Source: Candidatus Altimarinota bacterium (GTDB lineage Bacteria; Patescibacteriota; Gracilibacteria; BD1-5; UBA6164). Taken from it: 64,000 nt of DNA. The notes below the pieces were generated by a model. That model did not search any database and had not been told where the DNA came from. It saw only the letters and a list, made by a program, of their open reading frames with translations. The stretch is taken from contig JAQVFO010000002.1 in the NCBI GenBank assembly GCA_028697205.1, positions 186,001-250,000 of the forward strand. The letters run 5' to 3'. This document shows positions 1-64,000 of the stretch, in pieces. Position numbers and translations under genes: made by a program. How positions within the stretch are numbered: the first letter of the stretch is position 1; each line of letters begins with the position of its first letter.

Positions 1-471
1 TTCTTCTGAGCATTACTATCTGCAATTATGAGTACTGCTAGTTGAGCATTATTAGCACCATCAACAATCTTATCAGAAAATATTATTAGACCTTATTTTA
101 AACATTTAGATGATAAAAAGTTTTTACTTTTAACTAGATATTCAGTACTTTTTATGGCTATTATTTCTATATGATTTGCTCTAACTAATTGAAGTGTATA
201 TGAATTGGTAGCAAATGCTTATTCTTTAGTTTTAGTTTCTATTTTCGTTCCATTAGCATTTTGACTATATTGGAGAAAAGCAAGTCCTCTATGAGCTATG
301 CTTTCAATTCTAGTTTGAATTTTAGTTTATGTAAGAATGGAATATTATAGTGCTGACTTTGTAATTCCATCTCTGATTTCATGACTTTTAGCATCAATTG
401 CTTGAATGGTTTTCTGAAGCTATTTACCAAAAATGATTCACGAAAGATTTGAACCAAAAGCTATGGAATAA
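1..471 (+). CDS. Sodium:solute symporter (SSS family), C-terminal part
   Basis: The gene is cut by the window edge; only its last 156 codons are present, in frame 1. The translation has about four to five hydrophobic helices. It starts with a segment of the type LSAIMSTASGALLAPSTILSEN, which matches the SSS-family region that follows the substrate site (usually AIMSTADS...SS.LSED). Family members couple Na+ entry to uptake of proline, pantothenate or sugars; the substrate cannot be read from this part. Several UGA codons are Gly. A bidirectional terminator follows directly. Confidence 0.8.
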
Positions 472-480
472 ATTCTTTAT

Positions 481-513
481 AAAAAAGCTAAATCAAATTG
501 ATTTAGCTTTTTT
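481..513. terminator. Bidirectional Rho-independent terminator
   Basis: Arms at 481-495 and 499-513 are perfect inverted repeats (A-rich arm, GCTAAATCA, 3-nt loop, TGATTTAGC, T-run). It sits between two convergent genes that end at 471 and 517, so it can serve both strands. Confidence 0.85.
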
Positions 514-516
514 ATA

Positions 517-1797
517 TTATTTTTTTTCATTAATACTTTCCTTGTACTTATCAACTGAAAGTTTTAAAGCATCATATTTTATAAAACTATCTAATACTTT
601 TTTGGCTTCTTCTAACTGTCTATCATAATTCTTTTCATAATCATCTTTTGTAAATAATACTTCAATATCTGGATCAATTCAATCTTTATCAATATTTCTT
701 CACTCAGGGGTAAACCATTTAGCAATAGTTAATTTTAAAAGTCATCAATTAGATAATTCAAATGGTTCTTGTACAGATCATTTTCAGTAAGTTTTTTCTC
801 AAACAATAATTGCCTTATTATATTCTCTTAGAGCTCATGAAGTTATTTCTGATGCTGATGCAGTATTTCAGTTAACCAAAATTACAATTTTTTTATCAAA
901 AGTTTCTCAAGTATTTAAGCTATAATAAATATTATCAATCAAACTTCATTTATATTTTGTTTTTACTAAAACTTTTCATTTAGGGATAAATTCAGATAAA
1001 ATCTCAACAGCACTTTGTAAATATCCTCATCAATTATCTCTTAAATCTATAATTAATCATTTAACATTTTTATCATTTACCTCTTTTAATTCATCTCTAA
1101 ACTCTGATGAAGTATTATCTCAAAACATATTTAATGCTATGTATCAAATATTTTCTTTATCAAATATTTTACTTTGAACAGATGGAATTGTTATTTTTTG
1201 TCTAGTTACTTCTTTTTCAAAAGATGATATTTCTCAAGCTCTTAAAATAGTTAGTTTTACTTTTGTTCATGCTGGTCATTTAATAAGCTTTACAGCATCA
1301 TATAAATTTTTATCCTTTAAATCAACTCAATCAGCCTTAGTAATTAAATCTCAATTTAGAAGACCAGCTTCTTTCGCAGGAGATCATTTAATAATCATAC
1401 TAACTTGTACTCATAAATCTACTTTCTCTACAACTGCTCATATTCATTCAAAATCTCATGCCAAAGTATCTTCAAAAGATTTTTTTTCTTCAGGAGACAT
1501 ATATTCACTATGCTTGTCTCAAAGAGCATCTACCATTCATCTAACAATTCATGAAACTAAATCTTCTTTTTTTATTCAATCAATTGAATAATATTCATTT
1601 TTAACTTTATCATATGCTTCCCATAGTAAACTTAAATCTAAATCTTCTTTAGCATTAGTTTGCAAGTTTAGTTTTTCATATAAAGCTGTAGGCTTTTTAT
1701 TGGTTAAATAGTCATTAAATACTATTCAAAGTAAAAAACTTGTTAAAAATATTATCAAAAATATTCAACTTTTAACATATTTGTTAAATTCTTTCAT
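517..1797 (-). CDS. S41 C-terminal processing peptidase (CtpA/Prc type)
   Basis: 426 aa. One N-terminal membrane segment (about residues 9-28) anchors the protein outside the cell. A PDZ domain follows (about 100-180, with GSPAKEAGL and GDLI), then the serine protease core. The catalytic serine lies in TASASEI (about residues 312-318) and the lysine of the Ser/Lys dyad in GEKTYGKGSVQ about 25 residues later. Family members trim or degrade exported proteins. The ATG at 1797 gives a proper signal anchor. Many Gly are UGA. It faces away from the cluster starting at 2139. Confidence 0.93.
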
Positions 1798-2138
1798 TTT
1801 CACTTTTTTAAAAACTAAAAATTTTTTACATTTTGTAATATAAGATTTAATTGAAAAAACACAAGTCAATTAGAATTAAAATAAAATGTTTAAAACTTAT
1901 TAACATTTTATGATGGCTATAAATAAGGATTATTTTTTCCTTTCTCACAAATTTTAAAAAAATAAAAATTTGACTTCCCTATTTTAAAGTAATTTTTTTT
2001 TTAACATTAAGAATTACTATTACAACTATATATATAAATATATATTAAAATAGAATAATATTTGATAAATAAAAAATATTATGTTAAAATATCTTAAGAA
2101 ATGTTTAAATCCTTTAATTTATTTTTTAAATAAAAAAT
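1798..2138. other. Divergent intergenic region, 341 nt
   Basis: Very AT-rich spacer between the starts of the S41 protease (minus) and the 2139 gene (plus). I see no ORF with support and no strong hairpin. A possible plus-strand promoter is listed separately at 2062-2089. The TATATATA stretch at about 2029-2045 is simple sequence. Confidence 0.5.
2062..2089 (+). promoter_or_regulatory. Possible sigma70-type promoter
   Basis: TTGATA (2062-2067), a 16-nt gap, then TTAAAA (2084-2089) preceded by TATG like an extended -10. It lies about 50 nt before the ATG at 2139. In DNA this AT-rich such matches arise by chance, so support is weak. Confidence 0.35.
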
Positions 2139-2450
2139 ATGTTATTTACTTTTTTAAAACAACAAAAAGTATTATCTAAAAAAAGAAGCATAGTAAAAAC
2201 TATGATTTTAGCTTTAAATATTGAAGATGAACAAAAATCTTTATATTTGGAATCATTAGATGCATTAGACGAATTAGGTTTAGATAATCTCTATAAAGAT
2301 TTAACAATTTTTGTAGAAAAAATTGAGATAAAAGAAATTAAAGAAATAGAAGAAAAAAACTTTTCAAGTATTGCTTGAATGAGAAAAAGAGAAGCTGAAG
2401 AAAAGAAAAAAGAAATAAATTCTTTTTCATTTTTAGTTAATAATTTATAA
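2139..2450 (+). CDS. Hypothetical protein, small, charged, helical
   Basis: 103 aa; one UGA (after SSIA) is read as Gly. The protein is Lys/Glu-rich with a repeated EIKEI-type stretch around residues 65-75 and probably forms helices; no signal peptide or membrane segment is seen. I do not recognise a family. It is first in a run of four close plus-strand genes (gaps of 4-18 nt) ending at 5388, so it is probably cotranscribed with them. No Shine-Dalgarno site precedes the ATG. Confidence 0.7.
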
Positions 2451-2454
2451 AAAT

Positions 2455-2724
2455 ATGTCAATAGATCAATTTAAAACTTATGAAGCTCATGCTTGACTTC
2501 AACAAAATAATGAAATTAATAAACAATTATCAGCAGAAAAATGAATAGATAATTTATTATGAAGAATTAATAAATCTACAAGAGGAATTAATAATCCAAT
2601 AGAATTAATGATTAAAGTTAGATGAGATAAAGAATTAAGTAATGTTTATGAAAGAACTGATTCTCTAGATGATAAAAACAAAGATGAAATGCTATCAATA
2701 TTTAAAAAATATCTTCCTTCTTAG
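2455..2724 (+). CDS. Hypothetical protein, 89 aa
   Basis: The ATG lies 4 nt after the previous stop; it reads through to TAG with five UGA as Gly. The product is hydrophilic, with Asn/Lys-rich helices and no membrane segment. I do not recognise it. The close spacing on both sides supports a shared operon with the 2139, 2740 and 4135 genes. Confidence 0.7.
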
Positions 2725-2739
2725 TAATTATATATATTT

Positions 2740-4116
2740 ATGAAGAAATTTAAATTTACTGTATCAAAAAATCAACAAAGATATGATATAATATTACAGT
2801 CAAATTCTGAAAATGAAGCAAAAGAAAGAGTTCATAAAGAGTGATACTCTATTTTAAATATTGAAGAAGTAAATGATATAGATATAAAATGAAGTAAATT
2901 TTTATTTACTATTGAATCAGATAATGAAATAAAAAATTGAGTAATTTATTGAGAAGATATATTTAAAGTTTATTTAAAACTTAGAAAAGATTTCTGATAT
3001 AAAGTTATTTCTTTATTTGCAGAAATAGATAAAGATAAATCAGATTTTGATAAACAAGAAACTTTAAAAAAAGTTGAAGAAGAATACTCTTTATTTATTC
3101 AAAAATTTCAAAAACAAGTAGTAGAAACAAAAGTAGAAAAAGCTGTAAAAAAAGAAAAACAAGAAAATGTACAACTTGAAGATTTTTATTTAAAAAAAGA
3201 AGTTGAAGAAACATACAAATTAATTGATTTTGTGTTAAAAAAAATAAAATCAGTTATTGATAATAATATGTTTAGTATAACACCTGAACAAAGTGAAAAA
3301 TTAAACAATATTTATAATAGTTTAATTACTATAAAAAATTCTAGAAATATTAATAAATTAAGAGAAATATGAGAATTAGCATTAGTTAAGATATGAAAAA
3401 TTGAACTTGATTATTATGAAAAAACTAAAAATAATGAAACTAGAATTTTATTAAAGGAAACTAATTGATTACTAAAGAAAATATGATCTAAAGAGCAATT
3501 TGTTGAGAAAGATAAAGATATTTGATATTTAATAAAGAATTTTTTATCTCAACTAAAAGAAAATTTTACTACAAAAAATAAATGAGAAAATAGCATTCTT
3601 GATAAGGAAACACATTCGTATATAAAAACCTTAGTATTATTAAAAAAATATAAAGAAAAAAAAGATGAAATTGACAAAGAAATTATAAAAAATTTTACAA
3701 TTTTTATATTTCCAATATGAAAAAATAAGGAAAAAAAGGAAATAATTTTAGCTAAAAAATCAGTAATTTCTCAAAATATTTCACTTTTAAAGGCTAAATT
3801 AAATTGAAAAGTATTTTCATATACAAAAATAGTAAAATGATATAAAAAGATTGAAGAACTTTTTGTTGATTTATTAAGATACTTAGCTATGTATTTAAAA
3901 TGAATTATATTTTTATATAGTTTAATCTTTATAGTATTTGTTTTTATAAATTATATATGAATATCAAAATTAAATATAAATATTGAGTGAATAAATATAA
4001 TAATATATCTTATAATTTTGTATTTATTATTTTCTTATACTAAAGGTTTTTTTAGTTTTATTTTTAATTTTGTATTTTTTGTATTTTTAAATATATTTTT
4101 TGTAGTAAATTTTTAA
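2740..4116 (+). CDS. Hypothetical protein with PilC-like N-terminus and C-terminal membrane helices
   Basis: 458 aa. The first 45 residues (KFKFTVSKNQQRYDI, then SNSENEAKERV and GYSILNIEEV) resemble the short N-terminal beta segment of PilC/GspF proteins, where a residue-spaced 'EA...L...G...I..I' pattern recurs. The middle (about 110-370) is long, charged and probably coiled coil. Residues about 388-458 hold three hydrophobic segments. The rest does not look like PilC. It lies between small hypothetical genes and a multi-pass membrane protein. The family is unknown and the link to secretion is inference. Confidence 0.75.
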
Positions 4117-4134
4117 AAATTATACAAAAAATAT

Positions 4135-5388
4135 ATGGGTTTCTTACTTTTTTTTATTTCAATTATATTTGCTTTTGTTTTTTACTTTTTCTTTGATTTA
4201 TCAACAACAAGGACTATTGTATCAGATGAAAGATTTACATCACAGTTTTTCCCATCTCTTTCTTGAAATTTACTTATTGAAACTTTTATATTTTTAAGTA
4301 TAGGAGTATTTTTTTTATTTATTTTTTCATCTTTAACAGAATCAAAAACAAGTTGAGAAAGTAACCCTTATTTAAAAAATTTTTTTAAAAATAATTTTAA
4401 AACAATTTTATACTATTTTGGTTTTATACTTTTTTATTTAGCAATATACTTAATTTTAAAAGATATATGACTTACTTTTTCTTATATTATTTTAGCTGTT
4501 AATATTCTAATTATTTCTTGATTTTTTGTAACTAAGAAATTTTTTATAATAGCTGATTTACTAAAGATTAACACAATAATATTTTCATCAATCTACATAT
4601 TTCAGTATATAAATTTATTTATAACAAAAGAATCAAATCTAATTTTTATTGATTTGCTTAACTCTTTATTAATTTTTACATCATTTTTTGTTACTATATA
4701 TACAGAAAAAGTAATCTTAAAAAAGAAAAGTGATGCATGGTTCTTAATACACTTTTTTATTTATATATTTGTTTATTTATCATATTATTTTGGACAAGTT
4801 TTTGATAGTATATCATTTGTAATGTCCATATTTGCATTTCTTTTAAATTTTTATATTTTTCATTTTCTTAAGAAAATAGAATTTTTTAAAAATAGTTTTT
4901 TTACATTAAAAATAATTTGAATATTTTTAAGTTATACATCAATTATTACTTGAATTTATTATTTATATACAAATCCATTAAATATAATAATCATCTTTAT
5001 TTTATTGTATTTATCATACTTTAATTTTAAAATACACAAAGTATATGAAAATTATATTTCTTTAACTTTTTCTAGCCTTTCTTTTTATTTTCTACTTATA
5101 TATTTATATTATAATTTGATTTATCTTATAAATTTTAGCAATATTTCTTTTGTCATATATTTATTTACAATATGTCTTTTAACAGTTGTATCAACATATA
5201 TTTATAAGTTTGAATGGATTTATGATTATTATTTTATATATTTAATAAGTTTAATATTAAATATAGGATCCACAATATTTTATTTTTATACAAATTCTTT
5301 TGATTTATTTAGTTTATGAATTATTCTATTGCTTGACTCAATTATAGTTTTCTTAAGCTATAATAAATTGAAGCAAATAGATTTATAA
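4135..5388 (+). CDS. Multi-pass membrane protein of unknown function
   Basis: 417 aa and extremely rich in Phe, Ile, Leu and Tyr, with about ten to twelve predicted membrane spans and very short loops. A charged loop near residue 90 contains ESKTSGESNPY. No transporter or enzyme signature was recognised. It is last in the 2139-5388 gene run and is followed after 22 nt by an aminopeptidase. UGA for Gly is scattered throughout; translated with standard stops the gene would be in five or more pieces. Confidence 0.8.
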
Positions 5389-5410
5389 TATTAATAATTA
5401 ATGTTAATTT

Positions 5411-6814
5411 ATGGCAAACATTATAGACAATTTTAAAGAGATAAAATCATCAAATTTATTTTTTCTTATTGAGACAAAAGATTGCTTAGAAAAGCTAAAG
5501 TTTTTAAATTTAGAAAAAAGCATTATAGACAAGATTTTTTTATCTTTAAAAAAGAAAGAAAATGATTTTTTACAATTTTTTCTTTGAAAAAAAGATTTTG
5601 AAAATTTGTATGTTATTATTTATATTGATAAAAATAAAAGAAATATTTATGAATTGCTATGAGAACATGTAACTAAACTACCAAATAAATTTACATTGCT
5701 TTCAAATAATAATGTTAATTTATTACCAATGGTTGACTCTTGTTTTTTATCAAGATATAAATTTCAAAAATATTTATCAGAAAAGAAAGAAGATGAAATC
5801 AATATATATTGTGAAAATGATTATAGACAAAAACTAGAAAGCAGAATAGAAACTATAGATAATATAATTTTAGCAAGAGATCTTTGAGAGACTCCAACCA
5901 GTGATTTATACCCAGAAAGCTTTGCTGATATAATAAAAAACACAAAATGGAAAAAAACAAAAGTAACTGTATTAAGTCCAAAAGATATAGAAAAGAAATG
6001 ATTATGATTACTTTGGGCGGTATGAAAATGAAGTATAAATAAACCATATATGGTAATTCTTGAAAGAATTGTAGACAAAAAATTACCAACAATTTGATTT
6101 GTATGAAAATGAATTGTCTTTGATACTTGATGAATAAACTTAAAACCAGAAGAATGGCTTTATGCAATGAAAGATGATATGTGTTGAGCTGCAACAGTTT
6201 TTGCAACTATGAAAGATTTAGATAAAAAAGACTTAAATGTAAATATAATTGCATGTATTCCTATTGCTGAAAACTCAATTTGATGAGCTGCATATAGACC
6301 TTCAGATATAGTAAAATCATATAGTTGAAAAACTGTAAATATAACAAATACAGATGCAGAATGAAGGTTGATATTAGCTGATGCAGTAAGTTATATATCA
6401 AAAAATTATAAGTTAGACAAGGTTATTACAATTGCAACTTTAACTTGAGTTGCATTATTTGCTCTTGGTTATAGATATGCATGAATTATGTGAGATGATA
6501 GGATTATGCTAGACAATCTTTTAAACTATTCAAAAGAAAACTTTGAAAAATATTTTGAGTTACCATTTGATAAATATTATATTGAGAAGACTAAATCTTT
6601 AATAGCTGATTTTGATAATTGGACTGCAGGAATTTATACTTGATCTACTATGGGAGGAGCTTTTATTTATAACTTTTTATTAAATAAAGAAAAATTCACT
6701 CATATTGATATAGCCTGAGTTGCAAATAATAGATTTGAACCATATTGATTATATCCAAAATCAACAACTTGATTTTGAGTAGATAGTCTAAGTAATTTGT
6801 TTACAAATATGTAA
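5411..6814 (+). CDS. pepA: Leucyl aminopeptidase (M17 family)
   Basis: 467 aa. Cytosolic dinuclear-metal exopeptidase that removes N-terminal residues from peptides. The catalytic half holds the metal-binding and active-site motifs FVGKGIVFDTGGINLKP and, at residues 313-320, the family signature NTDAEGRL. In that signature the invariant Gly is UGA (6362-6364), which is direct evidence for UGA as Gly. DNWTAGIYTGSTMGGAF near the C-terminus is also typical. In an organism with few biosynthetic genes it would help recycle amino acids from imported peptides (inference). Confidence 0.96.
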
Positions 6815-6815
6815 A

Positions 6816-7055
6816 ATGAAAATATGAATTTATAGACATTATAAGTGAAAGTTATATGAAGTTATGTATGTTGCTAAGCATACTGAAACTTTAGAAGAAT
6901 TAGTTGTGTATAAGGCAATGTATGATAGTGATCAATTTTGAAATAATGCAATTTGGGTAAGACCTAAAAATATGTTTTTAGAAAATATAGAATTTGAGTG
7001 AAGAGTCGTTCCTAGATTTGAATATATTTGAAATAAAAAATATAAAAATGTCTAA
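6816..7055 (+). CDS. DUF1653 domain protein
   Basis: 79 aa, the usual size for this family. The sequence follows the DUF1653 pattern: GIYRHYKGKLYEV at the start, HTETLEELVVYKAMY in the middle, then WVRPKNMF and VVPRFEYI at the end. Molecular function of the family is not established. The ATG at 6816 overlaps nothing and follows the aminopeptidase stop by 1 nt; its own end overlaps the comF start by 8 nt, so translation is probably coupled. Confidence 0.9.
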
Positions 7056-7749
7056 AATACTGAACTTTATAAAAGATATAATTTCTCCAAAATATTGTTA
7101 CTCATGTTTAAAAGAGTGACATTTTTTGTGTCCAAATTGTTTGTCTAAAATGAAAAATTTCAAAGAGTTTTGTTTTGTTTGCAAGCAACTAAACTATGAG
7201 TTTGATATACATAAAAATTGTAAAAAAGATGTCTACTATGATAAAATTTTAATACTAACACATTACAAAAATTTAACTATAAAAAAGCTTATTAAAGACT
7301 CAAAGTTTTACTGAAGAAAAGATATATTAGAAGATTTTTGACAATATTTGTCTACATTGCTTTTAAAAAATGAAGAAATAAAAGAAAAAGAAGATTACAT
7401 AATTATTTCTTCACCAATGTTTTTTCTAAGAAAAATAGTTAGATGATATAATCATAGTGAAGTATTGTCTAAAATAGTGTCAAAAGATACCTGAATTGAT
7501 TGCAATTTTGAAATAGTAAAAAAAATAAAACATACCAAACAACAATCAAAATTAACAAAAACTGAAAGAGAAAATAATTTAAAAGGTGTTTTTAGATTAA
7601 ATTATGATTTATTAGATTTTATAAGATGAAAAAATATAATCTTAGTTGATGATGTAATTTCTACTTGAACTACAATAAATGAAATTTCAAAAATATTAAA
7701 AAACAATTGAGTAAATAAAGTTATATGACTTGTAATTGCAAGTGATTAA
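7048..7749 (+). CDS. comF: ComF family phosphoribosyltransferase-like protein
   Basis: 233 aa. The N-terminus has a Cys cluster typical of ComF (CYSCLKEGHFLCPNC, then FCFVCKQ), probably zinc-binding. The C-terminus has the PRPP-binding loop NIILVDDVISTGTTINE (about residues 195-211). ComF takes part in handling imported single-stranded DNA during natural competence in model bacteria. Type IV pilus genes lie about 10 kb downstream, so a competence role is plausible but not shown. The start overlaps the DUF1653 gene by 8 nt. Confidence 0.92.
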
Positions 7750-7808
7750 ATTTGTATATATAGTATTAATATGATAAAATACTTAAAATATTATATAAAT
7801 AATTTACA

Positions 7809-8426
7809 ATGACAAATAGAGAACCAATTCAATCCGAATTTGACTTCTGAGAAAAAAAGTTAATGTCTAACAATTGATTTGAATTAGTACCTCAGGAAGT
7901 ATTAGGTGAGGTAAGAAAGATTGAATGAAAGGTAAAAGTGATTGTAGACATGCAATGAGCTTTAGAATTTTCATTAGTACATTTACTAGGATGATTATTA
8001 AATAAATGAGAATATTACTGATGTACATATTTTAAATTAAAAAATAAAAATTATTCTTATAAATGAGAGTGAAAAATAGTATTGGAATGATTTTGAATAA
8101 ATGAAAGTAAAAATATAAGATACTTTATAGTAAAAATTTGATGAAAGAATTTTAAAATAAATTTAGGAGATTATAAATTTAGTAACGGTGTTAAAAAAGT
8201 TAATGACTGAACTGTTGAATGATTTGAAGTTAAGAGAATAAGTTTAGAAGAATTTAAAATTAATTCAATTCAAAAAGGTGTTTGAAAATGATTTTCTGAA
8301 ATAAAACCAACTAAATATTTTTCTTACCTTATTTGAGAAAACTGAATTACAACAACTATGAATTTCTCTGATTATATCAAAACAGTATCACAAGAATTTT
8401 TAAAAGATTTATTAAAACAACTTTAA
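7809..8426 (+). CDS. Hypothetical protein, 205 aa, Gly-rich through UGA
   Basis: The ATG at 7809 follows comF by 59 nt and reads to TAA with about 20 UGA read as Gly. The protein is soluble and mixed alpha/beta, with MQGALEFSLVHLLGGLL near residue 50. I do not recognise a family. A Rho-independent terminator (8482-8514) closes this transcription unit before uvrA. Confidence 0.8.
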
Positions 8427-8481
8427 TTATTTTTTCCCTTGAATTATTTTATTTTTGACTAAAATAGATAATTGGACTATT

Positions 8482-8514
8482 AAAGTGAATTATTCTAAAA
8501 TTCACTTTTTTTAT
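8482..8514 (+). terminator. Rho-independent terminator
   Basis: Arms AAAGTGAAT (8482-8490) and ATTCACTTT (8500-8508), followed by a run of T. It ends the 5411-8426 gene series. Confidence 0.8.
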
Positions 8515-8549
8515 TTTTCTATTTCATCTTATTTATTTATCTTAAAATT

Positions 8550-11393
8550 ATGTCAGATTTTCTGGAAGTCTATTGAGCTCGTACACATAATTTAAAAAAT
8601 ATTGATATAAAAATACCAAAAAATAAAATGGTTATTTTTACTGGTCTTTCATGATCTGGTAAATCTAGTCTTGCGTTTAATACAATATATAGTGTTTGAC
8701 AACAAAAATACTTAGAAAGTTTATCAAGTTATGCACGTATGTTTATTTGAGGAATCAATGAAGAAGCTGAAGTTGATGAAATAAAATGACTTTCACCAAC
8801 TATCAGCATAGACCAAAAGACAACAAATCGTAATCCAAGGTCTACAGTCTGAACTATTACAGAAATATATGATTACTATAAACTTTTATTTTTAAACATT
8901 TGAGTAAGAAAATGTATAAAATGCTGAAGTGTAATAAAAAAAGACTCATTAAATCAAGTTATTAAAGATATTTCATCTTATGAGCTTGAAACTAAGTTTA
9001 TGATAAAAGCCCAATTTTTAAGAGATAAAACATGATTGACAAAAGATTATATAAAGAAAGAGATTCTTGATTCTTGATTTATAAGATTTTCAATAGATGA
9101 TAAGGTACTTACAGTTAATGATGAGTTTGATGTAGATAGTAAAAAATCATACAATGTAGACATTATTATAGACAGACTTATTGTGAAAGATTTTTCTGAT
9201 AATGATTCAAGTGACACAAAAAGATTAAAAGATAGTATTGATTTAGCCTTTAAAACAGGTAATTGATTTATAAAAATTGACTTTATAATATGAGATAAAA
9301 CTATTTCAAAGAAATATTCAAATAAATTTGTTTGTAGTCATTGTGGACATATTCCAGAAGATTTAGATATATCATCTTTTTCTTTTAATAGTCACAAGTG
9401 AGCGTGTCCAGATTGTCATTGATTATGAGTAAAATCAGTTTTTTTGGAAGAAAATATAATAAATCCTAGATTAAGTTTAGAAGAATGAGCAGTGATAGTA
9501 CATTGATTTTGAGCATATTTTCATTCTTTGATAAAGGAAGTTTGAGAAAAATATAATTTAAATACAAGAGTTCCATACAAAGACTTAACAAAAAAAGAAA
9601 GAGAAGTAGTTATGTTTTGAACTTGAGATGATTTATATAAAGTTAAGTTTACAAATGAAGCTTGAAATACAAATACTTATACATCAAAATTTGAGTGAGT
9701 TATAAATACTTTAAATAGAAGATTTTTTGAATGATCAACTTTATGAGATTGAAAGTTAGACGATTTTGTTACTGAAATTGAGTGTCCAACTTGTTTATGA
9801 AAAAGACTAAAACAAGAAAGTTTATCAGTATATATTAATAACTTAAATATTTGAAATTTAAGTGAATTATCTATTTCTGATTCATTAGATTTTTTTAACA
9901 AACTAAAACTTAATAAGGAAGAAGAACAAACAGTAAAAAATGTAGTTAAAAATGCTAAAGAAAGGCTAGAATTTTTATCTTGAGTTTGACTTGAATATAT
10001 GACAATTTCAAGAAAGGCAAATACCTTATCTTGATGAGAAGCACAGAGAATTAGATTGGCAACTCAGATATGAGTAAAACTTGAATGAATTATATATGTT
10101 CTTGATGAACCAAGTATTTGATTACATCCGAGAGACAATGATATGTTAATTTGAAATTTGAAAAAACTAAGAGATATATGAAACACTTTACTCATTGTAG
10201 AACATGATGAAGATATAATGAGAGAAGCTGACTATATAATTGATATATGACCAGGAGCTTGAATTCACTGATGAGAAATTATTGCGATGTGAACAATAAA
10301 TGAGATTATAGACAATAAAAATTCTATAACTTGACCTTATTTATCAGGAGAAAAGCAAGTTATTATAGACAAAAAACTAAGAAAACTAGATAAGTATCTG
10401 TCTATAAAAGGTGCTACACAACATAACTTAAAAAATATAGATGTTTCTATACCTGTTTGAAATTTAACAGTAGTTACTTGAGTTTCAGGGTCTTGAAAAT
10501 CAAGTTTAATAAATGATATATTAGCAAATTATTTAGCTAATGAATTAAATTGAGCCAGCAAGCAAGTATGAGATTTTAAAGAAATAGAGTGACTTGAAAA
10601 CTTTGATAAAGTACTTGTTATAGATCAATCACCTATATGAAAGACTCCTAGAAGTAATCCAGCAACATATACTTGAGTATTTACACATATTAGAGATGTT
10701 TTTGCAATATCATATGAAGCTCAAGTAAGATGATATGGGCCAGGTAGATTTAGTTTCAATACACGTGAATGAAGATGTGAGGCTTGTGAATGAGATGGAG
10801 TTAAAAAGATAGAAATGCATTTTCTTCCACCAGTTTATGTTGAATGTGAAGAATGTTGATGAAAAAGATTTAATGCAGAAACTTTGTCGATTAAATATAA
10901 GTGAAAAAATATTTCTGATATACTTGATATGACAGTTGAAGAAGCTATATGATTTTTTGAAAATCATAAAAAAATATCAAATGTTTTAACAGTATTAAAT
11001 GATGTTTGACTTTGATATATTAAATTAGGTCAATCATCAACTACTCTTTCATGATGAGAGGCTCAAAGAATAAAGTTAGCAACTGAACTATCGAAAAGAT
11101 CTACATCTAAAACTGTTTTTATTCTTGATGAACCAACTACTGGTTTACACTTTCAAGATGTAGAAAAATTATTAAAAATATTACACTCACTAGTTGATAA
11201 ATGAAATACAGTTATAATAATAGAACATAATATGAATGTAATCTTAAATTCAGATTATATAATTGACATTGGACCTTTTGGCTGAGATAAATGATGAAAC
11301 CTAGTTGTAGCATGAAATATTGAGAAAGTAAAAAATTGTAAAGATAGTTTTACATGACAAGCAATTAATAAATATTTAAAACATAGTAAATAA
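8550..11393 (+). CDS. uvrA: Excinuclease ABC subunit A
   Basis: 947 aa, the normal length. It is the DNA-damage recognition ATPase of nucleotide excision repair. Two ABC ATPase halves are seen: P-loops GLSGSGKSS (about residues 32-40) and GVSGSGKSS (about 645), each paired with an LSGGEAQRI signature and a DEP Walker B. CxxC zinc motifs (CSHCGH...CPDC, CEACEGDG, CEECGGKR) are intact. P-loop glycines are a mix of UGA and GGU. The next gene starts 1 nt after its stop. uvrB and uvrC are not in the window. Confidence 0.98.
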
Positions 11394-11394
11394 T

Positions 11395-11718
11395 ATGGAA
11401 CTAAATTATCTTTTAGAGAGAATAAAAAAAATCAATAATTTTATTGATTTAAATCATAGTAATAGAACTGATTCAGAAAAATTATTATTAAAGTCTGCAA
11501 AAATAACAGAGGAACTTTGAGAGTTATATAATGAATTACTTTTATTTTTAGATTTTTCAAGAGACTGAAAACCAGAATTTAATAAAGAAAATTTAGAAAA
11601 GGAAATTGCAGATATTTTAATCTCAACATTATTGGTTTCTATATCATTATGAATAGATATTGAGAAAGCCTTGGAATCTAAATTAAATAAAGTTTATAAT
11701 AGATATAATTTAAATTAA
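11395..11718 (+). CDS. MazG-like nucleotide pyrophosphohydrolase
   Basis: 107 aa, all helical. It shows the metal-binding EExxE motif of the all-alpha NTP pyrophosphatases (ITEELGELYNE, about residues 38-48). The second acidic motif EIADILIS follows about 35 residues later, then the usual GIDIEKALESKLNKVYNR ending. Such enzymes hydrolyse NTPs or modified nucleotides to NMP and PPi. It starts 1 nt after uvrA and ends 1 nt before murB, so the three are probably cotranscribed. Confidence 0.87.
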
Positions 11719-11719
11719 A

Positions 11720-12604
11720 ATGATAAATTACTTACAGAAAAATGTTGATATAACAGAGTTGTCAAACTTTAAAACAAAAGCATTTGCTAAATACTATTTT
11801 GAAGTGCATAGTAGACAAGATATAGAAAAAATTTATGAAATATATAAGTTTGCTAAAAGTGAAAATCTGAAAGTATTGTTTATATGATGAGGAACAAACT
11901 TGCTTTTTGCTTTTGATAGTTTTGATTGAATAGTTATAAAGAATTGTCTACAATGATGGACATATAATAAAAAAACAAAAATCTTAGAATCATTTTCAAA
12001 TGAAAAAATATGGAAAATAGCTGAAAGTTTAGAAAAAGATTATTGACAAGATTTATGGCATAGATTTATCGGTCTTCCATGAACTATATGATGAGCTGTT
12101 TTTGGTAATGCTTGATGTTTTTGACTAGAAACAGAAAGTAATTTTTCAGAAGCAGAAGTACTAGATTTAGAAAATTGAAAAAGTGTAATTATAGACAAAA
12201 ATTTTGCTAAATTTTCATATAGAAACTCAATTTTTAAAGAATATGAAAAATATTTTATAATAAATATAAAATTTAATTTATCTGAAAAAAATGAGAAATA
12301 TTCTAGCGATGTAGACAACATAGATTTTAGAGAAAATAAACAACCAAAATGAAATAGTTGTTGAAGTTTTTTTAAAAATCCAAGTAAAGAATTGTCTGCA
12401 TGACTCGCTATACAGGAAGTTTGATTGAAATGATATAATCACAATTGAGCATATTTTAGTGAATTACATTGAAATTTTTTGATGAGCGATTGACAAAAAT
12501 GTAAATGGCAAGATTTAATTTATCTTATAAATTTAGCAAAAGAAAAAGTAAGAGAAAAATTTTGAATTGATTTAGAAGCAGAGGTTAGAATTATTAAAAA
12601 TTAA
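11720..12604 (+). CDS. murB: UDP-N-acetylenolpyruvoylglucosamine reductase
   Basis: 294 aa. FAD enzyme that makes UDP-N-acetylmuramate for peptidoglycan. It has the FAD-binding start (FIGGGTNLLF), RFIGLPGTIGGAVFGNAG with the catalytic region, and the C-terminal CGSFFKNP and SELHGNFLMSDGQ motifs that carry the catalytic Ser and Glu. The short type with 'YxxR...CGSFFKNP' fits. The run of UGA codons in GLPGTIGGAVFGNAGCFG again matches conserved Gly. It is the only clear cell-wall precursor enzyme in the window. Confidence 0.96.
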
Positions 12605-12615
12605 TTAAAAAAATT

Positions 12616-13329
12616 ATGGAAGAAAAAGTAAGAATACACAAGTATTTAAGTCAAGCTTGAATATGTTCAAGAAGAAAAGCAGAGGAATATATAGAAAGAT
12701 GACTTATAAAAGTAAATTGAGAAAAAGCTACTTTATGACAGTCTATAAATCCTAAATTGGATAAAGTTGAATTTTTAAATGAAGCTGTTGAAGAACAAAA
12801 AAATCTTGTCTATTATAAATTAAATAAACCTTCTTGAATTGTAACTACTTGTGCTAATTTATGAGAAAAAACAATTTTAGACATTATAGATATTAAAGAG
12901 AGAGTTTTTCCTATTTGAAGGCTAGATAAGGATACTACTTGACTTATATTACTTACAAATGATTGAAGACTAGCTAACTTTTTGATGCATCCAAGATATG
13001 AACATGAAAAAGAGTATGTTGTTGAAACATTTTGACCAATCAATGATGAACAATTAGAATCTATTGCTAGATGAGTTTATGTATTATGAAAACTTACGAA
13101 AGAAGCAGATGTGAAAAGAATAAGCTCATGAAAGTTTTTTATAACCATCACAGAATGAAGAAATAGACAGATAAGGAGAATGGTTGAAGAAGTATGATGA
13201 AAAGTTAAGAAATTAAAAAGGATAAGAATTGAAAATATAGAACTTTGAGATTTACCAATTTGAAGTTATAAAAGACTATCAAAAGATGAATTAAGAAATC
13301 TTTTTAAAATTTTGAATATTAGTGAGTAA
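12616..13329 (+). CDS. RsuA/RluB/RluF-type pseudouridine synthase
   Basis: 237 aa. An N-terminal S4 RNA-binding domain (VRIHKYLSQAGICSRRKAEEYI) is followed by the catalytic domain with GRLDKDTTGLILLTNDG; the Asp of that motif is the catalytic residue. TEGRNRQIRRM near residue 175 is also typical. It modifies uridines in rRNA; whether it is RluB, RluF or RsuA in specificity cannot be settled from sequence. The last 39 nt overlap the convergent gene on the minus strand. Confidence 0.92.
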
Positions 13330-14010
13330 TATTTTTAATCATTGTTTTTTTAAATCATTATAATCTTTATAAGGGAAAAGAGTATTTACTTTTTTCTCTA
13401 TTTCTTTGTCTAAAAATTCTAATTCTCAGTTTATAATTGTATAAACCTCATCTTCGTTACTAACTTTTTTAAAAGTTTTTTTATTTACCATATAGTCAAT
13501 TATAGACATATATGTATCATTAAGTATATTTGTGTCTATATTAAGAAACACAGAAGGTAAGCTATTTTTATTGATTTTATATTTATATAGTTTATCTATA
13601 TAGTTATTATTGTCTACTTTTATAAAATCATTTAAGTCAATATTGGCATGAAAGATCCTTGATAATTGATATATTTCATCTAAATCATTATTTTTGTAGG
13701 CTTCACCAACAAAACTACTATCTCTCCATAATTTGTCCAAAATAAGATGATAATAATATCATAACTTGAAGTTAGAAAAATTTGTTTTTAACTCTTTTTT
13801 TAAAAAATTATCAGGGAATTCAGAGTTAATATAATCTTCTCATTTATGGTAGTGAGTGTCTTCCCTTTTTATTTGTACTCATTGGTTGTTTAATTCATAT
13901 GATGAGTCAACAAAGATACTTCATGCTAAAAAGTCTAAAAAATCATTTTCATTATTAAAATAATCTTTTAGACTTACTCATAATTCTATATGTACAATTG
14001 AATATGGCAT
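13291..14010 (-). CDS. Zinc-dependent phospholipase C-like protein
   Basis: 239 aa. It starts MPYSIVHIELG and has FLAGSIFVDSS (about 28-38), THYHKGEDY (about 52) and LGYYYHLILDKLW (about 83-95). This His/Asp pattern resembles the Zn_dep_PLPC group seen in Firmicutes (H, GxxxPD, THF, GYxxHLLTDxxW). The metal-binding residues are therefore probably present, but the substrate is unknown. The true end lies beyond a UGA at 13426; no TAA/TAG occurs until 13291. It starts 1 nt after the stop of the upstream gene. Confidence 0.72.
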
Positions 14011-14011
14011 A

Positions 14012-14698
14012 TTAATTAATTAATTTTTTAATTTCTAGGAATTCTCTTTTTATATTATTTAGAATTCTTAAAAATCAAGATTTGATTTCAGAAGGGTTAT
14101 TGAATTGGATATATTTAAAATTCTTTAATTTTTGATTTTCTTTACTTAAATTAGCTAATTGCTTTTTTATTTCCGCATAATTTTTATTACTTTTGTTTTC
14201 CTCTAATTTATTTCAAATAGCATTTAAAAATGTTTCTAAACTTACTGATAATTTTTGAGCAAGAGAAGTATACTTGTTATTTACTATAATTGTTTCTCTT
14301 TCTACGATTTCCCTTTTTGTTTTTAAATAGTCTTTTATTTTAGGATTTAAAGTTTTTAATTCATCAATAACGCTTCTCATTATGTCTTCTGCTATGTATT
14401 TTTCTATGTCTACAGTTTGAATTTTTTTTATAGCAATCGTCATTTTATTTAGTTTTGAAGAATACTCTTTGTTCTCTTTATCTTCTTTTATATCATACTT
14501 TGCTTTTAGTAACTCCAGATCATGATTAACTTTCAGTAAATATTTTTCAATTAAAGCTGCTCAATTAATATTGGTTTCGGTATTTGGAATGATAGGATTT
14601 AGACTTAATTTTATTTCATCATTATAAGAACTAGCAGAACAATTATTTGTTATAATTATACTAGTTATTAATGTTATAAATAATAAAATCTTTTTCAT
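14012..14698 (-). CDS. Secreted coiled-coil protein, possible lipoprotein
   Basis: 228 aa. The N-terminus is a signal peptide (KKILLFITLITSIIITNNCSASS); the Cys at position 20 could be a lipobox cysteine, though TNNC is not a perfect lipobox. The mature part is charged, helical and heptad-like (about residues 50-228). No family was recognised. It forms a two-gene minus-strand unit with the Zn-PLC-like gene, which begins 1 nt downstream, suggesting a shared envelope function. Confidence 0.75.
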
Positions 14699-14764
14699 CA
14701 ATATTAATTGTTAATTATTAATTATTAATTATTATATTCTTATAAATATTTTATCAAGATTATT

Positions 14765-15157
14765 ATGATTAAATTTGTTAAATTCTTTCTTTCTTGATTG
14801 TTAACGTATGCTGTAAATATTTGATTAACTTATTTTTTGGCTAATTACTTACTTTTCTCAAAAAATTTATCATACTTTATTTCAATTATAGTCATTACCC
14901 TATTAAACTTTATAATATCAGTTTTATTTACGTTTAAAACAAAGTTTTATTATATAGTTCTTGTAAAATATATAATGGTACTTTTGTTTTTCTCTTTTCT
15001 AAATTATATTTTAGTTATTTTAGTTAAGAAGTATTTAAATGCAGATTTTTATTTGATAATTTTTGTTATAACAACTTTGATTTTCTTTTTTAAGTTTATT
15101 GCTTATGATAAATTTGTATTTAAGAAGGATTATTATAAATCAAATATATTAAATTAA
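14765..15157 (+). CDS. GtrA-like membrane protein
   Basis: 130 aa with four hydrophobic segments. The N-terminal pattern FFLSGLLTYAVNIGLTYFL, then NFIISVLFTFKTK, matches the GtrA/DPMS-associated family. Its members are thought to flip or deliver lipid-linked sugars for envelope polysaccharide. A basic tail ends the protein. The ATG at 14765 was chosen because it supplies the first conserved helix; it includes two UGA codons as Gly. Confidence 0.83.
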
Positions 15158-15170
15158 TTATATCTCTATT

Positions 15171-17777
15171 ATGATTGTAGCTTTAGATTTAGAAACAACA
15201 GGTTTAGTTAAGGAAAAAGATTCAATAATTGAAATTGCCTTAATTAAGTTTGATGAAAATACTTTTGAAATTGTTGAAGAATTTACAACTCTGATCAATC
15301 CTTGAATTCCAATTCCGGATTTAAATATAAACATTACATGAATTAGTGATGAAATGGTAAAAGATTCACCATTTTTTGATGAATTAAAGGAAAAAATAAA
15401 AATATTTATATGAGATTCTCCTATTTTATGACACAATACGTTTTTTGATAGGGATTTTTTGATTGAAAAATGAGTTGATATAAGCTCAAATATTGTTTTA
15501 GATACATTTTTTTTAGCAAATTTTTTGTCGTTGAATTGCAAATCTATGAGCTTGGAATCATTAACTGCACATTATAAGATAGAATTATCAGGGGCGCATA
15601 GAGCATATAATGATACAAAAAGCACAGTTTTTTTATTTAAGAAACTGATAGAAGAATTTGAGTTATTAAGTGAAGATAGAAAAAAATTACTTAACTACTT
15701 ATTTTTAAATTGTGTAAATAAAAATTCTTTATACTTAAAAAATATTTTATTTAAAAAAGATGATAATTTAGATTTTGAAGATTTTGTAAAATTAATAATT
15801 AAGAATTTAAAAAAACAAAGAATACATTTAGTTGATAACTATGATAATAAACTAAGCAATTTAGAAGAATATTTTTCAAAACTAAAGGATTTTGAGACTA
15901 GAGAAAATCAAATTAGTATGGCAAAAAAAATATATGAAAATTTTTTTGATACAAAAAAAACTGTTATAGAGGCCCCAACATGAATTTGAAAAACAATTGC
16001 ATATCTAATCCCAGCAATTATTTATTCAAAGAAAGTGTGAAAAAAAGTGTTTATTTCAACAAAAACAAAAATTTTACAAGATCAAATTTATTATAAGGAT
16101 TTAGAAGGATTATCTAAATCTTTATGAATTGATTTTACTTATACGAAAGTTAAAGGAAAGAAAAATTATATTTCATTAAAATCATTATTTACTTTCATAA
16201 AAGATTTTGACATAGATTATGATAAATTGTCATTTTTGTCAAAGATACTTTTATGGCTATTTGATACAGAGTTTTGAGAGTTAGATGAACTTTTTTATTC
16301 AAGTAATGAATATAAATTTTTAAAATTTGTCAATTCTGACAATAATCAAATATTAACTGAAAAAAACCCTTATTTAAAGGAAGAATTTATTTATAAACAG
16401 AAAGTTAATCTAGACAATTCAGACATAGTTATAGTCAATCATAGTATGTTATTTACTGATTTAAAAAACGATTTTAATTATTTCTGAAAAATAGAAAATT
16501 TAATTATTGATGAAGCTCATTCTATAGAAGATATAGCTACTGAAAGTTTAAAAAATTCATTTTCTGCAAAATGAATAGAAGACATTATGAATTTTATTGA
16601 ATCTATATATAAAAATAATTTTTATGACTTAGCGAATTTTAAAGCAAAGAAAGAAGACTTATTATTAAATATAAAAGTTATTTTTGATTCATTTTATACT
16701 TATTTAAAAACAAAGACAAGTAATGAAAACTTTTTTATTAGTATACTAATTGATGAGTGATTTTATTCTATTCAAGAAGAGTATTTTTATACTATTATCA
16801 ATAAAAATAAAGAACTATTGTTAGATATCAAGGAAGAACTTCAGTCAGTAAACTATGACTTTTCAAGAGAATCAGCCTTTTTGGACAATATTGTAGACAT
16901 TTTGGACAAAATATATGATAGAAACAATGCTGATGATTTTATAAAAATCGCTTATTATTCAGAATATGATTGAGTAAAATTAGAATATACGGTGTTAGAC
17001 ATATGAAAATATCTAAGAATAAATTTTTGGGATTATTTAACAAATTGTTTTTTATTTAGTGCGACTTTATCAATAGCCAATAGTTTTGATTATATTAAAA
17101 AATCTTTACATTTAGAAGGTTTTGAATTCCTTCAATTTGATACTGATTTTGATTATTCTAAGCAAGCAACTTTATATATTCCCAAAGATTTATGAAGCAT
17201 AAAAAATAACTTTTCCAAAATTCAAGAGTTTTTAAAAGATATATTTCAAGTTTTGAGATGAAATACTATGGTTTTGTTTACTTCCTTAGCAGCAGTTAGA
17301 AATGTATATATAAATCAAAATTTCTTTGTGAAGTCGTTATGATCTAAGTTACTTGCACAATCAATATACTGATCAAAGAACAAAATCTTGGATACCTTTT
17401 TGTCAGAACACAATAAAAGTATAATACTTTGAACTGATTCATTTTGGGAATGAGTTGATATTCCATGAGAACCATTAAAATATCTTATCATACATAAAAT
17501 GCCTTTTGCAGTTCCAACAGATCCAATATATTTATCTAGAAGTAAATTGTTTTCTAATCCGTTTTCAGAATATTCAATACCTAAATCAATTTTGAAACTA
17601 AAACAATGATTTTGAAGACTTATAAGAACTAAGTCTGATAGTTGAGTTGTAGTGTTTCTGGATGATAGAATTTACTCAACAGAATGGTGAAAAATATTCA
17701 TTACTGCTTTTCCTAAAGATATAAAATTAAATATTACTTCAAGAGATGAAATTATAAAAAATATTAATTTACAATAA
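15171..17777 (+). CDS. dinG: DnaQ-family exonuclease fused to DinG-family helicase
   Basis: 868 aa. An N-terminal DEDDh 3'-5' exonuclease domain (DLETTG at residues 6-11, a DS-PILGHNTFFDRDFL motif near 85, HRAYNDTKST near 145) is fused to an XPD/DinG superfamily 2 helicase. Walker A is APTGIGKT (about 268-275) and the DEAH box is IIDEAH (about 444-449). The fusion is known from Firmicutes DinG. It probably acts in DNA repair or R-loop removal. The iron-sulfur cysteines of E. coli DinG are not evident. The Walker A glycines are UGA. Confidence 0.92.
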
Positions 17778-17863
17778 ATTTATTGATTTTGTAAATATGA
17801 AAATTTGGACTATTTTAAAAATCTATGATATTATATTTTAAGTATATTTTTTAAATAATTTTT

Positions 17864-18718
17864 ATGGATAATCAAACTAGTAGTGAATTTGATAATTCAA
17901 ATATATTTGATGAATTAACTCAAGATGTTGAACTAGAAAATAGTCTAAAAAAAATGAAAGAGACTAAAGATAAGAACTTTTTATACTATATATCCTTTTA
18001 TTCTGGGATATTAAAATCTATTAATTATGTATTATTAATAGTTTTTCTTTTGTCTTTTACATATATATTTATTCAAAAATCTGAGACATTTTATCAAAGT
18101 TCTTATTTGAATTTATTTTGTCCTGTATTGTTATGAGATGTAAGTAATTATGTATTAGATAAATGAGAAAATTGTTCTTGATTAAGTGTATTTAAATCTA
18201 GATTTGTTACAGATGAAGTTGGTACCTTAAAAAATACTCAATATAATAAAATAATTGATATATTACCAGATGTATATGTTTTAAATAATAATATCACTTC
18301 AAAAGAAAGAGTTTTCTTGTTAGATGAAACAAAAAACAGATTAAAAGTCTCAGATATACTAAAAGACTTTGATGAATTAAAAGGTTCTTTTATATCATAT
18401 GATAAATGAAAACTAGAATGTTGAGAATTATCTATTGATTCAGATTATAATATAAAAGTGGCATGTTCAACTTTTTCTTCTGATTGGGATGATGATATAT
18501 TATGATATGACTGAAATGATAAAAATCAAAAGGTAAAAGGAACATCAATTGCAATAGCAAGCAGTTTTTTAAATTATATTCAAACATCTTCAACTAAATT
18601 TACTCTTTTAAATAAACAAAAATCTTTTAACTTGTTACCACTATCAGAAGGTCTATATAAATATGAAACAGATTTTTCTATAGAACTAAAGTATAATTGA
18701 ACTAATTTATCATTTTAA
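17864..18718 (+). CDS. Single-pass membrane protein upstream of pilus genes, unknown
   Basis: 284 aa. The N-terminal 45 residues are acidic and cytosolic, one membrane segment follows (about 55-78), and the rest is an extracellular domain with a possible disulfide pair (CPVLLGDV...ENCSG). The topology (type II, short cytosolic N-terminus) resembles PilN/PilO-type pilus alignment proteins, but no motif proves it. It lies 8 nt before a PilO-like gene, then pilB and pilC, so it is probably a pilus or secretion component. Confidence 0.75.
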
Positions 18719-18726
18719 AAAATTAT

Positions 18727-19947
18727 ATGACAGAAAATAAAAATCCAAAATTTGTAATAGCATGATCAGTGCTAACATTAACAATAATGATTATGTTCGC
18801 TTTAATCTTTTTACTTTATATTTATCCAAATATTGAAGAAATTCAAAATGAAAAAAATGAAGTAAAGGGAATAGTGGATAATTATGAAAATATAAAATTA
18901 AAGTGAATTTCATATGAAGATTTTAGAGCTCAAAAATTAAGTTGATCTAAATTAAAGGATTTATACCTTCAAAATATTTTAAAAGAAGTTGATATAAATT
19001 TTTATAAAAATAATTTTGAAAATGCTTGAAAAGAAAATTTTGATACATTTATGACAAATAAACAAAAAGAAATAAATGAAAAAAAGAATAATCCAGACTT
19101 TATTAACTCTCTAGAGTTAAATAAAAAAATACTACCATCATATACAGAATCTTATAATCAAGATGATAGTTGAATAATGACAGATTTTAAATTTATCACA
19201 TATGTTGAAAGTATTTTACATACTTTTAACTTAGAACCAAGTGATAAAGGAATCTGAATATGAGACTTAAATTTGTTACCAAAATATAACATTACAAGTG
19301 AAACTAAATCATGACTAGAATCAAATATATATTATATTCCTTATACATTTAATATAACTTGATTAAAGAAAGATGTTGTTGATTTTATTTACTTTTTAGA
19401 AAATGTCTGATCAGTTACTTTACTAGATAATCAATGAATAAAAGTTGGAAATGATAGTTTTATAAATAAATCATTAGATTGATTTTGATGAAATAATATC
19501 CTAGAAAATCCAATAATTGATATACAAAGTATTGATTTTCCAAAATATTTTAACTCATTATCAACTGTAAATAATGATTCTAATTTTTTAGAATTTCTTA
19601 AGAAAACTCAATGAAATGAAAAAATTAGTGTAATGATTGATGTTAGATTTTATGTAAAATGATTACCTGAATACAAAGTAAAGGAATCTGTAATGACATT
19701 ATCAAGTAGCTATGATTCTTTATTACAAGATTATACTAACTTGATGACTAAAAATAAACAGAGCTGAACTATTCCTTCAGAAGATTTAGTAAATGTTGAA
19801 AAATGATTGAAATATTTACAAGAATTAGGAGATAAAATTAAAGAATTAAAAGCTGATACATGAGATATAAATATAGTTTATAGTAAAGTTATTGAGTATA
19901 ATAAAATACTTTCTATTATAGAGAATATTATAAAAAAGTATAAATAA
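18727..19947 (+). CDS. PilO-like pilus assembly protein
   Basis: 406 aa. A short cytosolic start, one membrane helix (about 9-33) and a coiled-coil stretch are followed by a periplasmic-type domain. That domain includes YTFNITGLKKDVVDFIYFLENV, which fits the PilO core pattern (sheet strand, 'tG.y..v..Fl..le'). PilO aligns the inner-membrane pilus platform. At 406 aa it is longer than typical PilO (about 200), with a helical C-terminal extension. It sits directly before pilB (21-nt gap). Confidence 0.65.
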
Positions 19948-19968
19948 TAAATTATTAAATTATTAAAA

Positions 19969-21234
19969 ATGCAATACAAGGAAGTTTTAGACTTATTAAA
20001 AGATTTGGTGTATAAATGAGACAATGTTCAACAAATATGTGACTATATAATATTAGCTGCAGTAATTTGAGATGCATCAGATATACACATAGAGCCTTTA
20101 ACATCATATGTAAGACTTAGATATAGGGTAGATGGTGAATTAAGAGAAATATTAGAATATCAAAACTTTTTACATCCATGAATAGTTGCAAGGTTTAAAA
20201 TATTGTCAGAATTAAAAATCGATGAATCTAGAATCCCACAAGATTGAAGAATTAGTAAAACAATTGAAGATAAACCATTAGATCTGAGAGTTTCAACTTT
20301 GCCAACAGTTCATTGAGAAAAAATTGTAATGAGAATTGTAGACAAAAGTAAAAAAATTCCACCATTAGATGATTTATGAATAGAGTGAAAAAATCTTAGA
20401 TTAATCAAGAAGGCAATTGAATTACCTAACTGAATTATCTTGAATAGTTGACCAACTTGATCTTGAAAAACGACAACCTTGTATTCTATTTTGTCTATAT
20501 TGAATAAAGTTTGAGTAAATATAATGACTCTTGAAGATCCAGTAGAAATACAAATGGATTGAGTTAATCAAAGTCAAGTAAAGCCAGATATATGATATGA
20601 CTTTGCTTATTGACTTAGAACCTGACTTAGACAAGATCCAGATATAATGATGGTATGAGAAATAAGAGATAAAGAAACAGTTGATATTGCTATCGAAGCA
20701 AGTTTGACATGACATTTAGTTTTGTCTACAATCCATACAAACTCAGCAGCAGAAACAATCACAAGAGTTTTAAATATGTGAGTACAATGATTCTTGATTC
20801 CTGCTTCATTTAATATAATCATAGCGCAAAGACTTATAAGAAAACTTTGTCCATATTGTAAAACTCCTATTTCATTAAATGAATTAGGGGAAGATACTGT
20901 AAAGAACATAAAAAGCGCTGTTTCATTGATTCCAAAAGAAGAATTGAAAGAAAGAATATGAAATAAGTTACAAAATCCGGTTTTCTATAAATCAGTATGA
21001 TGTGATAAATGTGATTGAACATGATATAAATGAAGAGTCTGAATATATGAAGTTTTGGAAATTACTCCATGAGTAAAAACTATGATATTGTCGTGACAAT
21101 CAGCATTTAATATAAATTTACAAGCTATGAAAGATTGAATGATTTCATTGGAACAAGATTGAATTATGAAAGCTCTTAATTGACAAACATCACTAGAAGA
21201 AGTGTATAAAGCAACAAAAACACAAAATAATTAA
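19969..21234 (+). CDS. pilB: Type IV pilus assembly ATPase PilB/GspE
   Basis: 421 aa. Hexameric ATPase that drives pilus extension. The order of motifs is complete: Asp-rich ASDIHIEP (residues 36-43), Walker A GPTGSGKTT starting at residue 161 with all its Gly as UGA (20449-20466), LEDPVE, Walker B region (VGEIRD), HTNSA His box, and the tetracysteine zinc site CPYC...CDKC. The N-terminal N1 domain of larger PilB proteins is missing, so this is the short form. pilC follows after 19 nt. Confidence 0.96.
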
Positions 21235-21253
21235 TTATTAATTTTATACAAAT

Positions 21254-22402
21254 ATGTCAGATATAATTATACTTGATAATAAAAATCAAACTAATAATGA
21301 TATTGAAGATAGTGGAAAATCATGAATAATGTTAAAACTAAACAATGTATTTTTGTCGTTTAGAAAAATAAAAATTAAGGATAAGTTAATATTTTATAGA
21401 TTGATATCTGTAATGATTAATTCATGAATGACAGTTATTAAATCTTTACAAACACTAGAAAGACAAGAAAAAAATAAAAAATTAAAAGATATTTATAAAA
21501 GTTTTTTATTAAATTTAAGAGATTGAAAAAACCTATCAGAATGTTTAGAAGAACATCCATTGTCATTTTCAGAATCAGAAATATGAATGATAAAATCATG
21601 AGAAAAAACATGAAAATTAAATGAAGTTTTGGTAAGTGTAGCTGATCAAATAGAAAAGATATCATCAATAGTAACTAAATTAAAATCAGCAATGATTTAT
21701 CCTGCAGCAATAATAACAGTAGTTATTTCAGTTATTATAATCATGATGATTTTTGTTGTACCAAAATTGTTAGAAATATTTGAAAATAAAGATGCTTTAC
21801 CACCTACTACAAAAACATTGATTTGGTTTTCAGATTTTTTTAGAAATGATTGGCTTTTTTTACTTATAGGAATACTTTGATTATATATATTTGTATCTGT
21901 ATGGAAACAAACAGAAGCATGAAGATATTATTTTGATAAAATGATTATAAATTTACCAAAAATTTGAATGATTTATAGGAAATATATACTATCAAAATTT
22001 GCTAGAATGTTATCAAGTCTTATATGATCTGGTATATCTGTAGTTGAATCACTTAAAATTATCTCAGGTTCTTTAAATAATGAGGTTTATAGACAAAGAA
22101 TCTTATTATTAACTGAAGATGTTAAATCATGAATAAAAATTTGGGAATCAATAGATTGAGATCCATTATTTCCTGATATGATGGTTCAAATGATTCAGGT
22201 TTGAGAGCAAACAGCAACTTTAGATAAAACTATTGTTAAAGTAGCAGACTTTTATGATGAACAATTTGATGCAGTTATTTGAACAATAAATAAACTTATA
22301 GAGCCACTTATAATAGTGTTTTTAGCTGTTACTGTATGATTTATAGCTGTTGCTATAATGCAACCGATTATGTGACTTGCAGATCAAATATCAAATTGAT
22401 AA
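21254..22402 (+). CDS. pilC: Type IV pilus inner-membrane platform protein PilC/GspF
   Basis: 382 aa. The two tandem GspF domains are visible, each with a hydrophobic hairpin (about 140-170 with MIYPAAIITVVI; a second set near 345-375) and the repeated GEKTGKL / GEQTATLDKT motifs that mark each domain. The platform protein couples PilB to pilin insertion. The last codon before TAA is UGA, read as Gly. A terminator follows, ending the 17864-22402 pilus unit. No pilin or PilT is present nearby. Confidence 0.95.
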
Positions 22403-22427
22403 AGCACATAAAAAATATAACATTGTA

Positions 22428-22465
22428 GACATAGTAGACAAAATAACAAATACTATGTCTTTTTT
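22428..22465 (+). terminator. Rho-independent terminator after pilC
   Basis: Arms GACATAGTA (22428-22436) and TACTATGTC (22451-22459) followed by TTTTTT. Confidence 0.82.
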
Positions 22466-22530
22466 GTTTCTTTTAAGCTTAATTTAAGGTAATTTTGTAT
22501 AAAAAAATTATTTCTGCAAAAATATAAGTA

Positions 22531-22632
22531 ATGTCTATTCTAAGAGAAAAATCAATTATTAATCATTATTTAATTATGTGAAGAAAATTTGTTGAATGTG
22601 AAGAAATGTGAAGATTTTGTGAAAATAGGTAA
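22531..22632 (+). CDS. Possible small ORF, 33 aa
   Basis: ATG to TAA in code 25; the product is basic with two Cys (VECEEMGRFCENR). It sits between the pilC terminator and the S-layer promoter. The repeated TGTGAAGA motif inside it could also mean the DNA is regulatory rather than coding. There is no homology evidence, so this is a weak call. Confidence 0.25.
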
Positions 22633-22635
22633 TAC

Positions 22636-22665
22636 TTGTTTGACTTAAACACAAAAAAGTATAAA
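22636..22665 (+). promoter_or_regulatory. Probable promoter of the S-layer gene
   Basis: TTGTTT (22636-22641), an 18-nt gap and TATAAA (22660-22665). An overlapping TTGACT at 22640 gives a better -35 but a 14-nt gap. It would give an untranslated leader of about 245 nt before the ATG at 22916. Confidence 0.5.
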
Positions 22666-22671
22666 ATCTAG

Positions 22672-22915
22672 GCACATTAAATTTTAGATCTTTAACATCT
22701 ATATAAAAACACAAATAAAAATCCCAAGATTTTTGTTGTTGTTATGACTTTGGAAGAAAGTGGAAAACTTTAATCAATTTTCCTTTTTCTCCCAAAGTCG
22801 TGCACAATAGACTTTTGGGTTAAGGCTTTAACCTTTTTTCTAGCTTTTTAATAAAAAAGCTAATCATTTGGAGGTAATACTCCGTTATTTTATTTTTTTA
22901 ATTATAGTATACTTT
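22672..22915 (+). other. Long structured 5' leader of the S-layer mRNA
   Basis: No gene is seen here. A long imperfect hairpin spans about 22746-22799: GACTTTGG pairs with CCAAAGTC, with AGAA/TTCT and GGAAAA/TTTTCC pairs inside. It is followed by GGTTAAGGCTTTAACC, by AGCTTTTTAATAAAAAAGCT (about 22841-22862), and by GGAG/CTCC around 22870-22884. Such stacked hairpins may stabilise an abundant mRNA or control its translation. The GGAGG near 22870 is about 43 nt from the ATG, too far to act as a normal Shine-Dalgarno site. Confidence 0.55.
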
Positions 22916-25900
22916 ATGAGTAACTTATTTAAAAAAGTTACTTCTGCTGCTATGGCTTTAATGATAGTTTTATCTATCGTTAGTCCTGCTTCAGGAGTAA
23001 TGGCTGCATACTCTACTTTAGAGGCTGCTAATAAATTAGCTTCTCTTGGAGTTATAGTTGACCAATCAGCTAATCCTGCTAATTACAGATTAGGTGATTC
23101 TATAACGAGAGGAGAAATGGCTAAAATTACTATGAAATTATCTGAAACTCAAGTTGCAGATATGTGTGAATGAAAATTCAGTGATTTAACTTCTGCTGAT
23201 TGGGCATGTAAATATGCTGAAGCTGGGTTATCTGCTGGTTTCTTTGCTGCTAACGCTACTTTCAGACCAATGGATAGTGTTACTAAAATAGAAGCACTAA
23301 AAATGGTTATGCAAGCTAGAGGTATTGCAAAATCTTCAAATTCTGACTGGAAAGCTGCTTACGTAGAAGCTGCTGTTGATGCAGGTGTATTAGAATCAGC
23401 TTTTTCTGATTATGATACAGTTGCAGTTAGAGGATGGATTTTCCAAACTGCTGTTAATGCTGTAGAAGGTGTATCTACTACTGGTGATAATTTACTAGAA
23501 GATCTACTTGGTGGATTAACTGGTGATACTACTGGTACAGGTGATACTACTGGTACAACTGGTGATACTACTGGTACTACTAGTTCTACTTCTGCTTTAA
23601 CTGTAGATTTAAGTCCTTCATCTATTATGGCACAATCAGTACCTTCTGCTGGTACAGTTAATTTCGGTACTTTCGATTTAACTGCTGGTAATGAAGATGC
23701 TACTGTAAATTCTATAAAATTTGTTAGACAAGGTCTAGGTTCTAGAACTGACTTTACAAGAGTATGGATGGAAAAAAATGGTGTTAGAGTTTCTGGTAGA
23801 CAAACTGTTTGATCAGATGATTCTGTTTACATCACTTTCTCTCCTGCTTTAGTTATTAAAGCTGGTGCTACTGAGTCTTTAGATTTAATTGCTACTTTAA
23901 GTGGTAATTCTACTAACTCTCAAAATAAATTTACAATAGTTTCTGCTTCTGATATTTCTTCTGAAGCTTCTGTATCAGGTAATTTCCCTATCTCTACAGA
24001 TACTATGACTACTACTTCTTACAAAGTAGTTCCTGTTGCTTATGATGGTGCTGGTTCACCTTCTACTTATAGAGCTGGAAATACAAATGTAGAATTAGGA
24101 CAATTTAAATTAACAAACAATGCTACTGATGATAAATCAGTTACATTTAAAGCTATAACTCTTAGAAATGATGGTACAGGTGATGCTGCTGCTAACCTTG
24201 CTAATCTAGGAATATATAGAAATGGACAAAAAGTTTCTTCTGATGTTACTTTTGATGGTAAAAGCGTAACTTTTACTGTTAATGATTTAGTTGATTTTGG
24301 TAGAACTGAAACTTACTATATCAGAGGTGATGTAGTTTCTGCTGAATTAACTACAGGAGATGATTATACATTTACTTTAAGATATACTGATGATTTATCA
24401 GTTGATGAAACTGTTACTGGTTTTAGATCTACTATAACTGTAGGTACTACTGCTATGGCTACTTATAAAGTAAGTGGTGGTGATATAATCCTTTCAAAAG
24501 CTACTGATGCTCCAAGTTCACAAACTGTTGCTCCAGGAACTAATGAAGCTGTATTATTATCTGCTGACTTAAAAGTTTCTCAACCAATTACATTAGAAGA
24601 TTTAGACATAGGTTTTACTACAGCTAGTACTGGTGACCTAAGTAAAGTTTTCTCTTCTATTAAATTAATGATTGGAAATTCAGTAGTTGCTACTTATACT
24701 CCAGGAACTACTCCTATTACATTATGAGCTAAAGGTACTACTCCTTGAGGTATTACTTTAGAAGGTACTACTACTGTAAATGCTGATACAACATTAAAAA
24801 TTCTTGCTAACGTAAAAACTAATGCTCCAACAGGATCATATACATTAGCTAATGTTTTACCTAATGATTTCAAAATAAGAGAATATGCTTCTAATGGTAA
24901 TGCAATCCAAACTAACCAAATGGTTGGTTCTGCTAACTGAGTTGCTACTGCAATTGGTTCAGCTGCACTTACTATGACTAGAAATGATGGTATAGCTGAT
25001 CAACAATTAGCTGTAGGTTCTTCTAATCAAACATTGATACAATTCTCTATGAGAGCTAATGATGTATCTGATGTAACTGTAACTAAATTAACATTTAAAA
25101 CATGAGGTACAACTAATGTTGATACTCGTAATGTTACAAACTTAAGATTAATGGTTAATGGAACTACTGTTTCTACAAAAAATATGTCAACTTGATTAGC
25201 TGACTTCAACGATATAAATGTTGTTGTTCCTAAAAATACTGATGTAACTTTACAAGTTGTTGGTGATTTTACTACTGCAGTTAATGCTGGTGAAATTTTC
25301 CAATTATCTTTAAGTAATGTTGAAGCTAGAGATAGTAATAGTATTACTTTAGCTCAACCTACTCTTAATGATTGAGTAAAATATACATTTGCTTGAGCTG
25401 GAAGTGCTACATTTACACTTAACTCTTCTACTCCAAATGCATCTATGTTAACTCCATCTTCTTCTGAAGGTGAACTTGCTAGATTTACTTTAGCTGCTAC
25501 TAATGATTCATTAAAATTAACAGATTTATATGTTTACAATACTGGATCTGCTGATTTATCATCTAGTGTTAAATCTATCGGATTATATGATGTAAACTGA
25601 GCTAAATTAGCTGGAGGTTCAGTTCTTGGAACTGGTACAGTTCAATTTGCTCTAGGAAGTTCTTCTACTTTCGTAGTACCAAAAAATACTTCTAATACTG
25701 TTGTATTAATTAAAGCTGCATTTAACGATGTTACTGATGCTGCTCAAACTAATAAAACTGTTCAATTAGCTGTTGGTACTCTATCTGGAGTTACTGCAGT
25801 TTCTGGAACTTCTAGTGGTGCTAGATTAGTTTCTGAAGCTACTTGAAACGAAGTTACTTCTGTTGATAGTTCTGCTGCAATTGCTAAAGCTCACCTACTT

Positions 25901-26356
25901 GTTAGATCTAAACCAGTTGTTGCTATAAGTACTGCTGCTACTGCTAGTACTCATACATTTACTGTTACTGCTGATGCTAACAATAGAATTACTTTAACTG
26001 GAACTACTTTCTCTATAACTAATCCATCAGCTAATGTTGGTACATTCAAACTTTATAAAGATAGTGAAACTTCAGGTAATGTTATTGGTTCAGGTACTGT
26101 TGCTGCTAATGGAACTATAACTTTTGATGCTGGATCTTTCGTGCCAACTGAAATATCTGCTGGTACAACTAAGACTTTCATCTTCAAAGTTTCTCCTGAA
26201 TTACAAACTGCTGCTGTAAACGCAAAAAGAATATTTAGAGTTGAAGATGTATCATATATGGATATGATGAATACAAACGGAAATGTAGAAATTACTTCTG
26301 TAAAAGACTACACAAATGTTGGTATTCCAACTACTGAATCTACTTTCACTTACTAG
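22916..26356 (+). CDS. S-layer protein with SLH domains
   Basis: 1146 aa. The signal peptide ends near SGVMA. Three SLH-type motifs follow (about residues 35-190; RLGDSITRGEMAKI, FRPMDSVTKIEALKM, YDTVAVRGWIF), which bind cell-wall polymers. A Gly/Asp/Thr linker of repeated GDTTGT (about 203-222) leads to about 900 residues of Thr/Ser-rich beta domains, Ig-like in look. Composition and promoter suggest a major surface protein. Gly is mainly GGU/GGA with only about eleven UGA, unlike neighbours. The ATG at 22916 was chosen over an in-frame TTG at 22868 because it starts a proper signal peptide. Confidence 0.92.
23522..23577 (+). repeat. Short tandem repeat in S-layer linker
   Basis: A 17-bp unit (GGTGATACTACTGGTAC) occurs at 23522, 23540 and 23561, separated by 1 and 4 nt. 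It encodes the GDTTGT linker between the SLH region and the beta domains and could vary in copy number between strains. Confidence 0.85.
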
Positions 26357-26404
26357 TTTTTAGCTAGGTCTAAGTATATTTAGATGAACTTTTAAAAAAG
26401 TTTA

Positions 26405-26446
26405 AAAAAAATCCCTCTAACCGAGAAATCGGAGAGGGATTTTTTT
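26405..26446 (+). terminator. Strong Rho-independent terminator after S-layer gene
   Basis: AATCCCTCT and AGAGGGATT arms with an inner CCGA/TCGG stem, followed by a T-run. It is the most GC-rich hairpin in the neighbourhood, as expected behind a highly transcribed gene. Confidence 0.93.
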
Positions 26447-26510
26447 GTTTCTTGATTTATTTTGAAAAAACATATAATAAAAATAAGTTTATTTTTTAAC
26501 CTATCAAACT

Positions 26511-27719
26511 ATGAAAAAATTTATTATTTTTATAGCTTTTATGTTTTTTGCATCTCAAGCTAATGCACTTAATATAAGTCTACAAGATAACCAGACATTT
26601 TTTCCTGGAGCGTGAGTAAAGGATTTATTACCAATTAATATTAATATAGATAATGATAATGAAATAACTAAAGAAAAATGATTTTCTATTGTATTACAAG
26701 ATGATGCAAATATAAGATTTAGTTCTGATTTATCATGAATTAGTATAACATGAAGTTGATCTTCAAAGATATTAACTTGAGCTTCTATACTTCCAAATAT
26801 GAGAGTTATAAAATTTAATGTATCATCTAATTTAATGAAATGAGATAATTTTGCTATAAGTTGAATTAAATTAATAATTTACTCAAAAGCACAATGAGGT
26901 AAACCAATTTGAATTGATATAAATTGAGATAACCAAGCGGATTCTCAAACAATAAATACAGTTAGAGTTGACTCAACTTATACATATTCAGATCAATTAG
27001 CTCCAAATGAAGTTTTTAATTTTACCGGAAGTATAACTGATAACAAGATAACTATGTCAGCAGATATGCCTTGAGATGTGGATTTCCAATGAGTTCAGAT
27101 AGACAATTACAATGCAAGCTGAGCAATTAAATCAAGTTTCTTTAGGCCAGATTTAATTAATTTCTCATATGATATATTACCCTGAACAGATTATTTTAAG
27201 GTTAGAACTGTTGATATAAGAGCAAATTATTCAACTTGATTAACTTTTCAATTTGATTACTTTAGAAAACCAATTATAGAAACTTCAACTTGAACTACTA
27301 CAAGTACATGAGAAACAAATACAGAAACTTGAACTACTGAAGTTATTTGTGCTCAGGTTATAACTTATGGAGTAGATCCAGTTACAAATAAATGTGAAAC
27401 ATTTGCAACACCTTGTGATGTTCCTTGAAGTTATAAACTTGTAAATTCTTGTGTACAAGCAGTAGAGAAATATGTATGAGTATTTTCTACAAAAAATTGA
27501 GTATTATTAAATAAATTTGTTGCTATAATTGATAGTTTCATAAATAGAAACATAAAAGCTAATCTTACTCAAACTAAGAAAAATGATATAATTATTATAA
27601 GAAATTATATAGTTAAATTATTAGAAAGTTATGATAAGACAACAACAAGAACACAAAAGATAAATGTAATAAATGAGCTAGCACAATCTATAAAAGATTT
27701 AAAAGATAGTTTAAAATAA
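26511..27719 (+). CDS. Secreted protein of unknown function, next to S-layer gene
   Basis: 402 aa. A signal peptide (KKFIIFIAFMFFASQANA) is followed by a beta-rich domain like the cohesin/dockerin-associated extracellular type (about 20-140; 'DLLPININIDNDNEI', 'FSIVLQDDANI'). A Thr-rich linker (about 262-285), a four-Cys segment (about 288-322) and a helical C-terminus (about 335-402) complete it. It could be an accessory surface or pilus-tip protein. Here UGA is the main Gly codon, in contrast to the S-layer gene just upstream. Terminators flank it on both sides. Confidence 0.8.
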
Positions 27720-27724
27720 TAAAT

Positions 27725-27760
27725 AAAAAAAAGACTTCCAATTTTGGAAGTCTTTTTTTT
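27725..27760. terminator. Bidirectional terminator
   Basis: AAAAAAAAGACTTCCA and TGGAAGTCTTTTTTTT arms around a short loop, between convergent genes ending at 27719 and 27766. Confidence 0.92.
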
Positions 27761-27765
27761 ATTTA

Positions 27766-28329
27766 TTATTTTATATCAACTATTTCAATTTCAAATTTTA
27801 GAGTTTTTCAAGCTAATTCATGATTTAAATCTAAAGTTATTTCTTTATCATTTGCATCAATTATTTTAAGCATTCCATATTGTGTTGGTAATTTTTCTCA
27901 TTTTTCTAGTTTATATCAAGCTGTTTCAAATGATTTTAAATCAGCTCTATTAACTTTTTGTACTTTTGTGGCATCATATTCTCAATATGCATCTTTTGGC
28001 TCTAAAATCATAGTTTTTTTCTCTCAAACTTTCATTCACATAACTCATGCATCAAATCAAGGAATCATTTGACCTGCTCATGCTTGAAATGTTAGGGGTT
28101 CACCTCTTTTATAACTATTATCAAATTCTGTTCAGTCTTCTAAAGTTCATATATAATTAAGAGAAACAGTATCTCAAGTTGAAATCATTTCTTTTTTCAT
28201 TGTTTGTTCTTGGTTAGTAGTTAAAGTTCAAGTTTTAGTCTCAGTTATATTATCATCTTTGTTTCAGCAAGATGTTAATAAATTAAGACTAAGAACACTA
28301 ATAATAAAAATTGTAATTATTTTTTTCAT
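27766..28329 (-). CDS. FKBP-type peptidyl-prolyl isomerase, lipoprotein, SlyD-like
   Basis: 187 aa. The signal peptide ends in LLTSC, a lipobox, so the protein is probably membrane-anchored outside the cell. The FKBP core shows EDGTEFDNSY, GQMIPGFDAGVMGMKVGEKKT and a closing FEIEIVDIK strand. About 60 residues between the halves correspond to the insert-in-flap domain of SlyD-type enzymes (EPKDAYGEY...LDLNHELAGKTL). It would catalyse proline isomerisation of exported proteins. It lies 4 nt after mfd and is likely cotranscribed with it. Confidence 0.92.
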
Positions 28330-28333
28330 AGAT

Positions 28334-31300
28334 TTACTTCTTAGAAATTAATTTAATCTTTTTGTTTAAAATTTTTCCGTTTAAAAGATTTAAAATATAT
28401 TGTAAGAATTTTTCATCATTTTCAAAATTTTTTGTTGAAGTTCTTAGTTTGTCTATACTTATAACATTAAATAATACTTCTTTGTCTAATTCAAGAAATT
28501 TTTTTAAGTCATTAGCATTTATATCTTTATCAAATTCTATTTGGTAATTAATTCATATTTTTTTTATATTTGTAATTTTGTATTTTGATGATTTTATTCT
28601 AAGTCTAACTATATCAAATAAATTTTGTTCTTGTTTATTTATAGTTCAATTTACATTTTTAAAATCTTCTATTAATAAATCTAAATCACTTTCATTATCA
28701 ATACTTTCAATTTCTTTATAAAAATTTATTTTATCAGTTTCAGAGTTGAAGTATGTATCATTTATATAACATTCTATATTTAAATCAACAAGAGTATCAA
28801 TAATCTTTATATTTTCTTTTGCATTTTTAAGTTCAAATATTTTCTTTTCAAGTAGTTCTAGAAAGATGTTGACACTTAAATCAGATTTCTGTCCACTTTG
28901 TCTAATACCTAAAATATCTCATCATCATCTGATTTCTAAGTCTCTCATAGCAATCTCAAATCATGCTCAAAGGAAACTATAATCGACAACTGTTTTTAAT
29001 CTTTTTGCAGCATCTTTATCTATGTTATCTTTTTTATAAAGTAGGTAACAATATCATTGTTTATCACTTCTTCATACTCTTCATCTAAGCTGATGAATCT
29101 GAGATAATCAAAAGTTCTCACAATTATTTATAAAAATTGTGTTTACATTTGAAAAATCAATTCAATTTTCTATAACTGTTGTAGACAACAAAATGTCATA
29201 TTTTTTGTTTTTAAAATCAATTATTCTATCTTCAAGTTCATCTCAAGTAAGCCTTCAGTGAGTTATAATTATTTTTTTATCTGGCATCAAAGAAGACAAC
29301 ATATTTTTAATTATGTCTATATTCTCAACTCTATTATGTATAAAGAAAACTTGTCATCCTCTAGAAAATTCATTTTTGCATCACTCTAGTATAATATTTT
29401 CGTCAAATTTAGACACTATAGTTTTAATACTTTTTCTTCACATAGGAGGATCTTTAAGTATGGATATATCTCTTATATTTGATAATGCCATATTTAGACT
29501 TCTAGGAATTGGAGTTGCTGACATAGACAATGTGTCGACTTTTATTTTTATCTTTTTAAGTTTTTCTTTATCTTCAACTCAAAATTTATGTTCTTCATCA
29601 ACTACGATTAGTCAAAGATTTTTAAATACAATACTTTCTCATAGTAATTTATGTGTTCATATAATTAAATCTATTTCTCAATTTTCAAGTTTTTTAATTG
29701 TGTCTTTTGTGTGTTTTGCTGTTTCAAGTCTTGTAAGAACTTCAATTTTAATTCACAAATTTTTAAATCTTTCTTTTGCCTTTTCAAAATGTTCATAAGC
29801 AAGAACAACAAGAGGGGAAATAAAACAAGCCTGTTTTTTATTTAAGAAACATGTGTAAATTGCGTTAAATGCTACTTCTGTTTTACCAAATCATACATCT
29901 CATACGAGTAATCTATCCATATTTTTTGTTGAATTCATATCATTTAATATATCTTCAATTCATTGCATTTGTCATTCTGTATATATGTATGGAAAGCTTC
30001 TTTGAAAATCCTTTTCTTTTTCTTTATATCTTTCAAATTTAAATCAGTTTTTAGCAATTCTATTTGCATAAGTTTCTAGTAATTCTTTTGCTATTCTTTC
30101 TATGTCTTCATTTACAGCTTTTATTTTTCTATCCCATTCTTTACTATTTAATCAAGTTAGGTTTGGATTTTCATCTCAAACATATTTACTTACTCTAGCG
30201 ACTTCAGTTATTGGAACGAATAGTTTATCATTATCTTTATATCAAATTTCTATATATTCTTTCTTTATTCAATTTAATTCTTTTGTAACTATTGAGTTAA
30301 AAATTCATATTCCATGATCTATGTGAACAATATAATCTCAATTACTAATTTTTAATAACAAATCTATATTACTTGAGAAGTTTTTTCTTACTCTTCTTTT
30401 TATAAATATTTTTGAAATATTATCATCACATAAAACAATATTTTTTTCTGTTTCAAATGATTTTGCTAGATTTTCATTTGATTCAAAAATAGTATAATTT
30501 GTAATGTTATTTAGGTTTGTAAAATTTTCTATTAACTTTTTATTTTTTGTAAAAATTATTTTTTCTTTATTTTCTGATAGTTTATTTTTTAAGTTTTCTA
30601 TGTTATCAATTTCTAAATCCTTTATTCATAGATCTATTAAATTATTTCTTTGTCATATAAAATCAAAACTGCAAAAATTATTTAAATCTTTTGTTATTTT
30701 TTCATAATTTACATGGAAATCAAGTAAATCTAAAATGATAAAGACTTCAGATTCATTTATTAGTCAGTTAATTGACTCTCAGTTAATAGTTTCTAGAGAG
30801 ATATTGCTTCAAATAAATATTTCATCTACTTCTATATCTTTGTGAAAATCTCATTCAATTTTTTGTTTTACCCATATATTTTCTATAGTATTTCACCAGA
30901 AACTTAATTTGTATTCTTTTTTTCAATCAAAACTTATTACATAGATTAAATCTCAAACTTTTCTGTAAGATCAATTTGTAAAATACTCACTATAATAATA
31001 TCATAGTTTTGTTAATCTTCCGATTAAATCATTTAAATCATAGTCTAAATCTTTCTTTAAATACAATGATTCCTTTTTTACTTCATATGAGTTTATTTTA
31101 GTTGTTATGAAGTCATCAATTTTCATAATAAAAGTTTCATTGGATTTGTTAAATAGCAAATCTATAAGTGTTGCATTGTTTTTAACTTCTATTAAGTTTC
31201 ATCAAAAGAACTTAAATATTTTTTCATAAATAGATTGATACTTATCGTTTTCTACAACTAATAAAGTTTTTGTATGTAAATCTTTTAAAATTACACTTTT

Positions 31301-31366
31301 AGAAAAATAATTTCAAAATCATGTATAACTTTTTTTGTTTTCTAATTTTATTTTTAAATGAAGCAT
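28334..31366 (-). CDS. mfd: Transcription-repair coupling factor
   Basis: 1010 aa, somewhat shorter than the usual 1100-1180. It removes RNA polymerase stalled at DNA lesions and recruits UvrA. The CarD-like RNA-polymerase interaction domain ([14 protein letters not shown], about residue 340) precedes the superfamily 2 motor: Walker A GDVGFGKTEVA with Lys495, DEEH box, SATPIPR, and HQLRGRVGRS. The translocation motif RDLEIRGGGDILG and the D7 region follow. The N-terminal UvrB-like part is divergent. uvrA is in the same window (8550), so coupled repair is likely functional. Confidence 0.95.
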
Positions 31367-31474
31367 TTGTTATGATTATTTGTAATTAATTAATTATATT
31401 TTTAATTTTGAAAAAAGGAATTTTTTCTTAGAATTATCTTAATTAAAATATATAATTAATAAATATTAATTTAA

Positions 31475-32035
31475 ATGAATTTATTTTTAAATGCAGTATC
31501 ATGAGATTGAGTAATAATTCTTTTTGATGATAATAGACAAATAATAGACAAAGAAAATATCTCTATTTTGCTTCAAGAGTCTAGTCTTTTGATAGATATT
31601 ATAGACAATTTTTTAGCAAAAAATAAATTAAAATATAGTGAAATACAAAATATAGTTGTAGTTAACTGACCTTGAAGTTTTACTTGAGTTAGGACAATTT
31701 CATTAGTTGTAAATACAATTTCTTATATATTTGAAAACGTATATTTGACACCTATTTCTTTTTTTGATTTATTTAAGAATTACCCTATAATAAAGGCATC
31801 ATCTAAAAGAGATTTATTTGTAAAAAATGATGAAAAAAGTATAATAGAAATAATTAGTATTGAAGACTTTTTAAAGTATATTAATTTCAATTGAATTAAA
31901 GATATTTTTTGAGAGGGAATTTTATGAATTAATACTATAAATTCAATTGATTATATAAATTTTTTGAAAGAAGTAAGGCTTGATAATAAAAAAACTATTG
32001 AGGCTTATTATGTAAAGAAACCAAATATTTGTTAA
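31475..32035 (+). CDS. tsaB: tRNA threonylcarbamoyladenosine biosynthesis protein TsaB
   Basis: 186 aa. An inactive ASKHA-fold partner of TsaD needed for the t6A37 modification of ANN-decoding tRNAs. The hallmark VVVNGPGSFTGVRT appears at about residues 63-76, and the SGDGVIILFDD start is typical. The C-terminal half is shorter and more divergent than in E. coli TsaB, as often in CPR. It is transcribed divergently from mfd. tsaD, tsaE and tsaC are not in the window. Confidence 0.88.
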
Positions 32036-32065
32036 GATATGTTTATTATTTAAAAAGTTAAAAGT

Positions 32066-32590
32066 ATGTCATGACATGTAGTAATAGAGCATGCTAGACC
32101 AGATGAAAAGATTGAACTTGTTGTAAGAAGACATTGGATAGTTTATGTAATTATCTGAGTTTATTTTCTTATTTGAGTTTTTGCAACTGTATGAATATTT
32201 ATTATGTTTTCGTTTCAAGCTTGGGTAAATTTGATTATTATTGCATTTTGGATGTTTTTTTCACTTTTTTTATATATAGAATGGTTAAATCATGAACTTG
32301 ATTTATTTGTTATTACAAATAATAGAGTTATTTGAATTGAACAAATATCATTTTTAAATAGAACAGTTTCAGAATGTACTCTAGGTCAAGTTCAAGAAGT
32401 ATGATCTCAAACAAAATGATTTTTTGCTAATATCTTTAATTATTGAACTGTAACAATACAGACAGCTTGAAATGCTTCAAATTTTACTATGGACTTTGCT
32501 CCAGAACCAATAGAATCAAGTAGAATGATTCATAATATAGTTGATTATTATAGAGATAATCATATATCTAAAGTAACAGAAGAAAAATAA
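32066..32590 (+). CDS. PH-domain (DUF304/YdbS-like) membrane protein
   Basis: 174 aa. Two membrane helices (about 26-50 and 55-75) are followed by a bacterial PH-like beta domain: LFVITNNRVIGIEQ, then VSECTLGQVQEVGSQTKG and an NYGTVTIQTAGNAS strand pair, as in the bPH2 family. The function of such proteins is poorly defined. It follows tsaB by 30 nt and precedes a FemAB-like gene by 17 nt, so all three may be one transcript. Confidence 0.85.
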
Positions 32591-32607
32591 ATAAGTTATT
32601 TACTAAT

Positions 32608-33492
32608 ATGAATCTTTTAAAAAATATTGATATTCCAAAAGATTATAAATATTATCGTTCACACTCAAAGGTGTATTTTTCTTGGATATTAAAAAATTTT
32701 TCTAAAAAAACTATAAAAATAGAAGAAAATGGTAATTATTGATATATTAACCATTTTTTTTGATGACTTTTTTCAATCGCATGTTTTGAAAAAGTTAATG
32801 TTATTCCAACTTATGAAATGATGAAAAAATATAAGATGAAAAGATGACTGATTTTTTGGTCATGATGGTCGCAAGATAAACCTTATCTTGATACAAAATT
32901 AATCTGGTTAAAATTATGATACTTGTTTTCTTGGGGATATCATCACTCTGTTAAAAGTTCGTTTTCTGTTTTAGATCAAAAGGAATATTGGAAAAAATGG
33001 GAGAGAAATGCTAGATGACATAGAAACAAGATAAGAAAAGAGTTAGATAGTTGAGTAATAAAAATTAATACAAATGCAAAAATAGATGACTTTATAAATA
33101 TATATGTAAATACAAAAGTAAAACATAATCTAAAAAGATACCTTATAAATAGACAGAAATTTTTATCTGAAGTTTGAGAAAATAATATTCGTATTTATTT
33201 GGCTTACATTGAATCTATACCACTTGCTGGTGCTATATTTCTTGATGATTCACCAACAAGTACTTATTTGGTTGCATTTCAAAATGATAAATGAAAAAAA
33301 CATAATTTATGACTTGCTTTAATTGATAAATGGTTTGAAGAGTCAGAAAAATTATGATTTAAATATTTAGATCTAGATCATATGAGAGGATTTCTAGATC
33401 CTAACTCTTATAAATGATATACAAAATTTAAATCGTCGATTGCTGATTATGAATTATCCTTTCCAAATGTTTGGCTTTGAATAATTTTTTAG
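32608..33492 (+). CDS. FemAB-like GNAT-fold transferase
   Basis: 294 aa. The C-terminal part (about 190-290) resembles the peptidoglycan-bridge FemAB/GNAT domain: IYLAYIESIPLAGAIFL, then YLVAFQNDKGKKHNLGLALIDK and KYLDLDHMRGF. Family members transfer amino acids from aminoacyl-tRNA to lipid II or N-acylate other acceptors. The lysine-rich stretch near residues 130-150 could hold tRNA. The substrate is unknown. Its last 4 nt overlap convergent queA. Confidence 0.8.
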
Positions 33493-34508
33493 TTATTTAT
33501 AAACATAGCATCTCAAAAAGAAAAAAATCTATATTTATGGTTTATGGCATGTTCATAAGCTTTTTTTGTATTTTCTTTTCAAGCAAGAGCTGAAACTAGC
33601 ATAAGCAATGTTGATTTTGGTAAGTGGAAGTTCGTTATAAGTTTGTCTATAAATTTCCATTTGTATCAAGGATATATAAAAATAGATGTCTCTTTTTCTC
33701 AATATCATAATATTCAATTTTCATCTGTAAAACTTTCAAGTGTTCTAACTGATGTAGTTCAAACTGCTGTTATATTTTTACCTATTTTTTTGTAATTATT
33801 TAATCTATTAGATGTCTCTTGATCTATACTTATAAGTTCAGAGTGCATTTTGTGTTCCAAAATATTTTCTGTTTCAACTCATTTAAAAGTACCAAGTCAA
33901 ACATGAAGTAAAACTTCTTCTATTATAATTCATTTCTTTTTTAATTTTTCCATAAGATCAGGAGTGAAGTGAAGTCAAGCAGTAGGGGCTGCTACGCTTC
34001 AACAATCTTTTGAATATATTGTTTGGTATCTGTTACAATCTTCTAGTTTTTCTTTTATATATGGGGGAAGTGGTGTTTCTCATATCTTTTCCACTATTTC
34101 TAAAAATTCAATTCATCATTTATTGAACTCTACAATTCTTCATGAGTCTGATATCTCTTTAATATTTGCTGATAGAATTCATATATTTACTTTAGCTCAA
34201 ACTTTTAATTTTTTTCAGGGATAGACTAAACAGTCCCAAGTGTTATTGTTAATTTGTTTATGTAAAAATATTTCACACTCATTTCATCACTCTATTATTC
34301 ATTTTAATCTAGCATTTATTACGCGAGTTTTATTTACGACTAGTACATCATTTTCTCATAAATATTCCACTAAATCATAAAAATATTTATCTTGTATTTC
34401 TCAAGTATCTTTATCCAATACAAGAAGTTTTGAATGATCTCTAGGATAAATAGGAGTTTGAGCTATAAGTTCTGGAGGTAAGTTATAATCAAATTCTGAA
34501 AGTTGCAT
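33489..34508 (-). CDS. queA: S-adenosylmethionine:tRNA ribosyltransferase-isomerase
   Basis: 339 aa, normal length. It transfers the ribosyl part of SAM to preQ1 in tRNA anticodons to make epoxyqueuosine. The sequence carries the characteristic [27 protein letters not shown] start. SVAAPTAGLHFTPDL, VLLHVGLGTF and [16 protein letters not shown] follow further on. tgt and other queuosine genes are not seen here. It lies downstream of the two giant genes but is separated from them by a terminator. Confidence 0.97.
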
Positions 34509-34563
34509 AAGTTGAGATTAGTTTTAATTTTGATTATTATAGAAATTTTTAAGATAATGCAAT

Positions 34564-34594
34564 AAAAAAGCTAACTTTAGGAGTTAGCTTTTTT
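34564..34594 (-). terminator. Terminator of the giant-gene locus
   Basis: AAAAAAGCTAACT (34564-34576) and AGTTAGCTTTTTT (34582-34594) arms, T-runs on both strands. The stop codon of the 34577 gene lies in the loop. Confidence 0.88.
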
Positions 34595-37474
34595 AGTAGG
34601 AGAAAATTCAATTTTTCATTCAAATCAAAAAGATTTCAAATAAGATTCAATTCTTGGATCTAAAAATATCCAGTCTCAGATTAATGGATTACTACTTGTT
34701 GCAACTATATTTCAATTTTGATATTCAAAATTTATATTTCATGCTGATTCAATAAATGATTGTTTTGTACTAAATATTAATTCGGCAAATCTGGCTTTTT
34801 TTGAGTCACTAAGTTCAGAAAACCATTTTTTTGCCTCTTTTTCTTTTCATATAATTAAATTCCAATCTTTATCAATTATTCAATCTTTTTCTAATTTCTC
34901 AAAATCACTTTCAAAAGATGTGAATTTCTCATATGCATAAACTCATCATGCAAGTCATGCTAATCATATTCATAATGCTATTTTTCATGGAGTAGTTTTT
35001 AATATAGATTTTCAGATTATTCCTGCTTCTTTACTTCACTTTGATGCTACTCATCTAGCTACTTTTAATGCCTCAGTAACACTTCATTTTGATTTTATTA
35101 CATCTTTTATATTTACTCACATCTTATAAGTTTCCAATCAGAATTTTCATATATCTGTAATTGGTCTTATAGTGTATTTTCAAGTTCTTGATAACAAATC
35201 TATAAATCATTTACTACTCTTTACTTCTTTTATTAATCATACTGTGTCAAATCATAATAAAACTGCTCAAACTCATGATTGTGCAATATTTACCCATTCT
35301 ACATTTCAAGTTTCAGGATCTCTCATTGTTCAAGCTTTTAGAAACAATGAGGCAGGTCAAATTACTCTAGACATAAGTAATATACTATCAATTGCAGTAG
35401 TTGTAAATGATTGTCATTCTTCAGCAGTAGCAAAGTTTAATCATATACATGTAACTCAGGTAATTCAAGGGAATAGAGTTCTAAAAAACTCAGGAGCATC
35501 TTGGGCTAGTTTATTTAATGCTTGGATTTTTGTTAATTGTTCTTTTGGGCTTCACTCAATAGCTAGTTTTTCAACATTTCTTCATATATTGAAGTTTGCT
35601 ATATCTGCTAATATTTTTTCATGTCATCTTGCGACATTTAAAAATTGATACCAGTGTTCTCATCAACTAATCCTTAATTTTATATATGATAGGGAATCTT
35701 CGGTATTTTTTATTATTCATTCTAATGCTCTTGCTTTTCCTGCATATAAACTTGATGCAACTTTATCTTTTAAAACAAATCATGTTTTTCCTTCAAAAGC
35801 TAGTCTTATTTCTCAAAATTCAGGAAGATTGCTTTTTAAATGAGCTCTTAGTCACTCGAAATTTTTGGCATCTAAAATTCATTTTTCAAATCACTTAGCT
35901 TGAATTCATAATTTCAAAATTCTATCTTTTGCTTGTTGAAGATTTCATGTTCAGTGTTCTACTTCTTCTAAAATCATTGCAACTTCATGATATTTTGCTA
36001 GTGAATTAAGTCTTAATTTTACTCAATTAAGTGCTTGGCTAGTTTCATCACTAAACTCTCAAATACAAGATTTTTCAATTTCCTGAAAATACTTAATTTG
36101 TTCTTCAAAGTTTGACATTTGTGAATCCCAAAAAGCTTTGTATGAAGAAGCTCAAGGTCTAACTGTTTCTAATGCTAGTCTACTACTCATTCATAGTGCT
36201 CATGAAATTATATCAAAAAATAATCATGATTCTCTGTATAAAAGTCATAGAGTTATTAATCTTTCTTTTTCAGATTTTCATTTTAATTCATCTTTAAATT
36301 CTTGTAAAGTTGCTGTTCATACTCAAAAAGGAGTCATAAATTTTATCATTTTAAGTCATGATTCAGCGAATTTTATAAATAAGTCGCTTACTGAGATAAT
36401 TCATTTTCATATTAATTTTGTAGAAAACCAAAACAAACTTATTCAAGTTCAAAACATTGAGCCAATAACATCAAATCAATCTACAACTTTTCAGTCCATA
36501 TATTTTTCGAGTAATGCATCAAAACTGATATTTGATCTTTCTTCTTTTATCATTTTTGTTAATTCTTCTCTTTTTTCTTTACTTAAATTAACATTATATC
36601 TTTTTTGAATAGCGTCTACCATATCTTTTTCTCATTGTAAATATAGTGCTTCTTGTCATTCTTTATCCAATATAATTTCTTTTAATTTCTTAAATTTTTC
36701 TCAATTATTTCATCAAAGAATATATCTTAAATCTTCAAAAGAAATTTTTCAATTTTCCTTTTGACGTTTTTCAAGTTCATTCAAAGCATCTTGAGAAAAA
36801 ATACTTTCATCTTTTAACGCTTTTTCAATATTACCTTTAATTATAGGATTTTTACTAAATACTTCAGGAATAAATCATCATTTTCAAGCTAATTTCTCCA
36901 ATAAAGGTTTAATATTTTGTTTTAATTTATCTCTTCATTCTTCAGATAATTTTTCTGCTTTGTCTGTTAAATTTTTTCCCAAATCTAATCAGAAAAATTC
37001 TCATAACCATTTAAATAGTCATCAGATTAAAGGAATAGATGAAAGTAGTTTAAAAAGAGGAGTAAGTAATTCTTGAACTCATTCTTTTACTGCACTTAAT
37101 GTCTCTTGAATTGGTTTTAGTTTATTTGTAGCTTCTGCAACTGTTAGAGGTACTCAAACTTGAGGAATATTTTTTAGACTATTTTGAGTATTTTCAACTA
37201 GTTTTTTTAATCTATCTATTCATTCTTGGCTTTCAGACCTAATAGCATCAATCTTTCATTCCAAAAATTTTTTGAAAATTAAAGCTTGTTCATTTTTATC
37301 AGTTGAATTTATATCTTCTCTAAGCTTTTTTAGTTCATCTTCAGTTAATTTAATTATATCACCATCATCAAGTCAATCGGGTAGTTTGAAATTGGCTAAG
37401 TTTAACTCTTTTACTAGCTCTTTAATTGTTTTTTCATGATCTACACTTTTTAATTGTTCTATTTGATTTACCAT
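34577..37474 (-). CDS. Giant membrane-associated protein B, unknown
   Basis: 965 aa. The N-terminal third is charged and helical, with probable coiled coils. Hydrophobic stretches lie near 160-185 (LIGGLFKWLGEFFGLDLG), 355-410, 475-500, about 720-800 and near 875 (IALGIGLAGLAGGVYAY); they could be membrane helices or amphipathic hairpins. There is no signal peptide and no known enzyme motif. It follows the 1103-aa gene by 98 nt on the same strand with an intervening terminator. The shared style (helical, Gly-rich hydrophobic cores) suggests the two work together, but that is inference. Confidence 0.82.
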
Positions 37475-37533
37475 ATTTTATAAATTTATAATAATATCTA
37501 TTTTAATTTTAACATAAAAGGAGTCTAAAAGCA

Positions 37534-37560
37534 AAAAACACCTCTAATTTAGAGGTGTTT
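37534..37560 (-). terminator. Terminator between the two giant genes
   Basis: AAACACCTCTA and AGAGGTGTTT arms; read on the minus strand the 3' arm runs into TTTTTT. It would end or attenuate transcription between the 1103-aa and 965-aa genes. Confidence 0.8.
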
Positions 37561-37572
37561 AATTAAGATAGA

Positions 37573-40500
37573 TTATTCATCACTTGTATTTGAAGATTTT
37601 AATCACTTATTCCATGGGGAAAGTCAGTAATATTCATCTATAATTGTCCAAAATGCTCATGCAAATACTAGTTCTGCATATGATATAGCTGTATCAGTTG
37701 TTCAGATTAAAAAAGATGAAAGAACTCAAATATCACTTCTTCAATCAGGGGCTAATCATGGGATTGTATCTCTTTCTAGATCTGTATCTCATAAAAATCA
37801 TCAAATAACACTAAATCAAAGTAGTATGCTTCAATCTTTTACTACTCATCACCAAGAGGTATTTTTATTTCAACTTAAAAGTAATTTTACTCATTCTCCA
37901 GGTTTTCATTTTGTTATACTATTGACAAAGGAGAAAATATCTAATGGTTTTAGTGCTGATTTTCAAGCTATTTTAACTGTAGATGAAGGTAAATCATAGA
38001 ATTTTCAAAGGATAGAATGTTTTTTTGTATAATCTCTCATAAATTTATCAAACTTTCAAGGGAAATTATCTCATAATTTTTTTAGTATTTCTTCTCTAAT
38101 TGTTAGTACATCGCTACTAAAAGTTGGAAAGGTTTTTTTTAGAATTTTTTCTGAAAATTTAGGATTATTTAGGATATTATCACTTTCTTCCTTTGTTGCT
38201 ATTCTAAAATTTTTTCAATTTTTTATCATTACAGTTCAATCAGATCTAACTTTTGTATTGCTATCTATATTTATTTCTCATAATTCTCACTTTGTTCAAT
38301 TTTTTATTTCTTTTAAAGCACTTTTAGAATTATCAATTAAAACATTTTTTTGATCTTCTGTAGATATTTTACTTTTTAATTCTCATTTTGTGATTTCATT
38401 TCATTTTGAGTCTTTATAAAATACTTTTCATTTTGTTGTGGTTAATTTTGTATATTCTTCTCATCAAATATTAACTTTTTTTCAATTATCTAATTCTTTG
38501 AAAATTAGTTCATTTGCTCTATGTTTTTGAAAAAAAGATAATTCTCAAGAATAATTTTCTACATTTGTATTTCAACTACCTTCTACACTAGTTTTTCATA
38601 TAGATTCTCTTCTTTCTCTTCCTAAATTTGTATATTCATAAGAATGTTTTAAGTCTAGTCATTCTTTTTGTGCAATTTCCCATCATAAATGTCTATCAAC
38701 TATATCTTGAACTACTTTTTTATCACTAAATGGATCTCATAAATGGTAATTTGCATTTGGAGTTCAAGGGTTTTTATTTAAGTGTAATTGTTTTCATATA
38801 TCCCAATAAATCCAAGCGTTTTGTTTTCATACACTTTCAGTAATTCACAATCTATTTACTTCCTGATCATATGATCTTCTTATGTTTGCTACTAAGTCTG
38901 ATAACTTTTCTTTTCATCATTCTTGACGTATAATTCATTGTAGTTCCTCAGCATATTTTAATCAAATTCAATTATTATATGCTTTTAATCATTCTAAGGA
39001 ATTTCATTCATATTTTAGTAATCATAGTACTGAATCTAAATTATCAGATTCTACTTGAGCTAAATTTCATTTTGTTTTTTCAACTATTTTTGCTTTTTCA
39101 GCTACTTCTTCTGTATTTCTTACAGCATTTATTTCAGTATTGGTTCTTTGTTTAACTTGTTTTGCTAAATCCTCTCTTCCTAGACTAGTTAATTGTCTTT
39201 CTCTATTTATTGAATCAATAGTTTTATTTGCTAAATCTTTTCTTATTTTAGAAAAACTAATTCATCTTGTAAATAGTGGAATTAGAGCCCAAATTAGATT
39301 ATTTTTGTAGGCATCGGCAACACTAATATTTCAGTCATTTCTCAAAATGTCAGATAACGCTCATATACTAACATCAGTAGCTGATTCAAGTACTGTAACT
39401 CATGCTAGAGTTGAGTATCTAACAAGTTTTGTTCAATTTTCTACAATTCCAAGAGCCCAATTTCAAGTTTTGATTACAGCTCATCAAGCTCCAAAAGTTG
39501 CAATATTTATTCATAATTCTTTTCATCAAACAGACCAGTGTTCCATAAAATAATTATCTCAGTGATTTACCATCATTCATAATGTTGTAACAGTTCCTCA
39601 TACTATTCATCAAACTACAGTTCATACAACAGCTCAAGGAATAAATCAAATAGATCATACTTCTCATCAAGCAATAGCTCATGTTCATATTCATGCTCAT
39701 ATTACTCATAAATCAATTCCTCAAAGTTTTATAGCATCCCAAGTTGATTTTTTCCATCAATCAGTTCATTCTACTTCTCTTAATAATCTAATTGCAGCTT
39801 TTTGTTCATTTGTTAAAGTATTTTTTTCAAGTCAATCTAGATACTTTTTTAAATCTACCTCATATTGTTTTGAAAGTTCTTTAGATTCACTTTCTAATTT
39901 ATCTTTAACTAATTTATTTTCAAAAATAGTTTTTTGTGATGTTCAATTAACTAATTCTTGAGCTATATAGCTAGATACTCAAGTTCATTTTAATCTGCTT
40001 AAAACTTTTAAAAAGTTAGGTCTTTCAGGAGGCGTCTTTACAGATGAAAGCATACTTATTGCTATTTGACTTGATATCTCATAATCTTTCCAATGAGTAT
40101 TATCAACTTTTAAATTTCAAGCAAAATAATTTGCTACAAGCATTTTTATTTTATTTGAATAATCAATATCGGATTTTGTTGCTTTTCAGCTTGTTAATAA
40201 TTCATTTATTTTTAATATTAAATTATTGTAATTGCTAATTAATACAATTTTACTATCTTGTTTTTCTTTTTTTGTTTTTAAATCTCAAAAACTATCAATA
40301 CTTTTTGCAGTATCTAAAAATATATTGTATAAATCATATATTTCTTTTTGGGTTGGTTTTGTTTTAAAGTTTTCATAACTATTTATTAAATTTGGACTAG
40401 TAACATTTTTTGGAGGACTAGGAGGCATATTGTCAATAGCCTGTGTAGTAACTTCTCATTGATTATTATTTGGAAGAGAATTTTTTTCCTCTCATGTTTT

Positions 40501-40884
40501 TATGCTTACATCAGTAGTTTTTTCGTTACTTTGTTTCTCATTTTCTGGTTTTATGGCATTATTTGACTTTTCATTTGTAGAGTTATCTTTTCATTTTTTT
40601 AAATTATCTCATTTTAAATCATCTTTTATTCAAGCAACTTGTTCTTGAGTATCTTTTTGAATTTTTGTTCTATAAGTTTCTAACCATTTATTTAGCAAAT
40701 TTTCATATTCTTTTGTTGAGTATTTTTTCTCAAAAAGTTCTTTTTCTACCCATTTTTTAATATCTTCAAGGTTTTCTCTAGTTTTCTTTCTAGTTGCTTC
40801 TTCAATTTTCTTAGGAGAATCTCATTCCATCATCATATCAAGAGATGTTTCAATGTGCCATCTGTGAATTCAAAATAAGCTCAT
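37573..40884 (-). CDS. Giant protein A with glycine-zipper hydrophobic core, unknown
   Basis: 1103 aa. The N-terminal 120 residues are charged. A Ser/Asn/Pro-rich linker follows (about 80-165, with MPPSPPKNV), then helices. At about residues 380-430 sits a Gly-rich hydrophobic block (GVIGAGIGTGAIAGG, GFIPGAVVGTVVGGIVGG) encoded by densely packed UGA codons. More hydrophobic segments lie near 460-520 and 995-1085. No signal peptide or enzyme motif was recognised. Glycine zippers of this kind insert into membranes in some toxins and channel proteins; here that is only a resemblance. It is first in the unit with the 34577 gene. Confidence 0.82.
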
Positions 40885-40894
40885 AAATAAAGTT

Positions 40895-40916
40895 TTATAA
40901 AATAATCTTTAATTAA
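40895..40916. repeat. 22-bp direct repeat, copy 1
   Basis: TTATAAAATAATCTTTAATTAA is repeated exactly at 41018-41039. This copy lies 11 nt upstream of the start of giant protein A. Confidence 0.9.
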
Positions 40917-41017
40917 TTTTATCACATTATTTTATGCTAAACAACTATTTTATATTGACTTTATTACACTATATTGCAATAATATTTTCTTGTAATATTT
41001 TTAAAATTTATATAATA

Positions 41018-41039
41018 TTATAAAATAATCTTTAATTAA
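41018..41039. repeat. 22-bp direct repeat, copy 2
   Basis: Exact second copy of the 40895 repeat, 6 nt before the ftsX ATG. The two copies border the divergent 161-nt spacer, so they may be regulatory sites for the two facing genes. Confidence 0.9.
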
Positions 41040-41045
41040 GTTTTG

Positions 41046-41948
41046 ATGTTTACTCGTATTTTAAAATATTCTCTAAAAAATATATTAAGAAATAAATTTT
41101 TATCTATTTCTTCAGTTTTGGTTTTAACTTTACTTATGTTTTTTATAAACATACTTTTAGTTTTGCATAATGTAAGTTTTAAATTAATAGACTCAATTAA
41201 TTCAAAGTTAAGTATTTCACTTTACTTAAAAGATTGATATGATAAGAATTCTTTAGAAGTAATTGATTTTATGAAAGAAATATGATGAGTATCAAATACA
41301 ATTAATGCTACATATAAGACAAAAGAAGAGTTATTAGAAGAATTAAAGGAAAAAGATCCAAAGCTAGTTTGAATTCTAGAAAAGGAAAATCCTCTTCCAA
41401 ATACAATTATAGTTTGAAATATATGACTTGATGAATATTGATTATTAAATAATACAATTGAAAAAAGATTATATCTATTAGATGACTGAAATAAGTGAGA
41501 TAAAAATCAGAATTTTGCAAATTATAAAGCACAATATGACAGAATTGAAAAAGTTATATCAATTTTAGATGCTTTAAGAATTTGATTATATGTAATTATT
41601 TGAATATTTTTACTTTCTATATCAGTAATTGTTTATTCTGTAATAGGTAATTTTATATATTACTATAGAGATGAAATTTATATTACAAAGTTAGTATGAT
41701 GAAACAATGTATTTATTTATGGTCCATTTAGTTTACAATGAATTATTTATTCATTGATATCATTTATTTTTTCAACAATTTTTTTCTTACTTTTATTAAA
41801 TAATATTAATTTTATTTTTTCATTTAATAACTCATTTGACTTTTTGTTTAATAATTTTTATATAATATTTTTAATTGAATTAGTTATTTTTACAATCATC
41901 TGAGCGCTAAGCTGATATTTTTCTTCAAAAAAGTATATAAATAATTAG
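41046..41948 (+). CDS. ftsX: Cell division protein FtsX
   Basis: 300 aa. An N-terminal helix (about 20-43) is followed by an extracellular domain (about 45-165) and three C-terminal helices (about 180-205, 230-255, 270-292), the FtsX permease topology. ISLYLKD opens the extracellular domain as is typical. FtsX with FtsE activates peptidoglycan hydrolases at division. ftsE is not adjacent, which is unusual. The ATG at 41046 was preferred to TTG at 41043. Confidence 0.88.
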
Positions 41949-42006
41949 TTATAGCGTTGAATTTTAAGCCAAAATTTAAAAAACTATAAAAAAGTTAAAA
42001 AAATAT

Positions 42007-42034
42007 TTGCAATAAATAAATTTTTTTATATAAT
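42007..42034 (+). promoter_or_regulatory. Promoter of the tRNA-Asp/tRNA-Ala unit
   Basis: TTGCAA (42007-42012), 16-nt gap, TATAAT (42029-42034), about 37 nt before the tRNA-Asp gene. It is the best consensus match seen near a stable-RNA gene in the window. Confidence 0.7.
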
Positions 42035-42070
42035 TTGCCACGCTAAAAGAGTTTATGTGTATTTTTAATT

Positions 42071-42148
42071 GGGGATGTAGCTCAGTTTGGTTAGAGCGCA
42101 GCACTGTCACTGCTGAGGTCGCGGGTTCGAACCCCGTCATCCCCGCCA
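42071..42148 (+). tRNA. tRNA-Asp (GUC)
   Basis: Acceptor arms GGGGATG/CATCCCC pair fully. The anticodon stem CAGCA/TGCTG holds the loop CTGTCAC with anticodon GTC. The T arm GCGGG-TTCGAAC-CCCGT is complete, and discriminator G and CCA are encoded. Confidence 0.97.
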
Positions 42149-42162
42149 GATTATCCCTTTTT

Positions 42163-42239
42163 GGGGCCTTAGCTCAGTTGGCTAGAGCGACTGCCTTGCA
42201 CGCAGTAGGTCAAGGGTTCGACTCCCTTAGGCTCCACCA
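42163..42239 (+). tRNA. tRNA-Ala (UGC)
   Basis: Acceptor arms GGGGCCT/AGGCTCC (one G-U pair), anticodon loop CTTGCAC with anticodon TGC, T loop TTCGACT, and encoded CCA. It lies 14 nt after tRNA-Asp, so the two are probably processed from one transcript. Confidence 0.97.
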
Positions 42240-42262
42240 TTTTTAATTAGTAATTGCGATTT

Positions 42263-42475
42263 ATGTGATTAAGAAGTAGAAGACCAAGAAGAATAAATTA
42301 TGCAGTAAATAAAATAGCTGCAAAAAGTGGTAGTAAAGTATCAAACTGTGTACTATCATATAAAAAACTTCTTACAAGAGTTGAATTTGAATGAGAGACA
42401 AAATGGTTATCTAATGCTTTAGATTTTGCTAAAACAAAATTAAAGAAATATTGAATAAATCCTAATAAAATATAG
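42263..42475 (+). CDS. Small basic protein, possibly ribosomal S20-like (N-terminal part)
   Basis: 70 aa, Arg/Lys-rich, second codon UGA. Start LRSRRPRRINYAVNK; the last third (WLSNALDFAKTKLKKYGINPNKI) loosely resembles the middle of ribosomal protein S20. The next small ORF starts 2 nt later and reads MARLTGHAHRKMRRV, which could match the final S20 helix. No firm family match was made. It lies between tRNA genes and tuf, a fitting place for a translation gene. Confidence 0.6.
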
Positions 42476-42477
42476 TT

Positions 42478-42564
42478 ATGGCTAGATTGACTTGACATGC
42501 TCATAGAAAGATGAGAAGAGTTCTTAAAAATATAGAAAAAAAAGTAAGAAAGAAAGTTTCTTAA
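42478..42564 (+). CDS. Very small basic ORF, 28 aa
   Basis: ATG to TAA, strongly basic (MARLTGHAHRKMRRVLKNI and a Lys-rich tail). It follows the previous ORF by 2 nt in another frame. It may be a separate tiny ribosomal-type protein or the detached C-terminus of the preceding gene. Confidence 0.45.
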
Positions 42565-42569
42565 ATTTT

Positions 42570-42596
42570 TTGTTTTTTTAAAGTTTTTAATATAAT
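42570..42596 (+). promoter_or_regulatory. Possible tuf promoter
   Basis: TTGTTT (42570-42575) and TATAAT (42591-42596), 15-nt gap, 45 nt before the tuf ATG. The -10 box is perfect, the -35 weak. Confidence 0.5.
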
Positions 42597-42641
42597 TAAA
42601 ACACTTTTAAATATTTATTTTATTTTATTATTTTTATTATT

Positions 42642-43829
<1,188 letters not shown>

Positions 43830-43842
43830 TATAAATTGACAT

Positions 43843-43870
43843 CAAGCCTTTCTTCAAAAGGAAGGGCTTG
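43843..43870 (+). other. Hairpin between tuf and rpsJ
   Basis: CAAGCC (43843-43848) pairs with GGCTTG (43865-43870), with inner TTC/GAA pairs. No T-run follows, so it is more likely an mRNA processing or stability structure than a terminator. Confidence 0.5.
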
Positions 43871-43914
43871 AGAATTAACTTATATTAAAATTTTTAATTT
43901 TTATTATACTTATA

Positions 43915-44232
43915 ATGAATAAAAAGAATCCACAAAAGATAAGAATTAGTGTAAAATCTTTTGACCATAGATTATTAGATGAAGCAGTTAAGAAAATTGT
44001 TACTATTGCTAAAGATTCTTGAGCTGTAGTTGTTTGACCAGTACCATTACCTACTAAAGTTGAAAAGGTAACTGTTAACAGATCAACATTTGTTAACAAA
44101 GATGCTAGAGAACAATTTGAAATTAGAAGACATAAAAGAATTATTGATATTCAAGAACCTACTCCAAAAACATTGGAAATGTTACAAGATATCAATATTC
44201 CAAGTTGAGTTTGAGTTGAAATAAAAGCATAA
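43915..44232 (+). CDS. rpsJ: Ribosomal protein S10
   Basis: 105 aa. Small-subunit protein uS10, also NusE in antitermination. [25 protein letters not shown] and [10 protein letters not shown] are diagnostic. It follows tuf as in many genomes, but the rest of the S10 operon (rplC, rplD and so on) does not follow; rpmB comes next instead. Confidence 0.98.
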
Positions 44233-44313
44233 TTACAATTCAAAATACAAAATTACTAATTTAAAGTAATAAAGTATTTTAAAATTTTATATTTTACATT
44301 TTATATTGAATAT

Positions 44314-44511
44314 ATGTCTAGAGTTTGTGAAGTAACTTGAAAAAGAACAAGAGTTTGAAATAATAGAAGTCATTCTATGAGGGCTACAAAAAGAAAATTT
44401 TATCCAAATCTTTTTTATAAAAATATAAAAGATCCTGAAACTGGAATAGTTTACAGAATAAAAGTTTCTGCTGCCTGAATTAGAACTTTGAAAAAAAAGT
44501 GAATAATTTAA
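44314..44511 (+). CDS. rpmB: Ribosomal protein L28
   Basis: 65 aa. Large-subunit protein bL28, identified by CEVTGKRTRVGNNRSHSM and KRKFYPNL, then KVSAAGIRTLKKKG. Its length is normal for bL28. The start TCTAGAGTTTGTGAAG reads SRVCEV, the usual L28 N-terminus with the Met retained. It lies 81 nt after rpsJ and 42 nt before tRNA-Leu. Confidence 0.95.
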
Positions 44512-44553
44512 TAGTGAAAAGTTACGATTAATATTGTAACTTTCTACTAATTT

Positions 44554-44640
44554 GCCCAGGTGGTGGAATCGGTAGACACGCAGGACTTAAAATCCTGTTC
44601 CTTCATCGGAGTGCGGGTTCGATTCCCGCCCTGGGCACCA
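44554..44640 (+). tRNA. tRNA-Leu (UAA)
   Basis: Acceptor arms GCCCAGG/CCTGGGC, anticodon stem CAGGA/TCCTG with loop CTTAAAA (anticodon TAA), a long variable arm as expected for tRNA-Leu, and encoded CCA. It is placed between rpmB and rpsP. Confidence 0.97.
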
Positions 44641-44746
44641 TTACAATCCAAAATAAAAAATACAAAAACAGAAATTATTTGAATTTTACATTTTGCATTG
44701 TAAATTAATCCATATTTACATTTTATATCTTATACTTAATTGATTT

Positions 44747-44986
44747 ATGTTAAAAATTAGATTAGCTAGAGCTTGAAAGAAAAATTCTCCATTTTTTAAG
44801 GTTGTATTAACAGAACATACTAGACCAACTAAAAGTGGGTTTAAAGAAGTTTTAGGATTTTATAATCCTGAATCTAAAGAATTTAAAATTAACGATTTAG
44901 AAAAAATTAAAAAATATCTTTCTACTTGAACTCAGTTTACTCCTAGAGTTGAAAAACTTATGAAAGATAACAATTTATCAGTGTAA
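44747..44986 (+). CDS. rpsP: Ribosomal protein S16
   Basis: 79 aa. Small-subunit protein bS16: MLKIRLARAGKKNSPFFKVV start, GFYNPESKEFKIN and a TGTQFTPRVEKL ending. In many bacteria rpsP is followed by KH-domain khpA, rimM and trmD; here khpA follows at 45048 but trmD lies 17 kb away at 61627. Confidence 0.97.
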
Positions 44987-44992
44987 AATTTT

Positions 44993-45025
44993 TAATCCTT
45001 CTTTTTATATTGAAGGATTATTTTT
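44993..45025 (+). terminator. Terminator after rpsP
   Basis: TAATCCTTC (44993-45001) and GAAGGATTA (45012-45020) followed by TTTTT. Confidence 0.85.
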
Positions 45026-45047
45026 ATTTTTATAATAGCCTATAATA

Positions 45048-45284
45048 ATGAAAGAACTTGAATTCTTACAATATTTGCTAGAAAACATTGTTTCTAAACC
45101 AGAAGATATAAAAATTGAAAGAAAAGAAGATGAATTATGAATTTTATTAACTTTATCAGTGAATAAAGATGATATGTGAATTATTATTTGAAAATGATGA
45201 AGTACTATAAATTCAATAAGGTCTATAATGAGACTTTTATGAATGAAATTAAATAAAAGAGTTAATGTAAAAGTTTTAGATTAA
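45048..45284 (+). CDS. khpA: KH-domain RNA-binding protein KhpA (YlqC)
   Basis: 78 aa, a single KH domain with the GIIIGKGGSTINSIR loop (GxxG). In Streptococcus KhpA pairs with KhpB/Jag to bind RNA and influence cell elongation. A KhpB homologue is in this window at 57687, so the pair is present although unlinked. It follows rpsP as in Gram-positive genomes. The binding-loop glycines are UGA. Confidence 0.92.
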
Positions 45285-45298
45285 TAATTTTAGTTTTT

Positions 45299-45721
45299 AT
45301 GATAATTGATGTAACATATGCGAGTGATACATCTTCAGTGTTCTGAAGTGTACTTGATTTATGAGAATTTTTACTTTTAGCAATTTCTATTTTTGTACTT
45401 TTTGCTTCAGTTTTTTCTGTTTTGTTTATATTACGGTGATGAGTATTACTTGTCCTTTCATGATGAAAAGATGAGAAAATAAAACCAGCAATAAATACAA
45501 TTAGATATGCTTTTATATGACTAGTTGTAACTGTTGCTACTATATTTTTATTTCCAATTTTTGGAAGACTTTTATGATTAGATGTTAAAAAATATGCTGA
45601 ACCTAAAGCAATATTTTCAAAAATAGAAGAAATTTGATGAAAAGTTTTTTGAACTAGCACAACAACAAATTCAAATGATATTCAAAATTTAAATGAAGAA
45701 GACTTTATAAATTCACTTTAA
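45299..45721 (+). CDS. Two-helix pilin-like membrane protein (T4SS-pilin-like family)
   Basis: 140 aa. A short export-type start, a first helix (about 23-45), the segment ILRGGVLLVLSGGKDEKIKPAINTIRYAFIGL and a second helix (about 70-92) match the two-TM 'T4SS pilin' pattern common in CPR and Parcubacteria genomes (hydrophobic, GG, basic loop, hydrophobic). No other type IV secretion gene is beside it. The role is uncertain; a small envelope subunit is likely. Confidence 0.7.
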
Positions 45722-45734
45722 TTATTTTTATAAT

Positions 45735-45768
45735 AAAAAAGGTAATTCTTTATTGAATTACCTTTTTT
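45735..45768. terminator. Bidirectional terminator
   Basis: AAAAAAGGTAATTC (45735-45748) and GAATTACCTTTTTT arms, between convergent genes ending at 45721 and 45789. Confidence 0.9.
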
Positions 45769-45788
45769 AAGTGTTAGAAAGATTTATA

Positions 45789-46373
45789 TTAATCAAATTT
45801 TGGAAGATATTCTTTTACATACCTTTCTTCACATTCTTTGATGATTTTTATAGCTTCATCTACCCCAAAAAATCATTCTACTTTTCATGTACCAGGTTTT
45901 TTTAAATCTTTATAATGTTCCCAGTAATAAGTTGTTTCTTTAATAAATTGCTCTCATAAATCTTCAAGTGTTTTTATATGATTCATTCTTTTATCATCAT
46001 TTATAACTGCTATAACTTTATCATCAACTTCTCAACCATCAACAAATCTCATAATTCATAATACTCTAACTTCAACTAAAGATCAAGGAATTAAAGCCTC
46101 TGTAACTCATACAATTTCTACATCAAGAGGATCGTTATCTAAATCCCAAGTACATGGAATTGCTCAATAAGCAAATGGATAACTTAAAGAAGAATATCAT
46201 ACTCTATCAAGCTTTAGAGCTCAACATTCAGTAATTATTTCATATTTATTTATAGATCATGCATTTATTTCAATTATTGAATTTATTATATCTTCATCTT
46301 CATCTGCAAATGCAGGTAAAACATGTAGTAAATTCAACATATATTTACTTGGTTTGTGCTCTATATTTGCCAT
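45789..46373 (-). CDS. ppa: Inorganic pyrophosphatase (family I)
   Basis: 194 aa. Soluble Mg2+ enzyme that hydrolyses PPi. The substrate/metal sites EINAGSINKYE, YPFAYGAIPCTWDLDNDPLDVEIVG and DKVIAV...ND are present; the DxDPxD signature is D-NDPLD. Monocistronic between two terminator/promoter spacers. Only two short hydrophobic-free extensions are seen, so the length is normal. Confidence 0.95.
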
Positions 46374-46502
46374 ATATTTTCATTAAGTTTTAAAAATTAC
46401 AGAAAGATTATAAATAAAAAATATAAAAATCAAAAATAAAGTTTTGAATAAATTACTATAAGGTTATAATTTATTTAATGTTTTACCTTAATAATTGTAA
46501 AT

Positions 46503-47018
46503 ATGAGTCTATGAATAATAATATGAAGATTTAATCCACTCCATATATGACATATTTCGCTTATAAACTCAAGTATAAATAAATGTGATAAAACTATCAT
46601 TATTCTTTGATCTGCAAATGTAATTAACGAAAATAATCCTTTTTCTAAGGATGAAAGATACATAATACTAAAAAAAGAGTTTTGAGATTATATATACATA
46701 GATCATTTAGATGATTGTGAAAGTGATATAGAATGGATTAGAAGTTTAGATGAGTTAATTAGAAAATATTGTAATTTTGAAGATAAAATAACTTTCTTTT
46801 GATGAGATTTAAAAAATGATTATGCAATTAATGCCGTAAAAATTTTTCAAAAAGAATTGAAATTTAAAAATATTAATTTTTTTGAGAAGCATAGAGATAT
46901 CATTCCAATTTCAGCCACAAAAATAAGAAATCACTTACAAAATAATGAACATGAAGAAGCTAAGAAATGGTTATCAGATAATACAAAACACACTATAATA
47001 AAAAAATATGTGGATTAA
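46503..47018 (+). CDS. NMN adenylyltransferase-like nucleotidyltransferase
   Basis: 171 aa. Class I nucleotidyltransferase fold: GRFNPLHIGHISLI carries the HxGH motif (about residues 14-17) and ISATKIRNHL near residue 132 matches the ISxTxxR nucleotide motif. This combination is typical of archaeal-type NadM or NadR, which make NAD from NMN and ATP; related enzymes act on pantetheine phosphate. The exact substrate is not certain. Its stop codon lies inside the terminator shared with atpC. Confidence 0.82.
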
Positions 47019-47032
47019 TCCACATATTTTTT
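47001..47032. terminator. Bidirectional terminator containing a stop codon
   Basis: A near-perfect palindrome (AAAAAATATGTGGATT / AATCCACATATTTTTT). The TAA of the nucleotidyltransferase gene forms its centre and the atpC stop (47031-47033) touches its end. Confidence 0.9.
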
Positions 47033-47471
47033 ATTTTCTTACTTCATATAATTTTAATTGAGCAATTGATTTTAATAGAGCATCTTCAGCTTCAATAAAT
47101 TTTTCCATATCAACTCTATCTTTACTACTTTTATATTTTTCCATTAATGCTAATGCTTCATTTTTAGCTAATTCTATAACATCTTTATCTAAATCTTTTT
47201 GATCCTCAACATCTATAAGCATATCAGTTAAAATCTTTACTTTAGAATCTCTAACTTCAATAACTCAAGCTCATATTGCAAAATCATTTCTATATGGAAC
47301 TCAATTTTCATCATTATATACTACAAACATAGTACTTGGTTTAAAAGCACTTATAAGTGGTGCATGTCTATCTAAAATAGTTATTTCTCCTATCATTGTC
47401 ATCATAGTAATAGAAATTACTTTATTAGAGGAAAAATGTTCTCAACTAAAAGAAAATATATTTACTTGCAT
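47031..47471 (-). CDS. atpC: ATP synthase F1 subunit epsilon
   Basis: 146 aa. The beta-sandwich domain (about 1-85, with ISITMMTMIGEITILDRHAPLIS) and the C-terminal helical pair (about 95-140) are both present. It links F1 rotation to c-ring and can inhibit ATP hydrolysis. It is last in the atp operon, 66 nt after atpD. Confidence 0.93.
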
Positions 47472-47537
47472 AGGAATAAAATTTTTAAATTAAAAGCTTA
47501 AAAGAAAAGAATAAATAATTATTAATCTTTCCTACAT

Positions 47538-48938
47538 TTACTCTTTTTTACTATCAGCTTCATAAGCAGCTATAACATCATCAACTGTATTTTTATACAT
47601 AAAATACTTTTCAGGAACTGTATCTAATTCTCAAGCAATAATTCTTTTAAATCATGAAACAGTTTCATTTAATTTTGCGTAAACTCAAGGAGTTCATGTA
47701 AATTGTTCTGCAACGAAAAAAGGTTGTGATAAAAATTTTTGAATTCTTCTAGCTCTTCATACAGTTTGTTTATCTTCTTCTGATAATTCATCCATACCAA
47801 GGATAGCAATTATATCTTGTAATTCTTTATATTTTTGAAGGATTCTTTGAACTTCTCTAGCAACTTTATAATGTTCTTCTCAAACAACTAATGGATCTAA
47901 AACAGTAGAATTTGAATCAAGAGGATCTACAGCAGGGTATATACCAAGTTCTGATATAGATCTACTAAGTACTATAGTTGAATCAAGATGGGCAAATGTA
48001 GTAGCTGGAGCTGGATCTGTAAGATCATCAGCAGGAACATATACAGCTTGTACAGAAGTAATTGATCCATCTTTTGTTGAAGTAATTCTTTCTTGTAAAG
48101 CACCCATATCTGTAGCTAAAGTTGGTTGATATCATACAGCTGAAGGGATTCTTCAAAGTAAAGCTGATATTTCACTTCAAGCTTGAGTAAATCTAAATAT
48201 ATTATCAATAAATAATAATACATCTCTTTTTTCTCTATCTCTAAAATGTTCAGCCATAGTTAATCAAGTTAAAGCAACTCTTGCTCTTGGTCCTGGAGCT
48301 TCATTCATTTGTCCAAATACCATGGCAGTTTTATCTATAACTCAACTATCTTTCATTTCATGATATAAATCATTTCACTCTCTTGTTCTTTCTCAAACTC
48401 ATGCAACTACAGAATATCATCCATGTTCTGATGCAATATTATGAATTAATTCTTGCATTATAACTGTTTTTCATACTCATGCTCAACCAAAAAGTCATAC
48501 TTTTCATCATTTTAACATTGGAGCAATCAAATCAATAACTTTTATTCAAGTTTCAAAAACTTCCGCTTTTGTTGATAAATTTGCAAATGCTGGAGCAGCT
48601 CTATGAATAGGATCATAAAACTCTGCTTTTGGAGCATCCATTTCATCTATTGGATCTCATAATACATTAAACATTCTTCATAAAACACTTTCTCAAACAG
48701 GTACTTTTATTGGTGATTCAAGAGATACTACTTCAAGTCATCTTTTTAATCAATCTACAGGATTCATAGCTATTGTTCTAACTATATTATCTCATAGTTG
48801 TTGTTGAGTTTCAAGAATTACTTTTGAAGTATGTCATTTAACTTCTAATGATTCATAAATTGCTGGAACATATCATCCTGCAAATTCTACATCGATTACT
48901 ACTCAAACTACTTTTATTATTTTTCAAGTATGTGCCAT
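47538..48938 (-). CDS. atpD: ATP synthase F1 subunit beta
   Basis: 466 aa. Catalytic subunit. P-loop GGAGVGKTV with part of its Gly as UGA, GERTREGNDLYHEM, Walker [17 protein letters not shown], and the DELSEED-like [11 protein letters not shown] are intact. The full length and motifs indicate a working enzyme. It is separated from atpG by two non-ATPase genes. Confidence 0.98.
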
Positions 48939-48965
48939 AACATTACAAAATTAAAAATTAAAATT

Positions 48966-49373
48966 TTATTTATTTATTTGGTCCATAGCTACATTGCTAA
49001 GTCTATCAGCCTCTTTATTTTCTTCTCTTCTTATCCAAGTAAAAGTAACTTTTAGATTGTTATCTTTTACAAGTTTATCAATTTCATTTTTAAACTCTCT
49101 TAACCTATCTTCTTTTATTTTCCAATTTCAGCTTAGTTGGTTAACTACTAAACTAGAATCAGAAAATAAATTTATTTCTTTTGCTTTTAATTCTACAGCT
49201 CTTAAAAGTGCAAGTAGTACTGCTGTATATTCTGCTTCATTATTTGTTTTTATTCCTAAATTTTTATACCTTTTTTCTATTTCATTTCAGTTAATATCTG
49301 TAATATAAACTCAAATTCATGCGTTTCCAGGATTTCCTCTACTTCATCAGTCAGTATAAATTTTTAATTTCAT
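48966..49373 (-). CDS. RNase HI-family ribonuclease
   Basis: 135 aa. YTDGGSRGNPG (first catalytic Asp at residue 8), NNEAEYTAVLLAL (Glu), FSDSSLVVNQL (Asp) and NKEADRLSNVA (Asp) give the four acidic residues of RNase H. It resembles the short RnhA-like proteins of archaea and Gram-positives (basic handle lacking). It degrades RNA in RNA-DNA hybrids. Its place inside the atp operon is unusual. Confidence 0.92.
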
Positions 49374-49402
49374 TATAGTATAATAAAGTTATAGGATTAT
49401 TA

Positions 49403-49774
49403 CTATCTTTTTATTTCTTTATCAACATATATTTTTAATTCATCATCATCATAATCCTTTAAATCTTCAAATTCAGCCTTCTTATCTTTTTTACTTTTCT
49501 TTACTTTTACAGAAATATTATCATCTTTTATATCTTCTTTTTTTAAGCTTATGTAAAAATATTTTCTATAAATAATTGTAAGAACCAAAACTAAAACAGC
49601 TATTACTATTTGGATTTTTGTATAAATTGGATCTGTTGGAGCAAATAATCATTTTTTAAGTAATCTTAATGTAAAAGGAAAAGCAAAAGAGAAAATTACA
49701 GAAATCACTAATGTATAAAAAACATAAGCCAGAAAATTTATTGCCAATCTAAGAAAAAATGGTAAATTTTTCAT
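49403..49774 (-). CDS. Two-helix membrane protein in the atp operon, unknown
   Basis: 123 aa. Two hydrophobic helices (about 8-32 and 50-67) are followed by a charged cytosolic tail (KKSKKDKKAEFEDLKDYDDDEL). No family was recognised. It starts 9 nt after atpG and ends 29 nt before the RNase H gene. It might be an assembly factor for the ATP synthase or an unrelated passenger. Confidence 0.75.
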
Positions 49775-49783
49775 ATTTATAAA

Positions 49784-50692
49784 TTAATCTTTTAAACTTT
49801 CAACTCAAGCTGTAATTTCTGAAACTTCTTTTGTAATCATTGCTTGTCTTGCTTTATTATATTTTAGTGTTAAAGCTCAGGCTATCTTCTTTGCATTATC
49901 TTTTGCATTTTTCATAGCTACCATACGTGAACTATGTTCAGATGCTTTTGCTTCAAGTAATAAATCATAAAACATCATATCAAGTATAATAGGAATTACA
50001 TGTTCTGCTAAATCTTCTTTTGATGGTTCAACCTCATAATATGATATATTTTTAGAGTTATTTAACTCTTCTTCAATATCATAAAATTTTGAAACAACAG
50101 CTGAAAGATATTCTTTTATATCATTTGATGAAATTGGAAAAAACTCTTTAGAAACAGCAACTTGTTTTATAGTATTTACAAAATGACTATAAAAAACTAC
50201 AACTTTCTTGTATTTTCCAGATAAAAATTCATCTTTTAAAAGTCTAGAAATTCTTTTTGTAAATATAGGTTGTATATGATCTGTAAAATCATGAGAAAAA
50301 TCAGCAACTAAATTATTTCAAGTTCTAGCAACAAAACTTGCAGCTTTTTTTCAAACAGAAATGAAATCCACTTCTTCACCTGTAGTTTTGATATAATTAT
50401 TTACTTTTTTCATCACATTAACATTATATCATCCACAAAGTCATTTATTTGAAGTAATCAAAACTGCTAAAGTTTTTTCTCATTTTCATTCTTTAAATAA
50501 TGGAAAATCTCATAGAGTTTCTTCAATTCTTAAAAAAACTTTTAACATTTCCATTACGAAATCTTTTTTAGCCATAACAGAATCTTGGGCTTTTTTCATT
50601 TTTACAGTTGAAATAAGCTCCATAGCTTTTGTTATTTTTCAAGTATTTTTAATTGATGAGATTTTTCTTCTTATCTCTTTAGCTCATGCCAT
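49784..50692 (-). CDS. atpG: ATP synthase F1 subunit gamma
   Basis: 302 aa. Central stalk. The N-terminal helix AGAKEIRRKISSIKNTGKITKAMELISTVKM, the internal LITSNKGLCGGYNVNV motif and the C-terminal helix SEHSSRMVAMKNAKDNA...LTLKYNKARQA all match gamma. Confidence 0.97.
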
Positions 50693-50718
50693 AAAATAGT
50701 AATTAGTAGCTAGTAAAA

Positions 50719-52224
<1,506 letters not shown>

Positions 52225-52246
52225 AAGACAAACTTTAAAATATAAA

Positions 52247-52591
52247 TTATTTTTTTAATTTTTTTTCTATTTTTGCAAAACTTAAATCTACTACATTATC
52301 ATCCATATAAACTTTTATTCATCATAGTATAGACTCTTTTGCCATAAAAATTATTTCCTCACGATTTGGAGTGATACCAAAAACTTTTTTATAAATCTCT
52401 AAAGCTTTAGTAGAAACAAAATCTTCATTAATAGAGGGGAAATACTCAACTAAATAATAACTTTTTCAGTTTTTTATTTTATCAAATATTCTTTTTCATC
52501 TATATCAAAGTTTTTTTGTTAAATCTCTGTAAAGTCTAAGATTTTTTAAAAGATCTTTAATACTATTTGCATCTAAATTATTAAAATCCAT
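52247..52591 (-). CDS. atpH: ATP synthase F1 subunit delta, short form
   Basis: 114 aa, whereas delta is normally about 175-180. The C-terminal signature is present (KESILGGIKVYMDDNVVDLSFAKIEKKL, like the usual 'GG..v.v.d.viDgS...rl'). The N-terminal part is reduced to about 60 residues, so the helical domain that binds alpha is cut down. It lies in the expected place between atpF and atpA. Either the protein is naturally shortened or the peripheral stalk is modified. Confidence 0.82.
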
Positions 52592-52610
52592 AATTGTAAA
52601 TCATTATAAA

Positions 52611-53090
52611 CTACATTTTTATTGAATCTAATTCTTTTTCTACAAAATCTTTAGTAACATGTTCTTGTTTAAATAACTTAGAATTAAGTCTCACAACAAG
52701 ATCTGTAACCTTTGATTTCATAGAACTAAGCATAGATAGTCTTTCTTTTTCTACTTCTGATCTAGCAGATGAAAATAAGTCTTTTGCATCATTTTCAGCT
52801 TTTAAAATTATATCTTCTCTTTTTTTCTTTCAAATATTCTCTGCCTCTTTAATTATATCATCTCATTTTAATCTTGCTTCTTTTAAAATTTCCTCTTTTT
52901 TATCTTCAGATTCTTTTATTAGTCTATCAATATTTTTATAATCTTCCTCTAATTTCTTTTGTTTAGAATCCCATTCATCAAGGTATGCTAAATAAGGTTT
53001 AAATACAAATTTATTTAAGACCCATATAATTAAAAGAAGTATAACAAATTGAATTGCAAAAGTTTCTGGTGTAACAAATATTAAATCCAT
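52611..53090 (-). CDS. atpF: ATP synthase F0 subunit b
   Basis: 159 aa. One N-terminal membrane helix (FAIQFVILLLIIWVLNKFVFKPYLAYLDEW) is followed by a long charged coiled coil that forms the peripheral stalk, as in the family. It follows atpE by 78 nt and precedes atpH by 19 nt. Confidence 0.95.
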
Positions 53091-53168
53091 TTTAGGAATG
53101 TTAAATTTTAAGTGTTAAATGTTAAATACTTGCGAAATAACATTTAAAATTTCTTGTTTTCAAATCTA

Positions 53169-53438
53169 TTATAAAGCAACAAATCAAGTTATAAATGCTA
53201 TAACTAAAGCATAAATTGCAACGGCTTCAGCAAAAGCGATATAAAGGATAGCTAATCATTGTATTTTACCAGCAACTTCTGGATTTCTTCCTACTGCTTC
53301 TAGTGCTCATTTACCGATTAAACCGATACCGATACCAGGACCAATAGCTCATAAACCAATAGCTAATGCCATAGCAAGTTCTTTATAAATGCTAATAACT
53401 TGTACAGTTTGTGTAGCAGCTTGTGCAACTTCATTCAT
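53169..53438 (-). CDS. atpE: ATP synthase F0 subunit c
   Basis: 89 aa, a two-helix proteolipid. The ion-binding Glu is at residue 71 (AFAEAVAIYALVIAF) and the glycine-rich first helix has GPGIGIG. The Gln found at this place in Na+-type rings (GPGVGQG) is Ile here, and Ala follows the Glu, so a proton ring is more likely. The ATG at 53436-53438 gives the usual short N-terminus. Confidence 0.97.
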
Positions 53439-53514
53439 ATTTTTTAAAGTTAAATTATAAAAATTAAAATTTGAAAAAAGAAAACATATTTTTCTTTTTT
53501 CCATATCTTAATTT

Positions 53515-54327
53515 TTAATGGTGTTCTTCACTAGATTGTTTAAAATAAGCAATCATTAATCAAGCAAAAACTATTGCTTGTATAAAGGCAACAAATACCT
53601 CAAAAAACCAAAAAGGAATAGCAAGTAATTTACCTACTTCTAAAAATTTTTCAGTCATCATTCCTCCTAAGAAAGATATAACTCAAATCAAAACTATTCA
53701 CGCAAATATATTTCAAAAAAGTCTAAGGGAAAGTGATGCCATTGTTGATGGAATTCAAATAAGATGTAACCATCAAACAAATACATTAATTGATTTTTCC
53801 ATAAAATTTTCTCAAGTAAAATTGAAACAATATCATTTTGCAGTTTTTGTGAATCAATGAGTTTTTACAGCAATAAGTAAGAACATAAAAACAGTAACTC
53901 ATCATAATACCAATGTAGTATTTAAGTCTGAATGCATAGGTCTAAGGTAATGCAAAACATTTGGTGTTATTGAAGCTCAAAGCCAATCAATCATTAATCA
54001 AAATAAATTTCAAAAGAAAATTATTATAAATATTCAACCTATTAATGAAAAATGAGCTCTTGCAAATTTTTTATTTCAAAATGAATCAACTAAATAATCA
54101 TCAAAAAATTTCAAAAAATTTAAGAAAAATAATTTTAGTTTAGATTTCTTTTTGCTTTTTAAAGCTTTATTTGCAGTTAATGATATTGCTAATATGATAA
54201 TAAAAAACAAAAATGTTGTTATTGTCGTATTTGTAATAGGTCCATAAACTGACTCTCATTGCATTCATGGAACGTGAGGACCTGTATGTTCTGTTTTAGT
54301 TTCTAAGTTATTTTCAGTTTCTGTCAT
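53515..54327 (-). CDS. atpB: ATP synthase F0 subunit a
   Basis: 270 aa. Five to six membrane helices. The conserved Arg of the ion path lies in STMASLSLRLFGNIFAG (RLFGN), and the last helix FEVFVAFIQAIVFAGL is typical. The start overlaps the preceding atpI-like gene by 20 nt, so the two are translationally coupled. Confidence 0.96.
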
Positions 54328-54526
54328 TTTCTTTTAAATTATTACTAATTTGTTTTTTTAAATAAATATGTACAAAATATATAAGTGGTATCAGCGAAAG
54401 AAATACAAAAATCAATTTAAATAGTATCTTCTTAAAAAAAATCACATCGAGTATATGTCAAACGCTTAAAAAAGCAAATAAATTTACTACAATTATAAGT
54501 GAGAATTTTAAAAATGTTTTTAACAT
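54308..54526 (-). CDS. Small two-TM protein, AtpI/AtpZ-like
   Basis: 72 aa, two hydrophobic segments (about 5-22 and 33-54) and a basic tail. Position and topology match AtpI/AtpZ, which often precede atpB and help assemble the c-ring, but the sequence is too short and divergent to prove it. The start overlaps no other gene; its end overlaps atpB by 20 nt. Confidence 0.65.
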
Positions 54527-54587
54527 AAAAAAATACTACTTTTAAAAATGAAGTAGTATTATAAATAAAAATCTAAAAAGTAAAAAT

Positions 54588-55011
54588 TTATTTTGATATA
54601 TATTTATTTTGCATATTTCTATACTCAATTATTTGTTTGATTTTTTCTATAACTTTTGGGTGTTTTTGTTTTAATTCTTCCATTGAAAAGTTTAATATTA
54701 CAACTAATATACTATCTTCCTCAGCAATAGCTGTTGCCATTCTTGTACTATTTGTACTTTGGAATAATGCCATTTCTCAAAGTATTTCTTCAGCGACTAC
54801 TTGTCATAATTTTACTTGTCCTCAATTTAATGTTTTAAAAATATTAAATTTTCATGTTTTTAGAAAATACATTGAGTTTGCATCATCTCATTCTGAAAAT
54901 AATATTTCTCATTTACTAACATGTCTTTCCTGACAAAAAATTGCAAGATTATCTCTATCTTGTTGAGTTAATGATGACAATACATCTAAACTATCTAGCA
55001 TTGATGTCATA
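54588..55011 (-). pseudogene. Cyclic-nucleotide-binding domain gene, apparently frameshifted
   Basis: The 5' part (ATG at 55009-55011) reads MTSMLDSLDVLSSLTQQ, a typical CNB-domain beginning, then meets UAG. One nt further, the other frame continues DRDNLAIFCQERHVSKGEILFSEG and completes a CRP-type CNB fold (about 140 aa) to TAA at 54588, without its own start codon. So a single extra base lies near 54960. No DNA-binding domain follows. It sits between infB and the atp operon. Causes could be decay, a sequencing or assembly error, or a genuine +1 shift. Confidence 0.7.
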
Positions 55012-55033
55012 AAATAAAAATTAAAAATTAAAG

Positions 55034-57535
55034 TTATCTTTTATTTATTATATCTACTTTATATATTTCAAGTATATCTCACATTTCAGGATTCATATTT
55101 CAAACAAATTTTATACCACATTCAGTTGGTCCTTCTACTTTATTTACTTCTTCAACTCATTGTTTTAATGATTTTATGTCTCATTTTCAAATCATTTTAT
55201 CTCATCTAATTACTCTTATTTTAGCTCAGTTTTCAATTATAGACTCATCTTTTATTTTTAATCACAAAATCATAAATTCTTTAGAAGAATAAAATATTCA
55301 TCATACTGTTGCTTTTCATAAAATAGTTTCTACTTCTTTAGGATCAAGCATTCAAGTTACTATTTTTTCTATTTTATCTGTTATATGGTAGATAATTTCA
55401 CTATTAATAAATTCTACTTTTGATGATTCTATAAGAGATTTTGCTGTTGGTAAAACAGAAACTCTAAATCAAACCAAAATAGCTTGGCTTCATTGACACA
55501 TAAGTATATCACCTTCGCTTATATTTCAAACTCAAGAGTGGATAACAGAAACTGTTGTTTCTTCTGTAGAAAGCTTTGTAATAGATGCCTTTATAGCTTC
55601 TAAACTTCAATTTGTATCAGCTTTTACAACAACCTTTAATTGTTTTAAACTTCAAGATTTAATTTTTGACATTATTAAATCAATTCAAGTCATTGATTTA
55701 ACTTTTTGAGAGTGCATTATTTCTGCATATTCAGATGCTCTTAATCTTGCAGATTCAACGTCTGAAACTACTTGTAATACATCTCATCATTCAACTACTT
55801 TATCTAGTCAAATAATCAAAACAGGATCTCAAGGGAAGGCTTCTTTTATACCTTTTGAAGCATAATCTTTTAAAACTTTAACTTTTCAATAAGAATCATT
55901 ACAAACTATACTATCTCATTTATTTATTGTTCATGTATTTATTAAAACAGTTGCAACAGGTCATAATTTTTGATCTAAATGTGATTCAATAACTGTAGCC
56001 ACTGCAAGTCTATTTGGATTAGCTTTATAATCTTGCATTTCTGATATAAGAAGTATAACTCAAAGTAAATCATCAACTCAAAATCAAGTTTTAGCTGAAA
56101 CTGGAATCATAGGAACATCTCACCCCCAATCTTCTGGAACTAATCAATGCTCTGACAATCAAGCTTTTACATTCTCAGGATTTGCTCATTCTTTATCCAT
56201 CTTATTTATTGCTACAACAACAGGAATTCAAGCTTCCTTAGCATGGTTTATACTCTCAACTGTTTGTGGTTTTACTCATTCATCTGCAGCAACTACTAAT
56301 ATTGCTATATCTGTTGATTTTGCTCATCTTGCTCTCATCACAGTAAACGCTTCATGTCATGGAGTATCTAAAAATGTGATTTTTTGTCAATTTTGTTCTA
56401 CTTGATAAGCTCATATACTTTGTGTTATTCATCAAGCTTCACCTGAAGCAACTTTTTCTTTTCTTATGTAATCAAGTAATGAAGTTTTACCATGATCTAC
56501 GTGTCACATTATACTTATAACAGGTGGTCTTTTAACTAGTTTTGAAGCATCATCTTCTTTTAATAAATCAGATATATTTCAAGTTAATATATCACTAGCA
56601 CTTATTCATGCTGATTTATCTCTTACTAATTTAATTCAAAATGTTTCAGCTATTATACTAGCAGATTCAAAGTCAATTTTACTATTTATATTTACAAGCA
56701 TTCAGTTTTTCATAAACTCAGCAATAAGTTTAGAAAATGCAATTCACATTTTTTCCGATAATTCTTTCAATGTTAAAACATCTCATATAATTACCTCTTC
56801 TCATTCACGAGAAGTAAGGTTTTGCACCATATCTTCAACATTTTTTTCTTCTTTTTTCTTTCAAAGTAGTTTATTAGATCTAGTAAACGTTACTTCTTTT
56901 TCTCCCTCATCTTCTTCTAAATAATTATATCATCTTTTTGAATCAAATTTCTTATTAAACAATTGTTTTTTCTTTGAAAATCATTCTTCGTCTTTTCAAA
57001 ATTCTTTTCATTTTCATTTTTTTCAATTTCTGAATTTAGAATCTCCAAAGTTAAATGATTTAGCTCAATCAGCTTTCTCTTGATCATCAGAAAATAATAT
57101 AGGTCTAATTGGTGGATTATTTTGTTTTTTTGAACTATCAGAATTTAATTCTCTGTCTTTTTGTCAGTTATCAAAATGTTTTTTTACAGGTTTTTCTTCC
57201 TCTTTTACAACTTTTCTAAATTTAAATACTTTTTTCTCTTCAGTATTTTCTTCAACAGGTTGATTTTCTAAGTCTTTTTCAACAGGTTCAACTACTTTTT
57301 TAATTTTAAATTTTGATTCAGTATGAACTTCAACTTTATTTTCTTCTAATTTGTTTTCATTATTTTTTTTGATATGAACTTTTTTATCTTCTTCCACAAC
57401 AATAGTATCATGTTTCACTTCTTTATTTTTTGAAACAAATTTTATCTTCTTTTTTGATTGATTAGCCTCATCTTGTGAAGATGAAGAATCTACCTTTGAA
57501 TAATAATCATCAACAATTACATTTTTATCTACCAT
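55034..57535 (-). CDS. infB: Translation initiation factor IF-2
   Basis: 833 aa. The N-terminal 200 residues are charged, repetitive and low-complexity (Lys/Glu-rich). The IF2_N-type domain is followed by the G domain with G1 GHVDHGKTS (about 355), G3 DTPGH and G4 NKMD, and then domain 2 and 3 motifs. The C-terminus ([19 protein letters not shown]) is typical. It brings initiator tRNA to the ribosome. It is first in the minus-strand run that goes on to the atp genes. Confidence 0.97.
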
Positions 57536-57686
57536 TAAAATAACTTATAAAACAAATAAATATTTAAAAATCAGATAAAATATTAAGTTTTTTTGCTTTT
57601 TTGTCAAAAAATTATAAAAACTTGTAAATTTAAGATTTTTTATTAATCTATAGCCTGAATAAATTTATATGTTAAAATAAAAATAA

Positions 57687-58175
57687 GTGGAAGATAAAAT
57701 AAAAAATATAGTAGAAAAATTTTTTTCTAAAATGTTAGTTGATTTTAGTAATCTCGAAGTGAAAAAAGAGCTTGAAAACATTTATTATATCAAAATAGAA
57801 AGCCCAGATTCTCCATTGATAATTGGGCCAAGATGAAAAAATTTGGAAGATATAAAAAACATATTAAAAATAATTTTACATAGAAAATTAGAAGAAAATA
57901 TTATAATTCACATTGAAATTAATGATTATCTAAAATCAAAAGAAGATAAATTAATAAATTTTATTAAGTCTAAAATTGAGTTTGTAGAAAAAACAGGCAA
58001 AGATTTAAAACTTCCATTTTTATCAGCATATGAAAGGAAAAAAGTTCATTCATTTGTTTCAGATTTAAAATCTGATATATATACAAAAAGTGAATGAGAA
58101 GGGAAAGAAAGAAGATTATATATATGCAAAAAAAATACTAAAGTAACTATAGATTTAGACTGAATTGATATATAA
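57687..58175 (+). CDS. khpB: KhpB/Jag RNA-binding protein (KH and R3H domains)
   Basis: 162 aa. A KH domain (GPRGKNLEDIKNIL, about 52-65) is followed by an R3H domain (LPFLSAYERKKVHSFV near 110, then SEGEGKERRLYI), the order seen in Jag. The N-terminal Jag domain is short. The start is GTG at 57687; the in-frame ATG at 57732 would remove the first KH helix. It is divergent from infB. KhpA is at 45048. The two form an RNA-binding heterodimer in Gram-positives. Confidence 0.88.
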
Positions 58176-58264
58176 ACTATAAAAAAAAGAATAAGGGGTA
58201 AAAAGACAAAAGGCTTCTTATTCTCTTATTCTTTTATGTAATTATTCTATTATTATTTCATTTT

Positions 58265-59407
58265 ATGAAGAAGCAAAAAAAAGTTTTAAAAAAGATTTTT
58301 TGTATTTTGATGCTAATTATTATTTTGTTTTGATTTTATAAAGTAAATGAATTAAATTATCAAAAGAAAAAGCAAATACAAGAAAATCTAGTTAATCATC
58401 CTGAAAATCTTCCTAAAAATGATGTAGCAAAAGCTACAAGTTTTTGATTTAAAAATATTAGAGCAGATATTTATCGGTTAGAAACAATTCAGTATATATG
58501 ATGAAATGCTATTAATTCATCATATAAAAAATATCTCTATCAAATACTTGATTTAATAACAGATTTAAATCCATTTTTTGAACATCCATATATAATAGGG
58601 CAACTTTTATTACCAGATTATAATGAAAGGTATGAGAAATTAGCAGCTTCAGAACAGGAAAAATATAAAGATCAGGCAATAGAGATTTGATTAAAATGAA
58701 TTAAAATTTTTTGTAATGAAAAAATAATAGAAAAAATCAATAAAGAAGATAATTTACAAAAGATTTGGAATGATAAAGAATATGAAAATCCTTGTAAATC
58801 ATATCAAATTCCATTTTATTTAGCTTATATTTACTACTTTTATAAAAATGATCCAATAAATTCTTCACTTTATTATAAGGTTGCCAGTGCTAATAAAGAC
58901 AGTTTAGAATGAGCAAAAATATTAGCTGCAATAATGCAATGAAAAGGATGAAACAGAGAAAAATCAATTTTTATGTTTTTGACTTTAGCACAAAATGTGG
59001 CTGATACTAAAAAGGTAGAAGATAAAGCCTGTTTACAAGTTGCTAATGAAATGAAAAATATAAAATATGTAGATTCTTCCTTAATAAAATGATTAGAAGT
59101 TACAATAGAAAAAATATTTTGAAAATTTGATGAAAAAAAGGAAAAGCAATTTCTAGATACTGACTCATGTCAAAATTATTTAAATAAAGCTGCAAGAGAA
59201 GTAAATTTATTTTACCTTGATGAAGCAAATAAAAAATATTTTAAAGATACTTGAAAAAATGCAAAAGATGCAAAAGAATTATTTGATAAATGATACATTG
59301 ATTATATTCCTAAAGATTTTCAACAATATAAAGATTATTGAATAATTTATATATTTAATGAAAAAACATGATATTTTGATTATGATATGTGAAAGTATTG
59401 AAAATAA
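58265..59407 (+). CDS. Membrane-anchored helical protein, unknown
   Basis: 380 aa. A basic start and one membrane helix (about 9-27) are followed by a long helical domain with TPR-like aromatic repeats (for example YLYQILDLITDLNPFFEHPY and FYLAYIYYFYKNDP). Four Cys lie in the middle and C-terminal parts. No known family was recognised. The next terminator is at 59484-59528. It may be an envelope scaffold protein. Confidence 0.78.
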
Positions 59408-59428
59408 TTCTAAAAACCTAAGTAAAGA

Positions 59429-59455
59429 TTGATAACTTGAGTTATTGAATATAAT
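59429..59455 (+). promoter_or_regulatory. Possible promoter upstream of tig
   Basis: TTGATA (59429-59434), 15-nt gap, TATAAT (59450-59455). The terminator at 59484-59528 follows within about 30 nt, so a transcript from here would be short unless the terminator is leaky. A second -10-like TATAAT lies at 59559-59564, 15 nt before the tig ATG. Confidence 0.4.
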
Positions 59456-59483
59456 TATTTGAAAATAAAATTAAATATAAAAA

Positions 59484-59528
59484 AACTAAAAAACTAAAAA
59501 ATAAAATTTTATTTTTTAGTTTTTTTTA
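59484..59528 (+). terminator. Terminator upstream of tig
   Basis: Two near-complementary blocks (AAAAACTAAAAAATAAAA and TTTTATTTTTTAGTTTTT) form a long AT stem with a T-run. Confidence 0.75.
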
Positions 59529-59578
59529 TATAATAAGTCAGCTTTAAAAAATATATTATATAATATTTATAAATAATT

Positions 59579-60877
59579 ATGAAAATTGAGAAAAAACTAT
59601 TAGATAAATCTGTTGTGGAACTTGTAATAGAAGAAGATGCTAAAAATATAGCTCGTGAAAGAAGTCATGTAATGGAACATCTTAGAAACAATGCTGATAT
59701 AAAATGATTTAGAAAATGAACAAATATCCCTGAATCAGTTATAGTAAAAAAATATGGAGAAGAACAAATTAATCATATGGTTATAGACCATGCTATAGAT
59801 CATTTATATCAAGATGCTTTAAGAAAAGAGAAATTAATTCCAGTTGCACAGGCTGAAGTATTGGAAGTTATGTCTGAATCACCATTGAAATTTAAAATTC
59901 ATGTTGAAATTCTTCCTGAGGCGAAAATTGATGATAAATATAAGAAGATTAAACTTAAAAAGACTGTAATTGAAGTAAGTGATAAAGAGGTAGCAGATGC
60001 GCTTGATAGTATACAAACTAGATTTACAAGTTTTGAAGAAGTAACTGATAGTAAATATAAAATTCTAACTTGAGATAAAGTTACTATTGATACAACTTGA
60101 TACGACAAGAATGAAAAAGTATTAGAAAGTACATCTATGCAAGATTATCCTTTAGTTATATGATCAAAAGTACTTGTTCCTTGATTTGAAGACTGATTAA
60201 TTGGTAAAAAACTATTAGATGAAGTAAAGTTAGATATTACTTTTCCAAAAGATTATCACAATGCAGATTTTGCTTGAAAAGAAACAATTTTTAAAGTTAC
60301 AATTAAAAAAATTGAAAAATCAGTTAAGCCTGAGTTTACTGCAGAGTTTATAAAACAACTTAGATGAAAAGATCTTGATTTAGAATGATTTAAAAATCTT
60401 GTAAAAGAAGAAATAAAAGAAACAAAAGAGATGAATGCGAGAATGGAAGAAGAAAATAAACTTCTTGATGAATTATTAAAATATACAGATTTACAAGTTT
60501 GAGATAAACTACTTGCCAATCAAATAGAAAAAGTATTTGAAGAAATAAAAGAAAACGTATGAAAAGATAATATAAGAATGGTTGATTATTTATCATCATT
60601 AAAGTTAAGTGAAGAAGATTATAAAGAAAAAAATGTTAAACCTATAGCAAAAAAGAGACTAGAATGAGAATTAATTTTACATAAACTTATGGAAATAGAA
60701 GATGTAAAAATTGATGATTCTGAAATGGAAAAGGAAATAGCTTCTATCCTAGCTAGATTTGGTTCAGATGAGGTTGTTGCAAAACTAAAAGAACTTTATG
60801 TTCCAGGTAATAAATACTATGAAGAATTAAGACAAAGAACAGCATATAGAAAACTAATAGATACATTTTTTGAGTAA
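59579..60877 (+). CDS. tig: Trigger factor
   Basis: 432 aa, full length. Ribosome-bound chaperone and prolyl isomerase. The ribosome-binding domain at the N-terminus carries the GFRKGTNIP loop (about 43-51), which corresponds to the GFRxGKxP signature. The FKBP-like PPIase domain (about 160-240) and the helical C-terminal chaperone domain follow. Many Gly are UGA, including the signature loop. Confidence 0.96.
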
Positions 60878-60928
60878 TTCTTGTTCAACTATATTATACA
60901 AAAATAAAATAAAAATTAATTATAAAAC

Positions 60929-60962
60929 AAAAAGCTATATAAGTAAATTATATAGTTTTTTT
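60929..60962 (+). terminator. Terminator after tig
   Basis: AAAAAGCTATATAA (one bulged base) and TTATATAGTTTTTTT arms with a T-run. Confidence 0.75.
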
Positions 60963-60988
60963 GATTGTAAAGGGGAATAACTTTTTAT

Positions 60989-61016
60989 TTGATAAAAGTT
61001 TTGTAAATCATATAAT
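60989..61016 (+). promoter_or_regulatory. Promoter of a candidate small RNA
   Basis: TTGATA (60989-60994), a 16-nt gap and TATAAT (61011-61016). It points into the hairpin region at 61023-61084 rather than at any protein gene. Confidence 0.6.
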
Positions 61017-61022
61017 GTAGTT

Positions 61023-61084
61023 AAATCTTTGGTAATCCAAAGTAAAAGTCTCTCCTATACAAGTAATTATGGGGAGATTTTTTT
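61023..61084 (+). ncRNA. Candidate small non-coding RNA, about 60 nt
   Basis: Transcribed from the promoter just upstream. It begins with a CTTTGG/CCAAAG hairpin (61027-61042) and ends with a terminator stem AGTCTCTCC/GGGGAGATT (61047-61079) and T-run. There is no start codon with a useful reading frame. No known RNA family was recognised. It lies antisense to the end of the minus-strand gene at 61083. Confidence 0.5.
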
Positions 61085-61601
61085 ATTTTTTCTTTTTCTT
61101 ATCATCTTTTTTATCTGACTTTTCTTGTTTTTCTGAACAGTAAGGACAAACTTTCCATTCTGGCATCAATTCTCTTTTACAAGAAGTACAAATCATTTTT
61201 AATTCATAACTACAGTTTGGACAATATCTAAATGACTTATCAACTTTTGTTTCACACTTAGGACAGGATACAAGATTACATAAATCAAATTTATCTTTCA
61301 CTATTGAAGAAAGTAAATCTAAATTATCATCAATTTCTCTGTATGATTTTTCTAAATTTGTTCTTCATGGCCTTATTATCAGATATATAAATACTCAAAG
61401 TGGAGTAAGAAATATAACTATAAATAAAGAAATAAGTTGTAAAATAAGACTATCAGTTCTATTTGTAATATCTTTTAAAACCCAAATTATTATAGAAATC
61501 CAGATAATAAAAAAATACACTATGACAATTTTTATAAAAACATCAAATGTAATAGAATCATAAAGATTTTTAAAAAGTATATCTAAGCTTGTAGATTGCA
61601 T
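61083..61601 (-). CDS. Membrane protein with two zinc ribbons
   Basis: 172 aa. Two membrane helices (about 22-42 and 52-75) are followed by two CxxC...CxxC zinc ribbons: CPKCETKV...CPNC and CTSCKREL...CPYC. A Lys/Asp-rich tail ends the protein. This matches double-zinc-ribbon (DZR) membrane proteins of unknown role. A UGA at 61395-61397 is Gly; with standard stops the gene would be split in two. It precedes nothing on its own strand within 1 kb downstream. Confidence 0.82.
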
Positions 61602-61626
61602 AAATTAATAAAATTTATAAATTATT

Positions 61627-62277
61627 TTATTTCAAATTCTCTTTTTTCCACTTTTCTATCTCATTATGATTTCAACTGACTAGTATTTCAGGAACTTCCA
61701 ATCCTTCAAAATTTCTTGGTCTAGTATAATGAGGATACTCCTTTTTTCCAAACAATTTTTTAGAAAAACTTTCTTCATCTAAACTTAGAGAATTTCATAA
61801 AACTCATGGGATAAATCTAAGCATAGAATCAATCAAAACTAAACTTGATAACTCTCAACTTGTTAATATATATTCTCATATACTTACTTCATAATCTACA
61901 TATAAATCAATTATTCTTTGATCTATTCACTCATAATGTCCACAAATAATTATAAATTCATCTAAATTTTTACTAAACTCTTCAACTTTTTCTTGGTTTA
62001 ACAACTCTCAACTTGGAGACATATATACAATAGGAACTTTTTTTCAAATTTTTTTAAATATGTAATTTATAGCTTTTGAAAGAGGTTCAGGACTTATAAC
62101 CTGACCATGAGTTCAAAATGCTTTATCATCAACATGCTTAAAGTTTTTATCTGAAAAGTCATTAAGTTTATAAAGCTCAACTTTAAAAAGTCACTTTTTT
62201 TTAGCTTTTCATATTATACTAGATTCTAAATAAGAAGTAAATGATTCTGGAAATATAGTAATAATATGGACTTTCAT
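61627..62277 (-). CDS. trmD: tRNA (guanine-N1)-methyltransferase TrmD
   Basis: 216 aa. Methylates G37 with SAM. The knotted SAM site is visible: YMSPSGELLNQ, ICGHYEGIDQRI and [20 protein letters not shown], plus the C-terminal YPHYTRP. In Gram-negatives it sits with rpsP; here it lies 17 kb from rpsP, beside gmk. The start lies 6 nt after the gmk stop. Confidence 0.96.
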
Positions 62278-62283
62278 ATGTTA

Positions 62284-62862
62284 TTATATTATTATTTTTA
62301 AAACTTCTTCCAATACTTTTTCCTTACTTTTTCCTCAAGTATCAATAATATAATCACAATTCTTTATTGCTTCTTCTTTTTCTCTGATTGCAGTCTTTTT
62401 TCTCTCTTCTAACTCAATCTCAGACATATAAGCTCATCTTGATTTTATTCTCTCTATTTGTAGTTCAAGAGGAATAGTTAAAAATATTGTTTTATAAAAT
62501 TCTGATAATTCTGGTTTATCTTTTTTCAAAATTAATAAACCTTCCATATCAACTTCTTTTATAACCATTTTTCATTTTTTTACTCAATTTTCTATAACAT
62601 CATTGTATTTTGTTCCATAATAATCATCTAACCCATAAACTTTTGCATACTCTAAAAACTCTCAATTTTTAATTGATTTTTCAAACTCACTACGTGTTAT
62701 AAACCAAGCATCAACTCAATTTGTTTCTGTCTCTCTTATCTGTCTTGATTTATATGAAAGTGGAAAATAAAACCTATCATTATGTAGTTTTTTTAAATTC
62801 TCTATTAAAGTCCCTTTTCAAGCACCAGAAACTCACATTATAAAAAATATTTTTCAATCCAT
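62284..62862 (-). CDS. gmk: Guanylate kinase
   Basis: 192 aa. ATP-dependent conversion of GMP to GDP. P-loop GVSGAGKGT at residues 10-18, substrate-binding segment SYKSRQIRETETNGVDAWF, and FLEYAKVYG are intact. In the P-loop one Gly is UGA and one is GGU. It lies 4 nt after trpS. Confidence 0.95.
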
Positions 62863-62866
62863 TTTT

Positions 62867-63835
62867 TTATTTTAATCAAACTACTTTAACTACTTCATCA
62901 TACTTTTTTAAAACTAAATCTCAAGCAATTTTATTTCATTCATTAAGTTTTCTATCTATAAATCAAAAATCATCTTCAAAAGATTTATACCTCTCTCTAG
63001 CATCTTTAAAATACTCTAAAATCAAATCCAAAAGTTCTAGTTTTGCATGTCAATAACCATATCATCAGGCTTTATATTTCGCTTTGATTTCTATCTGTTT
63101 TTCTTTTTTTGCAAATAGTTTTATAAGTGAAAACACATTACAAGTATCTGGATTTTTTGGTTCTTCGAGAGGAGTATCATCAGTTACTATAGACATAACC
63201 TTCTTTTTCATAGTTTTTTCATCATCAAATATTCATATAAAATTATCATAACTTTTACTCATCTTTCTACCATCAGTTCATGGAATTATTCACAAGCTTG
63301 TACTTATTTTTGCATTAGGTAATTTAAATAATTCAACTCAATAATTACTATTGAAATTTTGTGCTATATCACGAGCAAATTCTATATGTTGTTTTTGATC
63401 TTTTCATACTGGAACTAGATCAATATCGAAGTTAATAATATCTGCAGCCATCAAAATAGGATAATTAAAAACTGCCATATTTATGTCACTTTTTTTAGAC
63501 TTACTATCTTTAAAAGCATGAGCTCTTAACATTAAACTATAAGGAGTAACACTATTTAGTACCCACATTATATCTGTATGCCTTTCAAGTTTTGATTGTT
63601 CAAAAACAATTATATTTTTATTATCTCAAAGTAATGAAAAATATTCCATTAAAACTCTTTTTTTATTTGCTTTTAATCTCTCAGCATTATGAACTGAAGT
63701 CAGTGAGTGTAAATCTGCAAGCATTAAAAAAGTAGTATTTCATACTGCTTCGTCTATCATTGGTTTTACAGCTCAGAAATAATTTCAAATATGCATTCAA
63801 TTTCAAGTTGGTTTTACTCAAGTTAAGATTCTCAT
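62867..63835 (-). CDS. trpS: Tryptophanyl-tRNA synthetase
   Basis: 322 aa. Class I synthetase: HIGN (15-18), the conserved GKDQKQH patch and KMSKS (GRKMSKSYDN, about residue 195) are all present. Trp is still encoded by UGG, and UGA is not read as Trp here, which makes this enzyme relevant to the code. It heads a trpS-gmk-trmD unit. Confidence 0.97.
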
Positions 63836-63896
63836 AAAATATTGTAGTTTTAAAAATTATAGTTTAGAAAATTATATAGACTTAATAGGAAAAATC

Positions 63897-63934
63897 AAAA
63901 AAAAGACTAAATCAATTGATTTAGTCTTTTTTTT
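63897..63934. terminator. Bidirectional terminator
   Basis: AAAAAGACTAAATCA and TGATTTAGTCTTTTT arms form a perfect palindrome with T-runs. It lies just before trpS on the minus strand and after the partial gene at 63947. Confidence 0.88.
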
Positions 63935-63946
63935 GTAGTTTTATAA

Positions 63947-64000
63947 TTATTTAGCTACTTTTTGTGATTTCATATATTCTCATATAAAATCTCAAACTAA
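63947..64000 (-). CDS. C-terminal end of an unidentified gene
   Basis: Only the last 17 codons and the stop are in the window; the reading frame gives LVGDFIGEYMKSQKVAK. This is too little to name. The terminator at 63897-63934 follows directly, as expected for the end of a real gene. Confidence 0.45.

Follow-up and report, generated by a model that had tools for sequence, protein, structure and literature searches.

A long leader on a surface-layer message

The window, a stretch of 64,000 nucleotides analysed here, comes from a Gracilibacteria (BD1-5) genome that uses genetic code 25, and UGA was read as glycine throughout. It carries a surface-layer (S-layer) gene with a long, folded leader, and the question raised by this locus is whether that leader is a conserved RNA and what it might do for the message. 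The gene encodes a 1146-residue product with an SLH domain narrowly above the Pfam cut-off, and the gene preceding it encodes a T2SSF/PilC-type protein. The feature is real and bigger than an earlier note on this DNA described. The ATG lies at 22916 and the leader would be about 242 nt long, given a predicted start near 22674. It holds no separate open reading frame of at least 80 aa, and one TTG-started frame runs on into the S-layer gene. The long imperfect stem (22746–22760 with 22783–22799) and two further hairpins (22818–22833 and 22842–22861) are also where they had been placed. The GGAG/CTCC pair that the note listed is present at 22870–22883 but is not conserved, and a Shine-Dalgarno role for it is unlikely. 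The parts of the locus are given below; the note had seen neither the boxA at the 5' end nor the second pairing scheme, nor that two families share the element.

22577–22623, forward strand: NGTGAA direct repeats upstream, with GTGAA at 22578, 22598, 22608 and 22619
22640–22667, forward strand: predicted promoter of the S-layer mRNA, TTGACT-16-TAAAAT, from sequence; putative start near 22674
22687–22698, forward strand: boxA GATCTTTAACAT, candidate NusB/S10 site by motif match, shared with rRNA leaders
22723–22743, forward strand: arm D, predicted to form helix P1 with arm C and the 5' half of P4
22746–22760, forward strand: arm A, the 5' strand of helix P2, which is the long imperfect stem
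22783–22799, forward strand: arm B, predicted partner of A in P2 or of C in P3
22802–22819, forward strand: arm C, predicted to pair with D (P1) or B (P3)
22818–22833, forward strand: P4 GGTTAAGGCTTTAACC, a nearly invariant hairpin, present as a single site in each genome in which it was found
22842–22861, forward strand: local hairpin AGCTTTTTAATAAAAAAGCT, found in the window's genus
22870–22883, forward strand: GGAG/CTCC hairpin, not conserved
22885–22915, forward strand: stretch leading up to the ATG, with a U-rich tract; AUG-pairing hairpin in relatives, weak in the window
22916–26356, forward strand: gene for the SLH-domain surface-layer protein, read with genetic code 25

Folded as RNA, 22672–22915 reached -60.1 kcal/mol compared with -35.5 ± 4.1 kcal/mol for shuffled sequences (z = -6.06), and none of 200 dinucleotide shuffles folded as well (0/200). 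The window's leader and 37 related ones, folded likewise, gave z values of -3.1 to -10.9; these 38 leaders remained from 39 elements after L011, whose contig starts within the element, was dropped. The antisense strand also beat its shuffles (mean z -4.0, compared with -6.4 for the sense strand, in the 39 of 50 elements of at most 200 nt), so folding energy alone cannot fix the strand. It is fixed by the promoter, boxA and the G-U changes described below. No Rfam 15 family reached its gathering score at the leader, and a permissive Rfam 15 scan returned sub-threshold matches only, for example to miRNAs, and nothing credible. The earlier statement that no known riboswitch class is present holds against Rfam 15 at both thresholds, and a riboswitch of a named class was rejected on the same grounds.

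The element is conserved across two families

We call the window's own family f1, a second family of the order f2, and a further family, with two genomes, f3. A search with the leader DNA found matches at E ≤0.001 in 28 of 60 genomes, its own included, and 27 of the 28 belong to the same family; some of the weaker matches are probably chance. The best conserved part is P4, with the consensus GGUUAARGCUUURACY. Its 16-mer was present once per genome in 39 of the 48 genomes of the family; the reversed control was found in none of them. With variants allowed (GGTTAARGCTTTRACY), P4 was found in 63 of the 77 genomes of the order (control 0/77). With one mismatch it was found in 59 of the 353 genomes of the class, six of them outside the order (G215, G240, G261, G292, G303 and G349), where it is about as rare as control matches. 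An 18-mer of P4 occurred in 33 named records, 10 of them from unrelated bacteria, which fit chance because the string is so short. The remaining records are either Candidatus Gracilibacteria, a Candidatus Altimarinus and the complete genome CP042461.1 (28_42_T64) among them, or bins that are unplaced or assigned to Patescibacteria.

Built from 23 f1 leaders only (26 prepared, of 38), a covariance model gave matches at E ≤0.001 in 52 of the order's 77 genomes, 43 in f1 and nine in f2, so a model built on one family finds the other. It also caught an f1 genome (G014) that the P4 pattern had missed. The window gave one sense match of 87.5 bits, with weaker antisense matches at the same place. Neither the pattern nor the covariance model found the element in the f3 genomes, two in number, or in several incomplete ones.

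Wherever the contig extended far enough and the context was read, P4 was on the sense strand; the gene downstream of it was either the S-layer gene itself or a group-1 glycosyltransferase gene, with the S-layer gene next. In genus g9 (L016, L020) only 33 nt separate the end of P4 from the S-layer ATG, and the element therefore belongs to the message. Changes in the P4 stem keep the RNA pairing through G-U, both those of C to U (g8, g23, g24 and g33) and those of A to G (g25 and g11), and on such comparative sequence evidence P4 acts as an RNA hairpin. Two other partners were considered for it and rejected: boxA, which varies by eye (CUUUAAA, CAUUAAC) whereas the 5' half of P4 does not, and 16S rRNA, where the longest shared strings were 9 and 8 nt and gave no lead.

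The arms can pair in two mutually exclusive ways

The order of parts in the leader is promoter, rRNA-type boxA, arms D-A-B-C and then P4. The arms allow two mutually exclusive schemes, either D:C with A:B, giving a long rod, or B:C, giving a local hairpin. Arm B is common to P2 and P3, and a junction GG is common to P1, P3 and P4, which are mutually exclusive; P4 thus competes with D:C and B:C.

The test set beforehand was that relatives should share conserved or covarying structure, and the feature passed it by a covarying stem, by the swap tests below and by the f1 model that finds f2. Among 30 aligned leaders (8 of the 38 f1 leaders, each longer than 200 nt, were left out), 62 double-change cells were counted, nearly all in P2, compared with 21 ± 3.6 in shuffled data, with 0/500 as high. 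When the P2 partners were slid by one column, paired cells fell from 88.9% to about 60%, and RNAalifold recovered P2 and P4 unaided. Arm D aligns poorly, and an alignment-free swap test was therefore used for D:C. Swapping arms between 22 genera, in three random draws, weakened all three pairings, with z of about -9.7 for P2, -6.4 for P1 and -5.9 for P3 and 0/5000 permutations for each, although kinship inflates the swap and shuffle statistics to some extent. The test took the whole upstream stretch, so arm A was not chosen by its fit to B.

For P3, both sides change among 20 f2 genomes (for example CAUCAU/AUGAUG, UAUCAU/AUGAUA and UGUUAU/AUAACA), and arm swaps in these genomes weakened the pairing (0/5000). 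Within f1, four P3 columns held 3 double-change cells compared with 1.7 in shuffled data, which is weak support. The segment from B to P4 alone folded as the B:C hairpin in 50/50 leaders. When the sequence up to the end of P4 was folded, the predicted optimum contained P1 in 41/50 leaders and P4 in 0/50; forcing P4 cost 0.7 to 8.8 kcal/mol, with a median of 4.4. The long stem carries a hypervariable loop in the folded leaders, and the leaders also contain invariant single bases. Sequence comparison and folding models together point to mutually exclusive helices, each with comparative support.

The leader begins like an rRNA leader

The gammaproteobacterial boxA consensus is given as GYTCTTTAANA in PMC5725501. 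We collected 50 elements with a boxA-like string, 38 from f1, nine from f2 and three from genus g8. Two more (L118 and L037) were left out of the 50, the search having found no boxA or at best a divergent one, and L011 lacks it, its contig being cut before that point. A relaxed form, GNTCWTTAAMA, was present in 42/50 leaders (dinucleotide-shuffle mean 0.16). The exact gammaproteobacterial form was present in 13/50 (0.10 in shuffles); the window's boxA has A at the second position. TTGAC stands ahead of boxA in 42/50 leaders at a median distance of 53 nt, which would place boxA in the predicted transcribed leader, shortly after the promoter.

The 16S rRNA leaders of f1 have the same boxA block in the same place, after a TTGACA-type promoter. 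Fourteen rRNA loci were read in total. The block was present in all nine f1 loci (for example GTTCTTTAAAATAA and GATCTTTAAAATAA); it reads GTTCTTTAAAATAAAATAG in this genome and GATCTTTAAAATAAACAG and GTTCTTTAAAATAAACAG in relatives. Among the five f2 and f3 loci, a boxA-like string was found in two, one more was seen by eye, and two had none. This genome has one NusB match over the cut-off, in a 157-aa reading frame. Rho was found neither as PF07497 (0/13 genomes) nor as TIGR00767 above its cut-off (0/30 genomes of the order); no TIGR00767 match scored above 51 bits, where the cut-off is 509, and the proteins matched are presumably ATP synthase-like. Since no Rho was found, a role for boxA in shielding the RNA from Rho is unlikely. 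Opposing Rho is not a defining feature of folding guidance by Nus factors.

The combined promoter and boxA pattern is scarcely enriched genome-wide, with 139 matches in 48 genomes compared with 115 for the reversed control. A general boxA regulon was rejected on this count, and most of the other matches are probably chance. This genome had three matches, two of them in the rRNA and S-layer leaders, and two control matches. Twenty stretches with matches were read individually. Other leaders of this kind (L187 and L189, and L188 and L195; two genomes each) precede genes for a protein of about 900 aa and for a secreted-looking protein of 585 aa, and no Pfam match was obtained in the stretch tested from them.

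Upstream of the promoter, at least two NGTGAA-type copies were found in 46/50 leaders, and 46 neighbouring pairs in the 50 leaders are spaced by exactly 11 bp. Direct repeats with such spacing are known as sites of OmpR/PhoB-type regulators, and the NGTGAA repeats may be a response-regulator site.

The region between P4 and the start codon

Among the leaders compared, no conserved output device (terminator or Shine-Dalgarno) was found after P4. In raw counts, uncorrected for composition, the 8 nt that follow P4 contain at least five T in 27/50 leaders and two to four in 23/50. An intrinsic terminator at P4 was rejected, as the U6 that follows it in the window's genus is not general across genera. 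From P4 to the next ATG the distance runs from about 8 to 220 nt.

No Shine-Dalgarno was found near the S-layer start, and none of the 35 window genes has GGAG, AGGA or GAGG within 20 nt of its ATG. The 16S tail is GGATGGACTATCTCC in f1 (L088, L090, L092, L096 and L100) and GGATGGACTATCTCT in f2 (L089 and L093). The usual tail is GGATCACCTCC, and by sequence those of f1 and f2 are altered anti-Shine-Dalgarno tails. The S-layer starts have a different surrounding: a U-rich tract precedes the ATG in 38 of 48 of them compared with 6 of 35 window genes, the hairpin of the AUG region averages -4.8 kcal/mol compared with -1.6, and the AUG is paired in 33 of 48 compared with 14 of 35. Examples of the tract and hairpin are L014, L034, L036 and L114; in L114 the upstream and coding arms change together, with AACC/GGUU for ACUC/GAGU.

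In f2, several leaders (L109, L111, L117 and L211–L214) show by eye further hairpins between P4 and the open reading frame, with shared loops, CUGACCA in some genera and UCCGCA in g24. Also by eye, the gene divergent from the S-layer leader in the f2 loci L110–L114 resembles RNase Y at its N-terminus.

A model for the leader and its alternatives

The conserved position of the element, its boxA sequence, the four partly exclusive predicted helices and the P4 RNA hairpin are established by comparing and folding the sequences. We propose that Nus-steered co-transcriptional folding of the cis-acting leader sets surface-layer output, a reading to which we give somewhat less than an even chance. The leader would act as a cis-acting RNA on the S-layer mRNA or, in several genera, on a glycosyltransferase and S-layer transcript. 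NusB and S10 would bind boxA on the nascent RNA and hold that RNA on the polymerase during elongation. The same has been proposed for pre-rRNA; here it would keep arm D free until arm C emerges. The long-range rod, D:C closing A:B, would then form in place of the local hairpins B:C and P4, and the choice of fold would set the amount of message or protein. What we infer is that NusB and S10 bind, that they steer the fold, and that the fold sets output. The earlier note had proposed a structured, perhaps switching leader that controls surface output; the structure and the rival pairings stand, control of output is conjecture in our account as well, and the rRNA-type boxA had escaped it.

On rRNA, the main task of the Nus complex is described as maturation by looping boxA to the polymerase, and boxA there adjoins the upstream arm of a long-range stem (PMC4807359). 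The S-layer leader has this geometry in small, with boxA preceding arm D of P1. With no Rho found for it to oppose, boxA seems to us likeliest to serve as a guide for folding. It leads our ranking, ahead of antitermination of the nut/LoaP kind and then of a switch driven by a ligand or protein, as a tentative first choice. More tentative still is the full version of this reading, a Nus-guided folding switch in which rRNA machinery (boxA and NusB/S10) has been recruited to the surface-layer message in Rho-less Gracilibacteria, where it would choose the fold and tie coat output to the state of the machinery for transcription and ribosome-making.

Processive antitermination would have boxA and a boxB- or dfn-like P4 bind a partner, so that the polymerase passes intrinsic terminators. 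A short, almost invariant hairpin after boxA, one per genome, would suit it, and its variants keep wobble pairing as a hairpin-binding protein would require. The downstream genes are also long, about 3.4 kb for the S-layer gene, with a glycosyltransferase gene added in several genera. In lambda nut, however, boxB adjoins boxA, whereas here P4 starts 109 to 239 nt after boxA (117 to 239 in the 38 f1 leaders), and no boxB-like hairpin directly follows boxA. P4 is moreover in none of the 50 predicted optima. Antitermination is reported to target intrinsic terminators in organisms that rely little on Rho (PMC12691694), which agrees with this reading, but the terminator to be passed is hypothetical here; we consider it unlikely, if the strongest of the alternatives. 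Slightly less probable is a switch that senses a ligand or protein, as in a riboswitch or in autoregulation by, for example, the S-layer protein itself, with boxA serving general transcription only. Such a switch would account for mutually exclusive helices with comparative support and for the invariant single bases. It would need an expression platform, and none is conserved, T content after P4 and the distance from P4 to the ATG both being variable; there is also no Shine-Dalgarno to hide and no Rfam riboswitch match.

A leader for stability or processing, whose long stem either guards an abundant message or serves as a target for a double-strand nuclease, fits the long stem with its hypervariable loop in the folded leaders, and the S-layer message can be expected to be abundant. 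It leaves boxA, the near-invariant P4 and the conserved alternative pairing unexplained, and we regard it as improbable. A small RNA gene that stands alone and stops at P4, the S-layer gene having a promoter of its own, draws on the U-rich sequence after P4 in the window's genus and on a length of about 165 nt from promoter to P4. The U-run is not general, though, element and gene are linked across two families, and the 33 nt gap in g9 leaves no space for a promoter outside the element; this makes the small RNA gene very improbable. Least credible of all is a regulator that binds P4 as a palindromic operator in the DNA. A perfect 16-bp palindrome does occur in part of f2 and in g14, but every stem change seen breaks the DNA dyad yet keeps the RNA pair by G-U, on which grounds P4 as a DNA palindrome was rejected, and arm D pairs with P4 as RNA.

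Comparison with known systems

We found no report of this element in the literature searched on boxA leaders, S-layer leaders and Gracilibacteria. It is a new RNA family, a variant of boxA-type leaders with an architecture undescribed in that literature; boxA on non-ribosomal genes as such was already known (PMC5725501). It adds a structured RNA with boxA, rival folds and a near-invariant hairpin before the S-layer gene of an uncultured order, whose S-layer protein is probably among its most abundant proteins. It also offers a clean case for asking what boxA and NusB do without Rho, a question that is difficult to isolate in E. coli. Were the steering model true, Nus factors would guide the folding of an mRNA, and production of the coat would be tied to that of ribosomes.

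Long structured 5' untranslated regions also precede S-layer genes of lactobacilli and Thermus, lineages unrelated to this one; they are similar in length and structure, and we know of no boxA or switch in them. The EAR element of Bacillus exopolysaccharide operons, which is linked to antitermination, is likewise a structured RNA in a cell-surface operon, and the S-layer leader is without any credible Rfam match. Lambda nut, with boxA and boxB, and the dfn hairpin of LoaP (PMC12691694) place boxA, a short sequence-specific hairpin or both before long operons, and the S-layer leader differs from them in spacing and in the intervening rod. The leaders of suhB and other non-ribosomal gammaproteobacterial genes carry boxA in the 5' untranslated region of a protein gene as well, and Nus-complex regulation has been proposed or shown for them (PMC5725501). 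The suhB leader uses a translation block together with Rho, whereas no Rho was found in the related genomes searched here; in the S-layer leader, moreover, some 220 nt lie between boxA and the ATG, and they hold a conserved RNA of several helices. The rRNA leaders, of E. coli rrn and of the rrn loci of these genomes, are alike in having a boxA block just after the promoter and a long-range closing helix that starts after boxA, with NusB encoded. Compared with them, the S-layer leader occurs in genomes with no detectable Rho, lies on the mRNA of a surface protein, and has rival conserved folds and P4.

What the first reader, a model, noticed from the sequence alone, without database searches (positions are those of the whole stretch)
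22916..26356. S-layer gene avoids UGA glycine codons
Most genes here use UGA for nearly all Gly. The S-layer gene uses GGU/GGA for almost all, with about eleven UGA. Those are mainly in one stretch (about 24725-25845), with one each at 23171 and 23810. EF-Tu is intermediate. The 26511 gene, 150 nt downstream, returns to UGA. This suggests UGA is decoded more slowly or by a scarcer tRNA, so abundant proteins are selected for GGN. Alternatively the gene was acquired from a standard-code donor and is drifting.
Basis: partly seen in the sequence, partly recalled or inferred. Interest (0 to 1): 0.72.

Follow-up and report, generated by a model that had tools for sequence, protein, structure and literature searches.

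The report
S-layer gene avoids reassigned glycine codon

Summary
The S-layer gene (22916-26356) uses UGA for 11 of 97 glycines, against 82% in ordinary genes (p = 5e-51). It is the extreme of a general trend: L7/L12 1/13, L34 1/11, EF-Tu 15/38, EF-G 26/58, 25 ribosomal proteins 164/303. With glycine left out, the S-layer gene still ranks second of 193 sampled genes in codon adaptation, behind L7/L12. Its Ala, Thr, Ser and Phe codons shift the same way as in ribosomal genes. In all 24 relatives that use UGA appreciably, S-layer, EF-Tu and RplL genes use less UGA than uvrA. Composition, synteny with uvrA and orthologues in every relative reject recent transfer. Best explanation: translational selection against UGA in highly expressed genes. 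Whether the cause is speed, tRNA supply or accuracy is unresolved. Extra finding: the S-layer mRNA starts with a conserved, covariation-supported structured leader absent from Rfam, found once per genome in 47 of 60 genomes and always upstream of the S-layer gene. The codon effect parallels reassigned-codon avoidance in Blastocrithidia; I found no earlier report for UGA=Gly bacteria in the library searched.

The parts
22916..26356 (+). S-layer-like (SLH) surface protein gene, 1146 aa, UGA 11/97 Gly; signal-peptide-like N-terminus (by eye)
   Evidence: SLH Pfam match over cutoff and in all 15 aligned relatives
24725..25846 (+). stretch holding 9 of the 11 UGA codons (codons 604-977)
   Evidence: post hoc p about 0.02, not shared by orthologues
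22640..22667 (+). predicted sigma-70-type promoter TTGACT-16-TAAAAT
   Evidence: TTGACTT...TATAAT-like sites at similar distance in most relatives
22746..22799 (+). leader hairpin P1 (GACUUUGG...CCAAAGUC)
   Evidence: z -6.2 for the leader; double-sided changes at 11 of 13 pairs across 25 of 28 genomes
22791..22819 (+). alternative helix P2 (CCCAAAGUC / GACUUUUGGG) sharing a strand with P1
22818..22833 (+). near-invariant GGTTAARGCTTTAACC element
   Evidence: core model match 22773-22837, 69 bits
26411..26446 (+). intrinsic-terminator-like hairpin and T run after the gene
   Evidence: read from sequence
42642..43829 (+). EF-Tu, UGA 15/38 Gly (intermediate)
53169..53504 (-). ATP synthase subunit c, UGA 4/12 Gly
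8550..11393 (+). UvrA, ordinary-gene control, UGA 68/84 Gly
26511..27719 (+). downstream gene, UGA 22/26 Gly
43915..44232 (+). ribosomal protein S10, UGA 4/4 Gly (too few to judge)

Best explanation
The genome belongs to the Gracilibacteria-type code-25 bacteria, in which UGA means glycine. AT-biased mutation (GGA to UGA is one G-to-T change) has made UGA the commonest glycine codon in ordinary genes. UGA is nevertheless translated less well than GGU and GGA, so genes whose mRNAs occupy many ribosomes keep GGN by purifying selection. The S-layer gene, probably encoding one of the most abundant proteins of the cell, is at the extreme. Shown here: the depletion, its gradation across translation genes, the parallel shift at other amino acids, and its recurrence in relatives. 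Inferred: high S-layer expression and the biochemical reason UGA is inferior. A likely reason is that a single tRNA-Gly(UCA) gene serves most glycine codons, with one fewer strong codon-anticodon pair and without C36, which from general knowledge is a glycyl-tRNA synthetase identity base in E. coli.
For: S-layer 11/97 against ordinary pooled 3406/4129 UGA, p = 5e-51; 25 ribosomal proteins 164/303, p = 1.5e-27. With Gly left out and leave-one-out scoring, S-layer ranks second of 193 genes, after L7/L12 and before EF-Tu. Parallel shifts, S-layer against ordinary: GCU 86 v 48%, ACU 77 v 48%, UCU 61 v 28%, UUC 46 v 9%; ribosomal and elongation-factor genes shift the same way. In 24 of 24 relatives with uvrA UGA above 15%, S-layer, EF-Tu and RplL use less UGA than uvrA; medians 0.78 uvrA, 0.05 S-layer, 0.21 EF-Tu, 0 RplL; p = 1.2e-7 each. 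A C14 paralogue, 47% identical over 457 aligned residues of the S-layer C-terminal half, has UGA at 16 of 19 shared Gly columns against 4 of 19 in the S-layer gene; discordant pairs 12 to 0, p = 0.0005. Long ordinary genes stay UGA-rich (1198 aa 0.94, 1671 aa 0.86). One class-I release factor gene found; one tRNA-Gly(UCA) and one tRNA-Gly(UCC) gene detected; one UCA tRNA match in 27 of 29 relatives. The S-layer gene has its own promoter-like site, structured leader and terminator, in line with strong expression.
Against: No expression or proteome data could be consulted; expression is inferred from gene identity. Among 163 unlabelled genes, UGA fraction does not correlate with the non-Gly adaptation score (rho 0.07, p = 0.39), so the effect is visible only at the top of the range. 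The trend is uneven within ribosomal proteins (S3, S5, L4 and L16 at 0.73-0.77). Tests for accuracy selection, conserved against variable Gly, are not significant (MH odds ratio 0.72 S-layer, 0.85 UvrA, 1.91 EF-Tu), so the mechanism is undecided. Relatives are not independent samples.
Confidence: 0.9

Rival explanations
1. The S-layer gene was acquired from a standard-code donor and is drifting towards UGA.
For: Low UGA by itself would fit; many relatives' orthologues have no UGA at all.
Against: GC3 0.09 is close to the host's; homologues in all 60 genomes searched; in 20 relatives uvrA and the S-layer gene lie on one contig 1-25 kb apart, same strand in 15; native translation genes share the bias.
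Confidence: 0.03
2. UGA is avoided for decoding accuracy (misreading as Trp or other residues, or premature release) rather than for speed or tRNA supply. This is a sub-version of translational selection.
For: Proteomics of a related BD1-5 bacterium found 97 Gly-unique against 3 Trp-unique UGA peptides and single peptides for other residues (PMC4032931). The S-layer and UvrA odds ratios lean the right way.
Against: Conserved-site test not significant and opposite in EF-Tu; tRNA-Trp(CCA) here has an ordinary 5-bp anticodon stem (sequence), unlike the 4-bp type discussed as able to misread UGA (PMC13092985).
Confidence: 0.3
3. A mutational or transcription-associated bias in highly transcribed genes, or avoidance of the TGA trinucleotide, lowers UGA without translational selection.
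For: The most strongly transcribed genes may have a different mutation spectrum.
Against: Off-frame TGA is as common in the S-layer gene as in uvrA; many amino acids shift to specific preferred codons, both U-ending and C-ending; in GC-richer relatives the same genes shift toward lower GC3.
Confidence: 0.04

Closest known systems
Depletion of in-frame reassigned stop codons in highly expressed genes of Blastocrithidia (PMC12153298)
   Same: Reassigned codons are under-used in cytosolic ribosomal protein genes and fall with protein abundance and codon adaptation index.
   Different: Eukaryote with UAR=Glu and UGA=Trp; here a bacterium with UGA=Gly, only one class-I release factor found, and the reassigned codon is the majority codon.
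Translational selection on codon usage in prokaryotes (PMC2891978 and others, listed)
   Same: Highly expressed genes share preferred codons at several amino acids.
   Different: The strongest contrast is at a reassigned codon that is the genome's commonest Gly codon.
Genetic code 25 of Gracilibacteria and Absconditabacteria
   Same: In-frame UGA at Gly, tRNA-Gly(UCA), no RF2 found (literature).
   Different: A published suggestion that high TGA use goes with abundant TGA-decoding tRNA and more efficient translation (PMC10746230) does not fit the avoidance of UGA in the top expressed genes.

Membership tests
Genetic code 25 (UGA=Gly) | in-frame UGA in conserved genes | tested here: met
   57 window ORFs open under code 25, 995 in-frame UGA; UvrA and EF-Tu orthologues align
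Genetic code 25 (UGA=Gly) | tRNA-Gly(UCA) with G1:C72, C2:G71, G3:C70, U73 | tested here: met
   C6:1823-1901 minus; criteria from PMC8629427. ARAGORN labels it SeC from the anticodon
Genetic code 25 (UGA=Gly) | no RF2 | tested here: met
   one class-I release factor only; not typed by motif, but UAG is used as a stop (S-layer gene), which RF1 reads
Translational selection | shared preferred codons in highly expressed genes at several amino acids | tested here: met
Translational selection | correlation with measured expression | not testable with these tools
   no transcriptome or proteome for this genome
S-layer (SLH) protein | SLH domain | tested here: met
   one SLH match just over cutoff; all 15 family members match, best 9.5e-16
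S-layer (SLH) protein | forms an abundant surface lattice | not testable with these tools
   inferred from SLH domain, signal-like N-terminus and codon adaptation
Recently transferred gene | foreign composition or patchy distribution | tested here: not met
   GC3 0.09; homologues in 60 of 60 relatives and conserved synteny
Known Rfam RNA family (leader) | match over gathering score | tested here: not met
   only sub-threshold matches, mostly to miRNA models

The most novel reading that the evidence does not exclude
Two linked novelties. (1) In UGA=Gly bacteria the reassigned codon, although the majority codon, remains translationally inferior and is kept out of the most expressed genes across the clade. 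(2) The S-layer mRNA of Gracilibacteria carries an undescribed, single-copy structured leader with two mutually exclusive helices (P1, P2) and a near-invariant 16-nt element, which probably controls or stabilises one of the most abundant transcripts of these uncultured episymbionts.
Probability: 0.75. Interest if true: 0.66.

Novelty: new variant of a known kind. Interest (0 to 1): 0.56.

Why it matters
How a stop codon becomes an ordinary sense codon is usually pictured as complete once the codon is common. Here a reassigned codon is the commonest glycine codon yet is still kept out of the most expressed genes throughout a clade, so reassignment looks functionally incomplete. That makes testable predictions for ribosome speed, tRNA charging and UGA error rates, cautions against reading codon frequency as tRNA abundance in these bacteria and their phages, and offers a way to pick out abundant proteins in uncultured code-25 genomes. 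The conserved S-layer leader RNA is a concrete new target in organisms whose gene regulation is almost unknown.

Tried and rejected
Horizontal transfer: rejected on composition, synteny and distribution. Length effect: rejected, since long ordinary genes are UGA-rich. Trinucleotide avoidance: rejected, since off-frame TGA is normal. Secretion or SLH class effect: rejected, since the 26511 gene, the C14 paralogue and shorter SLH homologues use UGA freely. UGA stretch at codons 604-977: post hoc p about 0.02, not conserved. Accuracy test on conserved Gly: not significant. Gene-level correlation among unlabelled genes: none. The Rfam tRNA search missed tRNA-Gly(UCA) at its threshold; a pattern search found it. 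Campbell et al. 2013, which described UGA=Gly in SR1, is not held in the library, so an earlier remark on highly expressed genes there cannot be excluded. rpmB was not found in the window. RNAalifold on the leader core alone predicts only the 3' hairpin; P1 needed a pairing search anchored on its 3' arm.

Full report
Observation. The window is AT-rich (24.5% GC) and reads as code 25, UGA=Gly. The 1146-aa SLH protein gene at 22916-26356 uses UGA for 11 of 97 glycines (UGA 11, GGA 27, GGU 58, GGG 1), while all other listed window genes pooled use it for 82.7%. The nine UGA at codons 604-977 cluster with p about 0.02 after the fact, and orthologues show no such stretch.

Own genome. The assembly has 1.27 Mb in 19 contigs. 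In 146 ordinary ORFs pooled UGA is 3406/4129; in 25 ribosomal proteins 164/303 (p = 1.5e-27); S-layer p = 5e-51. Among the lowest are L7/L12 1/13, L34 1/11, S-layer 11/97, L22 1/6, thioredoxin 2/8, S8 3/9, ATP synthase c 4/12, EF-Tu 0.39, S2 0.40, EF-G 0.45 and S1 0.46; two tandem 220-aa secreted proteins are at 0.43 and 0.48. Key identities were checked with Pfam; the other ribosomal proteins were named by eye.

Is it general codon adaptation? Yes. S-layer against ordinary: GCU 86 v 48%, ACU 77 v 48%, UCU 61 v 28%, UUC 46 v 9%, UAC 35 v 13%. Ribosomal and elongation-factor genes shift the same way; AGA (98 v 83%), GAA and CAA also rise in them. Gly shows the most significant contrast. A score trained on ribosomal and elongation-factor genes, with glycine excluded and the scored gene left out, puts L7/L12 first, S-layer second and EF-Tu third of 193 genes. 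Among 163 unlabelled genes there is no relation (rho 0.07), so selection is visible only at the top.

Relatives. S-layer homologues were found in all 60 genomes searched. I compared S-layer, uvrA, EF-Tu and rplL in 29 of them plus the own genome. In the 24 genomes with more than 15% UGA in uvrA, all three were lower than uvrA in every genome (p = 1.2e-7 each); medians 0.78 uvrA, 0.05 S-layer, 0.21 EF-Tu, 0 RplL. Genomes are related, so these p-values overstate independence. Several full-length S-layer genes have no UGA although uvrA of the same genome has 29 to 50 (G016, G029, G030).

Transfer. Rejected. GC3 is like the host's; in 20 relatives the gene lies on the uvrA contig 1-25 kb away, on the same strand in 15, 10-25 kb away in 13 of the same family. 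A C14 paralogue, 47% identical over 457 aligned residues of the C-terminal half, has 41/51 UGA; at 19 shared Gly columns the discordant pairs are 12 to 0.

Mechanism. One class-I release factor gene was found. tRNA-Gly(UCC) has one gene and tRNA-Gly(UCA) one, at C6:1823-1901 minus, carrying the published identity pattern (criteria). The UCA tRNA match appears exactly once in 27 of 29 relatives. With equal gene number it serves over four times as many codons in the ordinary genes sampled. Slower or supply-limited decoding is my preferred reading; accuracy is the main alternative, and the conserved-site test does not decide. These last points are inference.

Leader RNA. Upstream of the gene lie a promoter-like site (22640-22667) and a strongly folded leader (z -6.2); downstream is a terminator-like hairpin. 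The leader holds hairpin P1 (22746-22799), an alternative helix P2 sharing its 3' strand, and GGTTAARGCTTTAACC (22818-22833). P1 keeps pairing with double-sided changes at 11 of 13 pairs in 25 of 28 genomes; paired fraction 0.90 against 0.69 when arms are swapped between genomes. A model built from 28 leaders finds exactly one copy in 47 of 60 genomes, in 47 of 47 on the same contig and strand upstream of the S-layer homologue, 35 within 350 nt and 12 at 1.1-1.3 kb. In the five genomes read, the longer gap holds a glycosyltransferase gene. Nineteen of the 47 genomes were not used to build the model. A stricter core pattern hits 18 contigs among 84,980 species genomes, 17 titled Gracilibacteria and one an unnamed MAG. 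Rfam has no match over threshold. The 16-nt element could also be a DNA palindrome, and P1 was not recognised in G002, G004 and G048.

Known work. Avoidance of reassigned codons in highly expressed genes is described in Blastocrithidia. For UGA=Gly bacteria I found no such report in the held library, with the limit that Campbell 2013 is not held. A published suggestion that frequent TGA implies efficient TGA decoding in these hosts is not supported by these data.

Noticed in passing
window 22746-22837; relatives: Conserved structured leader of the S-layer mRNA: long covarying hairpin P1, alternative helix P2, near-invariant GGTTAARGCTTTAAC(C/T). One copy per genome in 47 of 60 genomes, always upstream of the S-layer gene on the same strand; not in Rfam 15.
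   Followed up: partly
L054:1486-1564 (G000 C6:1823-1901 minus); relatives: tRNA-Gly(UCA) has an atypical D-arm, is missed by the Rfam tRNA model at E 0.001 and called SeC by ARAGORN; its D-arm and anticodon arm are identical in the six other genomes printed while acceptor and T stems vary.
   Followed up: partly
L055, L056, L057, L068, L071: In some relatives a glycosyltransferase gene (group 1/4) lies between the leader element and the S-layer gene, suggesting a shared transcript.
   Followed up: partly
L049:16709-17371 and 17500-18162: Tandem, very similar 220-aa secreted proteins with reduced UGA (0.48, 0.43) and high codon adaptation; the first has no Pfam match: probably abundant surface proteins.
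   Followed up: no
G041 (L110, L078): uvrA uses UGA for 93% of Gly although its GC3 is 0.32, so UGA dominance there is not explained by AT pressure alone.
   Followed up: no
S-layer and EF-Tu alignments, first fifth: UGA is rarer in the first fifth of S-layer (4%) and EF-Tu (11%) genes than in later fifths (7-9%, 12-28%); uvrA shows no such gradient.
   Followed up: no
L041:18104-18550 minus: A second ATP-synthase-c-like gene beside the ribosomal operon has 16/20 UGA, unlike the one at 53169 (4/12); annotation by eye only.
   Followed up: no
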